Shown here piece by piece: positions 1 through 52,032 of a stretch of DNA of 52,032 nucleotides. A model generated the notes under the pieces. The model did not search any database. It was not told the DNA's origin and worked only from the letters and a program-made list of their open reading frames with translations. Position 1 is the stretch's first letter. Each line of letters starts with the position of its first letter. Origin of the DNA: an uncultured Hymenobacter sp. (GTDB taxonomy: Bacteria > Bacteroidota > Bacteroidia > Cytophagales > Hymenobacteraceae); the NCBI GenBank assembly GCA_913778455.1, contig CAJYVK010000029.1:1-52032 (forward strand), given 5' to 3'. The position numbers were made by a program, and so were the translations under genes.

Positions 1-670
1 GCCCGGTAGCCGTAAGTGGCAGCGCCGCCAGGGTCGGGTAGGGGGTGTGGCCCACGCCCCAGGCACGCGTCACCACGTCGGCCACCACGGCGGCCAGGAA
101 GCTGGGTAAAATAGCCTCGTAGCGTACCGCGCCCAGCAAAAAAACTTCCAGCCCAAAGACCGCTCCCGCCAGTGGCGTCCCAAACACGGAGGCGACGCCC
201 GCGCTCATGCCCGCGATGAGCAGCAGGCGGCGCTCGCGCCGGGGCAGCCAGCGGGCCAGCTGGTCGCTCAGGGCCGCGCCCATCTGCACGGCCGTGCCCT
301 CGCGCCCGGCCGAGCCGCCCAGCAGGTGCGTGAGCAGCGTGCCGCTCAGCACCAGCGGCACCAGTCGCAGCGGAATAGTGGCGCTGGGAGCGTGGATTTC
401 GTCCAGAATGAGGTTGTTGCCCCTCACCACGCGGTTGCCGAAGCGATGGTAGGCTGCCCCCACCAGCAGGCCACCCAGTGGCAGCAGCGCCAGCGCCCAG
501 GGGTGCGCCTCGCGCCAGGCCGTCACCCATGCGAGGGCGACCAGAAACCCGGCCGAGGCGGTGCCGGCCAGCGCGCCCACCAGGGCCGCCAGCAGCAGCC
601 AGCGCAGCGTAAAAAGGGGAGTGGGCGTCAGGGCGCGCAGGCGAGGATAGAAAGAAGCAGGGGTAGCCAC
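1..670 (-). CDS. ClC-family chloride channel/transporter (partial)
   Basis: This is the N-terminal part of a ClC-type chloride channel or Cl-/H+ antiporter; the 3' end lies beyond the left edge. Translating the minus strand from a GTG at 670 gives an open frame to the window edge. It has several hydrophobic helices and the family anion-selectivity signature GSAGREGTAVQMG (GREGP-type loop) near residue 110, followed by SVFGTPLAGAVFGLE, the typical next helix. The GTG is chosen because no ATG lies upstream in frame before the stop of the preceding gene at 699. The gap to that gene is 28 bases, so both may be co-transcribed. ClC proteins move chloride across the inner membrane; whether this one is a channel or an exchanger cannot be told from the part visible. 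Confidence 0.85.
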   Translation of the reverse strand, partial: MATPASFYPRLRALTPTPLFTLRWLLLAALVGALAGTASAGFLVALAWVTAWREAHPWALALLPLGGLLVGAAYHRFGNRVVRGNNLILDEIHAPSATIPLRLVPLVLSGTLLTHLLGGSAGREGTAVQMGAALSDQLARWLPRRERRLLLIAGMSAGVASVFGTPLAGAVFGLEVFLLGAVRYEAILPSFLAAVVADVVTRAWGVGHTPYPTLAALPLTATG

Positions 671-698
671 GACGCGAAATAACGAGAGCGGGGGCCGG

Positions 699-1715
699 CT
701 AGTTGGTGCGTTGCAGGTAGAGCAGCGTCGTTTGGTAGGGGCGGGCCGGCGTGTACTTGTCGTTGATTATAAAGTAGCCGCTTTTATAGGCCGCGATGCC
801 CTCCCAGTTGTAGCCTCGGTATGGCTCAGGAAATTCCCACAGCGGCTGCCAGGTCAGCTGCTTGTCTTGCAGCTCGATGGAAATCAGGCGGGCGTAGTTT
901 TGGTAGTTGCTCTGGTGCTGAACGAGCTGGTTGTTAAGCTGGTCGGTGGCCGGTGGCCGGTAGATGGCATCGCCGCCCTCGCCCTTGAAGAAAAAATTGA
1001 GCGCCGTGAAGTGGTTGGCTCCCGTCCGGGTAATGTCGGTCAGGCGAAAGGGCAGCGGGGCCAGGGGTAGCTTGGTGGGAGGCTTGATATTCTGCAAGCG
1101 GCCGCCCGCTAGCTCGTACGCGTAGTTCTGGTCCGGAAAGCTATTGTACTCGAACAAGGCCAGCGGGTGCTTATTAACCTCGGTCAGCGCCTCGAAGCCG
1201 GCATTGTAGATGTGGCTGCCATCGGCCGCCAGGGGCTTGGCCAGCGGGAGCAAAAAGGTGGTGTCGAGTACCACGGCGTCGGGGCGCAGTTGGCCTTTAA
1301 GCAGGTAGCAGGTGGGGGAGGGCGTATCGGTTTCGACGGACAAATACACCGCGTCCTGTACGAGCAGCATCGCCTCCAGGCCCTCGTAGTGCTGCCCAGC
1401 GGCGGCCATGCGGGCGCGCAGCGCGGGCAGGCCCGTGATGGGCAGCTTGCGATAAGGCAGCGCATACATGGTGTCGGCCAGTTGGCGGTCGAGGTCGGCG
1501 AGGCGCACGGCGTAGAGCTTGGCCTCGGCCTGATCCTGAAGCCGGCTTTCCGATACTAGGTACAGGTGGTCGGCGCTGGTGGCGAGCCCCGAAAACTGGT
1601 TGTCGTAGTAAGCCAGCTCGCTGGGTAGTCGCAGCTTATGAATGGTAAATTGTGGGTGTTGCGCCTGGGCCGGTAGGCTAATGACCCATAGTAGGGCGAC
1701 TAAGTACTTGTTCAT
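699..1715 (-). CDS. Secreted propeller-like protein, possibly esterase-like-of-phytase family
   Basis: A 338-residue exported protein of uncertain function. It begins with a short signal peptide (hydrophobic LVALLWVISL, cleavage probably after AQAQ). The body is rich in short beta-strand-like segments (SGLATSADHLYLVSES, YEGLEAMLL, FEALTEV, YNWEGIAAY) spaced like blades of a propeller. The repeated GLE/WEGIA pattern resembles the esterase-like domain of phytase (PF13449-type), which is the best guess but not secure. It lies just upstream of the ClC gene on the same strand and is likely transcribed with it. No catalytic motif can be identified with confidence. Confidence 0.6.
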   Translation of the reverse strand: MNKYLVALLWVISLPAQAQHPQFTIHKLRLPSELAYYDNQFSGLATSADHLYLVSESRLQDQAEAKLYAVRLADLDRQLADTMYALPYRKLPITGLPALRARMAAAGQHYEGLEAMLLVQDAVYLSVETDTPSPTCYLLKGQLRPDAVVLDTTFLLPLAKPLAADGSHIYNAGFEALTEVNKHPLALFEYNSFPDQNYAYELAGGRLQNIKPPTKLPLAPLPFRLTDITRTGANHFTALNFFFKGEGGDAIYRPPATDQLNNQLVQHQSNYQNYARLISIELQDKQLTWQPLWEFPEPYRGYNWEGIAAYKSGYFIINDKYTPARPYQTTLLYLQRTN

Positions 1716-2042
1716 GCGTTAGAAAAGGTCTATTGAGGTGCCGGAGTGCGGGAGGAGGCCAGCACGGGTGGGGCAGTCGCACCAGGGCCACGCTGGCAGC
1801 TGCCTATGCACCCGTAAGCGCAGACTTCTTGGTTGCGGTCGAATACTGAGCCTGAGGCCCGCTACCGGAATTGCTGGGTAAATAGCGTGGTGAAGGCGAT
1901 GGGATGGTAAAAATACCCAGGCCCCGGCGGCCCGGCTGTAATGCCCGGCCCACTCCCGCGATATAGTAGTTTAAACTGCCGTTCCGGCCCTTACCTTGCC
2001 GGCCATTCGCCTCGCTTTTCTCACCTTTCTGCTTCGTACCCC
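1716..2042. other. Divergent intergenic region, no gene seen
   Basis: These 327 bases separate a leftward secreted-protein gene from the rightward SPFH gene and must hold both promoters. No convincing TAnnTTTG element, hairpin, repeat or small gene stands out. The reading frame of the SPFH gene is open upstream to an ATG at 1941, but the 34 extra residues are proline/serine-rich and unlike the family. Confidence 0.4.
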
Positions 2043-2972
2043 ATGAGCTTCTCGCTGGTTCTCTTCGGTCTTGTGCTGCTCACGCTCTTTATGAGCTACG
2101 TTATCGTGCCGCAGGGCACGGTGGCCGTCATCACCATTTTCGGCAAGTATCGCCGGGTCATGATGCCGGGCTTGAACTTCAAAATTCCGTTTATCGAAAA
2201 CGTCTACAAGCGCATCTCCATCCAAAATCGCTCGCTGGAGCTGGAGTTTCAGGCTATTACCATCGACCAGGCCAACGTCAATTTCAAGGCCATGCTCGTG
2301 TATTCAGTGCTGAATCAGGCCGACGAAACCATTAAAAACGTGGCCTTCAAGTTTGTGGATGAGCGCAGCCTCATGCAGGCGCTCATTCGCACGGTGGAGG
2401 GCAGCATCCGGGCCTTCGTGGCTACCCAGCGCCAGGCGGCGGTGCTGAGCCTGCGCGGCGAAATCGTGCTGCACGTAAAAGATCAGCTCGACGAAACGCT
2501 CGAAAGCTGGGGCTATCATCTAATTGACCTTCAGCTTAATGATATCGCCTTCGACGAGGAAATTATGCGCTCAATGGCCAAGGTAGTGGCCAGCAACAAC
2601 CTCAAGGCCGCCGCCGAAAACGAGGGCCAGGCCCTGCTCATCACCAAAACCAAGGCTGCCGAGGCCGAGGGCAACGCCATCAAAATTTCGGCTGAGGCCG
2701 AAAAAATCGCGGCCCAGCTGCGTGGCCAGGGCGTGGCGCTGTTCCGCGAGGAGGTAACCAAGGGCATGGCGCACGCCGTGCAGGAATTGGCCGAAAATAA
2801 CCTCGACCCCTCACTGGTTTATTTCTCGATGTGGACTGAGGCCATCAAGCACTTTGCCGAGCAGGGCAAAGGCAACGTCATTTTCCTCGACGGCTCAAAC
2901 GAGGGCCTGGAAAAAAGCCTGCGTAACATGACTGCCCTGCAACACCTTGACCGCCCGCAGGCCGGGCGCTAG
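2043..2972 (+). CDS. SPFH/band-7 (stomatin/prohibitin-like) membrane protein
   Basis: A 309-residue SPFH-domain protein, a family that forms oligomers at membrane microdomains and often partners with membrane proteases. The ATG at 2043 is preferred over an in-frame ATG at 1941 because it places the hydrophobic anchor (LVLFGLVLLTLFMSYVIV) at the very N-terminus, as in the family. The band-7 domain follows (VPQGTVAVITIFGKYRRV, PGLNFKIPFIENVYKRI), then a charged alanine-rich helix typical of the flotillin/prohibitin coiled coil (around residues 190-240). No NfeD-like protease partner gene is adjacent, so its partner is unknown. Confidence 0.85.
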   Translation: MSFSLVLFGLVLLTLFMSYVIVPQGTVAVITIFGKYRRVMMPGLNFKIPFIENVYKRISIQNRSLELEFQAITIDQANVNFKAMLVYSVLNQADETIKNVAFKFVDERSLMQALIRTVEGSIRAFVATQRQAAVLSLRGEIVLHVKDQLDETLESWGYHLIDLQLNDIAFDEEIMRSMAKVVASNNLKAAAENEGQALLITKTKAAEAEGNAIKISAEAEKIAAQLRGQGVALFREEVTKGMAHAVQELAENNLDPSLVYFSMWTEAIKHFAEQGKGNVIFLDGSNEGLEKSLRNMTALQHLDRPQAGR

Positions 2973-3051
2973 GTAGGCATCTCGGCTGGAGGAAGTAGCA
3001 TATGAAGAATACAAGGTTACTTCGCAAGGCCATTCCGTTAGGCTACAGTTC

Positions 3052-3858
3052 ATGCGTTATCTCTACGTTATTATTATCGGGGGGGCGAGCAGTTGGGCCA
3101 GCCAGCCAGTGCAAGCGCAACTTATGACGGCCCCCCAGCCGCTCGACTCGGTACGGTACCAGCTAGCGGCAGACAGCCGCTGGGTGAGTTCCCACACCGA
3201 TTCGACCGGCACCTGCACCGAGGTACTGCGCTGGGGCGAGGCAGGGGGCCTGGTGCGAGTATTCTATCCCTCGGGTCATCTCAAAGAGTATGTGCCTTAT
3301 GCTGACCTAGATGCTGGTATTCAGCACGGTGTGGCCTCTAGTTGGTTCGACAGCGGCCAGTTGGGAGCGCAGCAGCCTTATTATCAGGGACAGCGTACGG
3401 GTACGCTGCTGCTCTACTACGAGTCGGGAATTTTGAAGCGTACTACCGAATACGTTGCCGGTAGTGAGTTGCTCGGGCGGTGCTTTGACGCGGATGGGCA
3501 ACCCGTAGCTTACTTTCCGTATGAACAACTGCCCCTCTATCCCGGCGGGCCGGACCAATTGAGCCGGGAAATAACCAAAGCGCTACGCATACCGCGCCGT
3601 TTGCCGGTCACGACTTTCATTGTGCCCCGCACAGTCGATGTCGCTTTTCAAATAGCCGAAGATGGTAGTATCCAGACGCCAAGAATAGCTCGTTCATCGC
3701 AGTTGCCGGAGCTTGACCAGGCCGTGCTGGACGCCTTTGGCAAGATCACGCGTCGCTTCGTGCCCGGCCGGCGGGATGGTCGGCTAGTCCCCTGCGTGTA
3801 TCATTTGCCGGTTGAGTTTAAGGCACCGCTCCCGAATAGCTCGGCGGCTTACCGATAA
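3052..3858 (+). CDS. Exported MORN-repeat / TonB C-terminal domain protein
   Basis: A 268-residue exported protein. The N-terminus looks like a signal peptide (LYVIIIGGASSWA, cleavage near VQAQ). The middle has several MORN-variant or YwqK-like repeats of the form YPSGHLKEYVPY, WFDSGQLGAQQPYYQGQRTG and YYESGILKRTTEY. The C-terminal part (about 190-260) resembles a TonB C-terminal domain: VDVAFQIAEDGSI, then LDQAVLDAF and a final FKAPL-type strand. Such two-part proteins are common in Cytophagales; their role is unknown. No TonB-style N-terminal membrane anchor is visible, so it is probably not a true energy-transducing TonB. Confidence 0.7.
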   Translation: MRYLYVIIIGGASSWASQPVQAQLMTAPQPLDSVRYQLAADSRWVSSHTDSTGTCTEVLRWGEAGGLVRVFYPSGHLKEYVPYADLDAGIQHGVASSWFDSGQLGAQQPYYQGQRTGTLLLYYESGILKRTTEYVAGSELLGRCFDADGQPVAYFPYEQLPLYPGGPDQLSREITKALRIPRRLPVTTFIVPRTVDVAFQIAEDGSIQTPRIARSSQLPELDQAVLDAFGKITRRFVPGRRDGRLVPCVYHLPVEFKAPLPNSSAAYR

Positions 3859-4027
3859 GCTTCACTAGCAGGCGCTAAAACCTAGACTCGACCGTGATCG
3901 TACCCTGCTGAGCCTATTCAACGGGCCGGTGGCACTAATTTTGCCCGCCGCCCGCGGCCAGCCGCGGCCCACCGGAGCGCTGAGCAGGCGGCTGATTTTA
4001 TACTTTCTTTCACTTCTTCATTTTTTG

Positions 4028-5671
4028 ATGCAACACCCCTTATTCAAAACCGCGCTGCTGAGCGGGGCGACCTTACTGGCCGCTACCTCGCTCAGCCAAG
4101 CCCAGAACGCCGACCGCAAGTGGGGCGTGAGCGGCTACGTGACGACGCTGCAATACCGGGGCGACTTGGGTAGCAATTTCTGGAATGCCCATGACCTGAC
4201 CTACGGTGGTGGCCTCACCCTGAGCCGTTACCTCACCAAGGGCCTCGACATCAACCTGTCGGCCAACCAAAGCACGGTGCGCTTTCCGGCCGACGGCTCG
4301 TTTACCTTCATCAACGGCGGGCAGAGCACGCTCACCGGTCGGCGCTTCTACAACAACATCAGCACATTTGGCCTGGGCTTCAAATTCAAGCTCAACAACG
4401 GCTGGGCGCTGAAGGAGGACGCTGTTATTCAGCCCTACATTCTGCTGCAACCGGGCTTCGCCTACATCTACACCCAGCAGTTTGCCAACTACTCCAATCT
4501 CAATACCGTCACGTCCAACTACGGGTCGTTTGATGGGCAGGCGGCAGTAGGTCTGACGTTCCGCATTACGCCGGGCTTCAGCATCTTCGCCCAGGCCGGT
4601 CAGCACGTGCTCCTCCGCGACGACGACCGTTTTGATGGCATCGACAACAACGGGACCATCTTCTGGGATAAGTACGACCGCTACATGCAGTTCTCGGCTG
4701 GCCTCACCGCCAACTTCGGTAAGGCCAAGGATACCGACATGGACGGCGTGCCTGACCGCAAGGACAAGTGCCCCGACACGCCTAGCGGCGTGAAGGTGGA
4801 CGTGAACGGCTGCCCGGTTGACACCGACGGCGACGGCGTGGCTGACTACCAGGACAAGTGCCCCGACGTGAAGGGCCTGGCCGCCCTGCAAGGCTGCCCC
4901 GACGCCGACGGTGACGGCGTGGCCGATGCCGACGACCGCTGCCCCAACACCCCGGCCGGCGTGAAAGTGGATGCCTCCGGCTGCCCGCTCGACGCCGACG
5001 GTGACAAAGTGCCCGACTACCTCGACAAGTGCCCCGGCACCCCGGCCGGCGTGCAGGTCGACGCCAACGGCTGCCCGCTCGACCGCGACGGCGACGGCGT
5101 GCCCGACTACCAGGACCGCTGCCCCGACCGCGCCGGCCCGGCGTCCAACAAAGGCTGCCCCGAGATCAAGGCCGAGCAGAAGAAGATCCTCAACGAGGCC
5201 ACCAAGTACATCAACTTCGACTTCAACAAGGCCACGCTCAAGGCCTCGTCGTATCCCAAGCTCGAGCAGATGGTGCAGATCCTGAACGAGTACCCCGACT
5301 ACTCGCTCTCCATCGCGGGCCACACCGACAGCAAGGGCGACGACAACTACAACCTGCGCCTGAGCTACGAGCGCGCCGCCGCGGCCCGCAAGTACATGCT
5401 GGAGAAGGGCATCCCGGCCGAGCGCATCGAGGCGCGGGGCTACGGGGAGACCAAGCCGATTGCCGACAACAAGACGGCCGCGGGCCAGGCCCTGAACCGG
5501 CGGGTGGACTTCGACCCCTACCTGACGGGCGAGACCAACGCGGCCGAGGTGAAGTACGGCCCGGCCCCGACCATCTCGGAGCTCAAGGCCGAGGGCAAGA
5601 AGCTGCCCGGCAAGAAGACCACCGGCACCGGCGCCCCCCGCAGCCGCAAAGCCCCCGCTAAGCGTAAATAG
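4028..5671 (+). CDS. OmpA-family outer membrane protein with thrombospondin type 3 repeats
   Basis: A 547-residue outer-membrane protein that should anchor the outer membrane to peptidoglycan. Order: signal peptide (about 1-25, ending SLSQAQ), an N-terminal beta-barrel-like region to about 230, five calcium-binding TSP3 repeats (DTDMDGVPDRKDKCPD and relatives, about 235-380), then an OmpA domain with FDFNKATLKASSYPKL, the peptidoglycan-binding core IAGHTDSKGDDNYNLRLS and the closing NRRVDF. The tail is lysine/arginine-rich (KKLPGKKTTG through APAKRK). The start at 4028 is chosen because it gives a clean signal peptide; the frame is open to 3929. The region coding for the repeats is very G+C-rich. 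A rho-independent terminator follows at 5742. Confidence 0.9.
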   Translation: MQHPLFKTALLSGATLLAATSLSQAQNADRKWGVSGYVTTLQYRGDLGSNFWNAHDLTYGGGLTLSRYLTKGLDINLSANQSTVRFPADGSFTFINGGQSTLTGRRFYNNISTFGLGFKFKLNNGWALKEDAVIQPYILLQPGFAYIYTQQFANYSNLNTVTSNYGSFDGQAAVGLTFRITPGFSIFAQAGQHVLLRDDDRFDGIDNNGTIFWDKYDRYMQFSAGLTANFGKAKDTDMDGVPDRKDKCPDTPSGVKVDVNGCPVDTDGDGVADYQDKCPDVKGLAALQGCPDADGDGVADADDRCPNTPAGVKVDASGCPLDADGDKVPDYLDKCPGTPAGVQVDANGCPLDRDGDGVPDYQDRCPDRAGPASNKGCPEIKAEQKKILNEATKYINFDFNKATLKASSYPKLEQMVQILNEYPDYSLSIAGHTDSKGDDNYNLRLSYERAAAARKYMLEKGIPAERIEARGYGETKPIADNKTAAGQALNRRVDFDPYLTGETNAAEVKYGPAPTISELKAEGKKLPGKKTTGTGAPRSRKAPAKRK

Positions 5672-5741
5672 CGTCCGTAAACCTGTAGGGTAAGCTTCAG
5701 CTTGCCCCACGTCAGGCCGGTAGTTCAACTACCAAGAATTG

Positions 5742-5775
5742 AAAAGGCAGGCTCCCCAGGAGTCTGCCTTTTTTT
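5742..5775 (+). terminator. Rho-independent terminator of the OmpA gene
   Basis: A 10-bp stem GGCAGGCTCC / GGAGTCTGCC with one G:U pair and a short loop is followed directly by seven T residues. It lies 70 bases after the OmpA stop. The rest of the 321-base gap up to the next gene holds no other structure that I can see. Confidence 0.85.
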
Positions 5776-5992
5776 ATACATACTTAAAAGCGAAACAAGT
5801 ACATCCCAGCCCGTCAAAAGCCAATATGCCCAAGGTGTTAGCAGGAAGATGCGATCGACCTCGCAGGCAATAAGTGGCTATACTAACCTGGGTACTACTA
5901 TAATCCAGCCCGTAGCCAGCTGGCAACCAATACGGCTGGCCGCAGTAAAATGAAGAGTTGATAAAGTATTGCCAAGCAAGTAGCCCTTCCCA

Positions 5993-7384
5993 ATGATAGC
6001 TTCTAACTATACCGCCCTGCTCCCCATGCTGGGTTTGCTGGCTGCGTGCAGCAGCGGCCCCAGCAAAGAAGAAAAGCAAGAGGCCCAGGCCGATAATCCG
6101 GCTCAAACCATCACCACGCCCAAGGCGGAGACGGTGCACCTACCCGCGCCCTACGATACCAAGTCAGTGACCAAGCGGGTGGATATCATCGACTGGCCGG
6201 CGGGCAAGACGCCTACCGCGCCGGCTGGCTTCGCGGTAAGCGAGTTTGCGGGCGACTTGCACAGCCCGCGTTGGGCCTACGTGGCCCCGAACGGCGACAT
6301 CTTCGTGGCTGAGGCTTCGACTTTGCCCAAGGGCACTAAGAAGCAGATTGCCGCCACGCTCAATCTGGATAAGTCGCGCTCGCTCCAGCGGACCAGCGCC
6401 AACCGTATCACGCTGTTTCGCGACACCAACGGCGACGGTCGTCCCGATTTGCGCTCGGTATTTCTGAGCGACCTCAACCAGCCCTTTGGGATGCTCGTGC
6501 TGGGCAACAGCTTCTACGTGGCGAATACTAATGGCATCCTGAAGTTTCCGTACCAGCCCGGCGCTACCAAAATCACGGCTGCCGGCCAGAAAATTCTGGA
6601 TTTGCCCGAGGGGGGCTATAACAACCACTGGACACGTAATCTCTACCCCGGGGCCGAGGGCAAAACGATTCTCGTGACCGTCGGCTCGGGCTCCAACGTG
6701 CAGGAGCACGGCGCGGAAAACGAGATCCGGCGGGCCAATATTCTCGAAATCAATCCCGACGGCTCGGGCGAGAAAGTCTACGCCAGCGGCCTGCGCAATC
6801 CCATCGGCCTGGCTTGGAACCCCGTAACCAAGGCCTTGTGGGTGGCGGTAAATGAGCGCGACGAGCTAGGCGACGAACTAGTGCCCGACTACATTACCAG
6901 CGTAAAGCAAGGTGGCTTCTACGGCTGGCCCTATGCCTACTACGGCCCCAATGAAGACCCCCGCCGCAAGGGCGAGCGCCCCGACCTCGTGCAGAAAACC
7001 CTCGTACCCGACGTGCCGATGGGGCCGCACGTGGCGGCCCTCGGCCTCACGTTCTACGATAAAAAAGTCTTTCCTGCCAAGTACCAGAACGGGGCTTTTG
7101 TAGGGGAGCACGGTTCCTGGAACCGCTCGGCTTACTCGGGCTACCAGGTGGCCTTTGTACCCTTCCAGGCCGGCCAGCCCGCCGGTAAGCCCGAGCCGTT
7201 TCTGACCGGCTTTCTCGTGGGCGATGGCTCGGACAAAGCCTACGGTCGTCCCGTGGACGTGGTCACCCTGCCCGATGGTGCGCTACTGGTCACCGATGAT
7301 GCCGGCAACAAAATATGGCGCGTAAGCGCTGCCAAGACCACCGCCGCCCGGCCGCCAGCCAGCCCCACTGTGGCCACCCGCTAA
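5993..7384 (+). CDS. Sorbosone dehydrogenase / PQQ-type glucose dehydrogenase-like lipoprotein
   Basis: A 463-residue predicted lipoprotein (lipobox LLAAC, cysteine about residue 19) with a six-bladed soluble quinoprotein glucose/sorbosone dehydrogenase fold. Recognisable blade sequences include SPRWAYVAPNGDIFVAE, DLNQPFGMLVLGNSFYVA, ASGLRNPIGLAWNP and the hallmark VGEHGSWNRS, and it ends with PVDVVTLPDGALLVTDDAGN. In characterised relatives a PQQ cofactor oxidises a sugar aldehyde; whether this protein binds PQQ is not shown. It is probably held on the periplasmic side or in the outer membrane. It is monocistronic: a terminator follows at once. Confidence 0.82.
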   Translation: MIASNYTALLPMLGLLAACSSGPSKEEKQEAQADNPAQTITTPKAETVHLPAPYDTKSVTKRVDIIDWPAGKTPTAPAGFAVSEFAGDLHSPRWAYVAPNGDIFVAEASTLPKGTKKQIAATLNLDKSRSLQRTSANRITLFRDTNGDGRPDLRSVFLSDLNQPFGMLVLGNSFYVANTNGILKFPYQPGATKITAAGQKILDLPEGGYNNHWTRNLYPGAEGKTILVTVGSGSNVQEHGAENEIRRANILEINPDGSGEKVYASGLRNPIGLAWNPVTKALWVAVNERDELGDELVPDYITSVKQGGFYGWPYAYYGPNEDPRRKGERPDLVQKTLVPDVPMGPHVAALGLTFYDKKVFPAKYQNGAFVGEHGSWNRSAYSGYQVAFVPFQAGQPAGKPEPFLTGFLVGDGSDKAYGRPVDVVTLPDGALLVTDDAGNKIWRVSAAKTTAARPPASPTVATR

Positions 7385-7391
7385 ATAATTT

Positions 7392-7421
7392 GCCCCACTT
7401 ATTACCAGGTGGGGCCTTTTT
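7392..7421 (+). terminator. Rho-independent terminator
   Basis: Stem GCCCCAC / GTGGGGC with a 10-base loop, followed by CCTTTTT, starting 7 bases after the stop of the sorbosone-dehydrogenase-like gene. Confidence 0.85.
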
Positions 7422-7426
7422 GGGCC

Positions 7427-7434
7427 TAGCTTTG
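7427..7434 (+). promoter_or_regulatory. Bacteroidota -7 element TAGCTTTG
   Basis: A perfect TAnnTTTG match 28 bases before the ATG at 7463, directly behind the terminator of the upstream gene. No good TTG lies at the expected -33 distance, so the call rests on the -7 box and position. Confidence 0.4.
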
Positions 7435-7462
7435 GGGTTGATTTCTCCCTGACCCTCAGTCT

Positions 7463-8413
7463 ATGCGCCTACTCGTACTGCTGTTTTTGCTAACCTGGAC
7501 CGCTAGCCCGCTGGCCCACGCTTCTACCTGGGATGAACCCTGGCAGGAAACCGTTGTAAAAAAGGCCGACCACTTGGTCCTAGCCCGCGTGACGGCCGCC
7601 AGTGCGAAGGGCGTGACGGCAGTTATTCTGCGTACGCTGGGAGGCGAGCCGCTCACGGATACGGTGCAAATAAATAATTTCTACGCTCTGCGCCTGTGCA
7701 ACGATTCGCTCAATACCAAGCCTGATTTCGAGCTGGGCAAGACGGATTCGTGCTATTTCTTCCTGCAAAAGCAGCCTTCGGGGGGATATGCCATTGCTAC
7801 GCCGACCACGGGTTTTGCCCGGGTAAAGGCGGGGCAAGTAGCGGCGACCTACCGCCACAGCTATCACCAGGCCCTAGTGCCGCTGGCCGTGTACGAGGCG
7901 ACTATGAAGGCCATTTTTCAGCACTACCACGGGCAGGAGTACGACGTGACGCCCATCAACGCCCTTATCGCCACCGCGCTGGCCCTCCCGCCCGCGCACC
8001 TGGATGCGACCGGCCGGTCGACGTTCTTTCTGCAACACGCCGCGCTCGAAACCATTTATCACCTGGGGCTGGCCAATCACTACGATGCGGTGCTGCCGTT
8101 TTTGCGCGATACGACCAACTTCCACGCCCAGGTATCGGCGGCGCGGGCGCTCACCGCGACGCCCACGCCCGAAGATAAACAACTGCTCATTAAGATTTTA
8201 TCCAGTAAAAGTACCCGCGACTTAGCCAAGGTTATTGCGATCAAAACCCTGACTACCTACCGCCCCGCCGAGCTGAAGCCTCAATTGGCCGCGCTGGCCC
8301 AAACGGCCTCCGACGAGCCCAACGGCTTTGGCGGCAACATCATGGACCCGCGCATCTGCACCCAGGTGCCCACGGTGAAGGAGGCGCTTACCGTCTTGGT
8401 ATCAGGCTTGTAA
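7463..8413 (+). CDS. Secreted protein with HEAT-like C-terminal repeats, function unknown
   Basis: A 316-residue exported protein I cannot assign. A signal peptide (LLVLLFLLTWTASPLAHAS) precedes a domain of about 120 residues that has two cysteines (LRLCND, DSCYFFL). The C-terminal half (about 190-290) consists of alpha-helical repeats resembling HEAT repeats (LPFLRDTTNFHAQVSAARAL, DLAKVIAIKTL, LKPQLAALAQT), which usually mediate protein contacts. It is convergent with the DUF72 gene, only 4 bases apart, with no terminator between them. Confidence 0.6.
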   Translation: MRLLVLLFLLTWTASPLAHASTWDEPWQETVVKKADHLVLARVTAASAKGVTAVILRTLGGEPLTDTVQINNFYALRLCNDSLNTKPDFELGKTDSCYFFLQKQPSGGYAIATPTTGFARVKAGQVAATYRHSYHQALVPLAVYEATMKAIFQHYHGQEYDVTPINALIATALALPPAHLDATGRSTFFLQHAALETIYHLGLANHYDAVLPFLRDTTNFHAQVSAARALTATPTPEDKQLLIKILSSKSTRDLAKVIAIKTLTTYRPAELKPQLAALAQTASDEPNGFGGNIMDPRICTQVPTVKEALTVLVSGL

Positions 8414-8417
8414 AGGG

Positions 8418-9140
8418 CTAGGCTAGCAGCGTGCGCAATTCCCGGGCGTTGCCGATGGAGGCGGCCCCAATGTCATTGTTGAAATATGCGTAGACCTGTG
8501 CTACCCCGGGTGCCCCGGCTAGCTCGGCGGCCTTACGGCGCAAAAACTCGGTAGGGTAAGGCGAGGCGTAGAGGTCGGGTACGCCGTGAAAGCGGTAGTA
8601 GAGCGTGGGCGCGGTAGCTACCACGGCATCGGGCAGCAGCGGGTGGCTCTGGCCGCAAAAAATCACGCGCCGCTCGCGCAGGGCGGCGTAGACTTCGGGC
8701 TGCCACCAGCTGGGGTGTCTGAATTCCAGCGCATTGATAAAAGAAGGGTCGAGGCAGTCGAGAATGCGGGCCAGCCGGTCGGCCTCGTAGGCCAGGCGCG
8801 GCGGCAACTGAAATAAAACCGGCCCGAGTTTTTCGCGCAGCCCCTGGCCGACGGTAGTGTAAAAATCGCCCAGCAGGTGGCCGACTCCGTGAAACTGCTT
8901 GTAATGGGTAATGAGCTGCGGCGCCTTCACCGCAAACTGGAAGTCGGCCGGACTCTGCGCGTACCAGTTTTCCATCAGCGCGAGTTGCGGAAAGCGGTAG
9001 AAAGTGACGTTGAGCTCCAACGTCTTAAACTGCTGACTGTAAAACTCAAACCAGCGCCGCACGGGTAGCTTTTCGGGGTAAAAAAGGCCCCGCCACGGCC
9101 GGTAGTGGTAGCCCGAGCAGCCAATGTGGTAGGTCGTCAT
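8418..9140 (-). CDS. DUF72 family protein
   Basis: A 240-residue DUF72 (YecE-like) protein, a TIM-barrel-type family of unknown activity. The start at 9140 is chosen because the family begins with the strand seen here, YHIGCSGYHYRPWRGLFYP; a longer frame to 9260 adds 40 residues that do not fit. Other family hallmarks are FKTLELNVTFYRFP, FQFAVKAPQLITH, PVLFQLPPRLA, LEFRHPSWW and the C-terminal YAYFNNDI with the conserved N/D residues. It stands alone on its strand. Confidence 0.88.
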   Translation of the reverse strand: MTTYHIGCSGYHYRPWRGLFYPEKLPVRRWFEFYSQQFKTLELNVTFYRFPQLALMENWYAQSPADFQFAVKAPQLITHYKQFHGVGHLLGDFYTTVGQGLREKLGPVLFQLPPRLAYEADRLARILDCLDPSFINALEFRHPSWWQPEVYAALRERRVIFCGQSHPLLPDAVVATAPTLYYRFHGVPDLYASPYPTEFLRRKAAELAGAPGVAQVYAYFNNDIGAASIGNARELRTLLA

Positions 9141-9269
9141 AGGTGCTAAAAGGCTGGCGCACGGGCAATAGTTCGTCGGCTTCCTACCTAGCCTCAGCCG
9201 GTGGGGGCGTGGTAATTGTTGACGCGGCCCGACCTTAGCTAGCCCATACCGACCACCCAACTCAGTGCT

Positions 9270-10715
9270 ATGAAAAAGATGCTCCTCCGCCTGCTGCTCG
9301 GTAGCCCGAGCATTGCGTGGGCCCAGTCGCAGCCTGGTGCGCCATTCTCACCGCCGGCTTTTACGCCGCAAGTCAAGGAGTTTATCAGAGTGAGTGCGCC
9401 CGTCGTGGCGCTCACCGATGCCAAGGTAATCGACGGGACCGGCCGACCCGCGCTGCTCCACCAAACCGTGCTGCTGCGTGACGGCCGCATCGAGCAGGTG
9501 GGGCCGCTGAAAAAAGTGAAGGTGCCCGCCGGGGCCGAGGTCATTAGCTGCGCGGGTAAGACGCTGATTCCGGGCCTGGTAATGCTGCACGAGCACCTTT
9601 ATTACACCATGCCGGCGGGTGGCCTGTTCAACATCGCCCAGATGCCGTACTCGTTTCCGCGCCTCTACCTGGCGGGCGGAGCCACTACCATTCGCACGGC
9701 GGGCAGCATCGAGCCGCAGACCGATTTGGCCATCCAGCGCCTTATTGGGGAGGGCAAGTTTATTGGTCCCGACATGGACGTGACCGCGCCCTACATGGAG
9801 GAGCCCGGCCTGGATATTCCGGCCCTGAACACCATCAAAGGCCCCGACGACGCGGCTGCCAGCACCCGCTTCTGGGCCGATAAGGGCTGTACGTCGTTTA
9901 AAATGTACATGCACGCCACCCGCGCCGACCTTGCGGCGGTGGTGCGCGAGGCCCACGCCCGCCACCTCAAGGTGACGGGCCACCTCTGCGCCCTTACCTA
10001 CCGCGAGGCCGCCGAAATAGGCATCGACAACCTGGAGCACGGCTTCATGGCCAGCTCCGATTTTGTGACGGGTAAGGTGGCCGATGCCTGCGACTATCCC
10101 GCCGCCCGCCAGGCCCTGCTGCGCCAGCCCGCCAACAGTCCCGCCGTAATGGAGCTCATTAAGTTTTTGATTAGCAAGAAGGTGGCGCTGACTTCGACCC
10201 TGCCCGTCTTCGAGCCCTATACGGGCCGCGAGGTGGTGCTGGGCGGGGGGATGGAGGCGCTCATTCCGCAGTTGCAGGAGCGCGAAACCAAAACCTGGCA
10301 GGCCAGCCAGGGCAAGGACTCAGCCAGCGTGGCGCTCTTTAAAAAGGAGCAGGGCTGGGAAAAGCAGTTTTTCGATGCGGGCGGCCTGCTGGTGGCCGGC
10401 ACCGACCCCACCGGCGCGGGCCGCACCATCGCCGGCTACGCCAATCGCCGCGAAATTGAGCTGCTGGTCGAAGGCGGTTTCACGCCCGTGCAAGCCCTGC
10501 AAATTTGCACCCTCAACGGGGCCAAATACCTGGGCCGCGACCGCGAGATCGGCTCCATCGAGGTCGGTAAGCAGGCCGATTTAGTGCTGGTCAACGGCGA
10601 CCCCGAGCAGGACATTCGCCAGTTGCGCCAGATGGAAATCGTGTTCAAGCGCGGCATCGGCTTCGATTCGCCCCAGCTATTTGAGTCGATGAAGGGAAAG
10701 GTTGGACTGAATTAA
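9270..10715 (+). CDS. Exported amidohydrolase (imidazolonepropionase-like)
   Basis: A 481-residue metal-dependent amidohydrolase with a signal peptide (LLRLLLGSPSIAWAQS), so probably periplasmic. The composite beta-sandwich/TIM-barrel layout is clear: ALTDAKVIDGTGRPAL at the start, the metal-binding HEH at residues 107-109 after LIPGLVML, KVTGHL, DNLEHG, and the catalytic aspartate in VAGTDPTGAGR near residue 380. The C-terminus IGSIEVGKQADLVLVNGDP is typical. Relatives include Xaa-Pro dipeptidases and secreted hydrolases; the substrate cannot be deduced. A REP-like hairpin follows its stop. Confidence 0.87.
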   Translation: MKKMLLRLLLGSPSIAWAQSQPGAPFSPPAFTPQVKEFIRVSAPVVALTDAKVIDGTGRPALLHQTVLLRDGRIEQVGPLKKVKVPAGAEVISCAGKTLIPGLVMLHEHLYYTMPAGGLFNIAQMPYSFPRLYLAGGATTIRTAGSIEPQTDLAIQRLIGEGKFIGPDMDVTAPYMEEPGLDIPALNTIKGPDDAAASTRFWADKGCTSFKMYMHATRADLAAVVREAHARHLKVTGHLCALTYREAAEIGIDNLEHGFMASSDFVTGKVADACDYPAARQALLRQPANSPAVMELIKFLISKKVALTSTLPVFEPYTGREVVLGGGMEALIPQLQERETKTWQASQGKDSASVALFKKEQGWEKQFFDAGGLLVAGTDPTGAGRTIAGYANRREIELLVEGGFTPVQALQICTLNGAKYLGRDREIGSIEVGKQADLVLVNGDPEQDIRQLRQMEIVFKRGIGFDSPQLFESMKGKVGLN

Positions 10716-10728
10716 AGCCTTTTGTGCT

Positions 10729-10749
10729 GCGGACTTGCAAAGTCCGCGC
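10729..10749. repeat. Solo REP unit, family D
   Basis: GCGGACTTGCAAAGTCCGC folds into an 8-bp stem with a GCA loop and is followed by GCTA. It matches, with a compensatory change in the stem, the GCGGACTC-TGC-GAGTCCGC unit found in pairs at 34235 and 50093. It sits between two convergent genes and may act as their terminator, although no T-run is present. Confidence 0.6.
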
Positions 10750-10759
10750 TATGGGTGGG

Positions 10760-11437
10760 CTACGCAGCCGGCAGCGTGGCTTCGTATGTATCGGCAAACT
10801 TGAAGTCTTCGAGCCAGTAATCGGAGCTGATGATGTCGTACACCACGCTCGTCGCGGTTTGCTCGCTGGGGGTAAACTGCCAGAGAATGGCGGCAGCCTC
10901 AGGAAATTCGCCCCCCGCTAGCTGGTCGCCAAACAAGCGGTGCAGCAGGGCGCGGTCCGACAAGCCGGGAGCCAGCAGGCGCAGGAGCGTCGCGGCTGGC
11001 GCGTGGTCGAGCAGGGCCAGGTCGGCTGGCGCGGCGGCGGTGATTTTAACGGTGAACTCCACGGCCTGCGGGTGCGGAAATTTGCCGTTGTAAGCGTCGT
11101 AGAGCAGTTGCGTGGCGTTGAAAAATTGCGGGTGCAGCTCCAGCTTGGGGTTTTCCTCCCACAGCTTTTCGGTTTGCATCTGGTGGGCGAGCTGGCTAAC
11201 CTGCCCTTCGGTAAGCTGCTCGCCCGCGAGGTAGGCCAGCACGATTTCAGCGGCCGCGGCGGGCTCCAGGTCGGTGAGGGCGAGCTGGCACATCTCCCGC
11301 AGTTCGGCCGGGGCGATGGCCTCCGGGTTGTCGTAGTCGAGCTGGGTGAGTAAAGCCAGATAGTCAGTATTTTGCCAAGCGTTGGGCAGCGCCGCGAGGT
11401 GCCGAAAGGAAAGTCGCTCGATGGTGAAGGTGGGCAT
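10760..11437 (-). CDS. Conserved protein of unknown function
   Basis: A 225-residue soluble protein I do not recognise. The start at 11437 (MPTFTIERLSFRHL) is chosen because the frame upstream, open to 11821, turns low-complexity and overlaps a different coding-like frame. The protein is acidic and almost entirely helical, rich in alanine and leucine, with no signal peptide or membrane segment. Two helical halves can be seen, the first around PAELREMCQLALTDLEPAA and the second around DRALLHRLFGDQLAGGEFPE. No catalytic motif is apparent. It is convergent with the amidohydrolase gene. Confidence 0.6.
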   Translation of the reverse strand: MPTFTIERLSFRHLAALPNAWQNTDYLALLTQLDYDNPEAIAPAELREMCQLALTDLEPAAAAEIVLAYLAGEQLTEGQVSQLAHQMQTEKLWEENPKLELHPQFFNATQLLYDAYNGKFPHPQAVEFTVKITAAAPADLALLDHAPAATLLRLLAPGLSDRALLHRLFGDQLAGGEFPEAAAILWQFTPSEQTATSVVYDIISSDYWLEDFKFADTYEATLPAA

Positions 11438-11544
11438 GGGGGAGGAGCGGGGAAAGGAAAGCTCAGCGCATGTACGCAGAATGCCTATCCGCAACCGAAA
11501 AGAACTCAAGGGCAGCCGGGAGAGGCGTAGTCCCTGAAACAATG

Positions 11545-11772
11545 TCACCCACGCCCAGCGCGTACCAGCGTCCCACCAGCCAGCAGCAGCCCCAGCAGCG
11601 GGTAATCGATGAGCCCCTCCACTACGCTGAACAACCCCCAGCCCAGCAGCGTACGGCCCGCCCAGCAACGGCCCACAGCATGGGAAGGTAACGGAGTGAT
11701 ACTCGCCCCGGTAGTACGCAGCAGCCCGCCAAAAGGCGCCGTTCTCGGCGCTATACCCTGGCTGTAGCTCAA
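11545..11772 (-). pseudogene. Possible remnant of a DUF2243-type membrane protein
   Basis: In the 473-base gap between 11437 and 11911, a minus-strand frame of 75 codons contains GRTLLGWGLFSVVEGLIDY, which resembles the C-terminal helix of DUF2243 membrane proteins (LLGWGLFNVVEGLIDHHLLG). The rest of that family is not found around it: the N-terminal helices are missing and the conserved HH after the helix is lost. I read it as a decayed fragment. A short unrelated ORF cannot be excluded. Confidence 0.3.
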
Positions 11773-11849
11773 TGCTTTGGTGAGGCCGAGGACCTAAAAA
11801 CCATCTACTGCCGGAAGCCATGCAAAAGTTTTGCTTAGACCGTTTTTAG

Positions 11850-11877
11850 TTGATTTGTCAGCCCGCTAATACCTTCG
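11850..11877 (+). promoter_or_regulatory. Promoter of the serine hydrolase gene
   Basis: TTG at 11850 and TACCTTCG at 11870 (one mismatch to TAnnTTTG), 17 bases apart, ending 33 bases before the ATG at 11911. Spacing and order fit the Bacteroidota sigma-70-type promoter. Confidence 0.4.
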
Positions 11878-11910
11878 CTCCCGTCCTTGATTCCACCCTT
11901 CACACTCTGC

Positions 11911-12969
11911 ATGAAGCACCTGCTTACCTGGCTGCTAGTCCTGACCGCCTTTAGTAGCCGGGGCCAAAAAACTGAACTGCTGGCCCTGATGCGCAAGTAC
12001 AGCGTGCCCGGCATGCAGGTCGTCTACACCAAGGGTACCCACATCGGTACTTATAACCTGGGGGTGCGCCGGGCCGGCACCCCGCAGACCGTCGCGGCCT
12101 CGTCCACGTTTCAGGCGGCCTCGCTGGGTAAGGTAGTGCTGGCTTACACCACCCTGCGCCTGCTCGACCGCGGCGTGCTCGACCTCGATAAGCCCCTGCT
12201 GGCTTACTATCCCTACCCGCGGCTGCAAGCCGCGCCCCGGGCCGACCGCATCACGGCCCGCATGGTCCTGGCCCACACCACCGGCCTGCCCAACTGGGCT
12301 GAAAATCCCTTGGGTGCCACCTGGCCGACTTCTACCCTCCGCCTCAAGTACGCGCCCGATAGCTGCTGGAATTACTCGGGCGAGGGCTACGTGTTTCTGC
12401 AAAAAGTACTGGAACACCTGACTGGCAAGTCGTTTGAGGTGCTGGCCCGGGAAGAGGTTTTTCGGCCGCTTAAGATGAGTAACAGCAGCTTCACTTGGCA
12501 ACCCCGGTTTGGGGCCACCGCCTGCACGGGGCACGATGGCCAGGGCCAGCCCACGCAGGTGCAGCGGTTTGCCGCGCCCTACGGGGCGTATTCGCTGCTC
12601 ACTACCGCTGCCGACTACAGCCGCTTTCTTCAGGCGCTCATGACGGGCCAGGGCCTCAAGCCGGCTACCGCCCGGCTGCTCACTACGCCGGCCAACGCCG
12701 CCGACCGCTGCGGCCAGCCTGCCCACGCCGCCGACCCGGCCATCGCCTGGGCCTGCGGCGTGGGCTTGGCTACCACCAGCCAGGGCCTGGCCCAGTGGCA
12801 CTGGGGCGACAACGGCGATTTCAAAGGCTTTTTCATGACCCTGCCCGGTCGGCGCGAGAGCGTGCTATTCTTCACTAACAGTGCCAACGGCGCCCGGCTT
12901 ACCGACGAGGTAGTGCAGCTGTTTTTCGGCCCCGGCCAGTACTGGGCCGCGCAATGGCTGGCCGATTAG
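11911..12969 (+). CDS. Serine hydrolase, class C beta-lactamase / DD-peptidase family
   Basis: A 352-residue exported penicillin-binding-protein-like hydrolase. The ATG at 11911 gives a signal peptide (HLLTWLLVLTAFSSRGQ). The catalytic SxxK tetrad is SLGK at residues 71-74, the Tyr motif is NYSGEGY with Tyr155, and the third motif is HWGDNG starting at His297, replacing the KTG/HxG of other members. These proteins act as DD-peptidases, esterases or beta-lactamases; which applies here cannot be told from sequence alone. The ElaA-like gene begins 18 bases after its stop, suggesting an operon. Confidence 0.87.
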   Translation: MKHLLTWLLVLTAFSSRGQKTELLALMRKYSVPGMQVVYTKGTHIGTYNLGVRRAGTPQTVAASSTFQAASLGKVVLAYTTLRLLDRGVLDLDKPLLAYYPYPRLQAAPRADRITARMVLAHTTGLPNWAENPLGATWPTSTLRLKYAPDSCWNYSGEGYVFLQKVLEHLTGKSFEVLAREEVFRPLKMSNSSFTWQPRFGATACTGHDGQGQPTQVQRFAAPYGAYSLLTTAADYSRFLQALMTGQGLKPATARLLTTPANAADRCGQPAHAADPAIAWACGVGLATTSQGLAQWHWGDNGDFKGFFMTLPGRRESVLFFTNSANGARLTDEVVQLFFGPGQYWAAQWLAD

Positions 12970-12987
12970 CCCCTAGCTTCGCGCCTC

Positions 12988-13437
12988 ATGACGCTGCACT
13001 GGACCACCAAGCCCTTCGATGCCCTCTCGCTTGCCGAGCTCTACGCCCTGCTGCAACTGCGCAGCGAGGTATTTGTAGTAGAGCAAACCTGCGTATTTCA
13101 AGACATTGACGGGCACGACCAGGCCGCGTACCACCTGCTGGGCTACACGGCCGCCGGCGAGCTGGCGGCCTACGCCCGGCTTTTTGCCCCCGGCAGCAGC
13201 TACGTGCAGGTGAGTATCGGCCGCGTGGTTAGTTCGCCGCGCCACCGCCGGGGGGGGCTGGGCCGGGCGCTGCTCACCCAGGCCATTGCCGAGTGCGAAG
13301 CGTTATTCGGGGCCCAACCCATCAAGATTGGGGCGCAGTGCTACTTGCAGGCGTTTTACGAAAGCTTCGGCTTCGTGCCGCAGGGCGAGCCTTACCTCGA
13401 AGACGGTATTCCGCACCAGTACATGCTGCGGCCCTAG
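12988..13437 (+). CDS. ElaA-like GNAT N-acetyltransferase
   Basis: A 149-residue GNAT acetyltransferase close in layout to ElaA. Signature parts are LYALLQLRSEVFVVEQ at the N-terminus, YARLFAP, the acetyl-CoA-binding loop SPRHRRGGLGRALL at about 84-97, and the closing FYESFGFVPQGEPYLEDG with IPHQYM. The full family length is present. It follows the serine hydrolase by 18 bases and is probably co-transcribed. The acceptor substrate of ElaA proteins is not established. Confidence 0.87.
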   Translation: MTLHWTTKPFDALSLAELYALLQLRSEVFVVEQTCVFQDIDGHDQAAYHLLGYTAAGELAAYARLFAPGSSYVQVSIGRVVSSPRHRRGGLGRALLTQAIAECEALFGAQPIKIGAQCYLQAFYESFGFVPQGEPYLEDGIPHQYMLRP

Positions 13438-13452
13438 CCGAGGGGGAGCCGG

Positions 13453-13484
13453 TTGCTGGCAAGCTGCTCCGGGCCTTATCTTGG
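13453..13484 (+). promoter_or_regulatory. Promoter candidate before the 13507 gene
   Basis: TTG at 13453 and TATCTTGG at 13477 (one mismatch to TAnnTTTG) are 21 bases apart and lie 22 bases before the ATG at 13507. Confidence 0.35.
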
Positions 13485-13506
13485 GGCGTACTAGCTGCCG
13501 CCTCGT

Positions 13507-13920
13507 ATGCTGCCTACTTCTCCTGCCGACCAGCCCGCGCCCGTTGCCCCCGACAGCGCGGCTTCTCGCCGCCGCGAGCGTCTCACCGGGGCCGTGGCTA
13601 CCACTGCCACCAAGCTACTGCCGCTCATTGCGCTGCTGGAAACCATTCAGCCGCAGCTGAATCAGGAGTCGGTATTCCGGACCCGCCGTAAAAAAATCAA
13701 GCAGCACTGGCTGGCCGTGTACGAAGAGCTGCACGCCGAGCGCCCGCGCCGCCAAGCGCTTACGCACGCCTTCCAGGCCCTGGCTGACTTAGTTCTTGAA
13801 GAAACCAAGGACATCAGCAAGGACGAGCTCAGGCAGGCCGCCAAGGAAGTGGTTCTGGCCACCCTCAAAAACGCCCCCGCCCTGATAAACGCCGCGCACC
13901 AAGCCCGGCTGCTGGCTTAG
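13507..13920 (+). CDS. Small helical protein of unknown function
   Basis: A 137-residue soluble protein I do not recognise. After a proline/alanine-rich start it is predicted to be mainly helical, with a basic patch RTRRKKIKQHW near residue 60 and amphipathic helices such as RQALTHAFQALADLVLEE and LRQAAKEVVLATLKNA. It has no signal peptide or membrane segment. A promoter-like pair of elements sits just upstream, and an NmrA-like gene follows 55 bases after its stop. Confidence 0.5.
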   Translation: MLPTSPADQPAPVAPDSAASRRRERLTGAVATTATKLLPLIALLETIQPQLNQESVFRTRRKKIKQHWLAVYEELHAERPRRQALTHAFQALADLVLEETKDISKDELRQAAKEVVLATLKNAPALINAAHQARLLA

Positions 13921-13975
13921 TCGCCCGTGGCGAAGTAAAGCTCGGGGCGGACGAGCCGGCCGGTCGTCGCCGTGC

Positions 13976-14989
13976 GTGCCCGCTGGCCCGTATAGCCGCT
14001 GGCTGGCCCGCTTCATACCCGCGGGCCGCCGCGCTGCTTTGGTAAATTCTTTCGCTTCGCCGACTCCGTCAGCTGCCGAACCCGCTACCATCGTCTTGGC
14101 CGGGGCTACCGGCGACCTCGGCCGCCGCATCGCGCTGGCCTTGTTGGCCCGGGGGGCGCAAGTGCGGGCGCTCGTGCGGCCCGGCCGCTCCCTGGCTGCA
14201 ATAGAGGAGCTACGTGCGCGGGGAGCTTTTATCGTTGAAGTTGATTTTAATGACGTTGCGGCCCTCACCCACGCCTGCGTCGGGGCCGCCTGCGTCGTCT
14301 CGGCCCTTTCGGGGCTGCGGGAGGTAATCCTGGATGCCCAAACGCGCCTGCTCGACGCGGCCGTAGCGGCCGGCGTGCCGCGCTTCATCCCGTCCGATTT
14401 TTCCATCGATTTCACCAAGCTGCCCGAGGGCTCCAATCGCAACCTCGACCTGCGCCGTGAATTTGGTCGGCGGCTCGACCAGGCTTCCATCCAAGCCACG
14501 TCCATTCTCAACGGTATGTTTACCGACTTGCTGACCGGGCAGGCCCCCGTCGTGCTTTTTCCCATTCGGCGCGTGCTTTACTGGGGCTCGGCCGATCAGC
14601 CGTTGGATTTCACCACCATTGCCGATACGGCCGTTTTTACCGCCGTCGCGGCGCTCGACCCCACCACGCCCCGTTACCTGCGCGTGGCGGGCGAGGTGGC
14701 CACCATCCGCGATATTCAGGCGGCGGCCAGCGCGGCCACCGGCCGGCGCTTTCGGCGGCTGCGGGCCGGCGGGCTCTGGCTGCTGAAAGTTCTCATAAAA
14801 ATCACGCGCCGGCTGGCCCCCGCTCCGCGCGAGGTGTTTCCGCCCTGGCAGGGCATGCAGTACCTGCACAACATGCTCACCGGCCTGCCCAAGCTCACGC
14901 CCCTCGACAACGACCGCTACCCCGGCCTACGCTGGACGACGGTGCAGCAGGTGCTGGAAAGTGGTGCTAGTCACACAACCAAAGACTAG
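13976..14989 (+). CDS. NmrA-like NAD(P)-binding / isoflavone-reductase-like protein
   Basis: A Rossmann-fold protein of the atypical SDR group (NmrA / isoflavone reductase-like). The nucleotide-binding motif is VLAGATGDLGRRIALALLARG starting near residue 40, followed by RALVRPGRS with the basic residue that favours NADP, VVSALSGL, and RFIPSDFSID, the family active-site-side loop. The GTG at 13976 gives 337 residues; a TTG at 14039 would remove 21 residues and leave a more typical N-terminus, so the start is uncertain. The substrate is unknown. Confidence 0.78.
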   Translation: MPAGPYSRWLARFIPAGRRAALVNSFASPTPSAAEPATIVLAGATGDLGRRIALALLARGAQVRALVRPGRSLAAIEELRARGAFIVEVDFNDVAALTHACVGAACVVSALSGLREVILDAQTRLLDAAVAAGVPRFIPSDFSIDFTKLPEGSNRNLDLRREFGRRLDQASIQATSILNGMFTDLLTGQAPVVLFPIRRVLYWGSADQPLDFTTIADTAVFTAVAALDPTTPRYLRVAGEVATIRDIQAAASAATGRRFRRLRAGGLWLLKVLIKITRRLAPAPREVFPPWQGMQYLHNMLTGLPKLTPLDNDRYPGLRWTTVQQVLESGASHTTKD

Positions 14990-15255
14990 TTGCCGCAAGC
15001 TGATTAGTAAGGCTGGAAAAGGGGCGTCAACGATAAGTCCAAGCCGGTCAGGCCGAGCCCTTAGGCAGCAGCAATGGCTGCGGGGTATCGTGGGGCTGGC
15101 CTACCGTTGGGCTGAGCGCAATGCCTAGCCACGGGCGTCGGCCCTGCGTGCAGCTTGCTTGTCCGCAGTTGCACCTCAGGGCTTGCAACCCGTTTCTTTA
15201 CGCCACCTGCTCGCACTTAGTGCTTTACTAGTAGCGTTTCTTTTAAGTAGATCCT

Positions 15256-15900
15256 ATGCGTACCTGTTACTTCGTCACTTTATTGGCAATAAGTATTGCA
15301 GGAGCCTCTTGTGCTGAAAAGAATTCTAAAAAGATACCGGTAGCTGACTCGGCCGTGCGCACTGCTAAACCAGCCACCATAGCTTACCTAAGTCAAGATT
15401 CCCTTAAGCACTACGTAGCTGAGTGCCCAGCCATTAAACCCAACGCCAAGGCTCGGGCACCCTTCCGAAATCTCGCCTACGATAAAGTGATTGCGTACTT
15501 GTACGATGGGGTCGATGGCGAGAGCATAACCCTCATAGTGCAGCAAGAACAACTCGCGTCAACTATCCTGCGTCAGCAGTGCCTGTCGCAACGACAAGTC
15601 AACGAAATAACTGACTTGCTAGGGGCACCCACGACGTATGGAGAAGCGCCAGCCTTTTGTTTTTTACCTCATTTTGGATTTGTCTTTTTTCGAGGCACCA
15701 AGATTAAAGCCTCCATCAATATTTCCCTGCCCTGCAATCATTTGTACGCGTCGCCTACCATTCCCGCGACCGAAGCACGCCGAATTACAATAAGTAAAGG
15801 TGCGACGTATCCAGCCGAGGGCTTTAGCCAGGCAGGTGGGGCAAAGCTCACCAGGTTTATAAAAGAGCTGGGATTTCCAGAAACTGCCGAGTGGCGCTAA
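15256..15900 (+). CDS. Predicted lipoprotein of unknown function
   Basis: A 214-residue predicted lipoprotein: hydrophobic N-terminus followed by the lipobox AGASC, cysteine at about residue 19. The mature part has several cysteines (VAECPAIK, QQCLSQ, AFCFL, LPCNHLY) and a segment DKVIAYLYDGVDGESIT. No family is recognised. Codon use is visibly more A/T-rich than in its neighbours. It is preceded by a 266-base gap in which I see no structure. Confidence 0.6.
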   Translation: MRTCYFVTLLAISIAGASCAEKNSKKIPVADSAVRTAKPATIAYLSQDSLKHYVAECPAIKPNAKARAPFRNLAYDKVIAYLYDGVDGESITLIVQQEQLASTILRQQCLSQRQVNEITDLLGAPTTYGEAPAFCFLPHFGFVFFRGTKIKASINISLPCNHLYASPTIPATEARRITISKGATYPAEGFSQAGGAKLTRFIKELGFPETAEWR

Positions 15901-16015
15901 GCCAGCCCAGCCATTGGGGTCTCGTAGCGCAGCTTAACCGCCCGGCCAGTTTGCACGTATCAATAGGGCACAGCGCAATTGCTGCCGTCTTTCTCCTTTT
16001 CCACTTTCCTCCGTC

Positions 16016-16270
16016 ATGAAAGCCCTCCTCTTCGCCGCCGCTCTGGCTATCACTTCCGGTGCCGCCTTCGCCCAAACCGTAGCCCCTGGCACCACCCCCG
16101 GCGCCCAAACCGGTAACCCTTCTAACATGCCCAGCGCCGGTACCACCGATCAAATGTCGACTACCTCGGGCCGCATGGATAATATGTCGAAAGACGACAA
16201 GCGTGCCATGCGCAAAGGCAAGAAAACCAAGACCAACGACGGGTCGATGAAAATGAAGACCAAAATGTAA
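16016..16270 (+). CDS. Small exported Met/Lys-rich protein
   Basis: An 84-residue protein with a clear signal peptide (LLFAAALAITSGAAFAQ). The mature part is about 65 residues, low in complexity, with a Gly/Thr/Pro segment (APGTTPGAQTGNPSN) and a methionine- and lysine-rich C-terminus (RMDNMSKDDKRAMRKGKK). It shares layout with the exported protein at 17320: signal peptide, TVxP start, Gly-Thr-Pro-Gly-Ala-Gln segment and a basic helix. A strong terminator follows. Function unknown. Confidence 0.65.
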   Translation: MKALLFAAALAITSGAAFAQTVAPGTTPGAQTGNPSNMPSAGTTDQMSTTSGRMDNMSKDDKRAMRKGKKTKTNDGSMKMKTKM

Positions 16271-16326
16271 GTCGCTTAAGCAGCCGTGTGGGGCGGGTAT
16301 CAGCCCGCCTCGTGTAGCCGCCCTGC

Positions 16327-16370
16327 GCAGCAAGCCTTTGCCACACAGTGGCAAAGGCTTGTCTGCTTTT
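16327..16370 (+). terminator. Strong rho-independent terminator
   Basis: A 14-bp perfect stem CAAGCCTTTGCCAC / GTGGCAAAGGCTTG with an ACA loop, extended by GCAG/CTGC after a bulge, followed by TTTT. It ends the small exported protein gene at 16016. Confidence 0.85.
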
Positions 16371-16445
16371 AGCCGCATGGCCAACAGACGGCGCGAGGAT
16401 AATTTCTTACTCGCTTACTCACTAGCCGTATGATTTTTGCGCATA

Positions 16446-16464
16446 AACTTTGAATTGCAAAGTT
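16446..16464. promoter_or_regulatory. Palindromic operator candidate AACTTTG-N5-CAAAGTT
   Basis: A perfect 7-bp inverted repeat with a 5-base AATTG spacer stands in an A+T-rich island between the terminator at 16370 and the membrane-protein gene at 16585. Size and symmetry fit a dimeric regulator site. No regulator gene is adjacent, so its owner is unknown. Confidence 0.45.
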
Positions 16465-16584
16465 CTTTTGTTTTATTTGCTCATGCTGCGGTTTGCACGC
16501 TGCCAAGTCCGCCGGCAGGCTCAAACTGCGTGGCGGGCTGAGTACGACCTGCTTTTTCTTTCCCTTCCTAAAACTCTCATCACC

Positions 16585-17142
16585 ATGACTATTCCGCAAA
16601 GTATGATGCGCGTGGCCCTCGGTACGGCCCTGCTGTTGCTTTTCCCACTGGCCGCTAAGCTTTTCGTAGTGGGCATGGCCTGGAGCGCGTTCGATTTTAT
16701 AGCGGCGGGCGTCTTGTTATTCGGCGCGGGGTCCACTTTCGTGCTGTTGGCCCGGCTGGGTGATAGCACGCCCTACCGACTGGGCGTAGGGGTAGCGGTG
16801 GCCGCCGGGTTGCTACTAGTGTGGGTCAACCTAGCCGTGGGGCTGGTCGGCAGCGAGAATAATCCGGCCAACCTGCTGTATGGTGGGGTGCTGGCCGTAG
16901 CCCTCGGCGGGGCCGTAGCGGCCCGCTTCCGGCCGCGGGGGATGGCGCGGGCCATGTTTGGGGCGGCGCTGACCTACGTGGCGGTTACGCTGGTGGCGCT
17001 GCTAGCGTGGCCCCCTTCGGCTGCGGTTGCCGAGCCCGCGGTAAACCTGTCCAACGTACTAGCGGCCAATGCGGCTTTTGCGGGGCTGTGGGTCGTGGCG
17101 GGCGGACTGTTTCGCCGCGCGGCTGGCCTAGCCCGCGCCTAG
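16585..17142 (+). CDS. Six-helix-type integral membrane protein, unknown
   Basis: A 185-residue protein made almost entirely of hydrophobic helices (VALGTALLLLFPLAAKLFVV, FDFIAAGVLLFGAGSTFVLL, LGVGVAVAAGLLLVWVNLAV, LLYGGVLAVALGGAVA, MFGAALTYVAVTLVALLAW, and a last one near FAGLWVVAGGLF). The ATG at 16585 is chosen since the frame upstream, open to 16450, has no membrane-protein character. Loops are short and lack recognisable motifs apart from SENNPANL. An operator-like palindrome lies 120 bases upstream, so it may be under single-regulator control. Confidence 0.65.
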   Translation: MTIPQSMMRVALGTALLLLFPLAAKLFVVGMAWSAFDFIAAGVLLFGAGSTFVLLARLGDSTPYRLGVGVAVAAGLLLVWVNLAVGLVGSENNPANLLYGGVLAVALGGAVAARFRPRGMARAMFGAALTYVAVTLVALLAWPPSAAVAEPAVNLSNVLAANAAFAGLWVVAGGLFRRAAGLARA

Positions 17143-17319
17143 GGTAGGGCGGGGAGGTTGACAGCAGTGCGGACCTTGTTAGGCTATGCCCAATGGCAGC
17201 AAGAGCCGATAGCGCTGGGCAAGGGCTTGGGGCTGCGAGCGTGAGGTGATAAGCTGGCCGATAGTATCCGAAGTAAAGCGCCGTGCGTAACAGCCCGTGT
17301 CATTTCGCCCGTACCTACT

Positions 17320-17613
17320 ATGAAGCTATTACTCATAGCCGTCGCCTGCCTGCTCAGCGCGGCCAGCCGCGCCCAAACCGTATTGCCCTCGGGTGCTGTG
17401 GCTCCAACCGGGGCCATTACCCCGGCCGGGGCCCCCGTCACCCCCGGAACCGTGCCGGGGGCCCAGCCGCTCAATACCCTCGACCGGGGCGACGGCGGCA
17501 GCCCCCGCGCCCGTCGTCGCAACGATAAAATACCCGGCTTGAGCCGCGAGGATCGCAAGGAGGTCCGTAAGCTAAATAAAGTGCGCTCCAAAGAGGATAA
17601 AACCGATAAATAG
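17320..17613 (+). CDS. Small exported Pro/Gly-rich protein with basic tail
   Basis: A 97-residue exported protein with signal peptide LLLIAVACLLSAASRAQ. The mature part has the proline/glycine repeat APTGAITPAGAPVTPGTVPG and a highly charged C-terminus (SREDRKEVRKLNKVRSKED). It resembles the 84-residue protein at 16016 in architecture and in the start of the mature chain (TVLPSG versus TVAPGT), so the two may be distant paralogs flanking the membrane protein. Function unknown. Confidence 0.6.
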   Translation: MKLLLIAVACLLSAASRAQTVLPSGAVAPTGAITPAGAPVTPGTVPGAQPLNTLDRGDGGSPRARRRNDKIPGLSREDRKEVRKLNKVRSKEDKTDK

Positions 17614-17790
17614 GGAAGGAGCCAAGGGTAGTTATTCCTTTCAGGCTAGCTGCTGCTCCTTCTATCGTCGTACGCTCATGCCCCACGCTTTTTCGCCGGG
17701 GTGCGGGCATATTGTTTTTGACGAGTTGAGGGGGCTTGTGAGGAGTGCGCATGATCGTTCAGTAGGTACGCTAGTGCTACAAGCCAACCT

Positions 17791-18501
17791 TTACCACGGC
17801 AGGGGGCCGCTGGCCGAGAACGTTGCCCCGCTCGGGCCATCGGCCGGTAGAAGGGCCAGCCGGATAGCCTCCGCTGCGCCCTGCGCGGGCGTATCGGTAC
17901 CCGCAAAGCCGTTGAGGTCGGTGGCTGTGTAGTTGGGGTTGGCCGAATTCACTTTAATGGCCGTGTCGCGCAGCTCGTAGGCGAGTTGCACGGTGAGCAT
18001 GTTCAGCGCCGCCTTCGAGGCCGAGTAGCCCAACAGGCCCCAGTCGTGCTGCCCCACGAGGGTCAGCGAGCCCAGCGGGCTCGATACGTTGACGATGCGC
18101 CCCGCCACCGCCTGCTTTACCAGCGGCAAGAAGGCCTGGGTAACGGCCAGCGCACCCAAAAAATTGGTGTGCATTGCCTGGGCCACGCTGCTTACGTCGG
18201 CCGTGCTGGGCGAGCCGTCGCCGGGCACGTTGATACCCGCGTTGTTGACCAGGATGTCGAGGCGGCCTTCCTCGCGTTGCAGGTGCGCCGCGGCTGCGGC
18301 TAGCGTCGCCTGGCTGGCCAGGTCTATTTCGAGTAGGCGCACGTCGCCTTCGGCGGCCAGCTTCGCCACGGCCTGCTGGCCTCTAGTGGCCTCGCGGGCG
18401 CCGAGGTACACCCGGCAGCCCGCCCGCAGCAGTCCCCGCACTATTTCGAAGCCGATGCCTTTGTTACCGCCGGTGACCAAGGCTATTTTCGTAGTTGTCA
18501 T
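17791..18501 (-). CDS. SDR-family oxidoreductase
   Basis: A 236-residue classical short-chain dehydrogenase. It shows the cofactor motif TGGNKGIG (residues 10-17), the NNAG motif, the catalytic serine in VNVSSPLGSL and the catalytic YSASKAAL with Tyr and Lys. Layout and the C-terminal GPSGATFSASGPLPW resemble carbonyl-reductase-like SDRs, which reduce small carbonyls with NADPH. It lies downstream of the AraC regulator gene on the same strand, which makes it a plausible target, although a REP hairpin separates the two. Confidence 0.88.
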   Translation of the reverse strand: MTTTKIALVTGGNKGIGFEIVRGLLRAGCRVYLGAREATRGQQAVAKLAAEGDVRLLEIDLASQATLAAAAAHLQREEGRLDILVNNAGINVPGDGSPSTADVSSVAQAMHTNFLGALAVTQAFLPLVKQAVAGRIVNVSSPLGSLTLVGQHDWGLLGYSASKAALNMLTVQLAYELRDTAIKVNSANPNYTATDLNGFAGTDTPAQGAAEAIRLALLPADGPSGATFSASGPLPW

Positions 18502-18646
18502 ATTTTCTGTGGGTTAAGCTCCTTTGGGTAGGAGAGGAGTAAGTACCCCACAAAGGTCCGGGCAGCCAATAGGCGCTAAACTTCGCCAGTCAAGCTATCT
18601 ATTTTAGATTTCAAACAGGTGGGCTAAATCATATGCGAAAGACGGC

Positions 18647-18725
18647 TGTCACTGCGAACGGCGCGAGGCAAGCACACCGAAGTGAGCTATTCGGGTGCGA
18701 TTGCTTCGCGTTGCTCGCAATGACA
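18647..18725. repeat. REP-like inverted repeat, family C
   Basis: Two arms of about 32 bases (TGTCACTGCGAACGGCGCGA and, on the other strand, TGTCATTGCGAGCAACGCGA) pair across a loop of about 16 bases with a handful of mismatches. The GTCATTGCGAGC...GCGAAGCAATC core is a repeat type found between genes in many bacteria. Only this copy is in the window. Confidence 0.65.
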
Positions 18726-18754
18726 GATGGCAGAAGGCGGCTTACTCTTTTTAA

Positions 18755-19690
18755 TCAGACCCCCGCCACCGCCAGCCGCCGGAAGTCCCCCGGCGTCTGC
18801 CCGGCGTGGCGCTTGAAAAAGGTGCAGAAATGCGCCACGTCGGCAAAGCCCAAACTATCGGCAATCTCGGATACGCTCCACATAGTTTGCCGGAGTAAAA
18901 GCTTGGCTTCTTGGGCTAGGCGACGGCCAATGAGGGTAGTGGTAGTAAGCCCCGTCGTCTCCTTCAGCACGCGGTTGAGGTGATTGACGTGCACGGCCAG
19001 CTGGTCGGCGTAGTCGGCGGCGGTGCGCAGGCGCAGCGGCGGCTGCGGACTGAGGCGCGGAAACTGCCGCTCCAGCAATTCCGTGAATTGCGTGGCGACC
19101 CGCTCGGCGGCGCTGTGCGTGGCCAGCGGGGCCGGAGCCGGCTGAAGCTTCTGCACCAAGTGAATCAGCTCCCAGAGGTAGGTGCGTAGCAAATCGTGCT
19201 TATAGGCGTAGCCCGAGCCGAGCTCGCGCAGCATCTTCTCAAAAATCGCCTCGAGCGCCGGGCAGTCGGCCGCAGCTACGTCCCACACCGGGTAGGCTCC
19301 GGGCTGAAAAATCGGTAGCTCCGCCAGCCGCACCCCGGGGCGGGCGGGCAGCAGAAAGGCGTCGTCGAACAGGCAGCTATAACCCGTAAAGTCCTCGGTG
19401 AGCGGCAGCCAGCGATAAGGCACGCGCGGCGTCACCAGAAACAAGGTGTGGTCGCCGACGTGCGCGGCCTGGTCGGCAAACTCCACCCGGCTGCGCCCGC
19501 GGCAGAGCGTGATTTTATAGTAGTCGCGCCGGTTGAACGTCATCGGCGGGGCTCCGCGCAAATCTGCCAGCGAGAACACGTTGAAATGCCCCACGCCCTG
19601 ACCCATATCTGGTGGCGGCAGCACGCCCCCGGCAGACTCGGGGCCGGGGGCTAGCGCGGCGTAGAAGGTGGCGAGGGTGTTTGGTTTCAT
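18755..19690 (-). CDS. AraC-family transcriptional regulator
   Basis: A 311-residue AraC/XylS regulator. The N-terminal 190 residues form a cupin-like sensing region; the C-terminal 100 hold the double helix-turn-helix: a first HTH around YADQLAVHVNHLNRVLKETT and a second in SVSEIADSLGFADVAHFCTF, closing with FKRHAGQTPGDFRR. The sensed ligand is unknown. It precedes the SDR gene on the same strand by 253 bases. Confidence 0.88.
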   Translation of the reverse strand: MKPNTLATFYAALAPGPESAGGVLPPPDMGQGVGHFNVFSLADLRGAPPMTFNRRDYYKITLCRGRSRVEFADQAAHVGDHTLFLVTPRVPYRWLPLTEDFTGYSCLFDDAFLLPARPGVRLAELPIFQPGAYPVWDVAAADCPALEAIFEKMLRELGSGYAYKHDLLRTYLWELIHLVQKLQPAPAPLATHSAAERVATQFTELLERQFPRLSPQPPLRLRTAADYADQLAVHVNHLNRVLKETTGLTTTTLIGRRLAQEAKLLLRQTMWSVSEIADSLGFADVAHFCTFFKRHAGQTPGDFRRLAVAGV

Positions 19691-19750
19691 GGGTAGTCGA
19701 GGTGGAAATGATACCGCTTTTTTCTAACGTAAGCAACGAAGCGATAGAGC

Positions 19751-19787
19751 TGCTTCGGCAAGCGGAAGCCAGATGAGCATGACAAGC
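19751..19787. repeat. Solo REP arm, family B
   Basis: TGCTTCGGCAAGCGGAAGCC continuing into AGATGAGCATGACAAGC matches in reverse the arm AGCTGGCGTCCGCTTGTCG of the paired element at 23707, with few differences. It lacks the second arm. It begins the 552-base gene-free region before clpB. Confidence 0.55.
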
Positions 19788-19875
19788 GGTATGCACGTCG
19801 GTTGGGGAAAGGATATAAGCTAAAGGCGCGTAGTTTCGGAAGTATGAGTAAGATAGATAGTAAATTTCTACTTAT

Positions 19876-20045
19876 ACTGGCGCGAGTTTAGCGCAGCGTA
19901 ACTCGTGACTCTTTTTTTGGGAGGCTGTGCCTCCCGACGTCAGAATTGCTGCAAAAAGAAAGCTGCTAGCGTAGCATGCCGCTACGCGTCAGCGGAGGTG
20001 CAACCTCCGCCTAATAGAAGGCACGAGCTACAAGCTCGCGCCAGT
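19876..20045. repeat. Compound multi-hairpin element, family E
   Basis: A 170-base element bounded by the perfect inverted repeat ACTGGCGCGAG / CTCGCGCCAGT. Inside, five hairpins follow each other: CGAGTT/AACTCG (19883-19905), GGGAGGC/GCCTCCC (19919-19935), GCGTAGC/GCTACGC (19969-19987), GCGGAGGT/ACCTCCGC (19992-20010) and CGAGC/GCTCG (20024-20038). A degraded relative is at 23555. It could be a nested REP cluster, a MITE-like element or a structured RNA; no transposase is near. Confidence 0.6.
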
Positions 20046-20242
20046 TTGAGGACATAACCTCTCTGAGTAGATTATATGAAGTAAGGTAATGGAAAGCAAG
20101 TTGCGCCATATTGGCGCTTTGTTCTTGTGCTAATTTGTGTTTTTCAGTCAAAAAGTCTGATTTTTAACTTCTGCACCCCGTTTGCTAAGTCCATCGTAGA
20201 AAACTTCCTCACCCGAAGCACCTACCAAAGCTTAGTAATTCA

Positions 20243-22861
<2,619 letters not shown>

Positions 22862-22879
22862 GTTGGATGCGTTAGAAGT

Positions 22880-22917
22880 AAAAAAGCCCCGCTGGCATGT
22901 GCTGGCGGGGCTTTTTT
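22880..22917. terminator. Bidirectional rho-independent terminator after clpB
   Basis: AAAAAGCCCCGC / GCGGGGCTTTTTT around a 12-base loop. It has an A-run and a T-run on both sides and lies between clpB and the convergent gene ending at 22941, so it can serve both. Confidence 0.9.
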
Positions 22918-22940
22918 GCTGTTGAGGTAATGCACGCTTA

Positions 22941-23513
22941 CTATTTGCGCAGTGCTTTTTGCTGGGCGCGAAGCTTTTCCATTTGGATGGATTGGACTAT
23001 ATACGTCCGCATGATGGCAGCCTGTGCAAAATACCTTGGCTTCAGTTTGTGACGCAGGCTAGCCGGAATTGGCTTGCCGCGCTCGTACTCATGCTGAATG
23101 ATGCTTAGTCGAGCGCGACTGAAGGTGCTTAGTCGTGCAATGATTGCGCCGACACCCCCAGCCATAAGCGGAATTCCAGTGGCATACTGCCACGTATCGG
23201 GCGGTATACTTTTAGTCTTGGTTCCGTTGACGGTTTGTTGCCCCGGTACCAGCAATGCTGCTCCCAGTGCAGTAATGGGGAGATACCACCACGTGTTCCG
23301 ACGCTTTGTTGCGAATAGCGATACGAGGGCCCCCGCCGTATCGGCCACGCCAGCAGTTGGTTGATAAAGGGGGAGATACCAGCGGCCAAACGTTTTAGGA
23401 ATAGAATCTGGAACCGTTACTAGCGGGCTGATGGGAGCTACTACCGGCTGAGTTTGTGCTCGAGCGTTGAAGGTGGTTAAGAGGATGAGAAACAGAAAGT
23501 ATAATTTATTCAT
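22941..23513 (-). CDS. Small exported protein, unknown
   Basis: A 190-residue protein with a signal peptide (LYFLFLILLTTFNARAQ). Two further hydrophobic segments (WWYLPITALGAALLVPG near residue 80 and GIPLMAGGVGAIIARLS near 120) suggest it stays in a membrane. The C-terminus is basic and helical (RHKLKPRYFAQAAIMRTY, MEKLRAQQKALRK). No family is recognised. Codon use is more A/T-rich than in clpB next door. Confidence 0.6.
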   Translation of the reverse strand: MNKLYFLFLILLTTFNARAQTQPVVAPISPLVTVPDSIPKTFGRWYLPLYQPTAGVADTAGALVSLFATKRRNTWWYLPITALGAALLVPGQQTVNGTKTKSIPPDTWQYATGIPLMAGGVGAIIARLSTFSRARLSIIQHEYERGKPIPASLRHKLKPRYFAQAAIMRTYIVQSIQMEKLRAQQKALRK

Positions 23514-23554
23514 GCAAGTTTGGGTAAAAGCGGCGCAAGATACAGCACACGCTC

Positions 23555-23663
23555 AGTCTGGGGCGGGGCTAGCGCGGCGTAAATCGTGACTATCCTTGAC
23601 GTGGAGGGTGCGTCTCTACTGCCGCGCAACGGTAAGCCGCGCCGGGCTTGCGCCTAGTCTGGC
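23555..23663. repeat. Degraded family E element
   Basis: CTAGCGCGGCGTAAATCGTG at 23569 is nearly the same as TTTAGCGCAGCGTAACTCG in the intact element at 19888, and the right side GCCGCGCCGGGCTTGCGCC can pair imperfectly with the left side. The inner hairpins of the intact copy are absent. Confidence 0.45.
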
Positions 23664-23706
23664 CACCTACTCAAGTAATCTTTACAAGTGCCTGGAAGCT
23701 ACCATT

Positions 23707-23840
23707 ACCATTCGTCATGCTTAGCTGGCGTCCGCTTGTCGAAGCACCTCGGGCGTGGTATTACCTCCTTCGTTGGCAGAAGCGCCCGAGGTATTGCGGC
23801 GAGCGGACGCCAGCTAAGCATGACAAACGATAGCGAATGG
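23707..23840. repeat. Paired REP element, family B
   Basis: A long inverted repeat: left arm from GTCATGCTTAGCTGGCGTCC to ACCTCGGGCG (23715-23754), right arm its near-perfect reverse complement (23781-23824), and outer CCATTCG / CGAATGG. Arms match over about 40 positions with a few differences. Solo arms of the same family are at 19751 and 46091. Confidence 0.7.
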
Positions 23841-23874
23841 CTCGGCTACCCACGCCATTTTTCAATAAAAAGCA

Positions 23875-23912
23875 AAACGCCCCAAATCCTTGCGTAGGAT
23901 TCGGGGCATTTT
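23875..23912 (-). terminator. Rho-independent terminator of the pectate lyase gene
   Basis: GCCCC-A-AATCCT / AGGATT-C-GGGGC with a TGCGT loop. Read on the minus strand it is followed by GTTTTGCTTTTT, so it fits the leftward pectate lyase gene that stops at 23952. Confidence 0.75.
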
Positions 23913-23951
23913 GAGCAGGCTACTGCAATGACGATGGCTGGCCCACCGTCA

Positions 23952-25709
23952 CTATTCGGTCTTTACAAACTTGGTGGATAAGTGCGGGGTGCCCGGCGCG
24001 GCCTCGTACACCAGTAGGTAATTGCCCGCCGCCAACCGCTGCACATCCAGCGCGGTGGCGGTACTGCCGGGCGCGGCGGCTACGGCAGCTACCAAGCGCC
24101 CCTCAAAGCTGTAGATGCTGAGCCGACCCGCAGTTCCGGCTTGCAGCGGGTGGGCCACGGTAAGGGCCAGCCCCACCTGGGTAGGGTTGGGGAACACCTG
24201 CAGCAGCGGCGCGGGCGCGGCCGCTTTGGCTGTAGCCAGCACGGTGTTGACTACGAGGCTATTGAGATAATTTTCAAGGTAGGAATAGCCGTTGGCCGCC
24301 AGCGCGGCGCGGTCGGCGGGGTCGGTAGGGTTGAGGCCCTGGGTGGTCTCGTAGGCGTCGGGCATCCCGTCGTGGTCGGTGTCGGTGGGGGCGGTGGTGT
24401 TGCAAGTCAGTACCTGCCAGGCCACTTGCGACGTGCTGTAGGGCGTGCCGTGGGGATAGCCGCCCTGCACGTCGATGATGGTGCCGGCGCCGTTTTGCAC
24501 CTCTTGCACAATGCGCTGGTCGATGGGGTCGCGGGTGGGCAGCACGCAGCCCGCGCCGGCCAGCACGGCCGCGTAGGCCGCCGGGGCCGCCTGGGTGGGC
24601 AGCATATCGGCCCCGATGGCGAAGGGCTGGAGAACTTTCGACTGCGCAGTATCGCTCAGCGTGCCGCCGCTCATGGCCACGCCGCGCCAGTTGTGACCGC
24701 TGACGAAGGCCGAGTTGGTGACGTAGTTGCCCGCGATGTAGTACTGGCCGTAGGGCAGCGCCGGGCTGCTTTGCTTGTAGGGATTGGCAATCATATTCTT
24801 GACGGCCACGCCCGCGCTGCTGCCGGTGCCGGTGCTGGGACCCGCTTTGTAGTAATTATTAACCAGGTTGTAATTGCCGCCCTCGCCGCCGTTCACGGTG
24901 TAGGCGCCCCAGTCGTAGAGGACGTTGTTGACGAACTCCGCATTCTCCTGCCCGGCGCTGACGGGATTCAAATTGCGCGAGCCGTCGAAGCGCGGGTTGC
25001 GGCCCTGCAAGTGGGCCAGCAGGTTGTGGTGAAACGAGGCGTGCCGCCCGCCCCAGATGCCGCCGTAGCCATGCTTCTCAAAATCGGTGTCGCCGGTTTC
25101 GAAGTGGTACGAGTAGTTGAGCCCTTCGCTGATGATGTTCCATTGCAAAGTGGTATTGTCACCCTTGTAGCAAGTCAGCGATTCGTCGCCGCCCCAACTG
25201 AAGGTGCAGTGGTCGATGATCAGTCCGGTGTAACCGCCGATGGAGTCGAAAGCGTCCTCGTCGCCGCTGCCGTTGACCATGCCGAGGTTCTGGTACTGGT
25301 CGCCCAGCCGGAAGCGCATAAAGCGGACAATCACGTTGTTGCCCTTGACGTTAGTCTGCTTGTCGGCCACGCAAATGCCGTCGCCGGGGGCCGTTTGGCC
25401 CGCCAGCGTAGTATTGGCCGGGATGCTGAGCTGGGTAACCAAATGAATGGTGCCGCACACCCGAAACACCACCGTGCGGCTGGGATAGGTACCGCTCAAA
25501 GCCTGGCGCAGGCTGCCCGCCCCAGCGTCGTTGAGGTTAGTAACCTCAACTACCGTAGTCGGGGCGGCGGTGCTGCCGCGGCCGCCGGTGGTGTACTTGC
25601 CTGCGCCCTCGGCACCCGGAAAGGCGGGCAGCTGGGCAAAGGCGGGGCGGGCGGCGAGGCCCAGCAGGGCCAGTCCCAAGCAGGCTGGGCGGGCGTAGAA
25701 AGCAGTCAT
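23952..25709 (-). CDS. Secreted pectate lyase (PL1-like) with T9SS sorting domain
   Basis: A 585-residue secreted polysaccharide lyase that should cleave polygalacturonate by beta-elimination. Order: signal peptide (to about residue 25, PAFAQ), a right-handed beta-helix domain to about 430 with FPGAEGAGKYTTGGRG, VIVRFMRFRLGD, IIDHCTFSWGGDES, FHHNLLAHLQGRNPRF (the Arg of this segment is a candidate catalytic base) and VNNVLYDWG; a calcium-loop segment DTDHDGMPDAYE; and a C-terminal T9SS type A domain (LLQVFPNPTQVG to LAAGNYLLVYE, ending FVKTE). It is divergent from the pectin methylesterase gene, with a 54-bp palindrome between them. Esterase and lyase act in sequence on methylated pectin. Confidence 0.88.
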   Translation of the reverse strand: MTAFYARPACLGLALLGLAARPAFAQLPAFPGAEGAGKYTTGGRGSTAAPTTVVEVTNLNDAGAGSLRQALSGTYPSRTVVFRVCGTIHLVTQLSIPANTTLAGQTAPGDGICVADKQTNVKGNNVIVRFMRFRLGDQYQNLGMVNGSGDEDAFDSIGGYTGLIIDHCTFSWGGDESLTCYKGDNTTLQWNIISEGLNYSYHFETGDTDFEKHGYGGIWGGRHASFHHNLLAHLQGRNPRFDGSRNLNPVSAGQENAEFVNNVLYDWGAYTVNGGEGGNYNLVNNYYKAGPSTGTGSSAGVAVKNMIANPYKQSSPALPYGQYYIAGNYVTNSAFVSGHNWRGVAMSGGTLSDTAQSKVLQPFAIGADMLPTQAAPAAYAAVLAGAGCVLPTRDPIDQRIVQEVQNGAGTIIDVQGGYPHGTPYSTSQVAWQVLTCNTTAPTDTDHDGMPDAYETTQGLNPTDPADRAALAANGYSYLENYLNSLVVNTVLATAKAAAPAPLLQVFPNPTQVGLALTVAHPLQAGTAGRLSIYSFEGRLVAAVAAAPGSTATALDVQRLAAGNYLLVYEAAPGTPHLSTKFVKTE

Positions 25710-25813
25710 GGAAGTAGGGCAGGGTGGGAGAAGGAGCCGGCGCGGGGGCCAGCCAGCGCGTTTCGGCCGCGAATATTAGCCGATGCGCGGCGCGGCGCGG
25801 TGGGGTAATCAGC

Positions 25814-25867
25814 TTTATTTATGCAATCGATATCGGCAACGTTGCCGGCATCGATTGCGCAAATAAA
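25814..25867. promoter_or_regulatory. 54-bp palindromic operator between the pectin genes
   Basis: A symmetric site centred between 25840 and 25841. Matched blocks of 7, 9 and 7 base pairs per arm are separated by 2-base mismatches, so 23 of 27 positions pair. The core is CGGCAACGTTGCCG, flanked by GCAATCGAT / ATCGATTGC and then ATTTA-type ends. The core and its flanks look like LacI-type operator sequences. The site lies 105 bases from the pectate lyase start and 75 bases from the methylesterase start, fitting joint control of both. Confidence 0.65.
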
Positions 25868-25942
25868 TCCAAGCTAGAAAGCTGCAAATGAGGAAGAAGT
25901 GAAGTGATATTGGGCGCATTCCCACTCTTACTCTCCTTCGGT

Positions 25943-28615
25943 ATGTCCACAAGCAGTACCCGACCGGCCCTTGGCCCGGTAGCGCGCCTTCGCGCCTGCC
26001 TCACTTTTCTCTTATTGCTGGCGGCCAGTGCCCGGCTGCTGGCCTACGACCTGACCGTGGCCAAGGACGGTAGCGGCGACTACACCAGCATTCAGGCGGC
26101 CGTGACCGCCGCGCCCGCCAGCCGCACGGCCGTGTTCACCATTTACGTCAAGGATGGGATTTATAGTGAGAAGGTCATCGTGCCCAGCAACAAGCCCTTT
26201 TTGCAATTTGTAGGGCAGAGCGTGGCCAATACCATTTTGACCTGGCACGACGACAACACCACGCCCGACGGCAAGGGCGGTACGCTAGGCACCGGCGGCT
26301 CGGGTAGTATCGTGGTGAACGCCACCGACTTTTCGGCGCTGAACATGACGTTCGTCAACTCCTACGGCGACGGCTCGCAGGCCGTGGCCGTGAGCCTCTA
26401 CGCCGACCGCGCCGCGTTTAAAAACTGCCGCTTCCTGGGCAACCAGGATACGCTGCTCACTTACGAGAGCGGCGGCGCGGTATCGCGGCACTACTTCCGC
26501 GACTGCTACATCGATGGCAACGTAGATTTTATCTTCGGCAACGCCATTGCCATCTTCGACAACTGCGTGATCTACGCCAAGACGCGGGTCGTAAACGCGG
26601 CAACTTCCTACATCACGGCCGCCAATACGCCTGCTACCCAGGCCTACGGCTACCTGTTTCGCCAGGCCCGGATTCCGTCTAACGACGGCACCACGCTCTA
26701 TTACCTGGGTCGGCCCTGGCAAAACTCCACCGGCTTCAGCACCGCCGCCGGCACGCTGGCTAATAATAAAGTGGTTTTCTCCCGCGCTAAGCTGGGCATC
26801 AACGAAATCCAGCCCGCTGGCTGGGCTACCTGGGACGCCGGTACCGACGTGACCAAAATCACCAATGCCGAATTTCGCAGCACCTACTTCGACGGGCACG
26901 CGGTGAGCACCGCGCAGCGCGTGAGCTGGGCCAAGCAATTCGCGCCCGCCGATACGCTGGACTACAGTATCGCCAAGCTATTCGGCCTCGGTACCGGCAC
27001 GGCCAGCGCCACCGGCGCACCGGTAGCCGCCGCCTGGAACCCGACTGCGCTGGGGGCGGAGTTTGGTACCTACCGCGCGCCCGACATCGCCGTGGCCAAC
27101 CTGCGCGCTACCAAAGGAGCCAGCCAGACGACCATTCAGTGGAACATCAGTTGGGCACTGCCGGGCATCAAGTACGACTTGCAGCGCTCGGCCGATAACA
27201 GCACGTTTACGACCATCAGCTCGCAGACGGCCGCCACCGACTCCCTGTATAATTTCTCGGCGACCGATGCGCTGCCGGCCGCTGGCACGAGCTACTACTA
27301 CCGCGTGGTGGCGGCCAAGGCTGGCCTGGCTACCCACACTACGCCCAGCATCGTGGTATCGCGGGTACCCACCATTACGACGTCGAGCAGCTCGCTGGCT
27401 GCCTTTACCCAGTACACTACCGGCACCTCGGCCGTGCAGACCTACACCGTGACGGGCGTTAACCTGACCGCCAATCTGGTACTCACGCCCCCGGCTGGCT
27501 TCGAGCTCTCGACCAACGGCGGCACTACCTGGAGTGGCAGCGCCGCGCCCATTACCCTAACGCCCACCAATAATACGCTGGCCAGCACGACGGTCAGCGT
27601 GCGGCTCAACGCGGCGGCTACCGGCGCACTTAGCGGCAGCATCACCCACGCGAGCGCTGGCGCCGCTACCGTGAGCGTAGCCGTGAGTGGCAACCGCCTC
27701 GCCACGGCCGCCCCGCAGTCGGACCCGCTGGCCTGGTGGCCGCTCATTCGGAATAATCAGGACAGCGCGGCCGTGCGCTCGGCCCGCCTCGTGGCGGCGG
27801 CCCCCGCGCTCAAGGCGCTGTACCTCTCCAACGGCACGACGCTGAGCACCATCCCGGCGTACTCCACCGCCTACGGGCAGGCGCTGGGAGCTACCAGCAA
27901 CGGCGATGGCACCTGGACTGCCGTGGGCGGTACGCTCAAGCGCAACTACTACGAGCAGTTTGCCGTGACGGCCACCGCCACCGGCGCAGTACGCCTCGAT
28001 TCGCTGCTGCTCGCATCGGCCTTCTACAACACCAGCTCCAACACCAAGCTGGCCGTGGTGTACTCCAAATCGGGTTTTGCAACCGATTCCAGCGACGTGA
28101 GCGGGGGGAAGGGGCCGGGCCTGACCAACGCGGCCTACGGGGCGTTTGGGGCACCCATCACCTTACCCAACCAACCCAACGGCCCGGCCACGACCTACCG
28201 GCTCGCGCTCAACGGGAGCGCGGGCGTCACGCTGGCCGCTGGCCAAACCCTGACTTTGCGCCTGTACTGGGCCTGCGGCAGTACCGGCACTCCGCGCTAC
28301 GCCATGCTCAAAAACGTTGTGCTGAAAGGTGCGGCCCAGGTGGTTACGGCCACGGCCAGCGCCCTGGAATCGGCCATGCAGCTGTATCCCAACCCCACAC
28401 CCGACGGCCGGCTGACGCTCAGCCTGCGCAACTACCGCGAGCCCGCCCAGCTCAGTATTCACAACGCCCTGGGGCAGCGCGTGGCCCAGGCCACGGTGCC
28501 AGCCGGGGCCGCCAGCCAGGTGCTCGACCTCTCGGCCCTGGCGCCCGGCGTGTACACCGTGCAGGCCCGCACACCTAGCGGTCCGCCCGTGGTGCAGCGG
28601 CTGGTGCGCCAGTAG
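25943..28615 (+). CDS. Secreted pectin methylesterase (CE8) with T9SS sorting domain
   Basis: An 890-residue multidomain esterase that removes methyl groups from pectin. The ATG at 25943 is preferred to a GTG at 25904 because the signal peptide (LTFLLLLAASARLLAY) then sits close to the start. The CE8 beta-helix spans about 38-330 with YVKDGIYSEKV, GNQDTLL (Gln168, Asp169), DFIFGN (Asp195) and LGRPW (Arg257), the family catalytic set. A fibronectin-III-like domain follows (about 375-475), then an IPT/BACON-like strand-rich part, a longer region of unknown fold, and a T9SS C-terminal domain (LYPNPTPDGRLTLS to LAPGVYTVQ). No PL/CE partner other than the divergent lyase is in the window. Confidence 0.88.
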   Translation: MSTSSTRPALGPVARLRACLTFLLLLAASARLLAYDLTVAKDGSGDYTSIQAAVTAAPASRTAVFTIYVKDGIYSEKVIVPSNKPFLQFVGQSVANTILTWHDDNTTPDGKGGTLGTGGSGSIVVNATDFSALNMTFVNSYGDGSQAVAVSLYADRAAFKNCRFLGNQDTLLTYESGGAVSRHYFRDCYIDGNVDFIFGNAIAIFDNCVIYAKTRVVNAATSYITAANTPATQAYGYLFRQARIPSNDGTTLYYLGRPWQNSTGFSTAAGTLANNKVVFSRAKLGINEIQPAGWATWDAGTDVTKITNAEFRSTYFDGHAVSTAQRVSWAKQFAPADTLDYSIAKLFGLGTGTASATGAPVAAAWNPTALGAEFGTYRAPDIAVANLRATKGASQTTIQWNISWALPGIKYDLQRSADNSTFTTISSQTAATDSLYNFSATDALPAAGTSYYYRVVAAKAGLATHTTPSIVVSRVPTITTSSSSLAAFTQYTTGTSAVQTYTVTGVNLTANLVLTPPAGFELSTNGGTTWSGSAAPITLTPTNNTLASTTVSVRLNAAATGALSGSITHASAGAATVSVAVSGNRLATAAPQSDPLAWWPLIRNNQDSAAVRSARLVAAAPALKALYLSNGTTLSTIPAYSTAYGQALGATSNGDGTWTAVGGTLKRNYYEQFAVTATATGAVRLDSLLLASAFYNTSSNTKLAVVYSKSGFATDSSDVSGGKGPGLTNAAYGAFGAPITLPNQPNGPATTYRLALNGSAGVTLAAGQTLTLRLYWACGSTGTPRYAMLKNVVLKGAAQVVTATASALESAMQLYPNPTPDGRLTLSLRNYREPAQLSIHNALGQRVAQATVPAGAASQVLDLSALAPGVYTVQARTPSGPPVVQRLVRQ

Positions 28616-28796
28616 GGGAAAGCCCCGCCCCCGCGCGAGAGAAGTTAGTAGCTTCTGTTTAGAAATTTGCTGGCTACTAGCTGAAAACTATTAGCTTAAT
28701 TAAAGTATCCCTTTTCCCGCAGGTGAGGGCTGGGAGTAGGATTAAGGTTCCTGCTCCCTTCCCTCGTAAGCGGCGCGCGCCGTTATTTTGCGGGCT

Positions 28797-29402
28797 ATGT
28801 CCGTCTTTACTACTTACCTTCAGCTGGGGTTCCTGCATATTTGCAGCTGGCAGGCTGCCGACCACCTCACGTTTTTGCTGGCACTGTGCGCGCCTTACGT
28901 GCTGGCCGATTGGCGGCGCGTGGTGGCCCTGGTGACGAGTTTTACGGTGGGGCACTCCATTACGCTGGCGCTGGCTACGCTGGGCCTCGTGGGGGTGAAT
29001 GCCCCGCTCATTGAGGCTTTAATTCCGGTCACCATCATCCTCACGGCGCTGGTCAACATGAAGCAGGCGGGGCCGGCGCTGGCCCGGCACTCGTCGCGCC
29101 GCGAGCCGCCCGTGCTCTGGGCCGCGCCCAACGCCTTGGCCGCCGCCTTCGGCCTCATTCACGGCCTGGGCTTTTCGAGCTACCTGCGCGAGTTACTGGG
29201 AGCCAAAAGCCGCCCGGTGACTGAGTTATTGTCCTTCAACCTGGGCGTGGAGCTGGGTCAGCTGCTGGTGGTGAGCATTATCCTGCTGCTGGGCTTCGTG
29301 CTGCTGCGCATCGTGGGCGTGGCCCGGCGCGACTGGGTGCTCACCGTGAGCGGCGCGGCGCTGGGCGTAGCCACGCTGCTTTTACTGCAAATGGCGAAGT
29401 AA
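28797..29402 (+). CDS. HupE/UreJ-like membrane protein
   Basis: A 201-residue protein of the HupE/UreJ_2 group with about six membrane helices (LTFLLALCAPYVL, VVALVTSFTVGHSITLALA, LIEALIPVTIILTALV, LAAAFGLIHGLGFSSYL, LGQLLVVSIILLLGFVLL, LGVATLLLL). Conserved histidines in HICSWQAADHL, SFTVGHS and LIHGLGFS are the usual metal-ligand candidates. Relatives are linked to nickel/cobalt handling or to oxidase-like loci, but no hydrogenase or urease genes are near. The ATG at 28797 is chosen; a TATTTTG stretch lies immediately upstream. Confidence 0.8.
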   Translation: MSVFTTYLQLGFLHICSWQAADHLTFLLALCAPYVLADWRRVVALVTSFTVGHSITLALATLGLVGVNAPLIEALIPVTIILTALVNMKQAGPALARHSSRREPPVLWAAPNALAAAFGLIHGLGFSSYLRELLGAKSRPVTELLSFNLGVELGQLLVVSIILLLGFVLLRIVGVARRDWVLTVSGAALGVATLLLLQMAK

Positions 29403-29465
29403 TCGCCGCAACCCGGCGCGTATCTTCGCCGCCTTTAGCTACTGACTTTCTTTAATTTTCTGCTT

Positions 29466-31832
29466 ATGCGCATTTCGCTACTGGCCGCCGGGCTGGGGCT
29501 GTTGCTGGCCCCGGCAATTGGCCGGGCTCAGAACACCAACTCCGGCACCGACAAATTTGCCCAGCTCGGCACCGAGCTGCCCACGCCCAACGAGTACCGC
29601 ACCGCCAGCGGGGCCCCCGGCCCGCAGTACTGGCAGCAGCGCGCCGACTACAACATCAAGGTGACGCTCGACGATGCCAAGCAGGCCATCACGGGCTCCG
29701 AGACCATCACCTACACCAACCTCTCGCCCGACGTACTCACCTACCTGTGGGTGCAGCTCGACCAGAACATCCTGGCCAAAAACTCCATCACGGCGGCTAC
29801 CAACGTGGGCCAGGTAAGCAACGGCCGCCTCTCGTTTCAGGAGCTCGACAGCCAGCTGGCGGTGGCTGACTTCGACGGCGGCTACAAAATCGCGGCCGTG
29901 ACCGACGCCAGCGGCAAGCCACTGAAATACACCATCAACCACACCATGATGCGCATCGACCTGCCCACGCCCTTGCGGCCCAAGCAGGCGATTTCGTTTG
30001 GCGTGAAGTGGAGCTACAACATCAGCGACCAGCTCAAAATCAACGAGCGCAGCGGCTACGAGTACTTCCCCGAGGATAAGAACTACCTCTACGAAATCGC
30101 CCAGTTCTACCCCCGCATGGCCGTCTACTCCGACGCCACCGGCTGGCAGAACAAGCAGTTCCTAGGCAACGGCGAGTTTACGCTGCCCTTCGGCGACTAC
30201 CGCGTGAGCATTACCGCGCCCGCCGACCACGTGGTGGGGGCTACCGGTACGCTCCAAAACCCCGATCAAGTGCTTACGGCCGCTCAGCGCCAGCGCCTGG
30301 CTTCGGCCAAGAATGCCAAGAAGCCGGTACTCATCGTGACCCAGGACGAGGCCATCCAGGCCGAGGGCAAGCGGGCCAGCGGTACCAAAACCTGGACTTT
30401 CGCCGCCAAAAACGTGCGCGACTTCGCCTGGGCCAGCTCGCGTAAGTTTATTTGGGATGCGATGCAAATCACCCAGAGCGGCAAGCCCGTGCTGTGCATG
30501 AGCTACTACCCCAAGGAGGGTAACCCGCTGTGGGGCCAATACTCCACGGAAGTAGTAGCCCACACCATCAAGACCTATTCGAAGTTTACCATTCCCTACG
30601 CCTACCCGGTGGCCATTTCGGTGCACGGGCCGGTGGGTGGTATGGAGTACCCGATGATCTGCTTCAACGGCGGCCGGCCCGAGAAGGACGGCACGTACTC
30701 GGCCGACCGGAAATACGGGATGATTTCGGTGATTATCCACGAGGTAGGGCACAACTTCTTCCCGATGATTGTGAACTCCGACGAGCGCCAGTGGACTTGG
30801 ATGGACGAGGGGCTCAACACTTTCTGCCAGTACCTCACCGAGCAGGAATGGGAGCGCAACTACCCCAGCCGCCGTGGCGAGCCGCGCGACATCGTGAACT
30901 ACATGCGCACCGATAAGAGCCTGCAAACCCCGATTATGACCAACTCGGAGTCGGTACTGCAATTCGGCAACAACGCCTACGGCAAGCCCGCTACGGCCCT
31001 CAACATCCTGCGCGAAACGGTGATGGGCCGCGAGCTCTTCGACCACGCCTTCAAAACCTACGCCACCCGCTGGGCCTACAAGCACCCGCAGCCGGCCGAT
31101 TTCTTCCGCACCATGGAAGACGCCTCGGCTGTGGACCTCGACTGGTTCTGGCGCGGCTGGTTCTACGGCACCGACCGTTGCGACCTCTCGCTCGAAGGCG
31201 TGAAGTACTACCGCCCCAACACCCGCAACCCGCAGGTGGAAAGCACGCGCCTCCAAAACGAGCGCAAGGCCCAGCCCGCCAGCCTCTCGGCCCAGCGCAA
31301 CGCTACCGACATCAAAACTACCCTCGTGGATGAGAAGCCCGAGCTCAAGGATTTCTACAACAGCTACGACCCGCTGGCCATCACCAGCGCCGACCAGCAG
31401 CGGTACAACCAGTACATCAGCTCCCTCAGCCCCGAGCAGCAGCAGCGCCTCAACGGCAATCTGAACCTCTACGAGCTGAGCCTGCGCAACGTGGGCGGCC
31501 TCGTAATGCCCGTGGTGCTGCAAATGACCTACGACGACGGCAGCACCGAAACCCAGACCATCCCGGCCGAAATCTGGCGCAAAAACAATGAGCAGGTTAC
31601 CAAGCTCATTGTGTCGCCCAAAAACGTGGTGTCGTTCGTCATCGATCCCCTGCAACAAACCGCCGACACCGACCTCAGCAACAACGCCTACCCGCGCCAG
31701 CCCGTGGCCTCGCGCTTCGACCTGTTCCAGGCCGGCCAGGGCGGCAACAACGCCCAGCAGCCCCGCAACCCCATGCAGGCAGCCAAAGAGCCGCAAATCG
31801 AAAAGCGCGAAAACAAGCCCAACCCGCAGTAG
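29466..31832 (+). CDS. M1-family zinc metallopeptidase
   Basis: A 788-residue exported aminopeptidase-like protein. A signal peptide (LLAAGLGLLLAPAIGRAQ) is followed by the beta-sandwich N-domain, the substrate-recognition motif GGMEYP (in place of GAMEN), and the zinc site HEVGH at 425-429 with the third ligand Glu448 in WTWMDEGLN, exactly the HExxH-x18-E spacing of M1. The C-terminal tail is Gln/Asn-rich. It probably trims peptides in the periplasm. A strong terminator follows, so the gene appears to stand alone. Confidence 0.93.
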   Translation: MRISLLAAGLGLLLAPAIGRAQNTNSGTDKFAQLGTELPTPNEYRTASGAPGPQYWQQRADYNIKVTLDDAKQAITGSETITYTNLSPDVLTYLWVQLDQNILAKNSITAATNVGQVSNGRLSFQELDSQLAVADFDGGYKIAAVTDASGKPLKYTINHTMMRIDLPTPLRPKQAISFGVKWSYNISDQLKINERSGYEYFPEDKNYLYEIAQFYPRMAVYSDATGWQNKQFLGNGEFTLPFGDYRVSITAPADHVVGATGTLQNPDQVLTAAQRQRLASAKNAKKPVLIVTQDEAIQAEGKRASGTKTWTFAAKNVRDFAWASSRKFIWDAMQITQSGKPVLCMSYYPKEGNPLWGQYSTEVVAHTIKTYSKFTIPYAYPVAISVHGPVGGMEYPMICFNGGRPEKDGTYSADRKYGMISVIIHEVGHNFFPMIVNSDERQWTWMDEGLNTFCQYLTEQEWERNYPSRRGEPRDIVNYMRTDKSLQTPIMTNSESVLQFGNNAYGKPATALNILRETVMGRELFDHAFKTYATRWAYKHPQPADFFRTMEDASAVDLDWFWRGWFYGTDRCDLSLEGVKYYRPNTRNPQVESTRLQNERKAQPASLSAQRNATDIKTTLVDEKPELKDFYNSYDPLAITSADQQRYNQYISSLSPEQQQRLNGNLNLYELSLRNVGGLVMPVVLQMTYDDGSTETQTIPAEIWRKNNEQVTKLIVSPKNVVSFVIDPLQQTADTDLSNNAYPRQPVASRFDLFQAGQGGNNAQQPRNPMQAAKEPQIEKRENKPNPQ

Positions 31833-31855
31833 GGGAGGAGTTGGTATAACCTGAT

Positions 31856-31893
31856 AAAAAAGCGCTGGCCGGTATCGGCCAGCGCTTTTTTTA
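31856..31893 (+). terminator. Rho-independent terminator after the M1 peptidase
   Basis: AGCGCTGGCC / GGCCAGCGCT with a GGTATC-type loop, preceded by an A-run and followed by TTTTTTTA. Confidence 0.92.
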
Positions 31894-31929
31894 TGGGCTA
31901 GCCCAGGTGCTGCGTTTCTTGCGCTTCGT

Positions 31930-32805
31930 ATGAAACCCGCCACCCTGCCCGTCCTGCCGCTAGCTGCCTTTCCGGCACCCGAAGCCACCGAGCCCAGCCC
32001 GCGCCGGCCTTACTACGCGCAGCGCCTCGAAACTCACGCCGCCCGGTTTCCGGGCGTGAGCGCGCCGCACGCGCACGACTTCTACTTGTTACTGTACATC
32101 ACGCAGGGCAGCGGTTCGCATACTATTGATTTGCAGTTGTATGAATTGCGGCCGGGAGCGCTGTTTTTCCTGGCGCCGGGGCAGGTGCACGGCTGGGAGC
32201 TGAGCGCCGACGCGGCCGGCTACATCGTGTTTTTCGAGGCCGGGTTTTATCAGCGGCGATACCCGGCCAGCCGCTTGCAGGGCTACCCGTTTTTCGACCC
32301 TGGCCACCTGCCAGTATGTTACCTGGCACCTGCCGATAATGCCCTGGCACCCCTGCTAGCCCAGTTGCGGGCCGAGGCTGGCCCACCCGCCAGCCCCGAC
32401 GACGAGGTAGTGGCGGCCTACCTCTTCTTAATTCTGGAGCTGGCCGCCCGGCACTACCCCGAACTGCCCGCTGCGGGTACCGCGCTGGGCCGCCAGCAGG
32501 TGCGCGAATTCAGCCGCCTGCTCAATCAGTACTTCCGCACCCAGAAAACGGTGGCTTTCTATGCTGAGCAATTGCATATTACGCCCAATCACCTCACCGC
32601 CATTTGCCAGCGCGTGGTGGGGCACCCGGCCCGCGACCTCATTCTGGCCAGGGTGATGGCCGAAGCCCAGCGCCAGCTCCACCATTCGGCCGGTTCTATT
32701 GCCCAGCTAGCCCAGGCGCTGGGCTACGACGATGCCTCGTATTTCAGCCGGGCCTTCAAAAAGCACGTAGGAGTAACCCCCGAGGCCTTCCGGCGGCAGC
32801 GTTGA
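31930..32805 (+). CDS. AraC-family transcriptional regulator
   Basis: A 291-residue AraC regulator. The N-terminal cupin is recognisable (PHAHDFYLLLYITQGSG, ELRPGALFFLAPGQVHGWEL). The C-terminal 100 residues hold the first HTH in TVAFYAEQLHITPNHLTAIC and the second in SIAQLAQALGYDDASYFSRA, ending FKKHVGVTPEAFRRQR. Its target genes are not evident: the M1 peptidase upstream has its own terminator and the DUF983 gene downstream has its own promoter. Confidence 0.9.
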   Translation: MKPATLPVLPLAAFPAPEATEPSPRRPYYAQRLETHAARFPGVSAPHAHDFYLLLYITQGSGSHTIDLQLYELRPGALFFLAPGQVHGWELSADAAGYIVFFEAGFYQRRYPASRLQGYPFFDPGHLPVCYLAPADNALAPLLAQLRAEAGPPASPDDEVVAAYLFLILELAARHYPELPAAGTALGRQQVREFSRLLNQYFRTQKTVAFYAEQLHITPNHLTAICQRVVGHPARDLILARVMAEAQRQLHHSAGSIAQLAQALGYDDASYFSRAFKKHVGVTPEAFRRQR

Positions 32806-32836
32806 TTTGTGCGGTGTTTGCCCGCGTGCGGCTCTG

Positions 32837-32865
32837 TTGGTGGGTACGGGTTGCTGGTACTTTTG
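32837..32865 (+). promoter_or_regulatory. Promoter of the DUF983 gene
   Basis: TTG at 32837 and a perfect TACTTTTG (TAnnTTTG) at 32858 are 18 bases apart. The -7 box ends 26 bases before the ATG at 32892. This is the best promoter match in the window. Confidence 0.6.
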
Positions 32866-32891
32866 CCGCGCCATCTAGCACCCCGCCGCCT

Positions 32892-33293
32892 ATGTCCACC
32901 TCCGACTCGCACATCGAATCCTCCACGCTGGCCCTGCTGGCTCTGCGCTGCCCGCGCTGCCACAAGGGACATCTCTTTAATTACCCCGCTACCAATCTTA
33001 CCAAGTTTACTGACATGCCGGCCGAGTGCCCCGTGTGCGGGCAGACGTACGAGCCCGAGCCGGGCTTCTACTTCGGGGCCATGTACGTGAGCTTCGGCTT
33101 TGCCGTAGCCATCTTCCTGGTGTGTGGCGTGGTGCTCTACTACCTGGCTAATGACCCCGAGCTGTGGGTGTACGTGACTACCGTAGCGGTCGTCACGCTC
33201 GTCTCCACGCCGCTGGTGTTTCGCTATTCGCGGGCGCTGATGCTTTATTTATTCGGCGGTGCCCGCTACGACTCCAAGTGGGCTACTCGCTAA
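32892..33293 (+). CDS. DUF983 membrane protein with zinc-ribbon-like N-terminus
   Basis: A 133-residue DUF983 protein. Two CxxC pairs (LRCPRCHKG, AECPVCGQT) form a probable zinc ribbon in the cytoplasm, followed by the family segment EPEPGFYFGAMYVS and two membrane helices (FAVAIFLVCGVVLYYL and YVTTVAVVTLVSTPLVF). The start at 32892 is set by the family length and by the promoter directly upstream, since the frame is open to 32604 inside the AraC gene. DUF983 proteins have no established function. Confidence 0.88.
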   Translation: MSTSDSHIESSTLALLALRCPRCHKGHLFNYPATNLTKFTDMPAECPVCGQTYEPEPGFYFGAMYVSFGFAVAIFLVCGVVLYYLANDPELWVYVTTVAVVTLVSTPLVFRYSRALMLYLFGGARYDSKWATR

Positions 33294-33361
33294 GCCGTAG
33301 CGCAGATTTTTAGCCCACAAGTACCGCATTTCTGCACTCGCCGATTAGCAAGTCCGCGCTG
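33294..33361. repeat. Degraded REP pair, family D
   Basis: The left part GCCGTAGCGCAGATTTTTAG and the reverse complement of the right part, GCCGCAGCGCGGACTTGCTAA-like, align with several differences and resemble the GTAGCGCGGACT... arms at 34235 and 50093. It immediately follows the DUF983 stop. Confidence 0.4.
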
Positions 33362-33376
33362 CGGCTTGGCTCCACT

Positions 33377-33410
33377 AAAGCTCCGTTGACAAGTCAGCGG
33401 AGCTTTTTTT
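33377..33410 (+). terminator. Rho-independent terminator
   Basis: AAAGCTCCG / CGGAGCTTT with a 12-base loop and a run of seven T. It lies in the 301-base gap between the DUF983 gene and the molybdenum hydroxylase operon; nothing else is visible in the remaining 185 bases. Confidence 0.85.
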
Positions 33411-33594
33411 ATGAGAAAAAAATAGTGGTTGTGCTTACAAATTAGATGCTTAGCGGATTAGGCTGATCTACGTAGGAGATTAATCGGGGTAGTGGGCCAG
33501 GCTAAAGCAGCCGGTTGCCCAGATTGGTCATGCGCAGATAACGGCTCCCCAGTCTTCTGCGTACAGAGTAGTCGCCTCACCACGCGCTGCCCGT

Positions 33595-34233
33595 ATGCAT
33601 TCCGACGACTCCACCCCTGGCGCTCCCCAGTCCGCGCCGCAAGGCCCTTCGCGCCGTTCCTTTCTCAAGCAAACTGGCGGCCTGCTAGGCGTTGCCCTGG
33701 CCCCGCCCATCGCCGGCCGGGCCGAGGCTATTGCCGATAAAATGGCTCCCGCCAGTCCCATTCTTTCGGGGCAGACCAACGTCAGCCTCACCATCAACGG
33801 GCAGGCCAAAAACCTGCGTATCGAGCCCCGCACCACCCTGCTCGACGCCCTGCGCGAAAACCTTGATCTCACGGGTACCAAAAAAGGCTGCGACCACGGC
33901 CAGTGCGGTGCCTGCACGGTGCACGTCGATGGTAAGCGCGTCAACTCCTGCCTCACCCTGGCCGTGATGAGCCAGGGCAAGCAAATCACCACCATCGAAG
34001 GACTGGCCAAGGGCGAGGAGCTGCACCCCATGCAGGAAGCCTTTCTCAAGCACGATGGCTTCCAGTGCGGCTACTGCACCCCCGGCCAGATTATGAGCGG
34101 CGTCGCCTGCGTAAAGGAAGGCCACGCTACTTCCGACGACCAGTGCCGCGAATGGATGAGCGGCAACATCTGCCGCTGCGGCGCCTACCCCAACATCCTG
34201 GCCGCTGTGCGCGAAGTGGCGAGCAAAGCGTGA
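33595..34233 (+). CDS. Molybdenum hydroxylase 2Fe-2S subunit with Tat signal (PaoA/YagT-like)
   Basis: A 212-residue iron-sulfur subunit that passes electrons from the molybdenum centre to the FAD. A twin-arginine signal (SRRSFLKQTGG, residues 19-29) implies export of the folded complex, as for E. coli PaoABC. The plant-type 2Fe-2S cluster is bound by Cys99, Cys104, Cys107 and Cys119 (GCDHGQCGAC, NSC); the second cluster by Cys158, Cys161, Cys193 and Cys195 (QCGYCTPGQ, CRCGAY). It is the first gene of the operon; a REP pair fills the junction with the next gene. Confidence 0.92.
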   Translation: MHSDDSTPGAPQSAPQGPSRRSFLKQTGGLLGVALAPPIAGRAEAIADKMAPASPILSGQTNVSLTINGQAKNLRIEPRTTLLDALRENLDLTGTKKGCDHGQCGACTVHVDGKRVNSCLTLAVMSQGKQITTIEGLAKGEELHPMQEAFLKHDGFQCGYCTPGQIMSGVACVKEGHATSDDQCREWMSGNICRCGAYPNILAAVREVASKA

Positions 34234-34234
34234 T

Positions 34235-34322
34235 GTAGCGCGGACTCTGCGAGGCCGCGCATGCAGAATACGGGTTACTACACCACGATTTTCATTCGCG
34301 GACTCGCAGAGTCCGCGCTACT
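34235..34322. repeat. Paired REP element, family D, at an operon junction
   Basis: The arms GTAGCGCGGACTCTGCGAG and CTCGCAGAGTCCGCGCTAC face each other over about 29 positions with two mismatches, around a 30-base loop. Each arm also contains its own small hairpin (GCGGACTC-GCA-GAGTCCGC on the right). The element starts 1 base after one stop codon and ends 2 bases before the next ATG. Confidence 0.75.
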
Positions 34323-34324
34323 GT

Positions 34325-35302
34325 ATGAATAACTTCGCCTACACTCAGGCCGCTTCGACTAAGGAAGCCACCACGGCCAAGGAAGCCGATAAGCAGGCCG
34401 CCTTCATCGGCGGCGGCACCACGCTGCTCGACATTATGAAGTCGAACATCGAGCAGCACACCCTGCTGATTGATATTAATAAGCTCGCGCTGCTGGGCAT
34501 TACCAACGCGGCCGAAGGTCTGCGCATCGGGGCGCTGGAGCGCATGAGCGATGTGGGTGAGCACCCGCAGGTGGTGCAGAACTACCCGGTTATCTCGCAG
34601 GCGCTGCTGGCCTCGGCCTCGCCGCAGTTGCGCAACATGGCCAGCATGGGCGGCAACCTATTGCAGAAAACGCGCTGCGGCTACTACCGCGACACGGCTT
34701 TCCCGTGCAATAAGCGGGTGCCCGGCTCGGGCTGCCCCGCCCAGCAGGGCGACAACCGCAACCTGGCCATCTTCGGCACCAGCCCCAGCTGCATCGCCAC
34801 CAACGCCTCCGACCTCGCCGTGGCCCTCGTGGCCCTCGAAGCCAAACTCACCCTCGAAAATCCCAAGGGCGCAACCCGCACCGTGCCGCTGGCCGATTTT
34901 TATAAGCTGCCCGGCTCCACGCCGCACCTCGAAAATCACTTGCTGCCCGGCGAATTAATTACGGCCATCACGGTGCCCGCCGCCGCGCACGCCCGTAAGT
35001 CGCACTACCTCAAGGTGCGCGACCGGGCCAGCTACGCCTACGCGCTGGTGAGCGCGGCCGTGGGACTCGACGTACAGGGCGGCACCATTCGCTCGGCGCG
35101 GGTGGCGCTGGGGGGGGTAGGCACCGTGCCCTGGCGCGTGCCCGCCGTGGAAAAAGCCCTCGTGGGCAAGGCCCCGACCGAAGACAACTTCCGCGCCGCC
35201 GCCGCTCTGGCCGTGCGCGACGCGCAACCCCGCGAGCACAACAAATTCAAAGTGGAGCTGGCCCAGCGCACGCTGGTTCGCGCCCTGGTGGAAGTCATTT
35301 AA
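34325..35302 (+). CDS. Molybdenum hydroxylase FAD subunit with 4Fe-4S loop (PaoB/YagS-like)
   Basis: A 325-residue FAD-binding subunit of the xanthine dehydrogenase family. The FAD site is in FIGGGTTLLDIMK and MASMGGNLLQKTRCGYY. Between them and the C-terminal domain lies the extra cysteine-bearing loop found in PaoB: Cys118, Cys128, Cys137 and Cys156 (RCGYY, FPCNKR, SGCPA, PSCIAT), which binds a 4Fe-4S cluster in that enzyme. The C-terminal CO-dehydrogenase flavoprotein domain is complete. Its last codons and stop are inside the left arm of the inverted repeat at 35296. Confidence 0.92.
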   Translation: MNNFAYTQAASTKEATTAKEADKQAAFIGGGTTLLDIMKSNIEQHTLLIDINKLALLGITNAAEGLRIGALERMSDVGEHPQVVQNYPVISQALLASASPQLRNMASMGGNLLQKTRCGYYRDTAFPCNKRVPGSGCPAQQGDNRNLAIFGTSPSCIATNASDLAVALVALEAKLTLENPKGATRTVPLADFYKLPGSTPHLENHLLPGELITAITVPAAAHARKSHYLKVRDRASYAYALVSAAVGLDVQGGTIRSARVALGGVGTVPWRVPAVEKALVGKAPTEDNFRAAAALAVRDAQPREHNKFKVELAQRTLVRALVEVI

Positions 35303-35436
35303 CAATTAACAAGTATCATTTAACAGGCTAATTATCACTGAGCGGGTAAGTAGTCTGCGCGAATGAGTCTGCTAATTGTCGCACCCTGGTGGCTGCCTGA
35401 AAAGAGTGTTAAATGTTAAATGATAACTGTTAAATG
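35296..35436. repeat. Inverted repeat of TTAAC/ATTTAAC units, family F, at an operon junction
   Basis: The 30-base arms, 35296-35325 and 35407-35436, match at 25 of 30 positions. They are A+T-rich and built of repeated ATTTAACA units. The left arm contains the stop codon of the FAD subunit and the right arm contains the ATG of the molybdopterin subunit. Confidence 0.7.
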
Positions 35437-37761
35437 GACACAGAGCCCCAATTCTTCGACCAGCCCGGCGGCTACGTAGGTAAGCCGCTCGTGCGCGTGG
35501 AAGGCCGCGAAAAAGTAACAGGCAAGGCTAAATACGCCGCCGAGTTTGCGCTGCCCGGCCTCACCTACGGCGTATTTACGACCAGCCCCATTGCGAAGGG
35601 GAAGATTACGCGCATCGACACCTCGGCGGCGGCCCGTGAGCCGGGCGTACTCGCCGTGCTCACTCACCAAAACCTGCCCAAGCTCGCCAAAACGCCCAAC
35701 GATCCGCAGGGTAAAAAGGACATCGGCGCCCCGATGGGTTTTCTGCCCCTCACCGGCGACGAGATTTTCTACGCCGCCCAGCCGGTGGCCCTTGTGGTAG
35801 CCGATACCCTGGAGCACGCCACCCACGCCGCCACCCTGGTGCAGGTGAGCTACCAAAAAAGCGAGCCGCTGGCCAATTTCAAGCAGCCCAAAGCGGAGCT
35901 ATTCGACCCCGAAAAGGTGCAGGATGGCAAGCAGAAGGGCCACACCCGGCGCGGCGAGCCGCAGGCCGCTTTTGCTAGTGCGCCCATCCAGCTTACGGCT
36001 ACCTATAATCACCCGGTGTACAACCACAACCCCATGGAGCCGGGCTCAACCACGGCCCACTGGGAAGCGCCTGATCGCCTCACCATCTACGAATCGACTC
36101 AGGGCGTGACGCGCACGCAGTCGGCCGTGGCCGCCATGACTGGTATGCCCCGCGAGCAGATCCGGGTGATTACCAAGTACCTCGGTGGAGGCTTCGGGTG
36201 CAAGGGCGCAACCTGGCCGCACACCATCCTCACGGTGCAGGCGGCCAAGGCTGTGGGCCGCCCGGTGAAGCTGATGCTCACCCGCGAGCAGATGTTTACG
36301 AGCATGGGGCACCGCGAAGACCAGGAACAGGTGATGCAGTTGGGAGCTACCGCCGACGGCAAGCTGACCTCGCTCGTGCACACCAAGAAGTCCACGACTT
36401 CGCCCTGGGACAACTACGCCGAGCCTAACTCTAAGATTGTGGACTTGCTCTACGCCAGCCCAACCTTTGAGAGCAGCTACGAGCTGGCGCGGGCCAATGT
36501 CATGACCAGTACCTTCATGCGTGCTCCCGGCGAGGCCCCCGGCTCGTTTGCCATCGAGTGCTCGATGGACGACCTGGCCTACCGCGTGGGCGTGGACCCC
36601 ATCGAAATCAGGCTGCGCAACTACGCCGACCACGACTACGGCACCGGCCAGCCCTGGAGCAGTAAGAGTCTGAAGCAGTGCTATGCCCGCGGGGCCGAGC
36701 TCTTCGGCTGGAACAAGCGCAACCCCAAGCCGGGTGCCACCCGCGATGGCCGCTACCTCGTGGGCATGGGCATGGCTTCGGCCAGCTACCCGGTGCATAA
36801 TTCGTCGGGTACGGCCCGGGCTCGCCTCTACGCCGATGGCCACGCCGTGGTGCAGGCTGGTGCTACCGACCTCGGCACCGGCACCTACACCGTGATGACG
36901 CAGGTCGCCGCCGATTCGCTAGGTTTACCCATTGAAAAAGTGCGCTTCGAGTTGGGCGATACCCTACTGCCCACGGCCCCTAATTCGGGTGGCTCGGTGG
37001 CGGCGGGTACGGTATCGTCGAGTGTGTATCTGGCCTGCCAGGATGTGTGGCAGAAGCTGATTAAAGCCGCCGTAATTGACCGTAAGTCACCGCTCTACCG
37101 CGCCAAGCCCGAAGACGTGGCCGTGGAGAAAGGCCGCCTATTCCTGAAGAAAGACCCCAAGAAAGGAGAAGCGTTCGGCGAGCTGATGAAGCGCGGCGAA
37201 ATGACCGACATCGAGGGCATGGCCCAGGGCAAGTATGGCTCGGGCTACGAAGACACCGCCGCTGCCAAAAATGCCGACCCCACCCAGAAAGATCAGGCCG
37301 GCCACCACTCCATGCATTCGTTCGGGGCGCACTTCTGCGAGGTGCGGGTCGATATGGATTTAGGTACCATCCGGGTGAGCAAGTGGGTGAGCGTCATCGG
37401 CGCGGGCCGCATTTTGAACGCTCAAACCGCCCGTAGCCAAATCATCGGCGGGGCCATCTTCGGCATCGGCTCGGCCTTGATGGAGGAAACCATCCGCGAC
37501 CAGAACTTCTCGCGCTATACCAATGCCGATCTCGCCGGCTACCACGTGCCCGTCAACGCCGACATCCCCGACATGACCGTGGAATTTGTGGAAGAGCACG
37601 ACCCCCACATTAACGCGATGGGTGTGAAAGGCATTGGCGAAATCGCGATGGTCGGCGTGGCCGCCGCCGTGGCCAACGCCGTGTACCACGCCACCGGCAA
37701 GCGCCTGCGCGACCTGCCCCTCACGCCCGATAAAGTACTGATGGCCGGGCTCAATAGCTAA
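35434..37761 (+). CDS. Molybdenum hydroxylase molybdopterin subunit (PaoC/YagR-like)
   Basis: A 775-residue catalytic subunit that oxidises aldehydes or N-heterocycles with water as oxygen donor. It shows the a/b hammerhead start (YVGKPLVRVEGREKVTGKAK), the cofactor-binding GGGFGCKG near residue 250, the segment FMRAPGEAPGSFAIE, GSVAAGTVSS, and the active-site Glu736 in GVKGIGEIAMVG. Gene order and the partner subunits point to the periplasmic aldehyde oxidoreductase type (PaoABC), which detoxifies aromatic aldehydes in E. coli. The substrate here is not known. No XdhC/PaoD chaperone gene is present in the window. Confidence 0.93.
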   Translation: MDTEPQFFDQPGGYVGKPLVRVEGREKVTGKAKYAAEFALPGLTYGVFTTSPIAKGKITRIDTSAAAREPGVLAVLTHQNLPKLAKTPNDPQGKKDIGAPMGFLPLTGDEIFYAAQPVALVVADTLEHATHAATLVQVSYQKSEPLANFKQPKAELFDPEKVQDGKQKGHTRRGEPQAAFASAPIQLTATYNHPVYNHNPMEPGSTTAHWEAPDRLTIYESTQGVTRTQSAVAAMTGMPREQIRVITKYLGGGFGCKGATWPHTILTVQAAKAVGRPVKLMLTREQMFTSMGHREDQEQVMQLGATADGKLTSLVHTKKSTTSPWDNYAEPNSKIVDLLYASPTFESSYELARANVMTSTFMRAPGEAPGSFAIECSMDDLAYRVGVDPIEIRLRNYADHDYGTGQPWSSKSLKQCYARGAELFGWNKRNPKPGATRDGRYLVGMGMASASYPVHNSSGTARARLYADGHAVVQAGATDLGTGTYTVMTQVAADSLGLPIEKVRFELGDTLLPTAPNSGGSVAAGTVSSSVYLACQDVWQKLIKAAVIDRKSPLYRAKPEDVAVEKGRLFLKKDPKKGEAFGELMKRGEMTDIEGMAQGKYGSGYEDTAAAKNADPTQKDQAGHHSMHSFGAHFCEVRVDMDLGTIRVSKWVSVIGAGRILNAQTARSQIIGGAIFGIGSALMEETIRDQNFSRYTNADLAGYHVPVNADIPDMTVEFVEEHDPHINAMGVKGIGEIAMVGVAAAVANAVYHATGKRLRDLPLTPDKVLMAGLNS

Positions 37762-37763
37762 AG

Positions 37764-38023
37764 GAGTTATGAGTTAGAAATTATGAGTTGGGGGTGTGAT
37801 AGGCTACGCAACGGATAAGCCATTGCGCCATCTAAGCCTAGCTACAAATTTCTGGCTATTGAAGCTGTTCAGAAAGTCCTACGCATCCCCCGGCGTTCGT
37901 CATGCTTCGCAAGCTCAGCATGACGAACGCCGGGGGATGCGCAAAGAATGCGTGCGGGAAATTTCCTGCGCAGCTACCTAAAAATTGTCATTGCACCAAC
38001 TCATAACTTTTAACTCCTAACTC
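37764..38023. repeat. Long inverted repeat, family F, enclosing a REP hairpin
   Basis: The arms 37764-37791 and 37996-38023 are built of (T)TATGAGTT-type units and match at 25 of 28 positions. They enclose a 204-base loop that holds the family A hairpin at 37882. The element fills nearly all of the 268 bases between the molybdopterin-subunit stop and the GTG of the next gene. Confidence 0.65.
37882..37941. repeat. Perfect REP hairpin, family A
   Basis: 25-bp perfect arms (CGCATCCCCCGGCGTTCGTC and onwards to ATGCT) around the 10-base loop TCGCAAGCTC. The inner part GTTCGTCATGCT matches the REP pair at 39751. Confidence 0.8.
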
Positions 38024-38029
38024 CCCAAA

Positions 38030-38632
38030 GTGCACAACGATCCCATTGCTACCGTGGGCCTGCTGTTGCTGGCTGCTGGCTCGTCGTCGCGGCTGGTCCG
38101 TCCCAAGCAATTGCTTCATTACCAAGGCCAGACGCTGTTACGCCGGGCCGCCGAGGTAGCCGCTGCCAGCCCCTGCCGCCCGCTCGTACTCGTAACGGGT
38201 GCCCTGCACGACGAGCTACTGCCTGAAATTGACGGATTACCCTTCCACGTGGTGCGCAACGACGCCTGGGCCGATGGCATGGGTGGCAGCATCGCCGCCG
38301 GCCTCGCCGAGCTCGAAACCGCCGCCGAAGCTCCCAAAGTCGATGCCGTAGTGGTGATGCTGTGCGACCAGCCCCTGCTGAGCGAGGAAATTATCGGTCA
38401 GCTCATCGTGCAGTTTCAGGCCACCGGCCAGCCGGTGGTAGCCTCGGCCTACGCGGGTACGCAAGGCGTGCCGGCGCTCTTCAGCCGCGAGATTTTTCCG
38501 CAGCTGCTGGCGCTGCGTGGGGCCAGCGGCGCCCGCGAGCTACTTCAGCAATATACCCACCTGCCTACCGTAGATTTTCCCGGCGGCACCATTGATGTTG
38601 ATACCGAAGCCCAGTATGCGGCCCTAGGGTAG
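38030..38632 (+). CDS. MocA-like molybdenum cofactor cytidylyltransferase
   Basis: A 200-residue nucleotidyltransferase of the MobA/MocA group. It has the N-terminal nucleotide-binding motif LLLAAGSSSRLVRPKQLL (residues 13-30), FHVVRNDAWADGMGGSI, and the metal-binding VVVMLCDQPLLSEE. Enzymes of this type attach CMP to the molybdenum cofactor, giving the MCD form that PaoABC-type hydroxylases use, which fits its place at the end of the operon. Translation starts at a GTG, as no ATG is available. The LVRPK in the loop replaces the more usual MGxPK. Confidence 0.87.
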   Translation: MHNDPIATVGLLLLAAGSSSRLVRPKQLLHYQGQTLLRRAAEVAAASPCRPLVLVTGALHDELLPEIDGLPFHVVRNDAWADGMGGSIAAGLAELETAAEAPKVDAVVVMLCDQPLLSEEIIGQLIVQFQATGQPVVASAYAGTQGVPALFSREIFPQLLALRGASGARELLQQYTHLPTVDFPGGTIDVDTEAQYAALG

Positions 38633-38657
38633 CGTGAGGTGCTGATTTTACAAAGTC

Positions 38658-38709
38658 GCCTGGTGGCTGGCCTCTCCACGGAAGCGGGCCAGCCACCGGG
38701 CGCTTTTTG
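38658..38709. terminator. Rho-independent terminator after the molybdenum operon
   Basis: A 15-bp stem (GCCTGGTGGCTGGCC / GGCCAGCCACCGGGC, one T-G pair) with a 14-base loop, followed by GCTTTTTGC. It separates the operon from the convergent oxidoreductase gene, which starts its stop at 38715. Confidence 0.8.
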
Positions 38710-38714
38710 CTTTG

Positions 38715-39608
38715 CTAGCTGCCCATGATTAGCTCGCGGCTCAGGGTCGCGCCCGCCAGGTTGCCCGCCGCGATGGCCAGCGCCAGCTGCGGCAGAGCCA
38801 CGCTGCAATCGCCGGCCGCGTACACGCCCGGCACGGTGGTGCGGTAGCTGGCGTCGGTGCGAACGAGTACCTGCTCCGTGATCTCGCAACCTAGCTGCGC
38901 GGGTAGCTCGCTGGCCTGCTGCCACGGCAGGCGGGCGTAGAGTATGGGCAGCGGCCAGGTGCGGCCATCGGCTAGGCGCAGGGCGGTGAGTTGGCCATCG
39001 GTATGCAGCAGCTCGGCCACGGGCGTTTGTACCAGACCGATGCGGTGGGCATCCAGCAGCTCGTGCACCTCGGGGCCGAAGGTGGCCGGGCCGTTGGTGA
39101 AAATGGTGAGTTGGTGCGACCAATTGAGTAGCATCTTTACTTGGTGCTCGACTTCGGGGCCGTTGTTCCAGATGCCCGTGGGAAGGTCAGCCACCTCGTA
39201 GCCGTGGCAAAAGGGGCAGTGAATCACCGATTTGCCCCAACACTCGGCAAAGCCGGGCACGGGCGGCAATTCGTCGCGCAGGCCAGTAGCCAGCAGCAGC
39301 CGGCTGGCCGCGAAAGTGCCGTGCGTCTCGGTAGTCACCTCAAACGAGCCATCGGGAAGCTTGGCGGCGGCGGTGGCCTGGGCTTCGAGCAGTTGCACGG
39401 TAGGGTAGGCGGCTACCTGCTGGCGGGCGCGGGCGGCGAGGTCGGCGGGCGCGTCGCCGTCGTGCAGTAACAGGTTGTGGGCGTGGGGCGTGAAGCGGTT
39501 GCGTGGGCGGCGGCTATCGAGCACCAGCACTGAGCGCCGGGCGCGGCCCAGGGCCAGCGCCGCGCTCAGGCCGGCGTAGCTGCCGCCGATAATGAGTACG
39601 TCGAACAT
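38715..39608 (-). CDS. Thioredoxin-reductase-like FAD/NAD(P) oxidoreductase
   Basis: A 297-residue flavoprotein with the layout of thioredoxin reductase. FAD binding: VLIIGGSYAGLSAALALGRA at the start. The redox-active pair is in IHCPFCHGYE (CxxC near residue 130), and the C-terminal FAD motif is VYAAGDCS. The NADPH motif region is weak: GIWNNGPEVEHQV lacks the classic GxGxxA pattern, as in the shorter thioredoxin-reductase-like group. It may reduce a disulfide partner or another small acceptor; no thioredoxin gene is adjacent. Confidence 0.87.
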   Translation of the reverse strand: MFDVLIIGGSYAGLSAALALGRARRSVLVLDSRRPRNRFTPHAHNLLLHDGDAPADLAARARQQVAAYPTVQLLEAQATAAAKLPDGSFEVTTETHGTFAASRLLLATGLRDELPPVPGFAECWGKSVIHCPFCHGYEVADLPTGIWNNGPEVEHQVKMLLNWSHQLTIFTNGPATFGPEVHELLDAHRIGLVQTPVAELLHTDGQLTALRLADGRTWPLPILYARLPWQQASELPAQLGCEITEQVLVRTDASYRTTVPGVYAAGDCSVALPQLALAIAAGNLAGATLSRELIMGS

Positions 39609-39750
39609 AGGAATAGGGGAGGGCCGACTGTTTTGCCGGGGCTCCTATCCAAAGTTAAGCCTTATTTCTTATTTTGAAACAATGTTGCATAATGTGGGGC
39701 CAAGTTCACTCGCGTCCATCCTATTATCATGTCCGTCGTCTTCCCTCGTC

Positions 39751-39843
39751 CGTCATGCTGAGCTTGCGAAGCATCTTGCTCGGTTCGTTGAGCGTCGTAG
39801 CCCTAGCGGTGCGAGCAAGATGCTTCGCAAGCTCAGCATGACG
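39751..39843. repeat. Long paired REP hairpin, family A
   Basis: A perfect 32-bp inverted repeat (arms 39751-39782 and 39812-39843, beginning CGTCATGCTGAGCTTGCGA) around a 29-base loop. It lies in the 361-base gap before the Septu-like genes. The TCGTCATGCTGAGC core is shared with 37882 and, more loosely, with family B. Confidence 0.85.
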
Positions 39844-39907
39844 AACGTGTGTTTTGAAAGAAGAGAGCGCTACCCTGATTATGCCTAAGCCGCCACCGCT
39901 GCTACGG

Positions 39908-39941
39908 TTGCAGCTAGCTCTTGGCAGGAATGTTATTTTTG
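39908..39941 (+). promoter_or_regulatory. Promoter of the Septu-like pair
   Basis: A perfect TATTTTTG (TAnnTTTG) at 39934 with a TTG at 39908, 23 bases apart, at the upper limit of the known spacing. It ends 28 bases before the ATG at 39970. Confidence 0.5.
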
Positions 39942-39969
39942 AGGTGTTTCGATTTTCCCTTTCCGCGCA

Positions 39970-41319
39970 ATGGCTGACAAACCCACCACGCCGCCCCCGG
40001 CCTACTTCCTCTCCCTTAGCCTGGAAAACGTGCGCAGCTTTGGGAAGAAGCAAACGATTTCCTTCGCGCGGGCGGATGGCCGGCCAACGCAGTGGACGAT
40101 TATTTTGGGGGATAATGGGGTGGGGAAGACTACGGTGTTGAAGAGTTTGGCCGCTTCTACGAATAAGGTCACATTCAATAATGGTTATGAGGCGTATGGC
40201 TCGTATTTTGACTTCGATTGGGAAAGCAAATGGTGGCCTGTTAGGGATTATGACAAAGGAGCAACACAAATAAGAACTCGTGTGCAAGGAGGAATAAGAT
40301 TGTGTGAGTTAAATGGGGATGTTATAGCTGGTGATTCTAGGATTTATTTGACTCGTCGCAATAGTTCTATTGCGGGCATTAGTATAGACTTTGAAGGATT
40401 TAGGTGCTATGGATATGGTGCCGGTCGCACCACCGGCAACTCCACTCTCAGCGAAGCCCCCGAAACTGCTGACACCTGTGCCAGCCTCTTCGACGACCGA
40501 GCCGACCTACTAAATCCCGAAGAGTGGTTTCTCTTTGCCGATTATCGCATAGCCAGAGACAAAGACCCGCTTACTACTCAAAACTTTGAGTTAATAAAAG
40601 AGGCCCTCCTCAAAATAATGGAGGAGGGAGAAGTGACCGACTTAGAAGTGATACCGCCGGGGCTACCCGGCCGCGGTAGCCCCCGCCAGGGCGTGCGCTT
40701 CAAAACGCCCTACGGCTGGGTACGCCTGCGCGACATGAGTCTCGGCTACCAAACGCTGGTGGTATGGCTCACCGACTTGGCCGACAAGCTATTCGTGCGC
40801 TACCCCGACAGTAAAAATCCGCTCGAAGAGCCCGCCATCGTGCTCATTGATGAAATCGACCTGCACCTGCATCCCAGCTGGCAGCGCAAGCTGCTGAAGT
40901 CACTGAGCGAGATTTTCAAGAATACCCAATTCATCGCCACCGCGCACAGCCCGCTGGTAGTGCAGGCGGCCAGCGATGCTGAAGCCAACGTGGTGCTGCT
41001 GAAGCGCGAAGGCGACCAGACCATTGTATACCAGGGCCACGATCTGCCCGACGTACGCCGCTGGCGAGTAGAGCAGATTCTCAATAGCGAGCTGTTCGAC
41101 GATACCCCGCCCTTATCGCCGCAGACGGAGGCCGACCTTGCCCGCCGCAACGAACTGCTACTCAAAAAGCGCCTCACAAAAGCCGAAAAGGCCGAGCTGG
41201 CGCAACTGGAACAAATAATCGCCGCGCAGCCCGTGGGCAGTACCGGCCCCGAGCGTCAGGCCGAAGACCTGCTAGCCCGGTTGGCCCGCAACCTCGGCCC
41301 CGAAGGTTTATTAAGGTAG
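39970..41319 (+). CDS. ptuA: AAA/ABC-type ATPase, Septu PtuA-like
   Basis: A 449-residue SMC/ABC-like ATPase. Walker A is GDNGVGKT (47-54), the degenerate signature is MSLGYQT (about residue 257), Walker B is VLIDEID with Asp294 and Glu295 followed by the D-loop LHLHP, and the H-loop is FIATAHSPLV. A charged helical tail (LAEADLARRN, KAEKAELAQLEQ-like) suggests oligomerisation. An HNH nuclease gene starts 7 bases after the stop; this ATPase + HNH pairing defines the Septu anti-phage system, in which PtuA controls the PtuB nuclease. Codons 58-150 lie in an A+T-rich block, roughly 40% G+C against about 60% outside, hinting at mosaic origin. OLD-family ATPases without PtuB are the main alternative. 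Confidence 0.68.
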   Translation: MADKPTTPPPAYFLSLSLENVRSFGKKQTISFARADGRPTQWTIILGDNGVGKTTVLKSLAASTNKVTFNNGYEAYGSYFDFDWESKWWPVRDYDKGATQIRTRVQGGIRLCELNGDVIAGDSRIYLTRRNSSIAGISIDFEGFRCYGYGAGRTTGNSTLSEAPETADTCASLFDDRADLLNPEEWFLFADYRIARDKDPLTTQNFELIKEALLKIMEEGEVTDLEVIPPGLPGRGSPRQGVRFKTPYGWVRLRDMSLGYQTLVVWLTDLADKLFVRYPDSKNPLEEPAIVLIDEIDLHLHPSWQRKLLKSLSEIFKNTQFIATAHSPLVVQAASDAEANVVLLKREGDQTIVYQGHDLPDVRRWRVEQILNSELFDDTPPLSPQTEADLARRNELLLKKRLTKAEKAELAQLEQIIAAQPVGSTGPERQAEDLLARLARNLGPEGLLR

Positions 41320-41326
41320 CCCGCCG

Positions 41327-42154
41327 ATGATTCGAATAACGAAAAGCCAGCCTGCGCCCGCACCGTTGACCACGCGGGGCACTCGGCACTTAAGCAAGCT
41401 GCAAGCCACGCAGGCCGCTGACCCCGCCGCGTGCCAGGTACCGGGTAATAAGCTGTTGGAATCGCGGGACGGCATCTACAACGACTCGCAAGTGAAGGCT
41501 CGCCTTTTGAGCGACCAGCACCGGAAGTGCTGCTACTGTGAGTCGCGTCCTACCAGCGTGAGCTACGGTGATGTAGAGCATTTTCGACCCAAAGGTGGCT
41601 ACCAGCAAGTGCGTGGCGGGCTGCTCCACAAACCCGGCTACTATTGGCTAGCCTACTCCTGGGATAATCTCTATTTCGCCTGCCACCTCTGCAATCAGGA
41701 ATTTAAGGGTAATTATTTTCCGCTACGCAACCCTGCCGGACGTGCCAAATGTCACACTGACTCGCTGGCCCAGGAGCAGCCGCTGCTGCCCGACCCGTCT
41801 ACTGAAGATCCGGCGCGCTACCTCACGTTTCGACAGGATGCCATTATGCCCAGGCGAGCCAGTCGCCGGGGGCAAGCCTGCATTGAGGCATTCGGTCTCG
41901 ATCGGCCCGAGCTAATAAGCCGCCGCATTGAGCACCTCAAGCGACTGATGCACGCGCGTATTATCGGTGGGCTCGACCTATCGCTGCCACTCAATGCGAT
42001 GGCCACCCAGTTTTTGCAGGAAGCGCGGCTGTCGTTGGATGAAGGGCGGATGCTGGTGGCGGATGCCCGCCGCATTTGGCTGGAAGCCGCGCTTGATACC
42101 GCCGAGTTTGCCGGTATGGTGCGGGCCAACTTTCCGCACCTGCCTACCGTCTAG
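41327..42154 (+). CDS. ptuB: HNH endonuclease, Septu PtuB-like
   Basis: A 275-residue HNH nuclease. The zinc-binding knuckles are C68/C69-x-C71 in KCCYCES and C119-x2-C122 in FACHLCNQEF, and the catalytic segment is DVEHFRPKGG with His85. This CxYCE ... EHFRPK ... CxxCN order is that of the PtuB/TIGR02646 group, the nuclease partner of PtuA in Septu and in retron Ec78. The remaining C-terminal 130 residues are helical and without a known motif. The short 7-base gap to the ATPase gene implies translational coupling. No reverse transcriptase is nearby, so a retron is unlikely. Confidence 0.72.
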   Translation: MIRITKSQPAPAPLTTRGTRHLSKLQATQAADPAACQVPGNKLLESRDGIYNDSQVKARLLSDQHRKCCYCESRPTSVSYGDVEHFRPKGGYQQVRGGLLHKPGYYWLAYSWDNLYFACHLCNQEFKGNYFPLRNPAGRAKCHTDSLAQEQPLLPDPSTEDPARYLTFRQDAIMPRRASRRGQACIEAFGLDRPELISRRIEHLKRLMHARIIGGLDLSLPLNAMATQFLQEARLSLDEGRMLVADARRIWLEAALDTAEFAGMVRANFPHLPTV

Positions 42155-42202
42155 CCAGCCGGCCGCTACCTTCGGGGCCATTCTTTCTTCACGACTCATT
42201 CT

Positions 42203-43615
42203 ATGCAGCCTACTGCTACCGCCGCGCCCGTCGAAAAAGACAATAAGCGCATTACCACCGGCTGGACGTTCTACGACTGGGCCAACTCGGTTTACCCGCT
42301 CGTTATTACCAGCTCGATTTTTCCGATTTATTGGGGTGGTATTACCAAGGAAATCAACCCCACCGACATGGTTGATTTTCTGGGCTTCCAGGTGCCGGGT
42401 TCCTCGTTGCTGACCTACGCTATCTCGGCGTCATTTCTCATCATTGCGCTCATCAGCCCGTTTCTGACCTCGCTGGCCGACTACTCGGGGCGCAAGAAGC
42501 TGTTCCTGCAAATCTTCTGCTACATCGGGGCCGCTAGCTGTGCCGGGCTGGCGTTGTTTACGAAGGATACGCTGACAATGAGTACGTTTATCTTCATCGC
42601 GGCTACGGTGGGCTTTAGCGGTAGCATCGTGTTTTATAATTCTTACCTACCCGAAATATCCTCCGAGGAGAAGTTTGACTCGCTCTCAGCGCGGGGCTTT
42701 TCGATGGGCTACATCGGCTCGGTGCTGTTGCTGGTCATCTGCCTGGGCATAATCATGGGGCCGCACATTGCGGGTGGGCCGGAGGGCGTGGCGCTATTTG
42801 GCATGACTACCGGTACCGCCACGCGGCTCAGTTTTTTGCTCACGGGGCTGTGGTGGATAGGTTTCGCCCAGATTCCCTTCTTCACGCTGCCGCCCGATAC
42901 CGGCCGCCCCGCCGATGCGCCCGTTTCCCAAGATGGCTGGTTGCTCAATGGCTTTCGTGAGTTGGGCAAGGTGTGGGATCAGCTCAAGCAACTGCCCAAT
43001 CTCAAGCGCTTCCTGCTGGCCTACTTCACCTACAATATGGGCGTGCAGACGGTAATGTACGTGGCGACTATTTTCGGCGACAAGGTATTGCAGCTGGATA
43101 GCACCTCTCTTATTGTTACCATTTTATTGCTGCAAATCGTGGGTATACTGGGCGCGTGGCTGTTTGCCAAGCTCTCGGAGCGCATCGGCAATACGCGGGC
43201 ACTGAGTTGGGCGGTGTTTATCTGGATGCTCATCTGCATCGCTGGCTATTACGTGCAAAAGGGCTGGAGCTTCTTCGCGCTAGCGGCCGTGATTGGCCTC
43301 ACGATGGGGGCGGTGCAGAGCTTGTCGCGCAGCACGTATTCCAAGATCATCCCCGAAAATACGCCCAACACGGCCGCCTTCTTCAGCTTCTTCGATGTCG
43401 TCGAGAAGCTGGGCATCGTCATCGGTACGCTCTCGTTTGGGCTGATTGGCCAGCTAACCGGCTCCATGCGCAACAGTATTTTGTCGCTCATCCTGTTCTT
43501 TATCGTGGGCCTGGGTTTTCTACTGACCTTGCGCGGCAAGAAGCTCCGCGACGAAGGCGCGGGGGTGCTGCCCCCGCCGCCCGCCTCGGCGGCCGCCGAA
43601 ATGAGCCGGCCGTAA
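42203..43615 (+). CDS. MFS transporter (UMF1/Atg22-like)
   Basis: A 470-residue membrane transporter with about twelve hydrophobic helices. The N-terminal WTFYDWANSVYPLVITSSIFP is the hallmark of the UMF1 group related to yeast Atg22. Other typical parts are FLTSLADYSGRKKLF after the second helix, YNSYLPEI, and the second-half GAVQSLSRSTYSKIIPE. Homologs are thought to export small molecules such as amino acids; the substrate is unknown. TACCTTCG at 42167 may be its -7 element. Nothing links it functionally to the Septu-like pair in front of it. Confidence 0.87.
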   Translation: MQPTATAAPVEKDNKRITTGWTFYDWANSVYPLVITSSIFPIYWGGITKEINPTDMVDFLGFQVPGSSLLTYAISASFLIIALISPFLTSLADYSGRKKLFLQIFCYIGAASCAGLALFTKDTLTMSTFIFIAATVGFSGSIVFYNSYLPEISSEEKFDSLSARGFSMGYIGSVLLLVICLGIIMGPHIAGGPEGVALFGMTTGTATRLSFLLTGLWWIGFAQIPFFTLPPDTGRPADAPVSQDGWLLNGFRELGKVWDQLKQLPNLKRFLLAYFTYNMGVQTVMYVATIFGDKVLQLDSTSLIVTILLLQIVGILGAWLFAKLSERIGNTRALSWAVFIWMLICIAGYYVQKGWSFFALAAVIGLTMGAVQSLSRSTYSKIIPENTPNTAAFFSFFDVVEKLGIVIGTLSFGLIGQLTGSMRNSILSLILFFIVGLGFLLTLRGKKLRDEGAGVLPPPPASAAAEMSRP

Positions 43616-43665
43616 ACGGTGGGGCCAGCTTGCTACCTTAGCGCTCCACCTTATTTTCAGTAATT

Positions 43666-44175
43666 ATGTACACTGCTTCGCTACAGCAGAATTTCTTAGC
43701 TGAGCTTACTCACGAACTGGCTCAGACCCGCCGCGTGCTGGAGCGCGTGCCCTTCGAGCAGGCTGATTACCGGCCCCATCCCAAGAGTATGACGCTGTGG
43801 CAGCTAGCCACTCACGTTGTCAACCTGCTGGCTTTCAAAACTCTATTTCTCACGCACGATAGCCGCGACTTTCTCGATCCCAACGCGCCCAAGCCCGGCC
43901 CCACGCCTACGAGCCACGAAGAGCTGTTGGCTCGCTTCGAAGAATATAGCGACCTGCTGCGCCGCGAGCTGCAAGCCAGCGACGACGAAAAGCTAACCCA
44001 GAATTTTCGGCTGCACCGGGGCGAACACGTAATCTTTGATCGGCCTAAAGGCACGGCCATGCGCATTATGGGCCTCAACCATAGCATCCACCACCGCGGC
44101 CAGCTCACCGTGTATCTGCGCTTGCTCGACGTACCGGTGCCCGGTCTCTACGGTCCCAGCGCCGACGAGCAATAG
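43666..44175 (+). CDS. DinB-family four-helix protein
   Basis: A 169-residue DinB/DUF664-type protein. The three conserved histidines that bind a metal in this fold are visible in WQLATHVVNLL (about 49), and the C-terminal NHSIHHRGQLTVYLRLL (about 145). The start is LAELTHELAQTRRVLERVP, a typical first helix. Members include bacillithiol- and mycothiol-linked transferases and many of unknown function. Length is normal. TACCTTAG at 43634 may be the -7 element. Confidence 0.85.
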   Translation: MYTASLQQNFLAELTHELAQTRRVLERVPFEQADYRPHPKSMTLWQLATHVVNLLAFKTLFLTHDSRDFLDPNAPKPGPTPTSHEELLARFEEYSDLLRRELQASDDEKLTQNFRLHRGEHVIFDRPKGTAMRIMGLNHSIHHRGQLTVYLRLLDVPVPGLYGPSADEQ

Positions 44176-44190
44176 ACTTGCTGAATAAGC

Positions 44191-44253
44191 AACGTCCGTC
44201 ACCCGGAGCATACTGCGTATTAAAGACGCAGTATGCTCCGGGTGACGGACGTT
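44191..44253. terminator. Perfect 28-bp hairpin between convergent genes
   Basis: Perfect arms 44191-44218 and 44226-44253 (AACGTCCGTCACCCGGAGCA...) with a 7-base loop, followed by TTTTTG on the plus strand. It lies between the DinB gene and the leftward amidohydrolase gene and probably ends transcription. Its outer part CGTCCGTCA recalls family A REP arms, so it may be a REP recruited as a terminator. Confidence 0.75.
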
Positions 44254-44257
44254 TTTG

Positions 44258-45916
44258 TTATTTTTTGATAAATACTCGCCGACCGCCTATCCACGTCTGC
44301 TGCACCGGCGCGTTGCGCAATTGCTCGTTGGGTGCGGTGAGCAGATCAGTTTTGAGCACCACGAAGTCGGCCAACATTCCGGGCTTTATCTGGCCTTTGC
44401 GCCGGTCCTCGAAGGCGGCGTGGGCAGCCCAGGTGGTCATGCCGCGCAGGGCCTGCTCGCGGGTGAGGGCATTGTTCATCTGGAAGCCGCCCGCGGGGTA
44501 GTTTTTAGCATCTTGCCGGGCTACGGCGGCGTGGTAGCCGTAGAGCGGGTTGATGTCTTCGACCGGAAAATCGGACCCCAGCGCCACCTGACCGTACTGC
44601 TTCAGCAGCTCCTGGTAGGCATAGGCGGTGGGTAGGCGCTTGGCTCCCAGCCGCTCACCGGCCCAGTACATATCGGAAGTGGCGTGGGTGGGCTGCACCG
44701 AGGGCACGATGTGGTACTGACCAAACTTGGGCATATCGGTCGGGCTCACTACCTGCGCGTGCTCGATGCGCCAGCGACGGTCGGGCTGGCCCTTGAGGGC
44801 CGCGCCGTAGATGTCGAGCAGCAGCCGGTTGCTGGAATCGCCGATGGCGTGGGTGTTCATTTGAAACTTGGTAGCCGCCAATTCCTGGGCTAGTGCCCGG
44901 TAGTAGCCCGGGTTTTGCAGTAGAAAGCCCGACTCGTGCGGCCGGTCGGTGTAGGGAGCCAGCAGCGAGGCCCCCCGCGAGCCCAGCGCCCCATCGGCGT
45001 ACACCTTGAAGGAGCAGATGGTGAGATTGTCGCTGAAGTACGGGCCTTTAGGCAGGTAGTACGCCTTGTTTTCGGGCGTGGGGTTGAGCATAGTGTAGAG
45101 GCGCAGGTGCAGCTTGCCAGCCTGCTGCATGGCGGCCATGCGCTCGATATCCTCGCGGTTGAGGCCGGCGTCGGCGAGGCTGGTGAGGCCCACGGCCAGG
45201 CAATTTTGCTGGCCTTGCAACAGGGCAGCCTCGGCCTCGGCGGGGCTGGGCTCGGGTATGTTGGCGGCCACCAGCTTTACGGCGTTGTCCACGAGCAGGC
45301 CGGTGAGGCGGCCCTGCGCGTCGCGCCCGATCACGCCGCCGCTGATGGGCGTGCCAGCCGTGACGCCCGCCAGGTCGAGTGCCTTTTGGTTGACCAGCGC
45401 CGCGTGCCCGTCGATGCGGATCAGAAATACCGGCACATCCGGAAACAGCGCGTCGAGCGTATCCTTGGTGGGGAAGTGCCGGCCGGGCCAGTCGTTCTGG
45501 TCCCAGCCCCGGCCGGTGAGCCAGGTCGCGCCCGGCTGCTGCCGATGGTGCTCGGCAAGGCGGCCCACCGTTTCGGCCCACGAGCTGGCTCCCACGAGGT
45601 TGGCCGAGCGCAACCCCAGCGCGTAGCGGTAGAAGTGGCAATGCGCATCATAAAAGCCAGGGTATATAAATTGGCCACCCGCGTCCACCGTCTGCGCGGC
45701 CTGGTAGCGGCCCTGTAAATCGGCCGTTTTACCCACATCTACGAAGTGCCCATCGCGCACCGCAAAGGCCTCCACTTTGCTAAAAGCTGAGTCTACCGTG
45801 TACACCGTGGCGTTGGTTACGAGCAAATCGACGCGCTCCCGCTGGGGTCCGCAGCTAGCCATCGCCAACGCAACTCCCACAGTTAAAGCACTCCCAAGTT
45901 TATAAGTAAGTCGCAT
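44258..45916 (-). CDS. YtcJ-like amidohydrolase lipoprotein
   Basis: A 552-residue metal-dependent hydrolase of the YtcJ/LAF3 group. The start at 45916 gives a lipoprotein signal with lipobox AMASC (Cys at about 20); the frame is open to 46165, but that part has no signal-like character. Family motifs: LLVTNATVYTVDSAFSKVE, PGFYDAHCHFY (metal-binding HxH), TWLTGRGWDQNDWPG, GLTSLADAGLN, YADGALGSRGASL, QMNTHAIGDSSN, RIEHAQVV and LGSDFPVEDINPL. The substrate is unknown. Its stop is adjacent to the 28-bp hairpin. Confidence 0.9.
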   Translation of the reverse strand: MRLTYKLGSALTVGVALAMASCGPQRERVDLLVTNATVYTVDSAFSKVEAFAVRDGHFVDVGKTADLQGRYQAAQTVDAGGQFIYPGFYDAHCHFYRYALGLRSANLVGASSWAETVGRLAEHHRQQPGATWLTGRGWDQNDWPGRHFPTKDTLDALFPDVPVFLIRIDGHAALVNQKALDLAGVTAGTPISGGVIGRDAQGRLTGLLVDNAVKLVAANIPEPSPAEAEAALLQGQQNCLAVGLTSLADAGLNREDIERMAAMQQAGKLHLRLYTMLNPTPENKAYYLPKGPYFSDNLTICSFKVYADGALGSRGASLLAPYTDRPHESGFLLQNPGYYRALAQELAATKFQMNTHAIGDSSNRLLLDIYGAALKGQPDRRWRIEHAQVVSPTDMPKFGQYHIVPSVQPTHATSDMYWAGERLGAKRLPTAYAYQELLKQYGQVALGSDFPVEDINPLYGYHAAVARQDAKNYPAGGFQMNNALTREQALRGMTTWAAHAAFEDRRKGQIKPGMLADFVVLKTDLLTAPNEQLRNAPVQQTWIGGRRVFIKK

Positions 45917-46090
45917 AGTACAAAACAGTACGCAAAGTTCCGGAACGAACCAAGCCAACAAAGCTAACCTATTCACCGAGAACGAACCAGCCATGGCATC
46001 CACCCCAAACCCACAGGAGTTTAAACAGCCATTAGCCAAGACCAAGGAAACTATTCTCCCTGCGCCCAAGCCATGCAGCGAGTAAAAAAA

Positions 46091-46115
46091 TGCTTCGGCG
46101 AGTGGAAGCCAGCTG
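46091..46115. repeat. Truncated REP arm, family B
   Basis: TGCTTCGGCGAGTGGAAGCC followed by AGCTG matches the family B arms at 19751 and 23707. The GTCATGCT end is lost. It is in the 341-base gap before the AMP nucleosidase gene end. Confidence 0.5.
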
Positions 46116-46132
46116 CGTATAGCAGATAACCC

Positions 46133-46158
46133 AAAAAGAAAGCCGCCCAAAGGGCGGC
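46133..46158 (-). terminator. Rho-independent terminator of the AMP nucleosidase gene
   Basis: Stem GCCGCCC / GGGCGGC with a 3-base loop. On the minus strand it is followed by TTTCTTTTT. It lies 100 bases after the stop of the leftward AMP nucleosidase gene. Confidence 0.7.
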
Positions 46159-46228
46159 CTCCCAAAAAGAAACTCCAACACCAATCAGCTAATCAGCCCG
46201 CCGCCGCAGGCCAGCGGGCGTATCCCCG

Positions 46229-46255
46229 AAATCCGTTGAATCCGTTAAATCTGCG
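46229..46255. repeat. 9-bp tandem repeat
   Basis: Three tandem units AAATCCGTT, GAATCCGTT and AAATCTGCG lie directly before the stop codon of the AMP nucleosidase gene. The AATCCGTTAAATCTGCGGT wording recurs between genes in many Bacteroidota. Confidence 0.55.
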
Positions 46256-46257
46256 GT

Positions 46258-47028
46258 CTATTCGAATTTCAGGTGTTTCACCGACTCGCCCGAATTCTTC
46301 AATTCCAGCAGCGATTCAATGCCAATCGTAAGGTGCCGCTTCACAAACTCGGCCGTCACCTTCGAGTCCGACTCGGCCGTTTTCACCCCCTCGGGCGTCA
46401 TCGGGTTGTCGCTCACGAGCAGCAGTGCGCCGTGCGGAATATCATTCATAAAGCCTACCACGAAAATGGTCGCCGTTTCCATGTCCACGGCCAGGGCGCG
46501 TACGCGGCGCAGGTAGTCTTTGAAATCCTGGTCGTGCTCCCACACGCGGCGGTTGGTGGTGTACACAGTGCCGGTGTAGTAGTCCAATTCATGCTTCTTA
46601 ATCATCGACGAAACCGCCCGTTGCAGGCGGAACGACGGCAGCGCCGGGATTTCCTTGGGCAGGTAGTCGTCGCTGGTACCGTCGCCGCGAATGGCCGCGA
46701 TGGGTAGCACGAGGTCGCCCAGCTTGGTTTTCTTCAGGCCGCCGCATTTGCCCAGGAACAGGGCGGCTTTGGGCTTGATGGCTGATAACAAATCCATGAC
46801 CGTAGCGGCCATCGGCGAGCCCATGCCGAAGTTGATGATGGTAATGCCGCCCGAGGTAGCCGACTGCATGGGCTTGTCGGTGCCCCGCACTTCTACCCCA
46901 AACTGCTCGGCGAACATGTACACGTAGTTGCTGAAGTTGGTGAGCAGGATGTACTGCCCAAAGTCGCTCAGCGGTACGCCGGTGTAACGTGGTAGCCAGT
47001 TATTTACGATGTCTTCTTTGGTTTTCAT
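46258..47028 (-). CDS. amn: AMP nucleosidase
   Basis: A 256-residue nucleosidase of the purine phosphorylase fold that splits AMP into adenine and ribose 5-phosphate. It is the short form found in Bacteroidota, without the N-terminal regulatory domain of the E. coli enzyme. Characteristic parts are ITIINFGMGSPMAATVMDLL, ALFLGKCGGLKKT, AAIRGDGTSDDYLP, the nucleotide/ribose-binding AVDMETATIFVVGF and the catalytic-loop LLVSDNPMTPEG. It is divergent from the HsdR-N-like gene, with a repeat-built palindrome between them. Confidence 0.93.
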   Translation of the reverse strand: MKTKEDIVNNWLPRYTGVPLSDFGQYILLTNFSNYVYMFAEQFGVEVRGTDKPMQSATSGGITIINFGMGSPMAATVMDLLSAIKPKAALFLGKCGGLKKTKLGDLVLPIAAIRGDGTSDDYLPKEIPALPSFRLQRAVSSMIKKHELDYYTGTVYTTNRRVWEHDQDFKDYLRRVRALAVDMETATIFVVGFMNDIPHGALLLVSDNPMTPEGVKTAESDSKVTAEFVKRHLTIGIESLLELKNSGESVKHLKFE

Positions 47029-47037
47029 ATCAGTGGC

Positions 47038-47134
47038 GAAATGGTGGAATTGTGAAATGATGAGTCGGTGAGTAGTAAGTTTTGAGATTGCTGAGCAAAA
47101 CTCATCACCTCATCACTCACCAGTTCACCATATG
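47038..47134. repeat. Inverted repeat of GTGA/TGATGAG units, family F
   Basis: Left part 47038-47085 (ATGGTGGAATTGTGAAATGA ... AAGTTTTGA) and right part 47095-47134, whose reverse complement is ATGGTGAACTGGTGAGTGAT and on to GAGTTTTGC. Arms are built of short GTGA units and pair with small gaps. It starts 9 bases before the AMP nucleosidase ATG. Confidence 0.6.
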
Positions 47135-47224
47135 AAAAAAGCCGCCTACCCGGTGGGGTATGGCGGCGCGAAGGGTACGAAACCCGGGCGAAATGCGACT
47201 GCCAAACCCATACCTTTGGAGGTG

Positions 47225-47686
47225 ATGCAAGCGTTGGACCTGCCGCCTTTCGACCACAAAATTAGGCAAAATTCTGCAAATGCCCTCGAAATCTGGGATG
47301 AGCTGCGCCGCAAGTACGTGGTGCTGACTCTCGAAGAGTGGGTCCGCCAGCACGTGGCGCACTACCTGCTGCGCCAGTTGGGCTACCCCCGCGGCCTGCT
47401 GAGCCTGGAGCGTGGCCACCGCTACAACCAGCGCCAGAAGCGCACCGACCTCGTGGCGCTCGGCCCCGACGGTCGCCCGCTGCTGCTCGTGGAGTGCAAG
47501 CGCCCCACGGTGGCCATTACGCCGGCCGTGGCGCAGCAGGCGGCCACTTACAACCAGACCATGCGTGCCCCCTTCCTGTTATTAACCAACGGCTTGGTGC
47601 ACTACTGTTGGCGGGTTGATTTTGAGCGCGGAACGAATGAGCGGCTGGCCGAAATACCGACTTACTTGAACGCCATAACGGCGTAG
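47225..47686 (+). CDS. HsdR N-terminal-domain nuclease-like protein
   Basis: A 153-residue protein with the nuclease-like HSDR_N domain found in many Bacteroidota as a stand-alone gene. The PD-(D/E)xK-type core is KRTDLVALGPDGRPLLLVECKRP (Asp, then Glu-x-Lys), with TLEEWVRQHVAHYLL before and TNGLVHYCWRV after it. The ATG at 47225 (MQALDLPPF) is chosen over the frame opening at 47132 because relatives begin with this LPPF sequence; TACCTTTG at 47211 may be the -7 element. No methylase or specificity subunit gene is present, so it is not a restriction system by itself. Its role is unknown. Confidence 0.8.
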   Translation: MQALDLPPFDHKIRQNSANALEIWDELRRKYVVLTLEEWVRQHVAHYLLRQLGYPRGLLSLERGHRYNQRQKRTDLVALGPDGRPLLLVECKRPTVAITPAVAQQAATYNQTMRAPFLLLTNGLVHYCWRVDFERGTNERLAEIPTYLNAITA

Positions 47687-47714
47687 CGCTTTTCGCTCAT
47701 AAAGAGTTGCGCTT

Positions 47715-48518
47715 TTATTTTTTAGCGCAAACCTCATTGAAGTATTTGAGCGATTTAGCATCCCCTAAATCGGCCGCGGCTTTGATGTCCTGACAAGCCC
47801 CAGCCCGATCGCCACTAGCCATTTTGGCTTCTGCCCGGTTTGTAAACGCATTGAGATAAGCCGGAGAAAGTTGAATAGCGTGCGAGTAGGCTTGAATAGC
47901 TTGGTCGTATTTCTTTAAGGTGAAATACATGTACCCGATATTATTTTGCGCAAACGGATTGTTTGCGTTGCGGGCTAGACTTTTGGTATAGTATTCTATA
48001 GCTTTGAGCGGGTCCTTTTTGCCTTCGTAAACAAGCCCAAGGTTGAAAAGTGGAATGCCCCAGTTGGGTCGCAGGCTGAGCGCTTTTAATAAGTCGGCCT
48101 CCGCTTCGTTATACTGGCGCAACTTGATGTACGTCTGCGCTCGGTCATTCCAGCCTGCTTCGAAATTGGGTCGGAGGGTGACGAGGGTAGTGAAGTCGGC
48201 AATAGCCCCTGGAAAATCGCCCGCTAGCTCTTTGGCCGCCGCCCGAGCATAATAGACTTCCGCTGTCTCGGGGGAAAGCTCAATGCACCGGCTTAAATCG
48301 GCAATCGCACCCTTGTAGTTACCAATCTGGCTTCTCAACTGCCCGCGATTGAAATAATGCTGTGGCCCGGGGTCAAGGTTTATAAAAAAAGTCTCGTCCT
48401 TGATTTTGAGTCGCTTGTATTTCCATTCGGAGGTATCTGGGCGAGCCGCAGTACTGTAGTTCGCGTTTTGTCCGAAAGCAAGGTTGGTTAGTAATAGGAG
48501 GGGTAATAAGTATTTCAT
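47715..48518 (-). CDS. Exported TPR-repeat protein
   Basis: A 267-residue protein with a signal peptide (LLPLLLLTNLAFGQ) and about six tetratricopeptide repeats from residue 55 to 245 (for example GQLRSQIGNYKGAIADLSRC, NEAEADLLKALSLRPNWGIP, NNIGYMYFTLKKYDQAIQAY, NRAEAKMASGDRAGACQDIK). TPRs form a superhelix for protein binding. The partner is not evident. Codon use is more A/T-rich than in neighbours. Convergent with the HsdR-N-like gene, 28 bases apart. Confidence 0.88.
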   Translation of the reverse strand: MKYLLPLLLLTNLAFGQNANYSTAARPDTSEWKYKRLKIKDETFFINLDPGPQHYFNRGQLRSQIGNYKGAIADLSRCIELSPETAEVYYARAAAKELAGDFPGAIADFTTLVTLRPNFEAGWNDRAQTYIKLRQYNEAEADLLKALSLRPNWGIPLFNLGLVYEGKKDPLKAIEYYTKSLARNANNPFAQNNIGYMYFTLKKYDQAIQAYSHAIQLSPAYLNAFTNRAEAKMASGDRAGACQDIKAAADLGDAKSLKYFNEVCAKK

Positions 48519-48595
48519 TTGCAGAGCTAATCAGCTTTTATGGCCATCGTCATTCGTAGGAGAAACTACGAGTGGCGTAAGCTGCAGCCATACGC

Positions 48596-48635
48596 ATCAC
48601 CAAGCCTCCACAGTAACCTGCGGAGGCTTGGTGAT
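48596..48635. terminator. Terminator-like hairpin without T-run
   Basis: Perfect 14-bp arms ATCACCAAGCCTCC / GGAGGCTTGGTGAT around a 12-base loop, 24 bases after the stop of the leftward NmrA-like gene. Neither strand has a T-run after it. Confidence 0.55.
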
Positions 48636-48658
48636 ACCTCAGATTGTCTGCTGGCTAA

Positions 48659-49531
48659 CTAAAGGGTATAAGCCGCTTTCAGAAACTGCGCCGCCGTTTC
48701 GGGCTGGCGGCCGAGCAGCTTCGCTAGGTCGGTCGCCGGGAAGTCGAATTCGCCCTGTGCCATTGCCACGCAGAAGCCGGCCGTCATCTGGATGGCCTCA
48801 GCGGGTACGCCGGCGGCCGTAAGGGCTGCCTTGAAGGCCTCCGTATCGGGCGATACGTACTGAATGGTTTTGCCCGACAAGTCGCTCAGAATCCTGGCAA
48901 TGTCGTGGAACGAATACGACGTGTCATTGCTGATTTCGTACGACTGATTTTCGTGGCCGGAGCCGGTGAGTACGGCCGCCCCGGCTGCGCCCATGTCGGC
49001 GCGGCTGGCGTAGGGTACCCGGCCCTCGCCGGCGGGCAGGTAGATGGTGCTGGTTTCAAGTACCGGCCCCATGAAGAGCGGCAGCACATCGAGATAAAGC
49101 GCGTTTTTGAGGATGGTGTAAGTCAGGCCCGATGCCTTGAGTAGCTTTTCGGTAGCCAAGTGGGCCTCGGCGATGGGCCAGGCGGCCGACGAGCCGTCCT
49201 CAGTTTTGCGCTGGAAGCTGGTGTACACCACGTGCTGCACTCCGGCTTCCTTAGCGGCGTTCACGGCGTTGGTGTGCTGCGGCACGCGGTTGGGTATGTC
49301 GTTGCCCGATACCAGAAACAACTTGTCAACGCCTTGAAAAGCAGCCACCAGCGAGGCATGGTCGTTATAATCACCCTGCTTTATGGTCACGCCCTGCGCT
49401 TGCAGGTCGGCGGCTTTGGCGGGGTCGCGCACCAGCACGGCCAGGTCGCCGGGAGCAACAGTTTTCAGGAGATTTTCGACTACGGCCTTGCCGAGGCCAC
49501 CGGTGGCGCCGGTTACGAGAATTTTGCTCAT
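48659..49531 (-). CDS. NmrA/QorB-like NAD(P)H quinone oxidoreductase family protein
   Basis: A 290-residue atypical SDR protein. The nucleotide-binding motif is ILVTGATGGLGKAVVENLL at the start, followed by LAVLVRDPAKA with the NADP-type arginine, KQGDYNDHASLVAAF, KLFLVSG and YTILKNALYLD. Together with the divergent HxlR regulator gene this matches the qorB-ytfH arrangement of E. coli, where the enzyme reduces quinones. That inference rests on gene order and overall similarity. The next gene on its strand (TPR) is 141 bases away behind a hairpin. Confidence 0.85.
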   Translation of the reverse strand: MSKILVTGATGGLGKAVVENLLKTVAPGDLAVLVRDPAKAADLQAQGVTIKQGDYNDHASLVAAFQGVDKLFLVSGNDIPNRVPQHTNAVNAAKEAGVQHVVYTSFQRKTEDGSSAAWPIAEAHLATEKLLKASGLTYTILKNALYLDVLPLFMGPVLETSTIYLPAGEGRVPYASRADMGAAGAAVLTGSGHENQSYEISNDTSYSFHDIARILSDLSGKTIQYVSPDTEAFKAALTAAGVPAEAIQMTAGFCVAMAQGEFDFPATDLAKLLGRQPETAAQFLKAAYTL

Positions 49532-49628
49532 GATGAAGTAAACAGGCAGGGGGCATCAGGCCCCGAGTTAATAAAAATGCAGTACCGGTCCGGCGATAAA
49601 GGCCAGGCCCGATAACCCGACAAAGGTC

Positions 49629-49644
49629 GGTATCTTTGCTTACC
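49629..49644. promoter_or_regulatory. HxlR promoter -7 box with overlapping GGTA-N8-TACC operator
   Basis: A perfect TATCTTTG at 49631 lies inside the inverted repeat GGTA-N8-TACC (49629-49644). A further CCGAC/GTCGG inverted repeat precedes it. A regulator bound here would cover the promoter. Expected transcription start is near 49645, which favours the ATG at 49700 as the HxlR start. Confidence 0.5.
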
Positions 49645-49699
49645 AAAAGTGAGCAGCTACCTCCAGGTAAGCGCTCACCTCCACGTAACCACCCCGACT

Positions 49700-50056
49700 A
49701 TGCCACCCGTCAGCATGGGGCACTGCCTCACCACCCTGCCTTCGCTCCGCGACGCTCTCGACGTCGTGAGCGGCAAGTGGAAACTCATGATCCTAGTCGC
49801 CCTGGCCACTGGCCACCAGCGCTTTCGCGACATCGAGCGCAGCATTCCCGGCATTTCGTCCAAGGTGCTGGCCAAGGAGTTGAAAGATTTGGAGCAGCAC
49901 CAGCTCGTGCGACGCACCGTGCAGGAAGGGCCGCCCGTGCTCGTTACCTACGAGGTGCTGCCCTACGCCGACACGCTCGATCCCGTCATCTTCGCCCTGC
50001 GCGAGTGGGGAATAAACCACCGCCGCAAGATCATGGGTGCCAGCAGCGAGGTATAA
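49700..50056 (+). CDS. HxlR-family transcriptional regulator
   Basis: A 118-residue winged-helix regulator of the HxlR type. Typical parts are LRDALDVVSGKWKLMILVAL at the start, FRDIERSIPGISSKVLAKEL as the DNA-recognition helix and LVRRTVQEGPPVLVTYEVLP as the wing. The only cysteine is in MGHCLTT near the N-terminus, the position of the redox-sensing cysteine in YodB/QorR-type members. It is divergent from the quinone-reductase-like gene and probably represses it and itself. The start at 49700 is used; a GTG at 49649 overlaps the likely transcription start. Confidence 0.87.
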   Translation: MPPVSMGHCLTTLPSLRDALDVVSGKWKLMILVALATGHQRFRDIERSIPGISSKVLAKELKDLEQHQLVRRTVQEGPPVLVTYEVLPYADTLDPVIFALREWGINHRRKIMGASSEV

Positions 50057-50090
50057 AAAAAGGCCCGCCGGACGAGCGTCCGGCGGGCCT
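50054..50090 (-). terminator. Rho-independent terminator of the alanine dehydrogenase gene
   Basis: Perfect 13-bp stem AGGCCCGCCGGAC / GTCCGGCGGGCCT with a GAGC loop. The run of seven A before it becomes a T-run on the minus strand. It overlaps the HxlR stop and may also stop transcription from that side. Confidence 0.75.
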
Positions 50091-50092
50091 AT

Positions 50093-50179
50093 GTAGCGCG
50101 GACTCTGCGAGTCCGCACCAAGGGCAGTCGATACTGTAAGCTAGCCACATCCTGCGCGGATTCGCAGAGTCCGCGCTAC
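50093..50179. repeat. Paired REP element, family D
   Basis: The left arm GTAGCGCGGACTCTGCGAG is identical over its first 19 bases to the left arm at 34235; the right arm is its reverse complement with one or two changes. The loop of about 37 bases differs. It starts 2 bases after the terminator at 50090 and ends 6 bases before the ald stop. Confidence 0.75.
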
Positions 50180-50185
50180 GTGCAC

Positions 50186-51313
50186 TTACACAGCCGCGCC
50201 TTCCAGCACGGTTTCTACGTCTACCAGGGGCAGGTTCCAGGCGTCGGCAACGCCTTTGTACACTACCTCACCGTGCACCACGTTGAGGCCGAGGCGCAGG
50301 GCCGCGTCGCGGCGGCAAGCTTCCTGCCAGCCGAGGTTGGCGAGCTTCACGGCGTAGGGCAGGGTGGCATTGGTGAGGGCCAGGGTGCTGGTGTAGGGCA
50401 CTGCGCCGGGCATGTTAGCCACGCAGTAGTGCACGACATCGTCGATGATGAAGGTCGGGTTTTCGTGGGTCGTGGGCTTGCAGGTCTCAATGCAGCCACC
50501 CTGGTCCACGGCCACGTCTACGAGCACGGTGCCGGGGCGCATGGTCTTGAGCATGTCGCGGGTGATGAGGTGCGGAGCCTTGGCACCCGGAATCAGCACG
50601 GCACCCACGATGAGGTCGGCCGTTTTGATGGCCTCGCGGATGTTGTACTCGTTGCTGTACACCGTCTGCACGTTAGCCGGCATGAAGTCGTCGAGCTCGC
50701 GCAGGCGGTTGAGGCTGATGTCCATGATAGTCACCTGCGCCCCGAGGCCGGCGGCGATTTTAGCCGCCTGCGTGCCTACCACGCCGCCGCCCAGCACGAG
50801 CACGTGCGCGGGCTTCACGCCGGGTACGCCGCCCAGCAGGATGCCGCGGCCTTTCAGCGGCTTCTCCAGGTACTTGGCACCTTCCTGCGGAGCCATGCGG
50901 CCGGCCACTTCGCTCATCGGAATGAGCAGGGGCAGGGCACGCGAGGGCAGCTCCACGGTTTCGTAGGCCAGGCAGATGGCCTTGCGCTCAATCATGGCGT
51001 GGGTCAACTCCTCGCCGCTGGCAAAGTGGAAGTACGTGAACAGCAGTTGGTTTTCCTTGATGAGCGGGTATTCCTCCGCGATTGGCTCCTTTACCTTGAT
51101 AATCATCTCCGACTGCTTGTATACGTCGGCGATGGTGGGCAGCAGCGTCGCGCCGGCGGCTTCGTACTCGCTGTCGGCAAAGCCCGAGCCTTCGCCCGCG
51201 CTGGCTTGCACGAAGAGCGAGTGGCCGTGCTTGCGCAGCTCGGCTACGCCGGCAGGCGTGAGGCCCACGCGGTTTTCATTGTTTTTAATTTCCTTCGGAA
51301 CGCCGATAATCAT
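50186..51313 (-). CDS. ald: Alanine dehydrogenase
   Basis: A 375-residue NAD-dependent L-alanine dehydrogenase, converting alanine to pyruvate and ammonia reversibly. It begins with the family signature IGVPKEIKNNENRVGLTP. Lys in IIKVKEP (about 74) and His in FTYFHFA (about 95) are the substrate-binding and catalytic residues of the family; the NAD site is VLVLGGGVVGTQAAKIAAG (about 170-188), and VDVAVDQGGCIE carries the second catalytic Asp. TATCTTTA at 51351-51358 on the minus strand is a near-consensus -7 box. Confidence 0.95.
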   Translation of the reverse strand: MIIGVPKEIKNNENRVGLTPAGVAELRKHGHSLFVQASAGEGSGFADSEYEAAGATLLPTIADVYKQSEMIIKVKEPIAEEYPLIKENQLLFTYFHFASGEELTHAMIERKAICLAYETVELPSRALPLLIPMSEVAGRMAPQEGAKYLEKPLKGRGILLGGVPGVKPAHVLVLGGGVVGTQAAKIAAGLGAQVTIMDISLNRLRELDDFMPANVQTVYSNEYNIREAIKTADLIVGAVLIPGAKAPHLITRDMLKTMRPGTVLVDVAVDQGGCIETCKPTTHENPTFIIDDVVHYCVANMPGAVPYTSTLALTNATLPYAVKLANLGWQEACRRDAALRLGLNVVHGEVVYKGVADAWNLPLVDVETVLEGAAV

Positions 51314-51350
51314 AAAGTAGAGGAGAGAGTGGTGGATGAAAAACCCGCCG

Positions 51351-51358
51351 TAAAGATA
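51351..51358 (-). promoter_or_regulatory. -7 element TATCTTTA of ald
   Basis: Seven of eight matches to TAnnTTTG on the minus strand, 37 bases before the ald ATG. No TTG is at the right -33 distance. Confidence 0.35.
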
Positions 51359-51375
51359 CGCCCGAGAGGTGCAGC

Positions 51376-51545
51376 CGTGAGGTGGTGAAACGGTGAGTGG
51401 TGAAATAGTGAGATGGTGAGTGAATGAACGTGTCGAAGTGACAGCCTACTTCAACTAACCATTTCACCCCTCATTATTTTATCACCGCTATTTCACCACT
51501 CGCCAGCTCACCATTTCACCGCTCATCAACGCACTATTTCACCAT
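51376..51545. repeat. Long imperfect palindrome of GTGAAATGGTGAG units, family F
   Basis: Left side 51376-51430 is built of GTGAGTGGTGAAATAGTGAG-type units; right side 51458-51545 is built of the reverse complement units (ATTTCACCACTC, CACCATTTCACC). A small hairpin GAAGT/ACTTC marks the centre. The right side overlaps the stop codon of the VOC gene at 51534. Confidence 0.6.
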
Positions 51546-52032
51546 CGCGAGTAGCCCGTGCACATCGAGCGGGCGGGTGTACATGGTGAGCTTGCCATCG
51601 GGAGTGGTGGGCCACTCGGCGCGGGGGCGGTCCCAGTACAGCTCCAAGCCATTGCCGTCGGGGTCGTTGAGGTAGATGGCTTCGCTCACGCCGTGGTCGG
51701 ACGCCCCGCTCAGCGGGTAGCCGGCTTGCAGCAGGCGGCGCACCACGGCGGCCAGCCCGGCCCGGTCCTTATACAAGATGGCGGCGTGGTAGAGGCCCGC
51801 CACACCCTCGCGCACGGCCGGCTTACCGCCCCGGCTGTGCCAGGTGTTGAGCCCGATGTGGTGGTGATAGCCGTCGGCGGAAAGAAAGGCCGCCGAGCCC
51901 ATGTCCACCATCACTTCGAAGCCCAGCAGGCCCTGGTAGAAAGCCAGCGCTTTTGGTAGGTCGGTGACTTGCAAGTGGATGTGGCCGATGCTGGTGCCGG
52001 CGGGGACAGCATAGGGAGTTGAGTGAGCGAGG
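51534..52032 (-). CDS. VOC-family (glyoxalase/dioxygenase-like) protein, partial
   Basis: The C-terminal part of a VOC-fold protein; its start lies beyond the right edge, because the frame is open to the last base. Visible motifs are SIGHIHLQVTDLPKALAFYQ, GLLGFEVMVDM, HHIGLNTWHSRG, LYHAAILYKDRA and the second metal-site region NDPDGNGLELYWDRPR with the Glu ligand. This resembles catechol-2,3-dioxygenase-like VOC proteins, but the family also holds glyoxalases and resistance proteins. The TTG at 51974 is a poor start, since homologous sequence continues upstream of it. The last codons run into the repeat palindrome. Confidence 0.85.
   Translation of the reverse strand, partial: LAHSTPYAVPAGTSIGHIHLQVTDLPKALAFYQGLLGFEVMVDMGSAAFLSADGYHHHIGLNTWHSRGGKPAVREGVAGLYHAAILYKDRAGLAAVVRRLLQAGYPLSGASDHGVSEAIYLNDPDGNGLELYWDRPRAEWPTTPDGKLTMYTRPLDVHGLLAMVK

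What the first reader, a model, noticed from the sequence alone, without database searches (positions are those of the whole stretch)
39970..42154. Septu-like ATPase + HNH nuclease pair
Seen: an SMC/ABC-type ATPase with intact Walker A, Walker B and H-loop, followed after 7 bases by an HNH protein with KCCYCES, EHFRPKGG and a second CxxCN knuckle, driven by one TAnnTTTG promoter. Known: PtuA/PtuB form the Septu anti-phage system, and retron Ec78 uses the same pair with a reverse transcriptase. Inference: this is a stand-alone Septu-type defence cassette. It has no other defence genes around it and sits behind a 32-bp REP hairpin.
Basis: partly seen in the sequence, partly recalled or inferred. 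Interest (0 to 1): 0.72.

Follow-up and report, generated by a model that had tools for sequence, protein, structure and literature searches.

The report
Septu defence pair with hypervariable ATPase domain
The gene pair looks like a genuine two-gene Septu-type anti-phage system, and the unexpected part is that related bacteria keep its working core almost unchanged while carrying different versions of one internal segment, as if the system's recognition part were being swapped.

Summary
Window 39970-41319 encodes a 449-aa PtuA-type ABC ATPase, 41327-42154 a 275-aa PtuB-type HNH protein. Both match PADLOC Septu profiles nearly full-length (435 and 277 bits). No reverse transcriptase was found in the genome.

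New here: this subfamily occurs in 21 of 120 genomes of the genus. In 20 of 21 it lies upstream of one core MFS-permease gene, directly in 12; relatives show a clean empty site.

PtuA residues 61-141 are 15% identical on average across the 21 proteins, against 87% for 1-60 and 89% for 246-345. The block is AT-rich in all 21 (GC3 0.24-0.42) and forms 20 allele groups. Two species share an allele while differing downstream; there, codons 61-105 show 12 silent and 1 replacement differences. A second block has four types, and the C-terminus travels with PtuB (Mantel r 0.75-0.87). Two other Septu groups in the genus show no such dip.

Reading: an ordinary Septu core with exchangeable modules; the hypervariable block probably recognises, or escapes, phages. 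Exchange is supported; that function is inferred.

The parts
39691..42144 (+). Whole cassette, as defined by the empty site in relatives
   Evidence: In G028, window 38500-39690 and 42145-42793 align to stretches 30 bp apart; in G084 the break is 39694|42147, with 162 bp between
39752..39842 (.). REP-like palindrome, two 28-bp arms; dispersed repeat, not specific to Septu
   Evidence: 137 copies in the genome at <=3 mismatches, control 0
39934..39941 (+). Bacteroidota-type -7 element TATTTTTG (promoter type recalled)
   Evidence: TAnnTTTG present in 19 of 21 sequences at -27 to -52
39970..41319 (+). ptuA, ABC/SMC-type ATPase, 449 aa
   Evidence: PADLOC PDLC00304 435 bits; structural match to PtuA Z 23-24
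40108..40134 (+). Walker A GDNGVGKTT (aa 47-55)
   Evidence: Identical in 21 of 21 except G50, 20 of 21
40150..40392 (+). Hypervariable AT-rich block V (aa 61-141)
   Evidence: 15% mean aa identity, GC3 0.24-0.42 in 21 of 21; only intra-ORF break in the syntenic comparison with G107
40555..40704 (+). Block B2 (aa 196-245), four allele types
   Evidence: typed on aa 190-245; 36% mean identity
40837..40875 (+). Walker B and following IDLHLHP (aa 290-302)
   Evidence: 21 of 21 identical
40939..40953 (+). H-loop TAHSP (aa 324-328)
   Evidence: 21 of 21 identical
41005..41316 (+). PtuA C-terminal module (aa 346-449), co-inherited with PtuB
   Evidence: Mantel r 0.85 at aa level, 0.75-0.87 at nt level for aa 360-449
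41327..42154 (+). ptuB, HNH protein, 275 aa
   Evidence: PADLOC PDLC00339 277 bits
41525..41542 (+). KCCYCE zinc knuckle (aa 67-72)
   Evidence: C68 and C71 21 of 21
41576..41599 (+). EHFRPKGG HNH motif (aa 84-91)
   Evidence: E84, H85 21 of 21
41681..41695 (+). CHLCN second knuckle (aa 119-123)
   Evidence: C119, C122, N123 21 of 21
42203..43615 (+). ATG22-like MFS permease, core gene that anchors the slot
   Evidence: Pfam ATG22; found in 120 of 120 genomes of the genus
38715..39608 (-). Thioredoxin-reductase-like gene, other side of the slot
   Evidence: Pfam Pyr_redox_2; directly upstream of the MFS gene in G084, G028 and G105

Best explanation
This is a stand-alone Septu (PtuA-PtuB) system occupying a fixed chromosomal slot in Hymenobacter. 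An ABC-type ATPase (PtuA) holds the HNH nuclease (PtuB) in check and releases it on phage infection, which then cuts nucleic acid to stop phage growth; this general scheme is carried over from Septu and retron effectors elsewhere and was not shown here. What is shown from sequence is that PtuA is a mosaic. Its ATP-handling framework is conserved, a block right after the Walker A helix (V, aa 61-141) differs almost completely between species, a second block (B2) comes in four types, and the C-terminal part is inherited together with PtuB. V alleles are most likely exchanged by homologous recombination through the conserved flanks. V most likely forms the surface that decides which phage trigger activates the system, or that must change to avoid phage inhibitors (inferred).
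For: Septu identity. Catalytic residues conserved. V: 15% mean identity against 87% for aa 1-60 and 89% for aa 246-345. Between adjacent 15-codon bins at codon 61 the nucleotide identity of G000/G107 falls from 0.96 to 0.42. Of 15 alignment gaps over 50 bp in about 46 kb of synteny with G107, the V gap is the only one inside a single called ORF. V is the lowest-GC3 81-codon stretch of any called ORF in the window (0.31; next ORF 0.46; median 0.81 over 2331 windows). Swap rather than drift: G021 and G005 share V (73% identity) but are 26% identical in B2 and 49% in C; in V codons 61-105 they have 32 identical, 12 silent and 1 replacement codon. In 209 of 210 pairs V positions 1+2 are not more conserved than framework fourfold sites (means 0.36 and 0.62), while framework fourfold sites (0.58, 0.64) are as diverged as the core MFS gene (0.60). 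Modules: C with HNH r 0.75-0.87, V with N -0.01, V with F -0.03, B2 with C -0.03, MFS-segment control 0.46. AU tests: framework DNA rejects the six-member effector clade (p 3e-5) and G005+G096 (p 0.0014); effector data reject two framework groupings (p 3e-18, 3e-32). The V profile, which was built from these 21 sequences, finds no further match in the 120 genomes.
Against: No phage experiment. Only one V allele is shared by two species, so exchange of V itself rests mainly on that pair and on the abrupt boundaries; that pair has 7 silent and 21 replacement differences in codons 106-141, so the allele is shared in its first half only. One genome per species was available, so within-species variation is unseen. 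Many V blocks are weakly similar to each other (about 20-40% over part of their length) and V positions 1+2 are above the unrelated expectation (0.36 vs 0.26), so fast change in place contributes or cannot be excluded. The AU groupings were named after seeing the trees. The AF2 model has no confidence in V (pLDDT about 27), so its surface position is not shown. V has the lowest GC of the seven segments in only 14 of 21 genes; in 7 it is M or B2. The frame partly follows the chromosome: N+F with MFS 0.28, F with MFS 0.32, MobA with N 0.35 and with B2 0.44 over 15 genomes; V itself has r 0.20 (p 0.016) with MFS, which pure free exchange would not predict. N with C is 0.22 (p 0.034).
Confidence: 0.6

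Rival explanations
1. Plain Septu. V is only a tolerant surface loop or linker evolving fast under weak constraint; no swapping and no recognition role.
For: V is weakly homologous among alleles; AF2 cannot model it; no Pfam match for the window V, and among the other 20 only five families, each matching a single member.
Against: In the one shared allele the first half of V is under purifying constraint (12 silent to 1 replacement in codons 61-105), though codons 106-141 are not. All 21 are in open frames with 81-126 residues, R92 is invariant, and W28 of the block is at least 90% conserved. Two other Septu groups in the genus show no such dip (group B is only 5 sequences, 3 of them near-identical).
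Confidence: 0.2
2. V and the rest diversify to avoid phage-encoded inhibitors of PtuA rather than to detect phage.
For: The same sequence pattern would be produced by an arms race with anti-Septu proteins; no call here separates the two.
Against: No direct evidence for or against. A Septu without a retron RT needs some trigger-recognition surface of its own (argument, not a result).
Confidence: 0.3
3. V is diversified by an internal mutagenesis or cassette mechanism such as a diversity-generating retroelement or silent donor copies.
For: One short block varies inside a fixed scaffold, as in DGR targets (PMC10907252, passages).
Against: 18 of 21 carrier genomes have no RVT_1 match at E <= 1e-5, and the matches in the other 3 lie on other contigs. 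No second copy of V DNA in the own genome, which is 91% complete. No extra V-profile match at E <= 0.01 in any of 120 genomes.
Confidence: 0.03
4. The divergent block is a sequencing or binning artefact (chimeric MAG).
For: The window's genome is a 403-contig assembly, 91% complete.
Against: The same block with the same boundaries and AT content is present in 21 genomes including near-finished ones (G015 in 1 contig, G079 and G014 in 3, G005 in 4), all in frame.
Confidence: 0.01

Closest known systems
Septu (PtuA/PtuB), E. coli (PDB 8ee4/8eea; Septu EcB88)
   Same: ATPase plus HNH protein and no RT; PtuA fold (Z 23.4 with 8eea_D, 23.0 with 8ee4_E). Septu EcB88 is reported to cut tRNA-Tyr in its variable loop after T6 infection (PMC13096335, abstract and sections 4 and 8 read).
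   Different: 24% identity over the structural alignment; hypervariable V block, allelic B2 block and a fixed core-gene slot, none of which I found described in the searches listed in the report.
Retron type I-A effectors PtuA/PtuB (Ec78/Eco7, Ec83/Eco4)
   Same: Same protein families and best structural matches (Z up to 24.1). Targets differ between I-A members: Eco7 depletes tRNA-Tyr, Eco4 does not (PMC11555353, abstract and section 7 read), which fits effector modules being exchanged.
   Different: No reverse transcriptase in the genome; NCBIfam retron-type models below cut-off.
Type I restriction HsdS target-recognition domains
   Same: Conserved scaffold with swappable recognition segments exchanged by recombination (recalled comparison, no call).
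   Different: No relation in sequence or fold was tested; recognition of DNA by V is not claimed.
DGR-diversified conflict systems (PMC10907252, abstract start and passages seen)
   Same: A hypervariable segment in a putative defence protein, proposed as a sensor.
   Different: No RT in 18 of 21 carriers; the whole block differs, with changes of length.
Core defence hotspots (PMC10250203, start of abstract in the search listing)
   Same: Variable defence cargo between conserved core genes.
   Different: Small slot with one 2.45-kb pair here; integrases were not searched for, none was noticed among the genes identified.

Membership tests
Septu | PtuA-type ABC ATPase homologue | tested here: met
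   PDLC00304 435 bits, aa 6-442 of 449; Z 23-24 to solved PtuA
Septu | Adjacent PtuB-type HNH homologue | tested here: met
   PDLC00339 277 bits, aa 1-272 of 275, 7 bp downstream
Septu | Intact ATPase and HNH active-site motifs | tested here: met
   (motif roles recalled)
Septu | No associated reverse transcriptase (separates it from retrons) | tested here: met
   0 RVT_1 matches in G000; genome 91% complete
Septu | Protects against phage | not testable with these tools
   needs phage plating
Septu | PtuA-PtuB complex formation | not testable with these tools
   only indirect: PtuA C-terminus co-inherited with PtuB
Retron type I-A | RT and msr-msd with PtuA/PtuB | tested here: not met
   no RT in genome; no Rfam family reaches its gathering score in 38000-44500
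Retron type I-A | NCBIfam retron PtuA/PtuB equivalog cut-offs | tested here: not met
   128.3 vs 500 and 45.3 vs 150 bits
DGR target | RT plus template repeat | tested here: not met
   18 of 21 carriers without RVT_1; no second V copy in the own genome
Core defence hotspot | Conserved core flank with variable defence cargo | tested here: met
   MFS anchor in 120 of 120; Septu upstream of it in 20 of 21 carriers; HEC-03-type pair directly upstream of it in G065 and G025 (PADLOC run on the G065 copy only); empty in others. 40 of 99 non-carriers examined

The most novel reading that the evidence does not exclude
Septu PtuA in Hymenobacter acts as a polymorphic immune receptor: a fixed ATPase motor carries an exchangeable pathogen-recognition domain (V) and an exchangeable effector unit (PtuA C-terminus plus PtuB), reshuffled between species at one chromosomal slot, so that specificity and killing activity evolve independently.
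Probability: 0.35. Interest if true: 0.82.

Novelty: new variant of a known kind. Interest (0 to 1): 0.6.

Why it matters
What switches a stand-alone Septu on is, as far as I know (recalled), not settled. A natural panel of 20 V allele groups on a nearly constant framework, with the effector end assorting largely independently, points at a specific stretch of about 80 residues as the likely determinant and makes the question testable by domain swaps. It also suggests that a two-gene defence system can diversify by module exchange without a mutagenic retroelement.

Tried and rejected
Retron or DGR reading: rejected. REP hairpin as part of the system: rejected, 137 copies genome-wide. Low-GC donors of V: comparison of all 21 V blocks with the loci then held found no outside donor; the closest outside V is that of G592, another genus of the family, 41% identical to the V of G014. 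First AF2 model (5 sequences) was useless (pLDDT 44.9); the second (17 sequences, mean pLDDT 63.0) is usable for the framework only. A scan of viral contigs with the close family found no relative; with a broader alignment, 35 loci of distant PtuA-like proteins. Plasmids gave 96 records and phages 7, all under 60% identity. An E. coli comparison set was sought with a phage-borne PtuA-like gene and found no match; dropped. Literature: searches for Septu with hypervariable (214 papers of which 15 listed), antiphage/hypervariable region/recombination/modular, sensor domain/allele, Hymenobacter with Septu (none), intragenic recombination and defence hotspot with Septu and others (229 papers of which 10 listed) showed no paper on this in their listings; subscription papers and preprints are not held, so this does not show it is unpublished. 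The 2024 structural work on E. coli Septu is recalled, not read.

Dropped rows: five more distant pairs (G028, G071, G088, G108, G081) were left out of the 21-member alignment and treated as a separate group B (5); 9 others form group C. The remaining weak HNH matches (for example G119, G025, G004, G083) were not analysed. Group B is a weak control (3 of 5 nearly identical, GC3 low throughout). G028, G071, G081 and G108 carry both B and C pairs; G028 and G081 are among the 40 of 99 'non-carriers' of this subfamily examined at the slot. Gene calls in the window and in fetched stretches are my own heuristic; in G067 PtuB was miscalled as an antisense ORF. G091 could not be placed because its MFS gene is on another contig. 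G592 was added in one alignment only.

Full report
OBSERVATION. Of five relatives found by the HNH protein in named genomes, three records are titled Hymenobacter, one Hymenobacteraceae and one (32% identity) Myxococcaceae; four of these contigs have the same lengths as contigs of G107, G091, G009 and G102, all of the window's genus, so the genus is taken to be Hymenobacter. The window is contig 29 of a 5.4-Mb, 403-contig assembly. The upstream repeat is a dispersed palindrome (137 copies).

IDENTITY. PADLOC models for PtuA and PtuB match nearly full-length at 435 and 277 bits. Pfam sees AAA_21/AAA_15 in the ATPase and nothing in the HNH protein at E <= 0.1. NCBIfam retron-type models match below their cut-offs. 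An AF2 model from 17 sequences has 10-residue pLDDT means of 77-86 over aa 11-60 and mostly 79-91 over aa 181-350, 45-64 beyond that, and no confidence in aa 64-143. It aligns to PtuA of retron Ec78 (9nnb_F, Z 24.1, rmsd 3.8, 294 residues) and of E. coli Septu (8eea_D, Z 23.4, rmsd 3.2, 287 residues), ahead of AriA (15.6) and SMC heads (13.8 and below). No RVT_1 in the genome. Of 20 other window ORFs given to PADLOC, one (20243-22861) gave hits, generic AAA ones. It is therefore a stand-alone Septu by sequence; anti-phage activity is not shown.

DISTRIBUTION AND SITE. At E <= 1e-8 the HNH protein finds 34 of 120 genomes of the genus, the ATPase 30 of 120 at 1e-20, own genome included; these counts include other Septu groups. 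A profile of the V block finds 21 of 120, which is this subfamily. The downstream MFS gene is in 120 of 120. In 20 of 21 carriers the pair lies upstream of it: directly in 12, with one, two or four further called genes between in 5, 2 and 1; the 21st (G091) has its MFS gene on another contig. Of 40 examined of 99 non-carriers, MobA lies directly upstream of the MFS gene in 14, the thioredoxin-reductase-like gene in 3, other genes in 22, and 1 had no MFS call. Against G028 and G084 the site is clean: the window has 2.45 kb where they have 30 and 162 bp. In G065 and G025 an ATPase pair lies directly upstream of the MFS gene; the G065 copy matches PADLOC HEC-03A/B at 114 and 445 bits. The slot therefore behaves as a small defence hotspot. 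No tRNA is in the window.

THE HYPERVARIABLE BLOCK. Among 21 ATPases the mean pairwise identity is 0.87 for aa 1-60, 0.15 for 61-141, 0.66 for 142-195, 0.36 for 196-245, 0.89 for 246-345 and 0.56 for 346-449. V is AT-rich in all 21 (GC 0.37-0.45, GC3 0.24-0.42; mean GC3 of N 0.74 and F 0.82); it is the lowest-GC of seven segments in 14 of 21 genes, M or B2 being lower in the other 7. In the window it is the lowest-GC3 81-codon stretch of any called ORF. In a comparison of about 46 kb with its relative G107, 15 alignment gaps over 50 bp occur and only the V gap (40154-40405) lies inside one called ORF. V lengths are 81-126. The V blocks are a weakly similar family. The window copy has no Pfam match at E <= 1. 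The V profile, built from these 21, finds nothing else in the 120 genomes at E <= 0.01, and the own genome holds no second copy.

SWAP OR DRIFT. Fourfold-site identity of the frame (0.58 and 0.64) is close to that of the MFS gene (0.60; saturation about 0.40), so the frame is not recently homogenised; it is old and constrained. V identity at codon positions 1+2 exceeds the frame's fourfold-site identity in only 1 of 210 pairs (the call did not name it). The V mean is 0.36 against 0.26 for shuffled pairings, so some homology remains. The only V pair with identity above 0.27 is G021/G005 at 0.73, with B2 0.26 and C 0.49. In codons 61-105 they have 12 silent and 1 replacement differences, in codons 106-141 7 and 21. 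The first half is what sharing of a functional cassette gives, and not what relaxed drift gives; it rests on one pair.

MODULES. Distance matrices agree for C-terminus and HNH (0.85; 0.75-0.87) and scarcely for others (V-N -0.01, V-F -0.03, B2-C -0.03), with two segments of MFS as positive control 0.46. Weak but nominally significant: V with MFS 0.20 (p 0.016), N+F with MFS 0.28, F with MFS 0.32, N with F 0.28, B2 with F 0.25, second half of HNH with MFS 0.22; M with B2 0.31, B2 with F 0.34, N with C 0.22, and MobA (15 genomes) with N 0.35, M 0.22, B2 0.44 and F 0.28. Part of the frame thus follows the chromosome. AU tests reject the effector clade (p 3e-5) and G005+G096 (p 0.0014) on framework DNA, and two framework groupings on effector data (p 3e-18 and 3e-32); the groups were named after seeing the trees. 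Seven of eight B2 x C type combinations occur.

CONTROLS. Septu group C (9 sequences) has identities of 0.58-0.75 over aa 61-120 and GC3 of 0.59-0.79 there, no dip comparable to V; group B (5) has 0.49-0.93 over aa 61-120 and is weak as a control.

MECHANISM. In E. coli, Septu cuts tRNA-Tyr in its variable loop after T6 infection (PMC13096335, abstract and sections 4 and 8 read), and retron PtuAB members differ in target (PMC11555353, abstract and section 7 read). By analogy PtuB is the nuclease and PtuA the ATP-dependent regulator. That V carries trigger recognition or evasion, and that the C-terminus plus PtuB carries target choice, is inference from the pattern of variation.

NOVELTY. The system is a known kind. 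The exchangeable hypervariable PtuA block, the independent effector module and the fixed slot were not found in the listings; these searches cover only the held open-access library, and two of them listed only a part of their matches.

Noticed in passing
L006:379-6639: Myxococcaceae MAG: a 1798-aa ORF with a PtuA-like ATPase end behind a long, NACHT-like region (label recalled from its motifs), followed by an HNH protein.
   Followed up: no
L180:2083-4209 and L181:2068-4182: Phage-contig PtuA-like proteins (709 and 705 aa) whose first residues resemble PtuB's, followed by a frame with an HNH-type motif; a Klebsiella plasmid carries a 692-aa AAA ATPase (L224:1664-3742) with a hypothetical protein overlapping its end.
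   Followed up: no
L165, L166, L167, L168: Four genomes of the genus (G108, G028, G071, G081) carry two different Septu pairs about 7 kb apart on one contig.
   Followed up: partly
L151:7986-9959: HEC-03A/B-type pair (PADLOC) directly upstream of the MFS gene in G065; homologues sit there in G025 too, marking the slot as a defence hotspot.
   Followed up: partly
L108:4937-5389 and homologues: HU-HIG DNA-binding protein gene directly upstream of ptuA in 8 of 21 carriers and found in 3 of 40 non-carriers.
   Followed up: partly
just upstream of the -7 element of ptuA in relatives: Inverted repeat like GGCCCGCC...GGCGGGCC, seen by eye in many of the 21 upstream regions, degenerate in the window and G107; possible operator or terminator. 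G112 and G056 lack TAnnTTTG.
   Followed up: no
window 39752-39842; 44190-44255: Palindromic stretches giving Rfam matches below gathering score; the first is the 137-copy dispersed REP.
   Followed up: partly
window 20243-22861: ClpB-like AAA protein (name recalled from size and hits); generic PADLOC AAA hits only.
   Followed up: no
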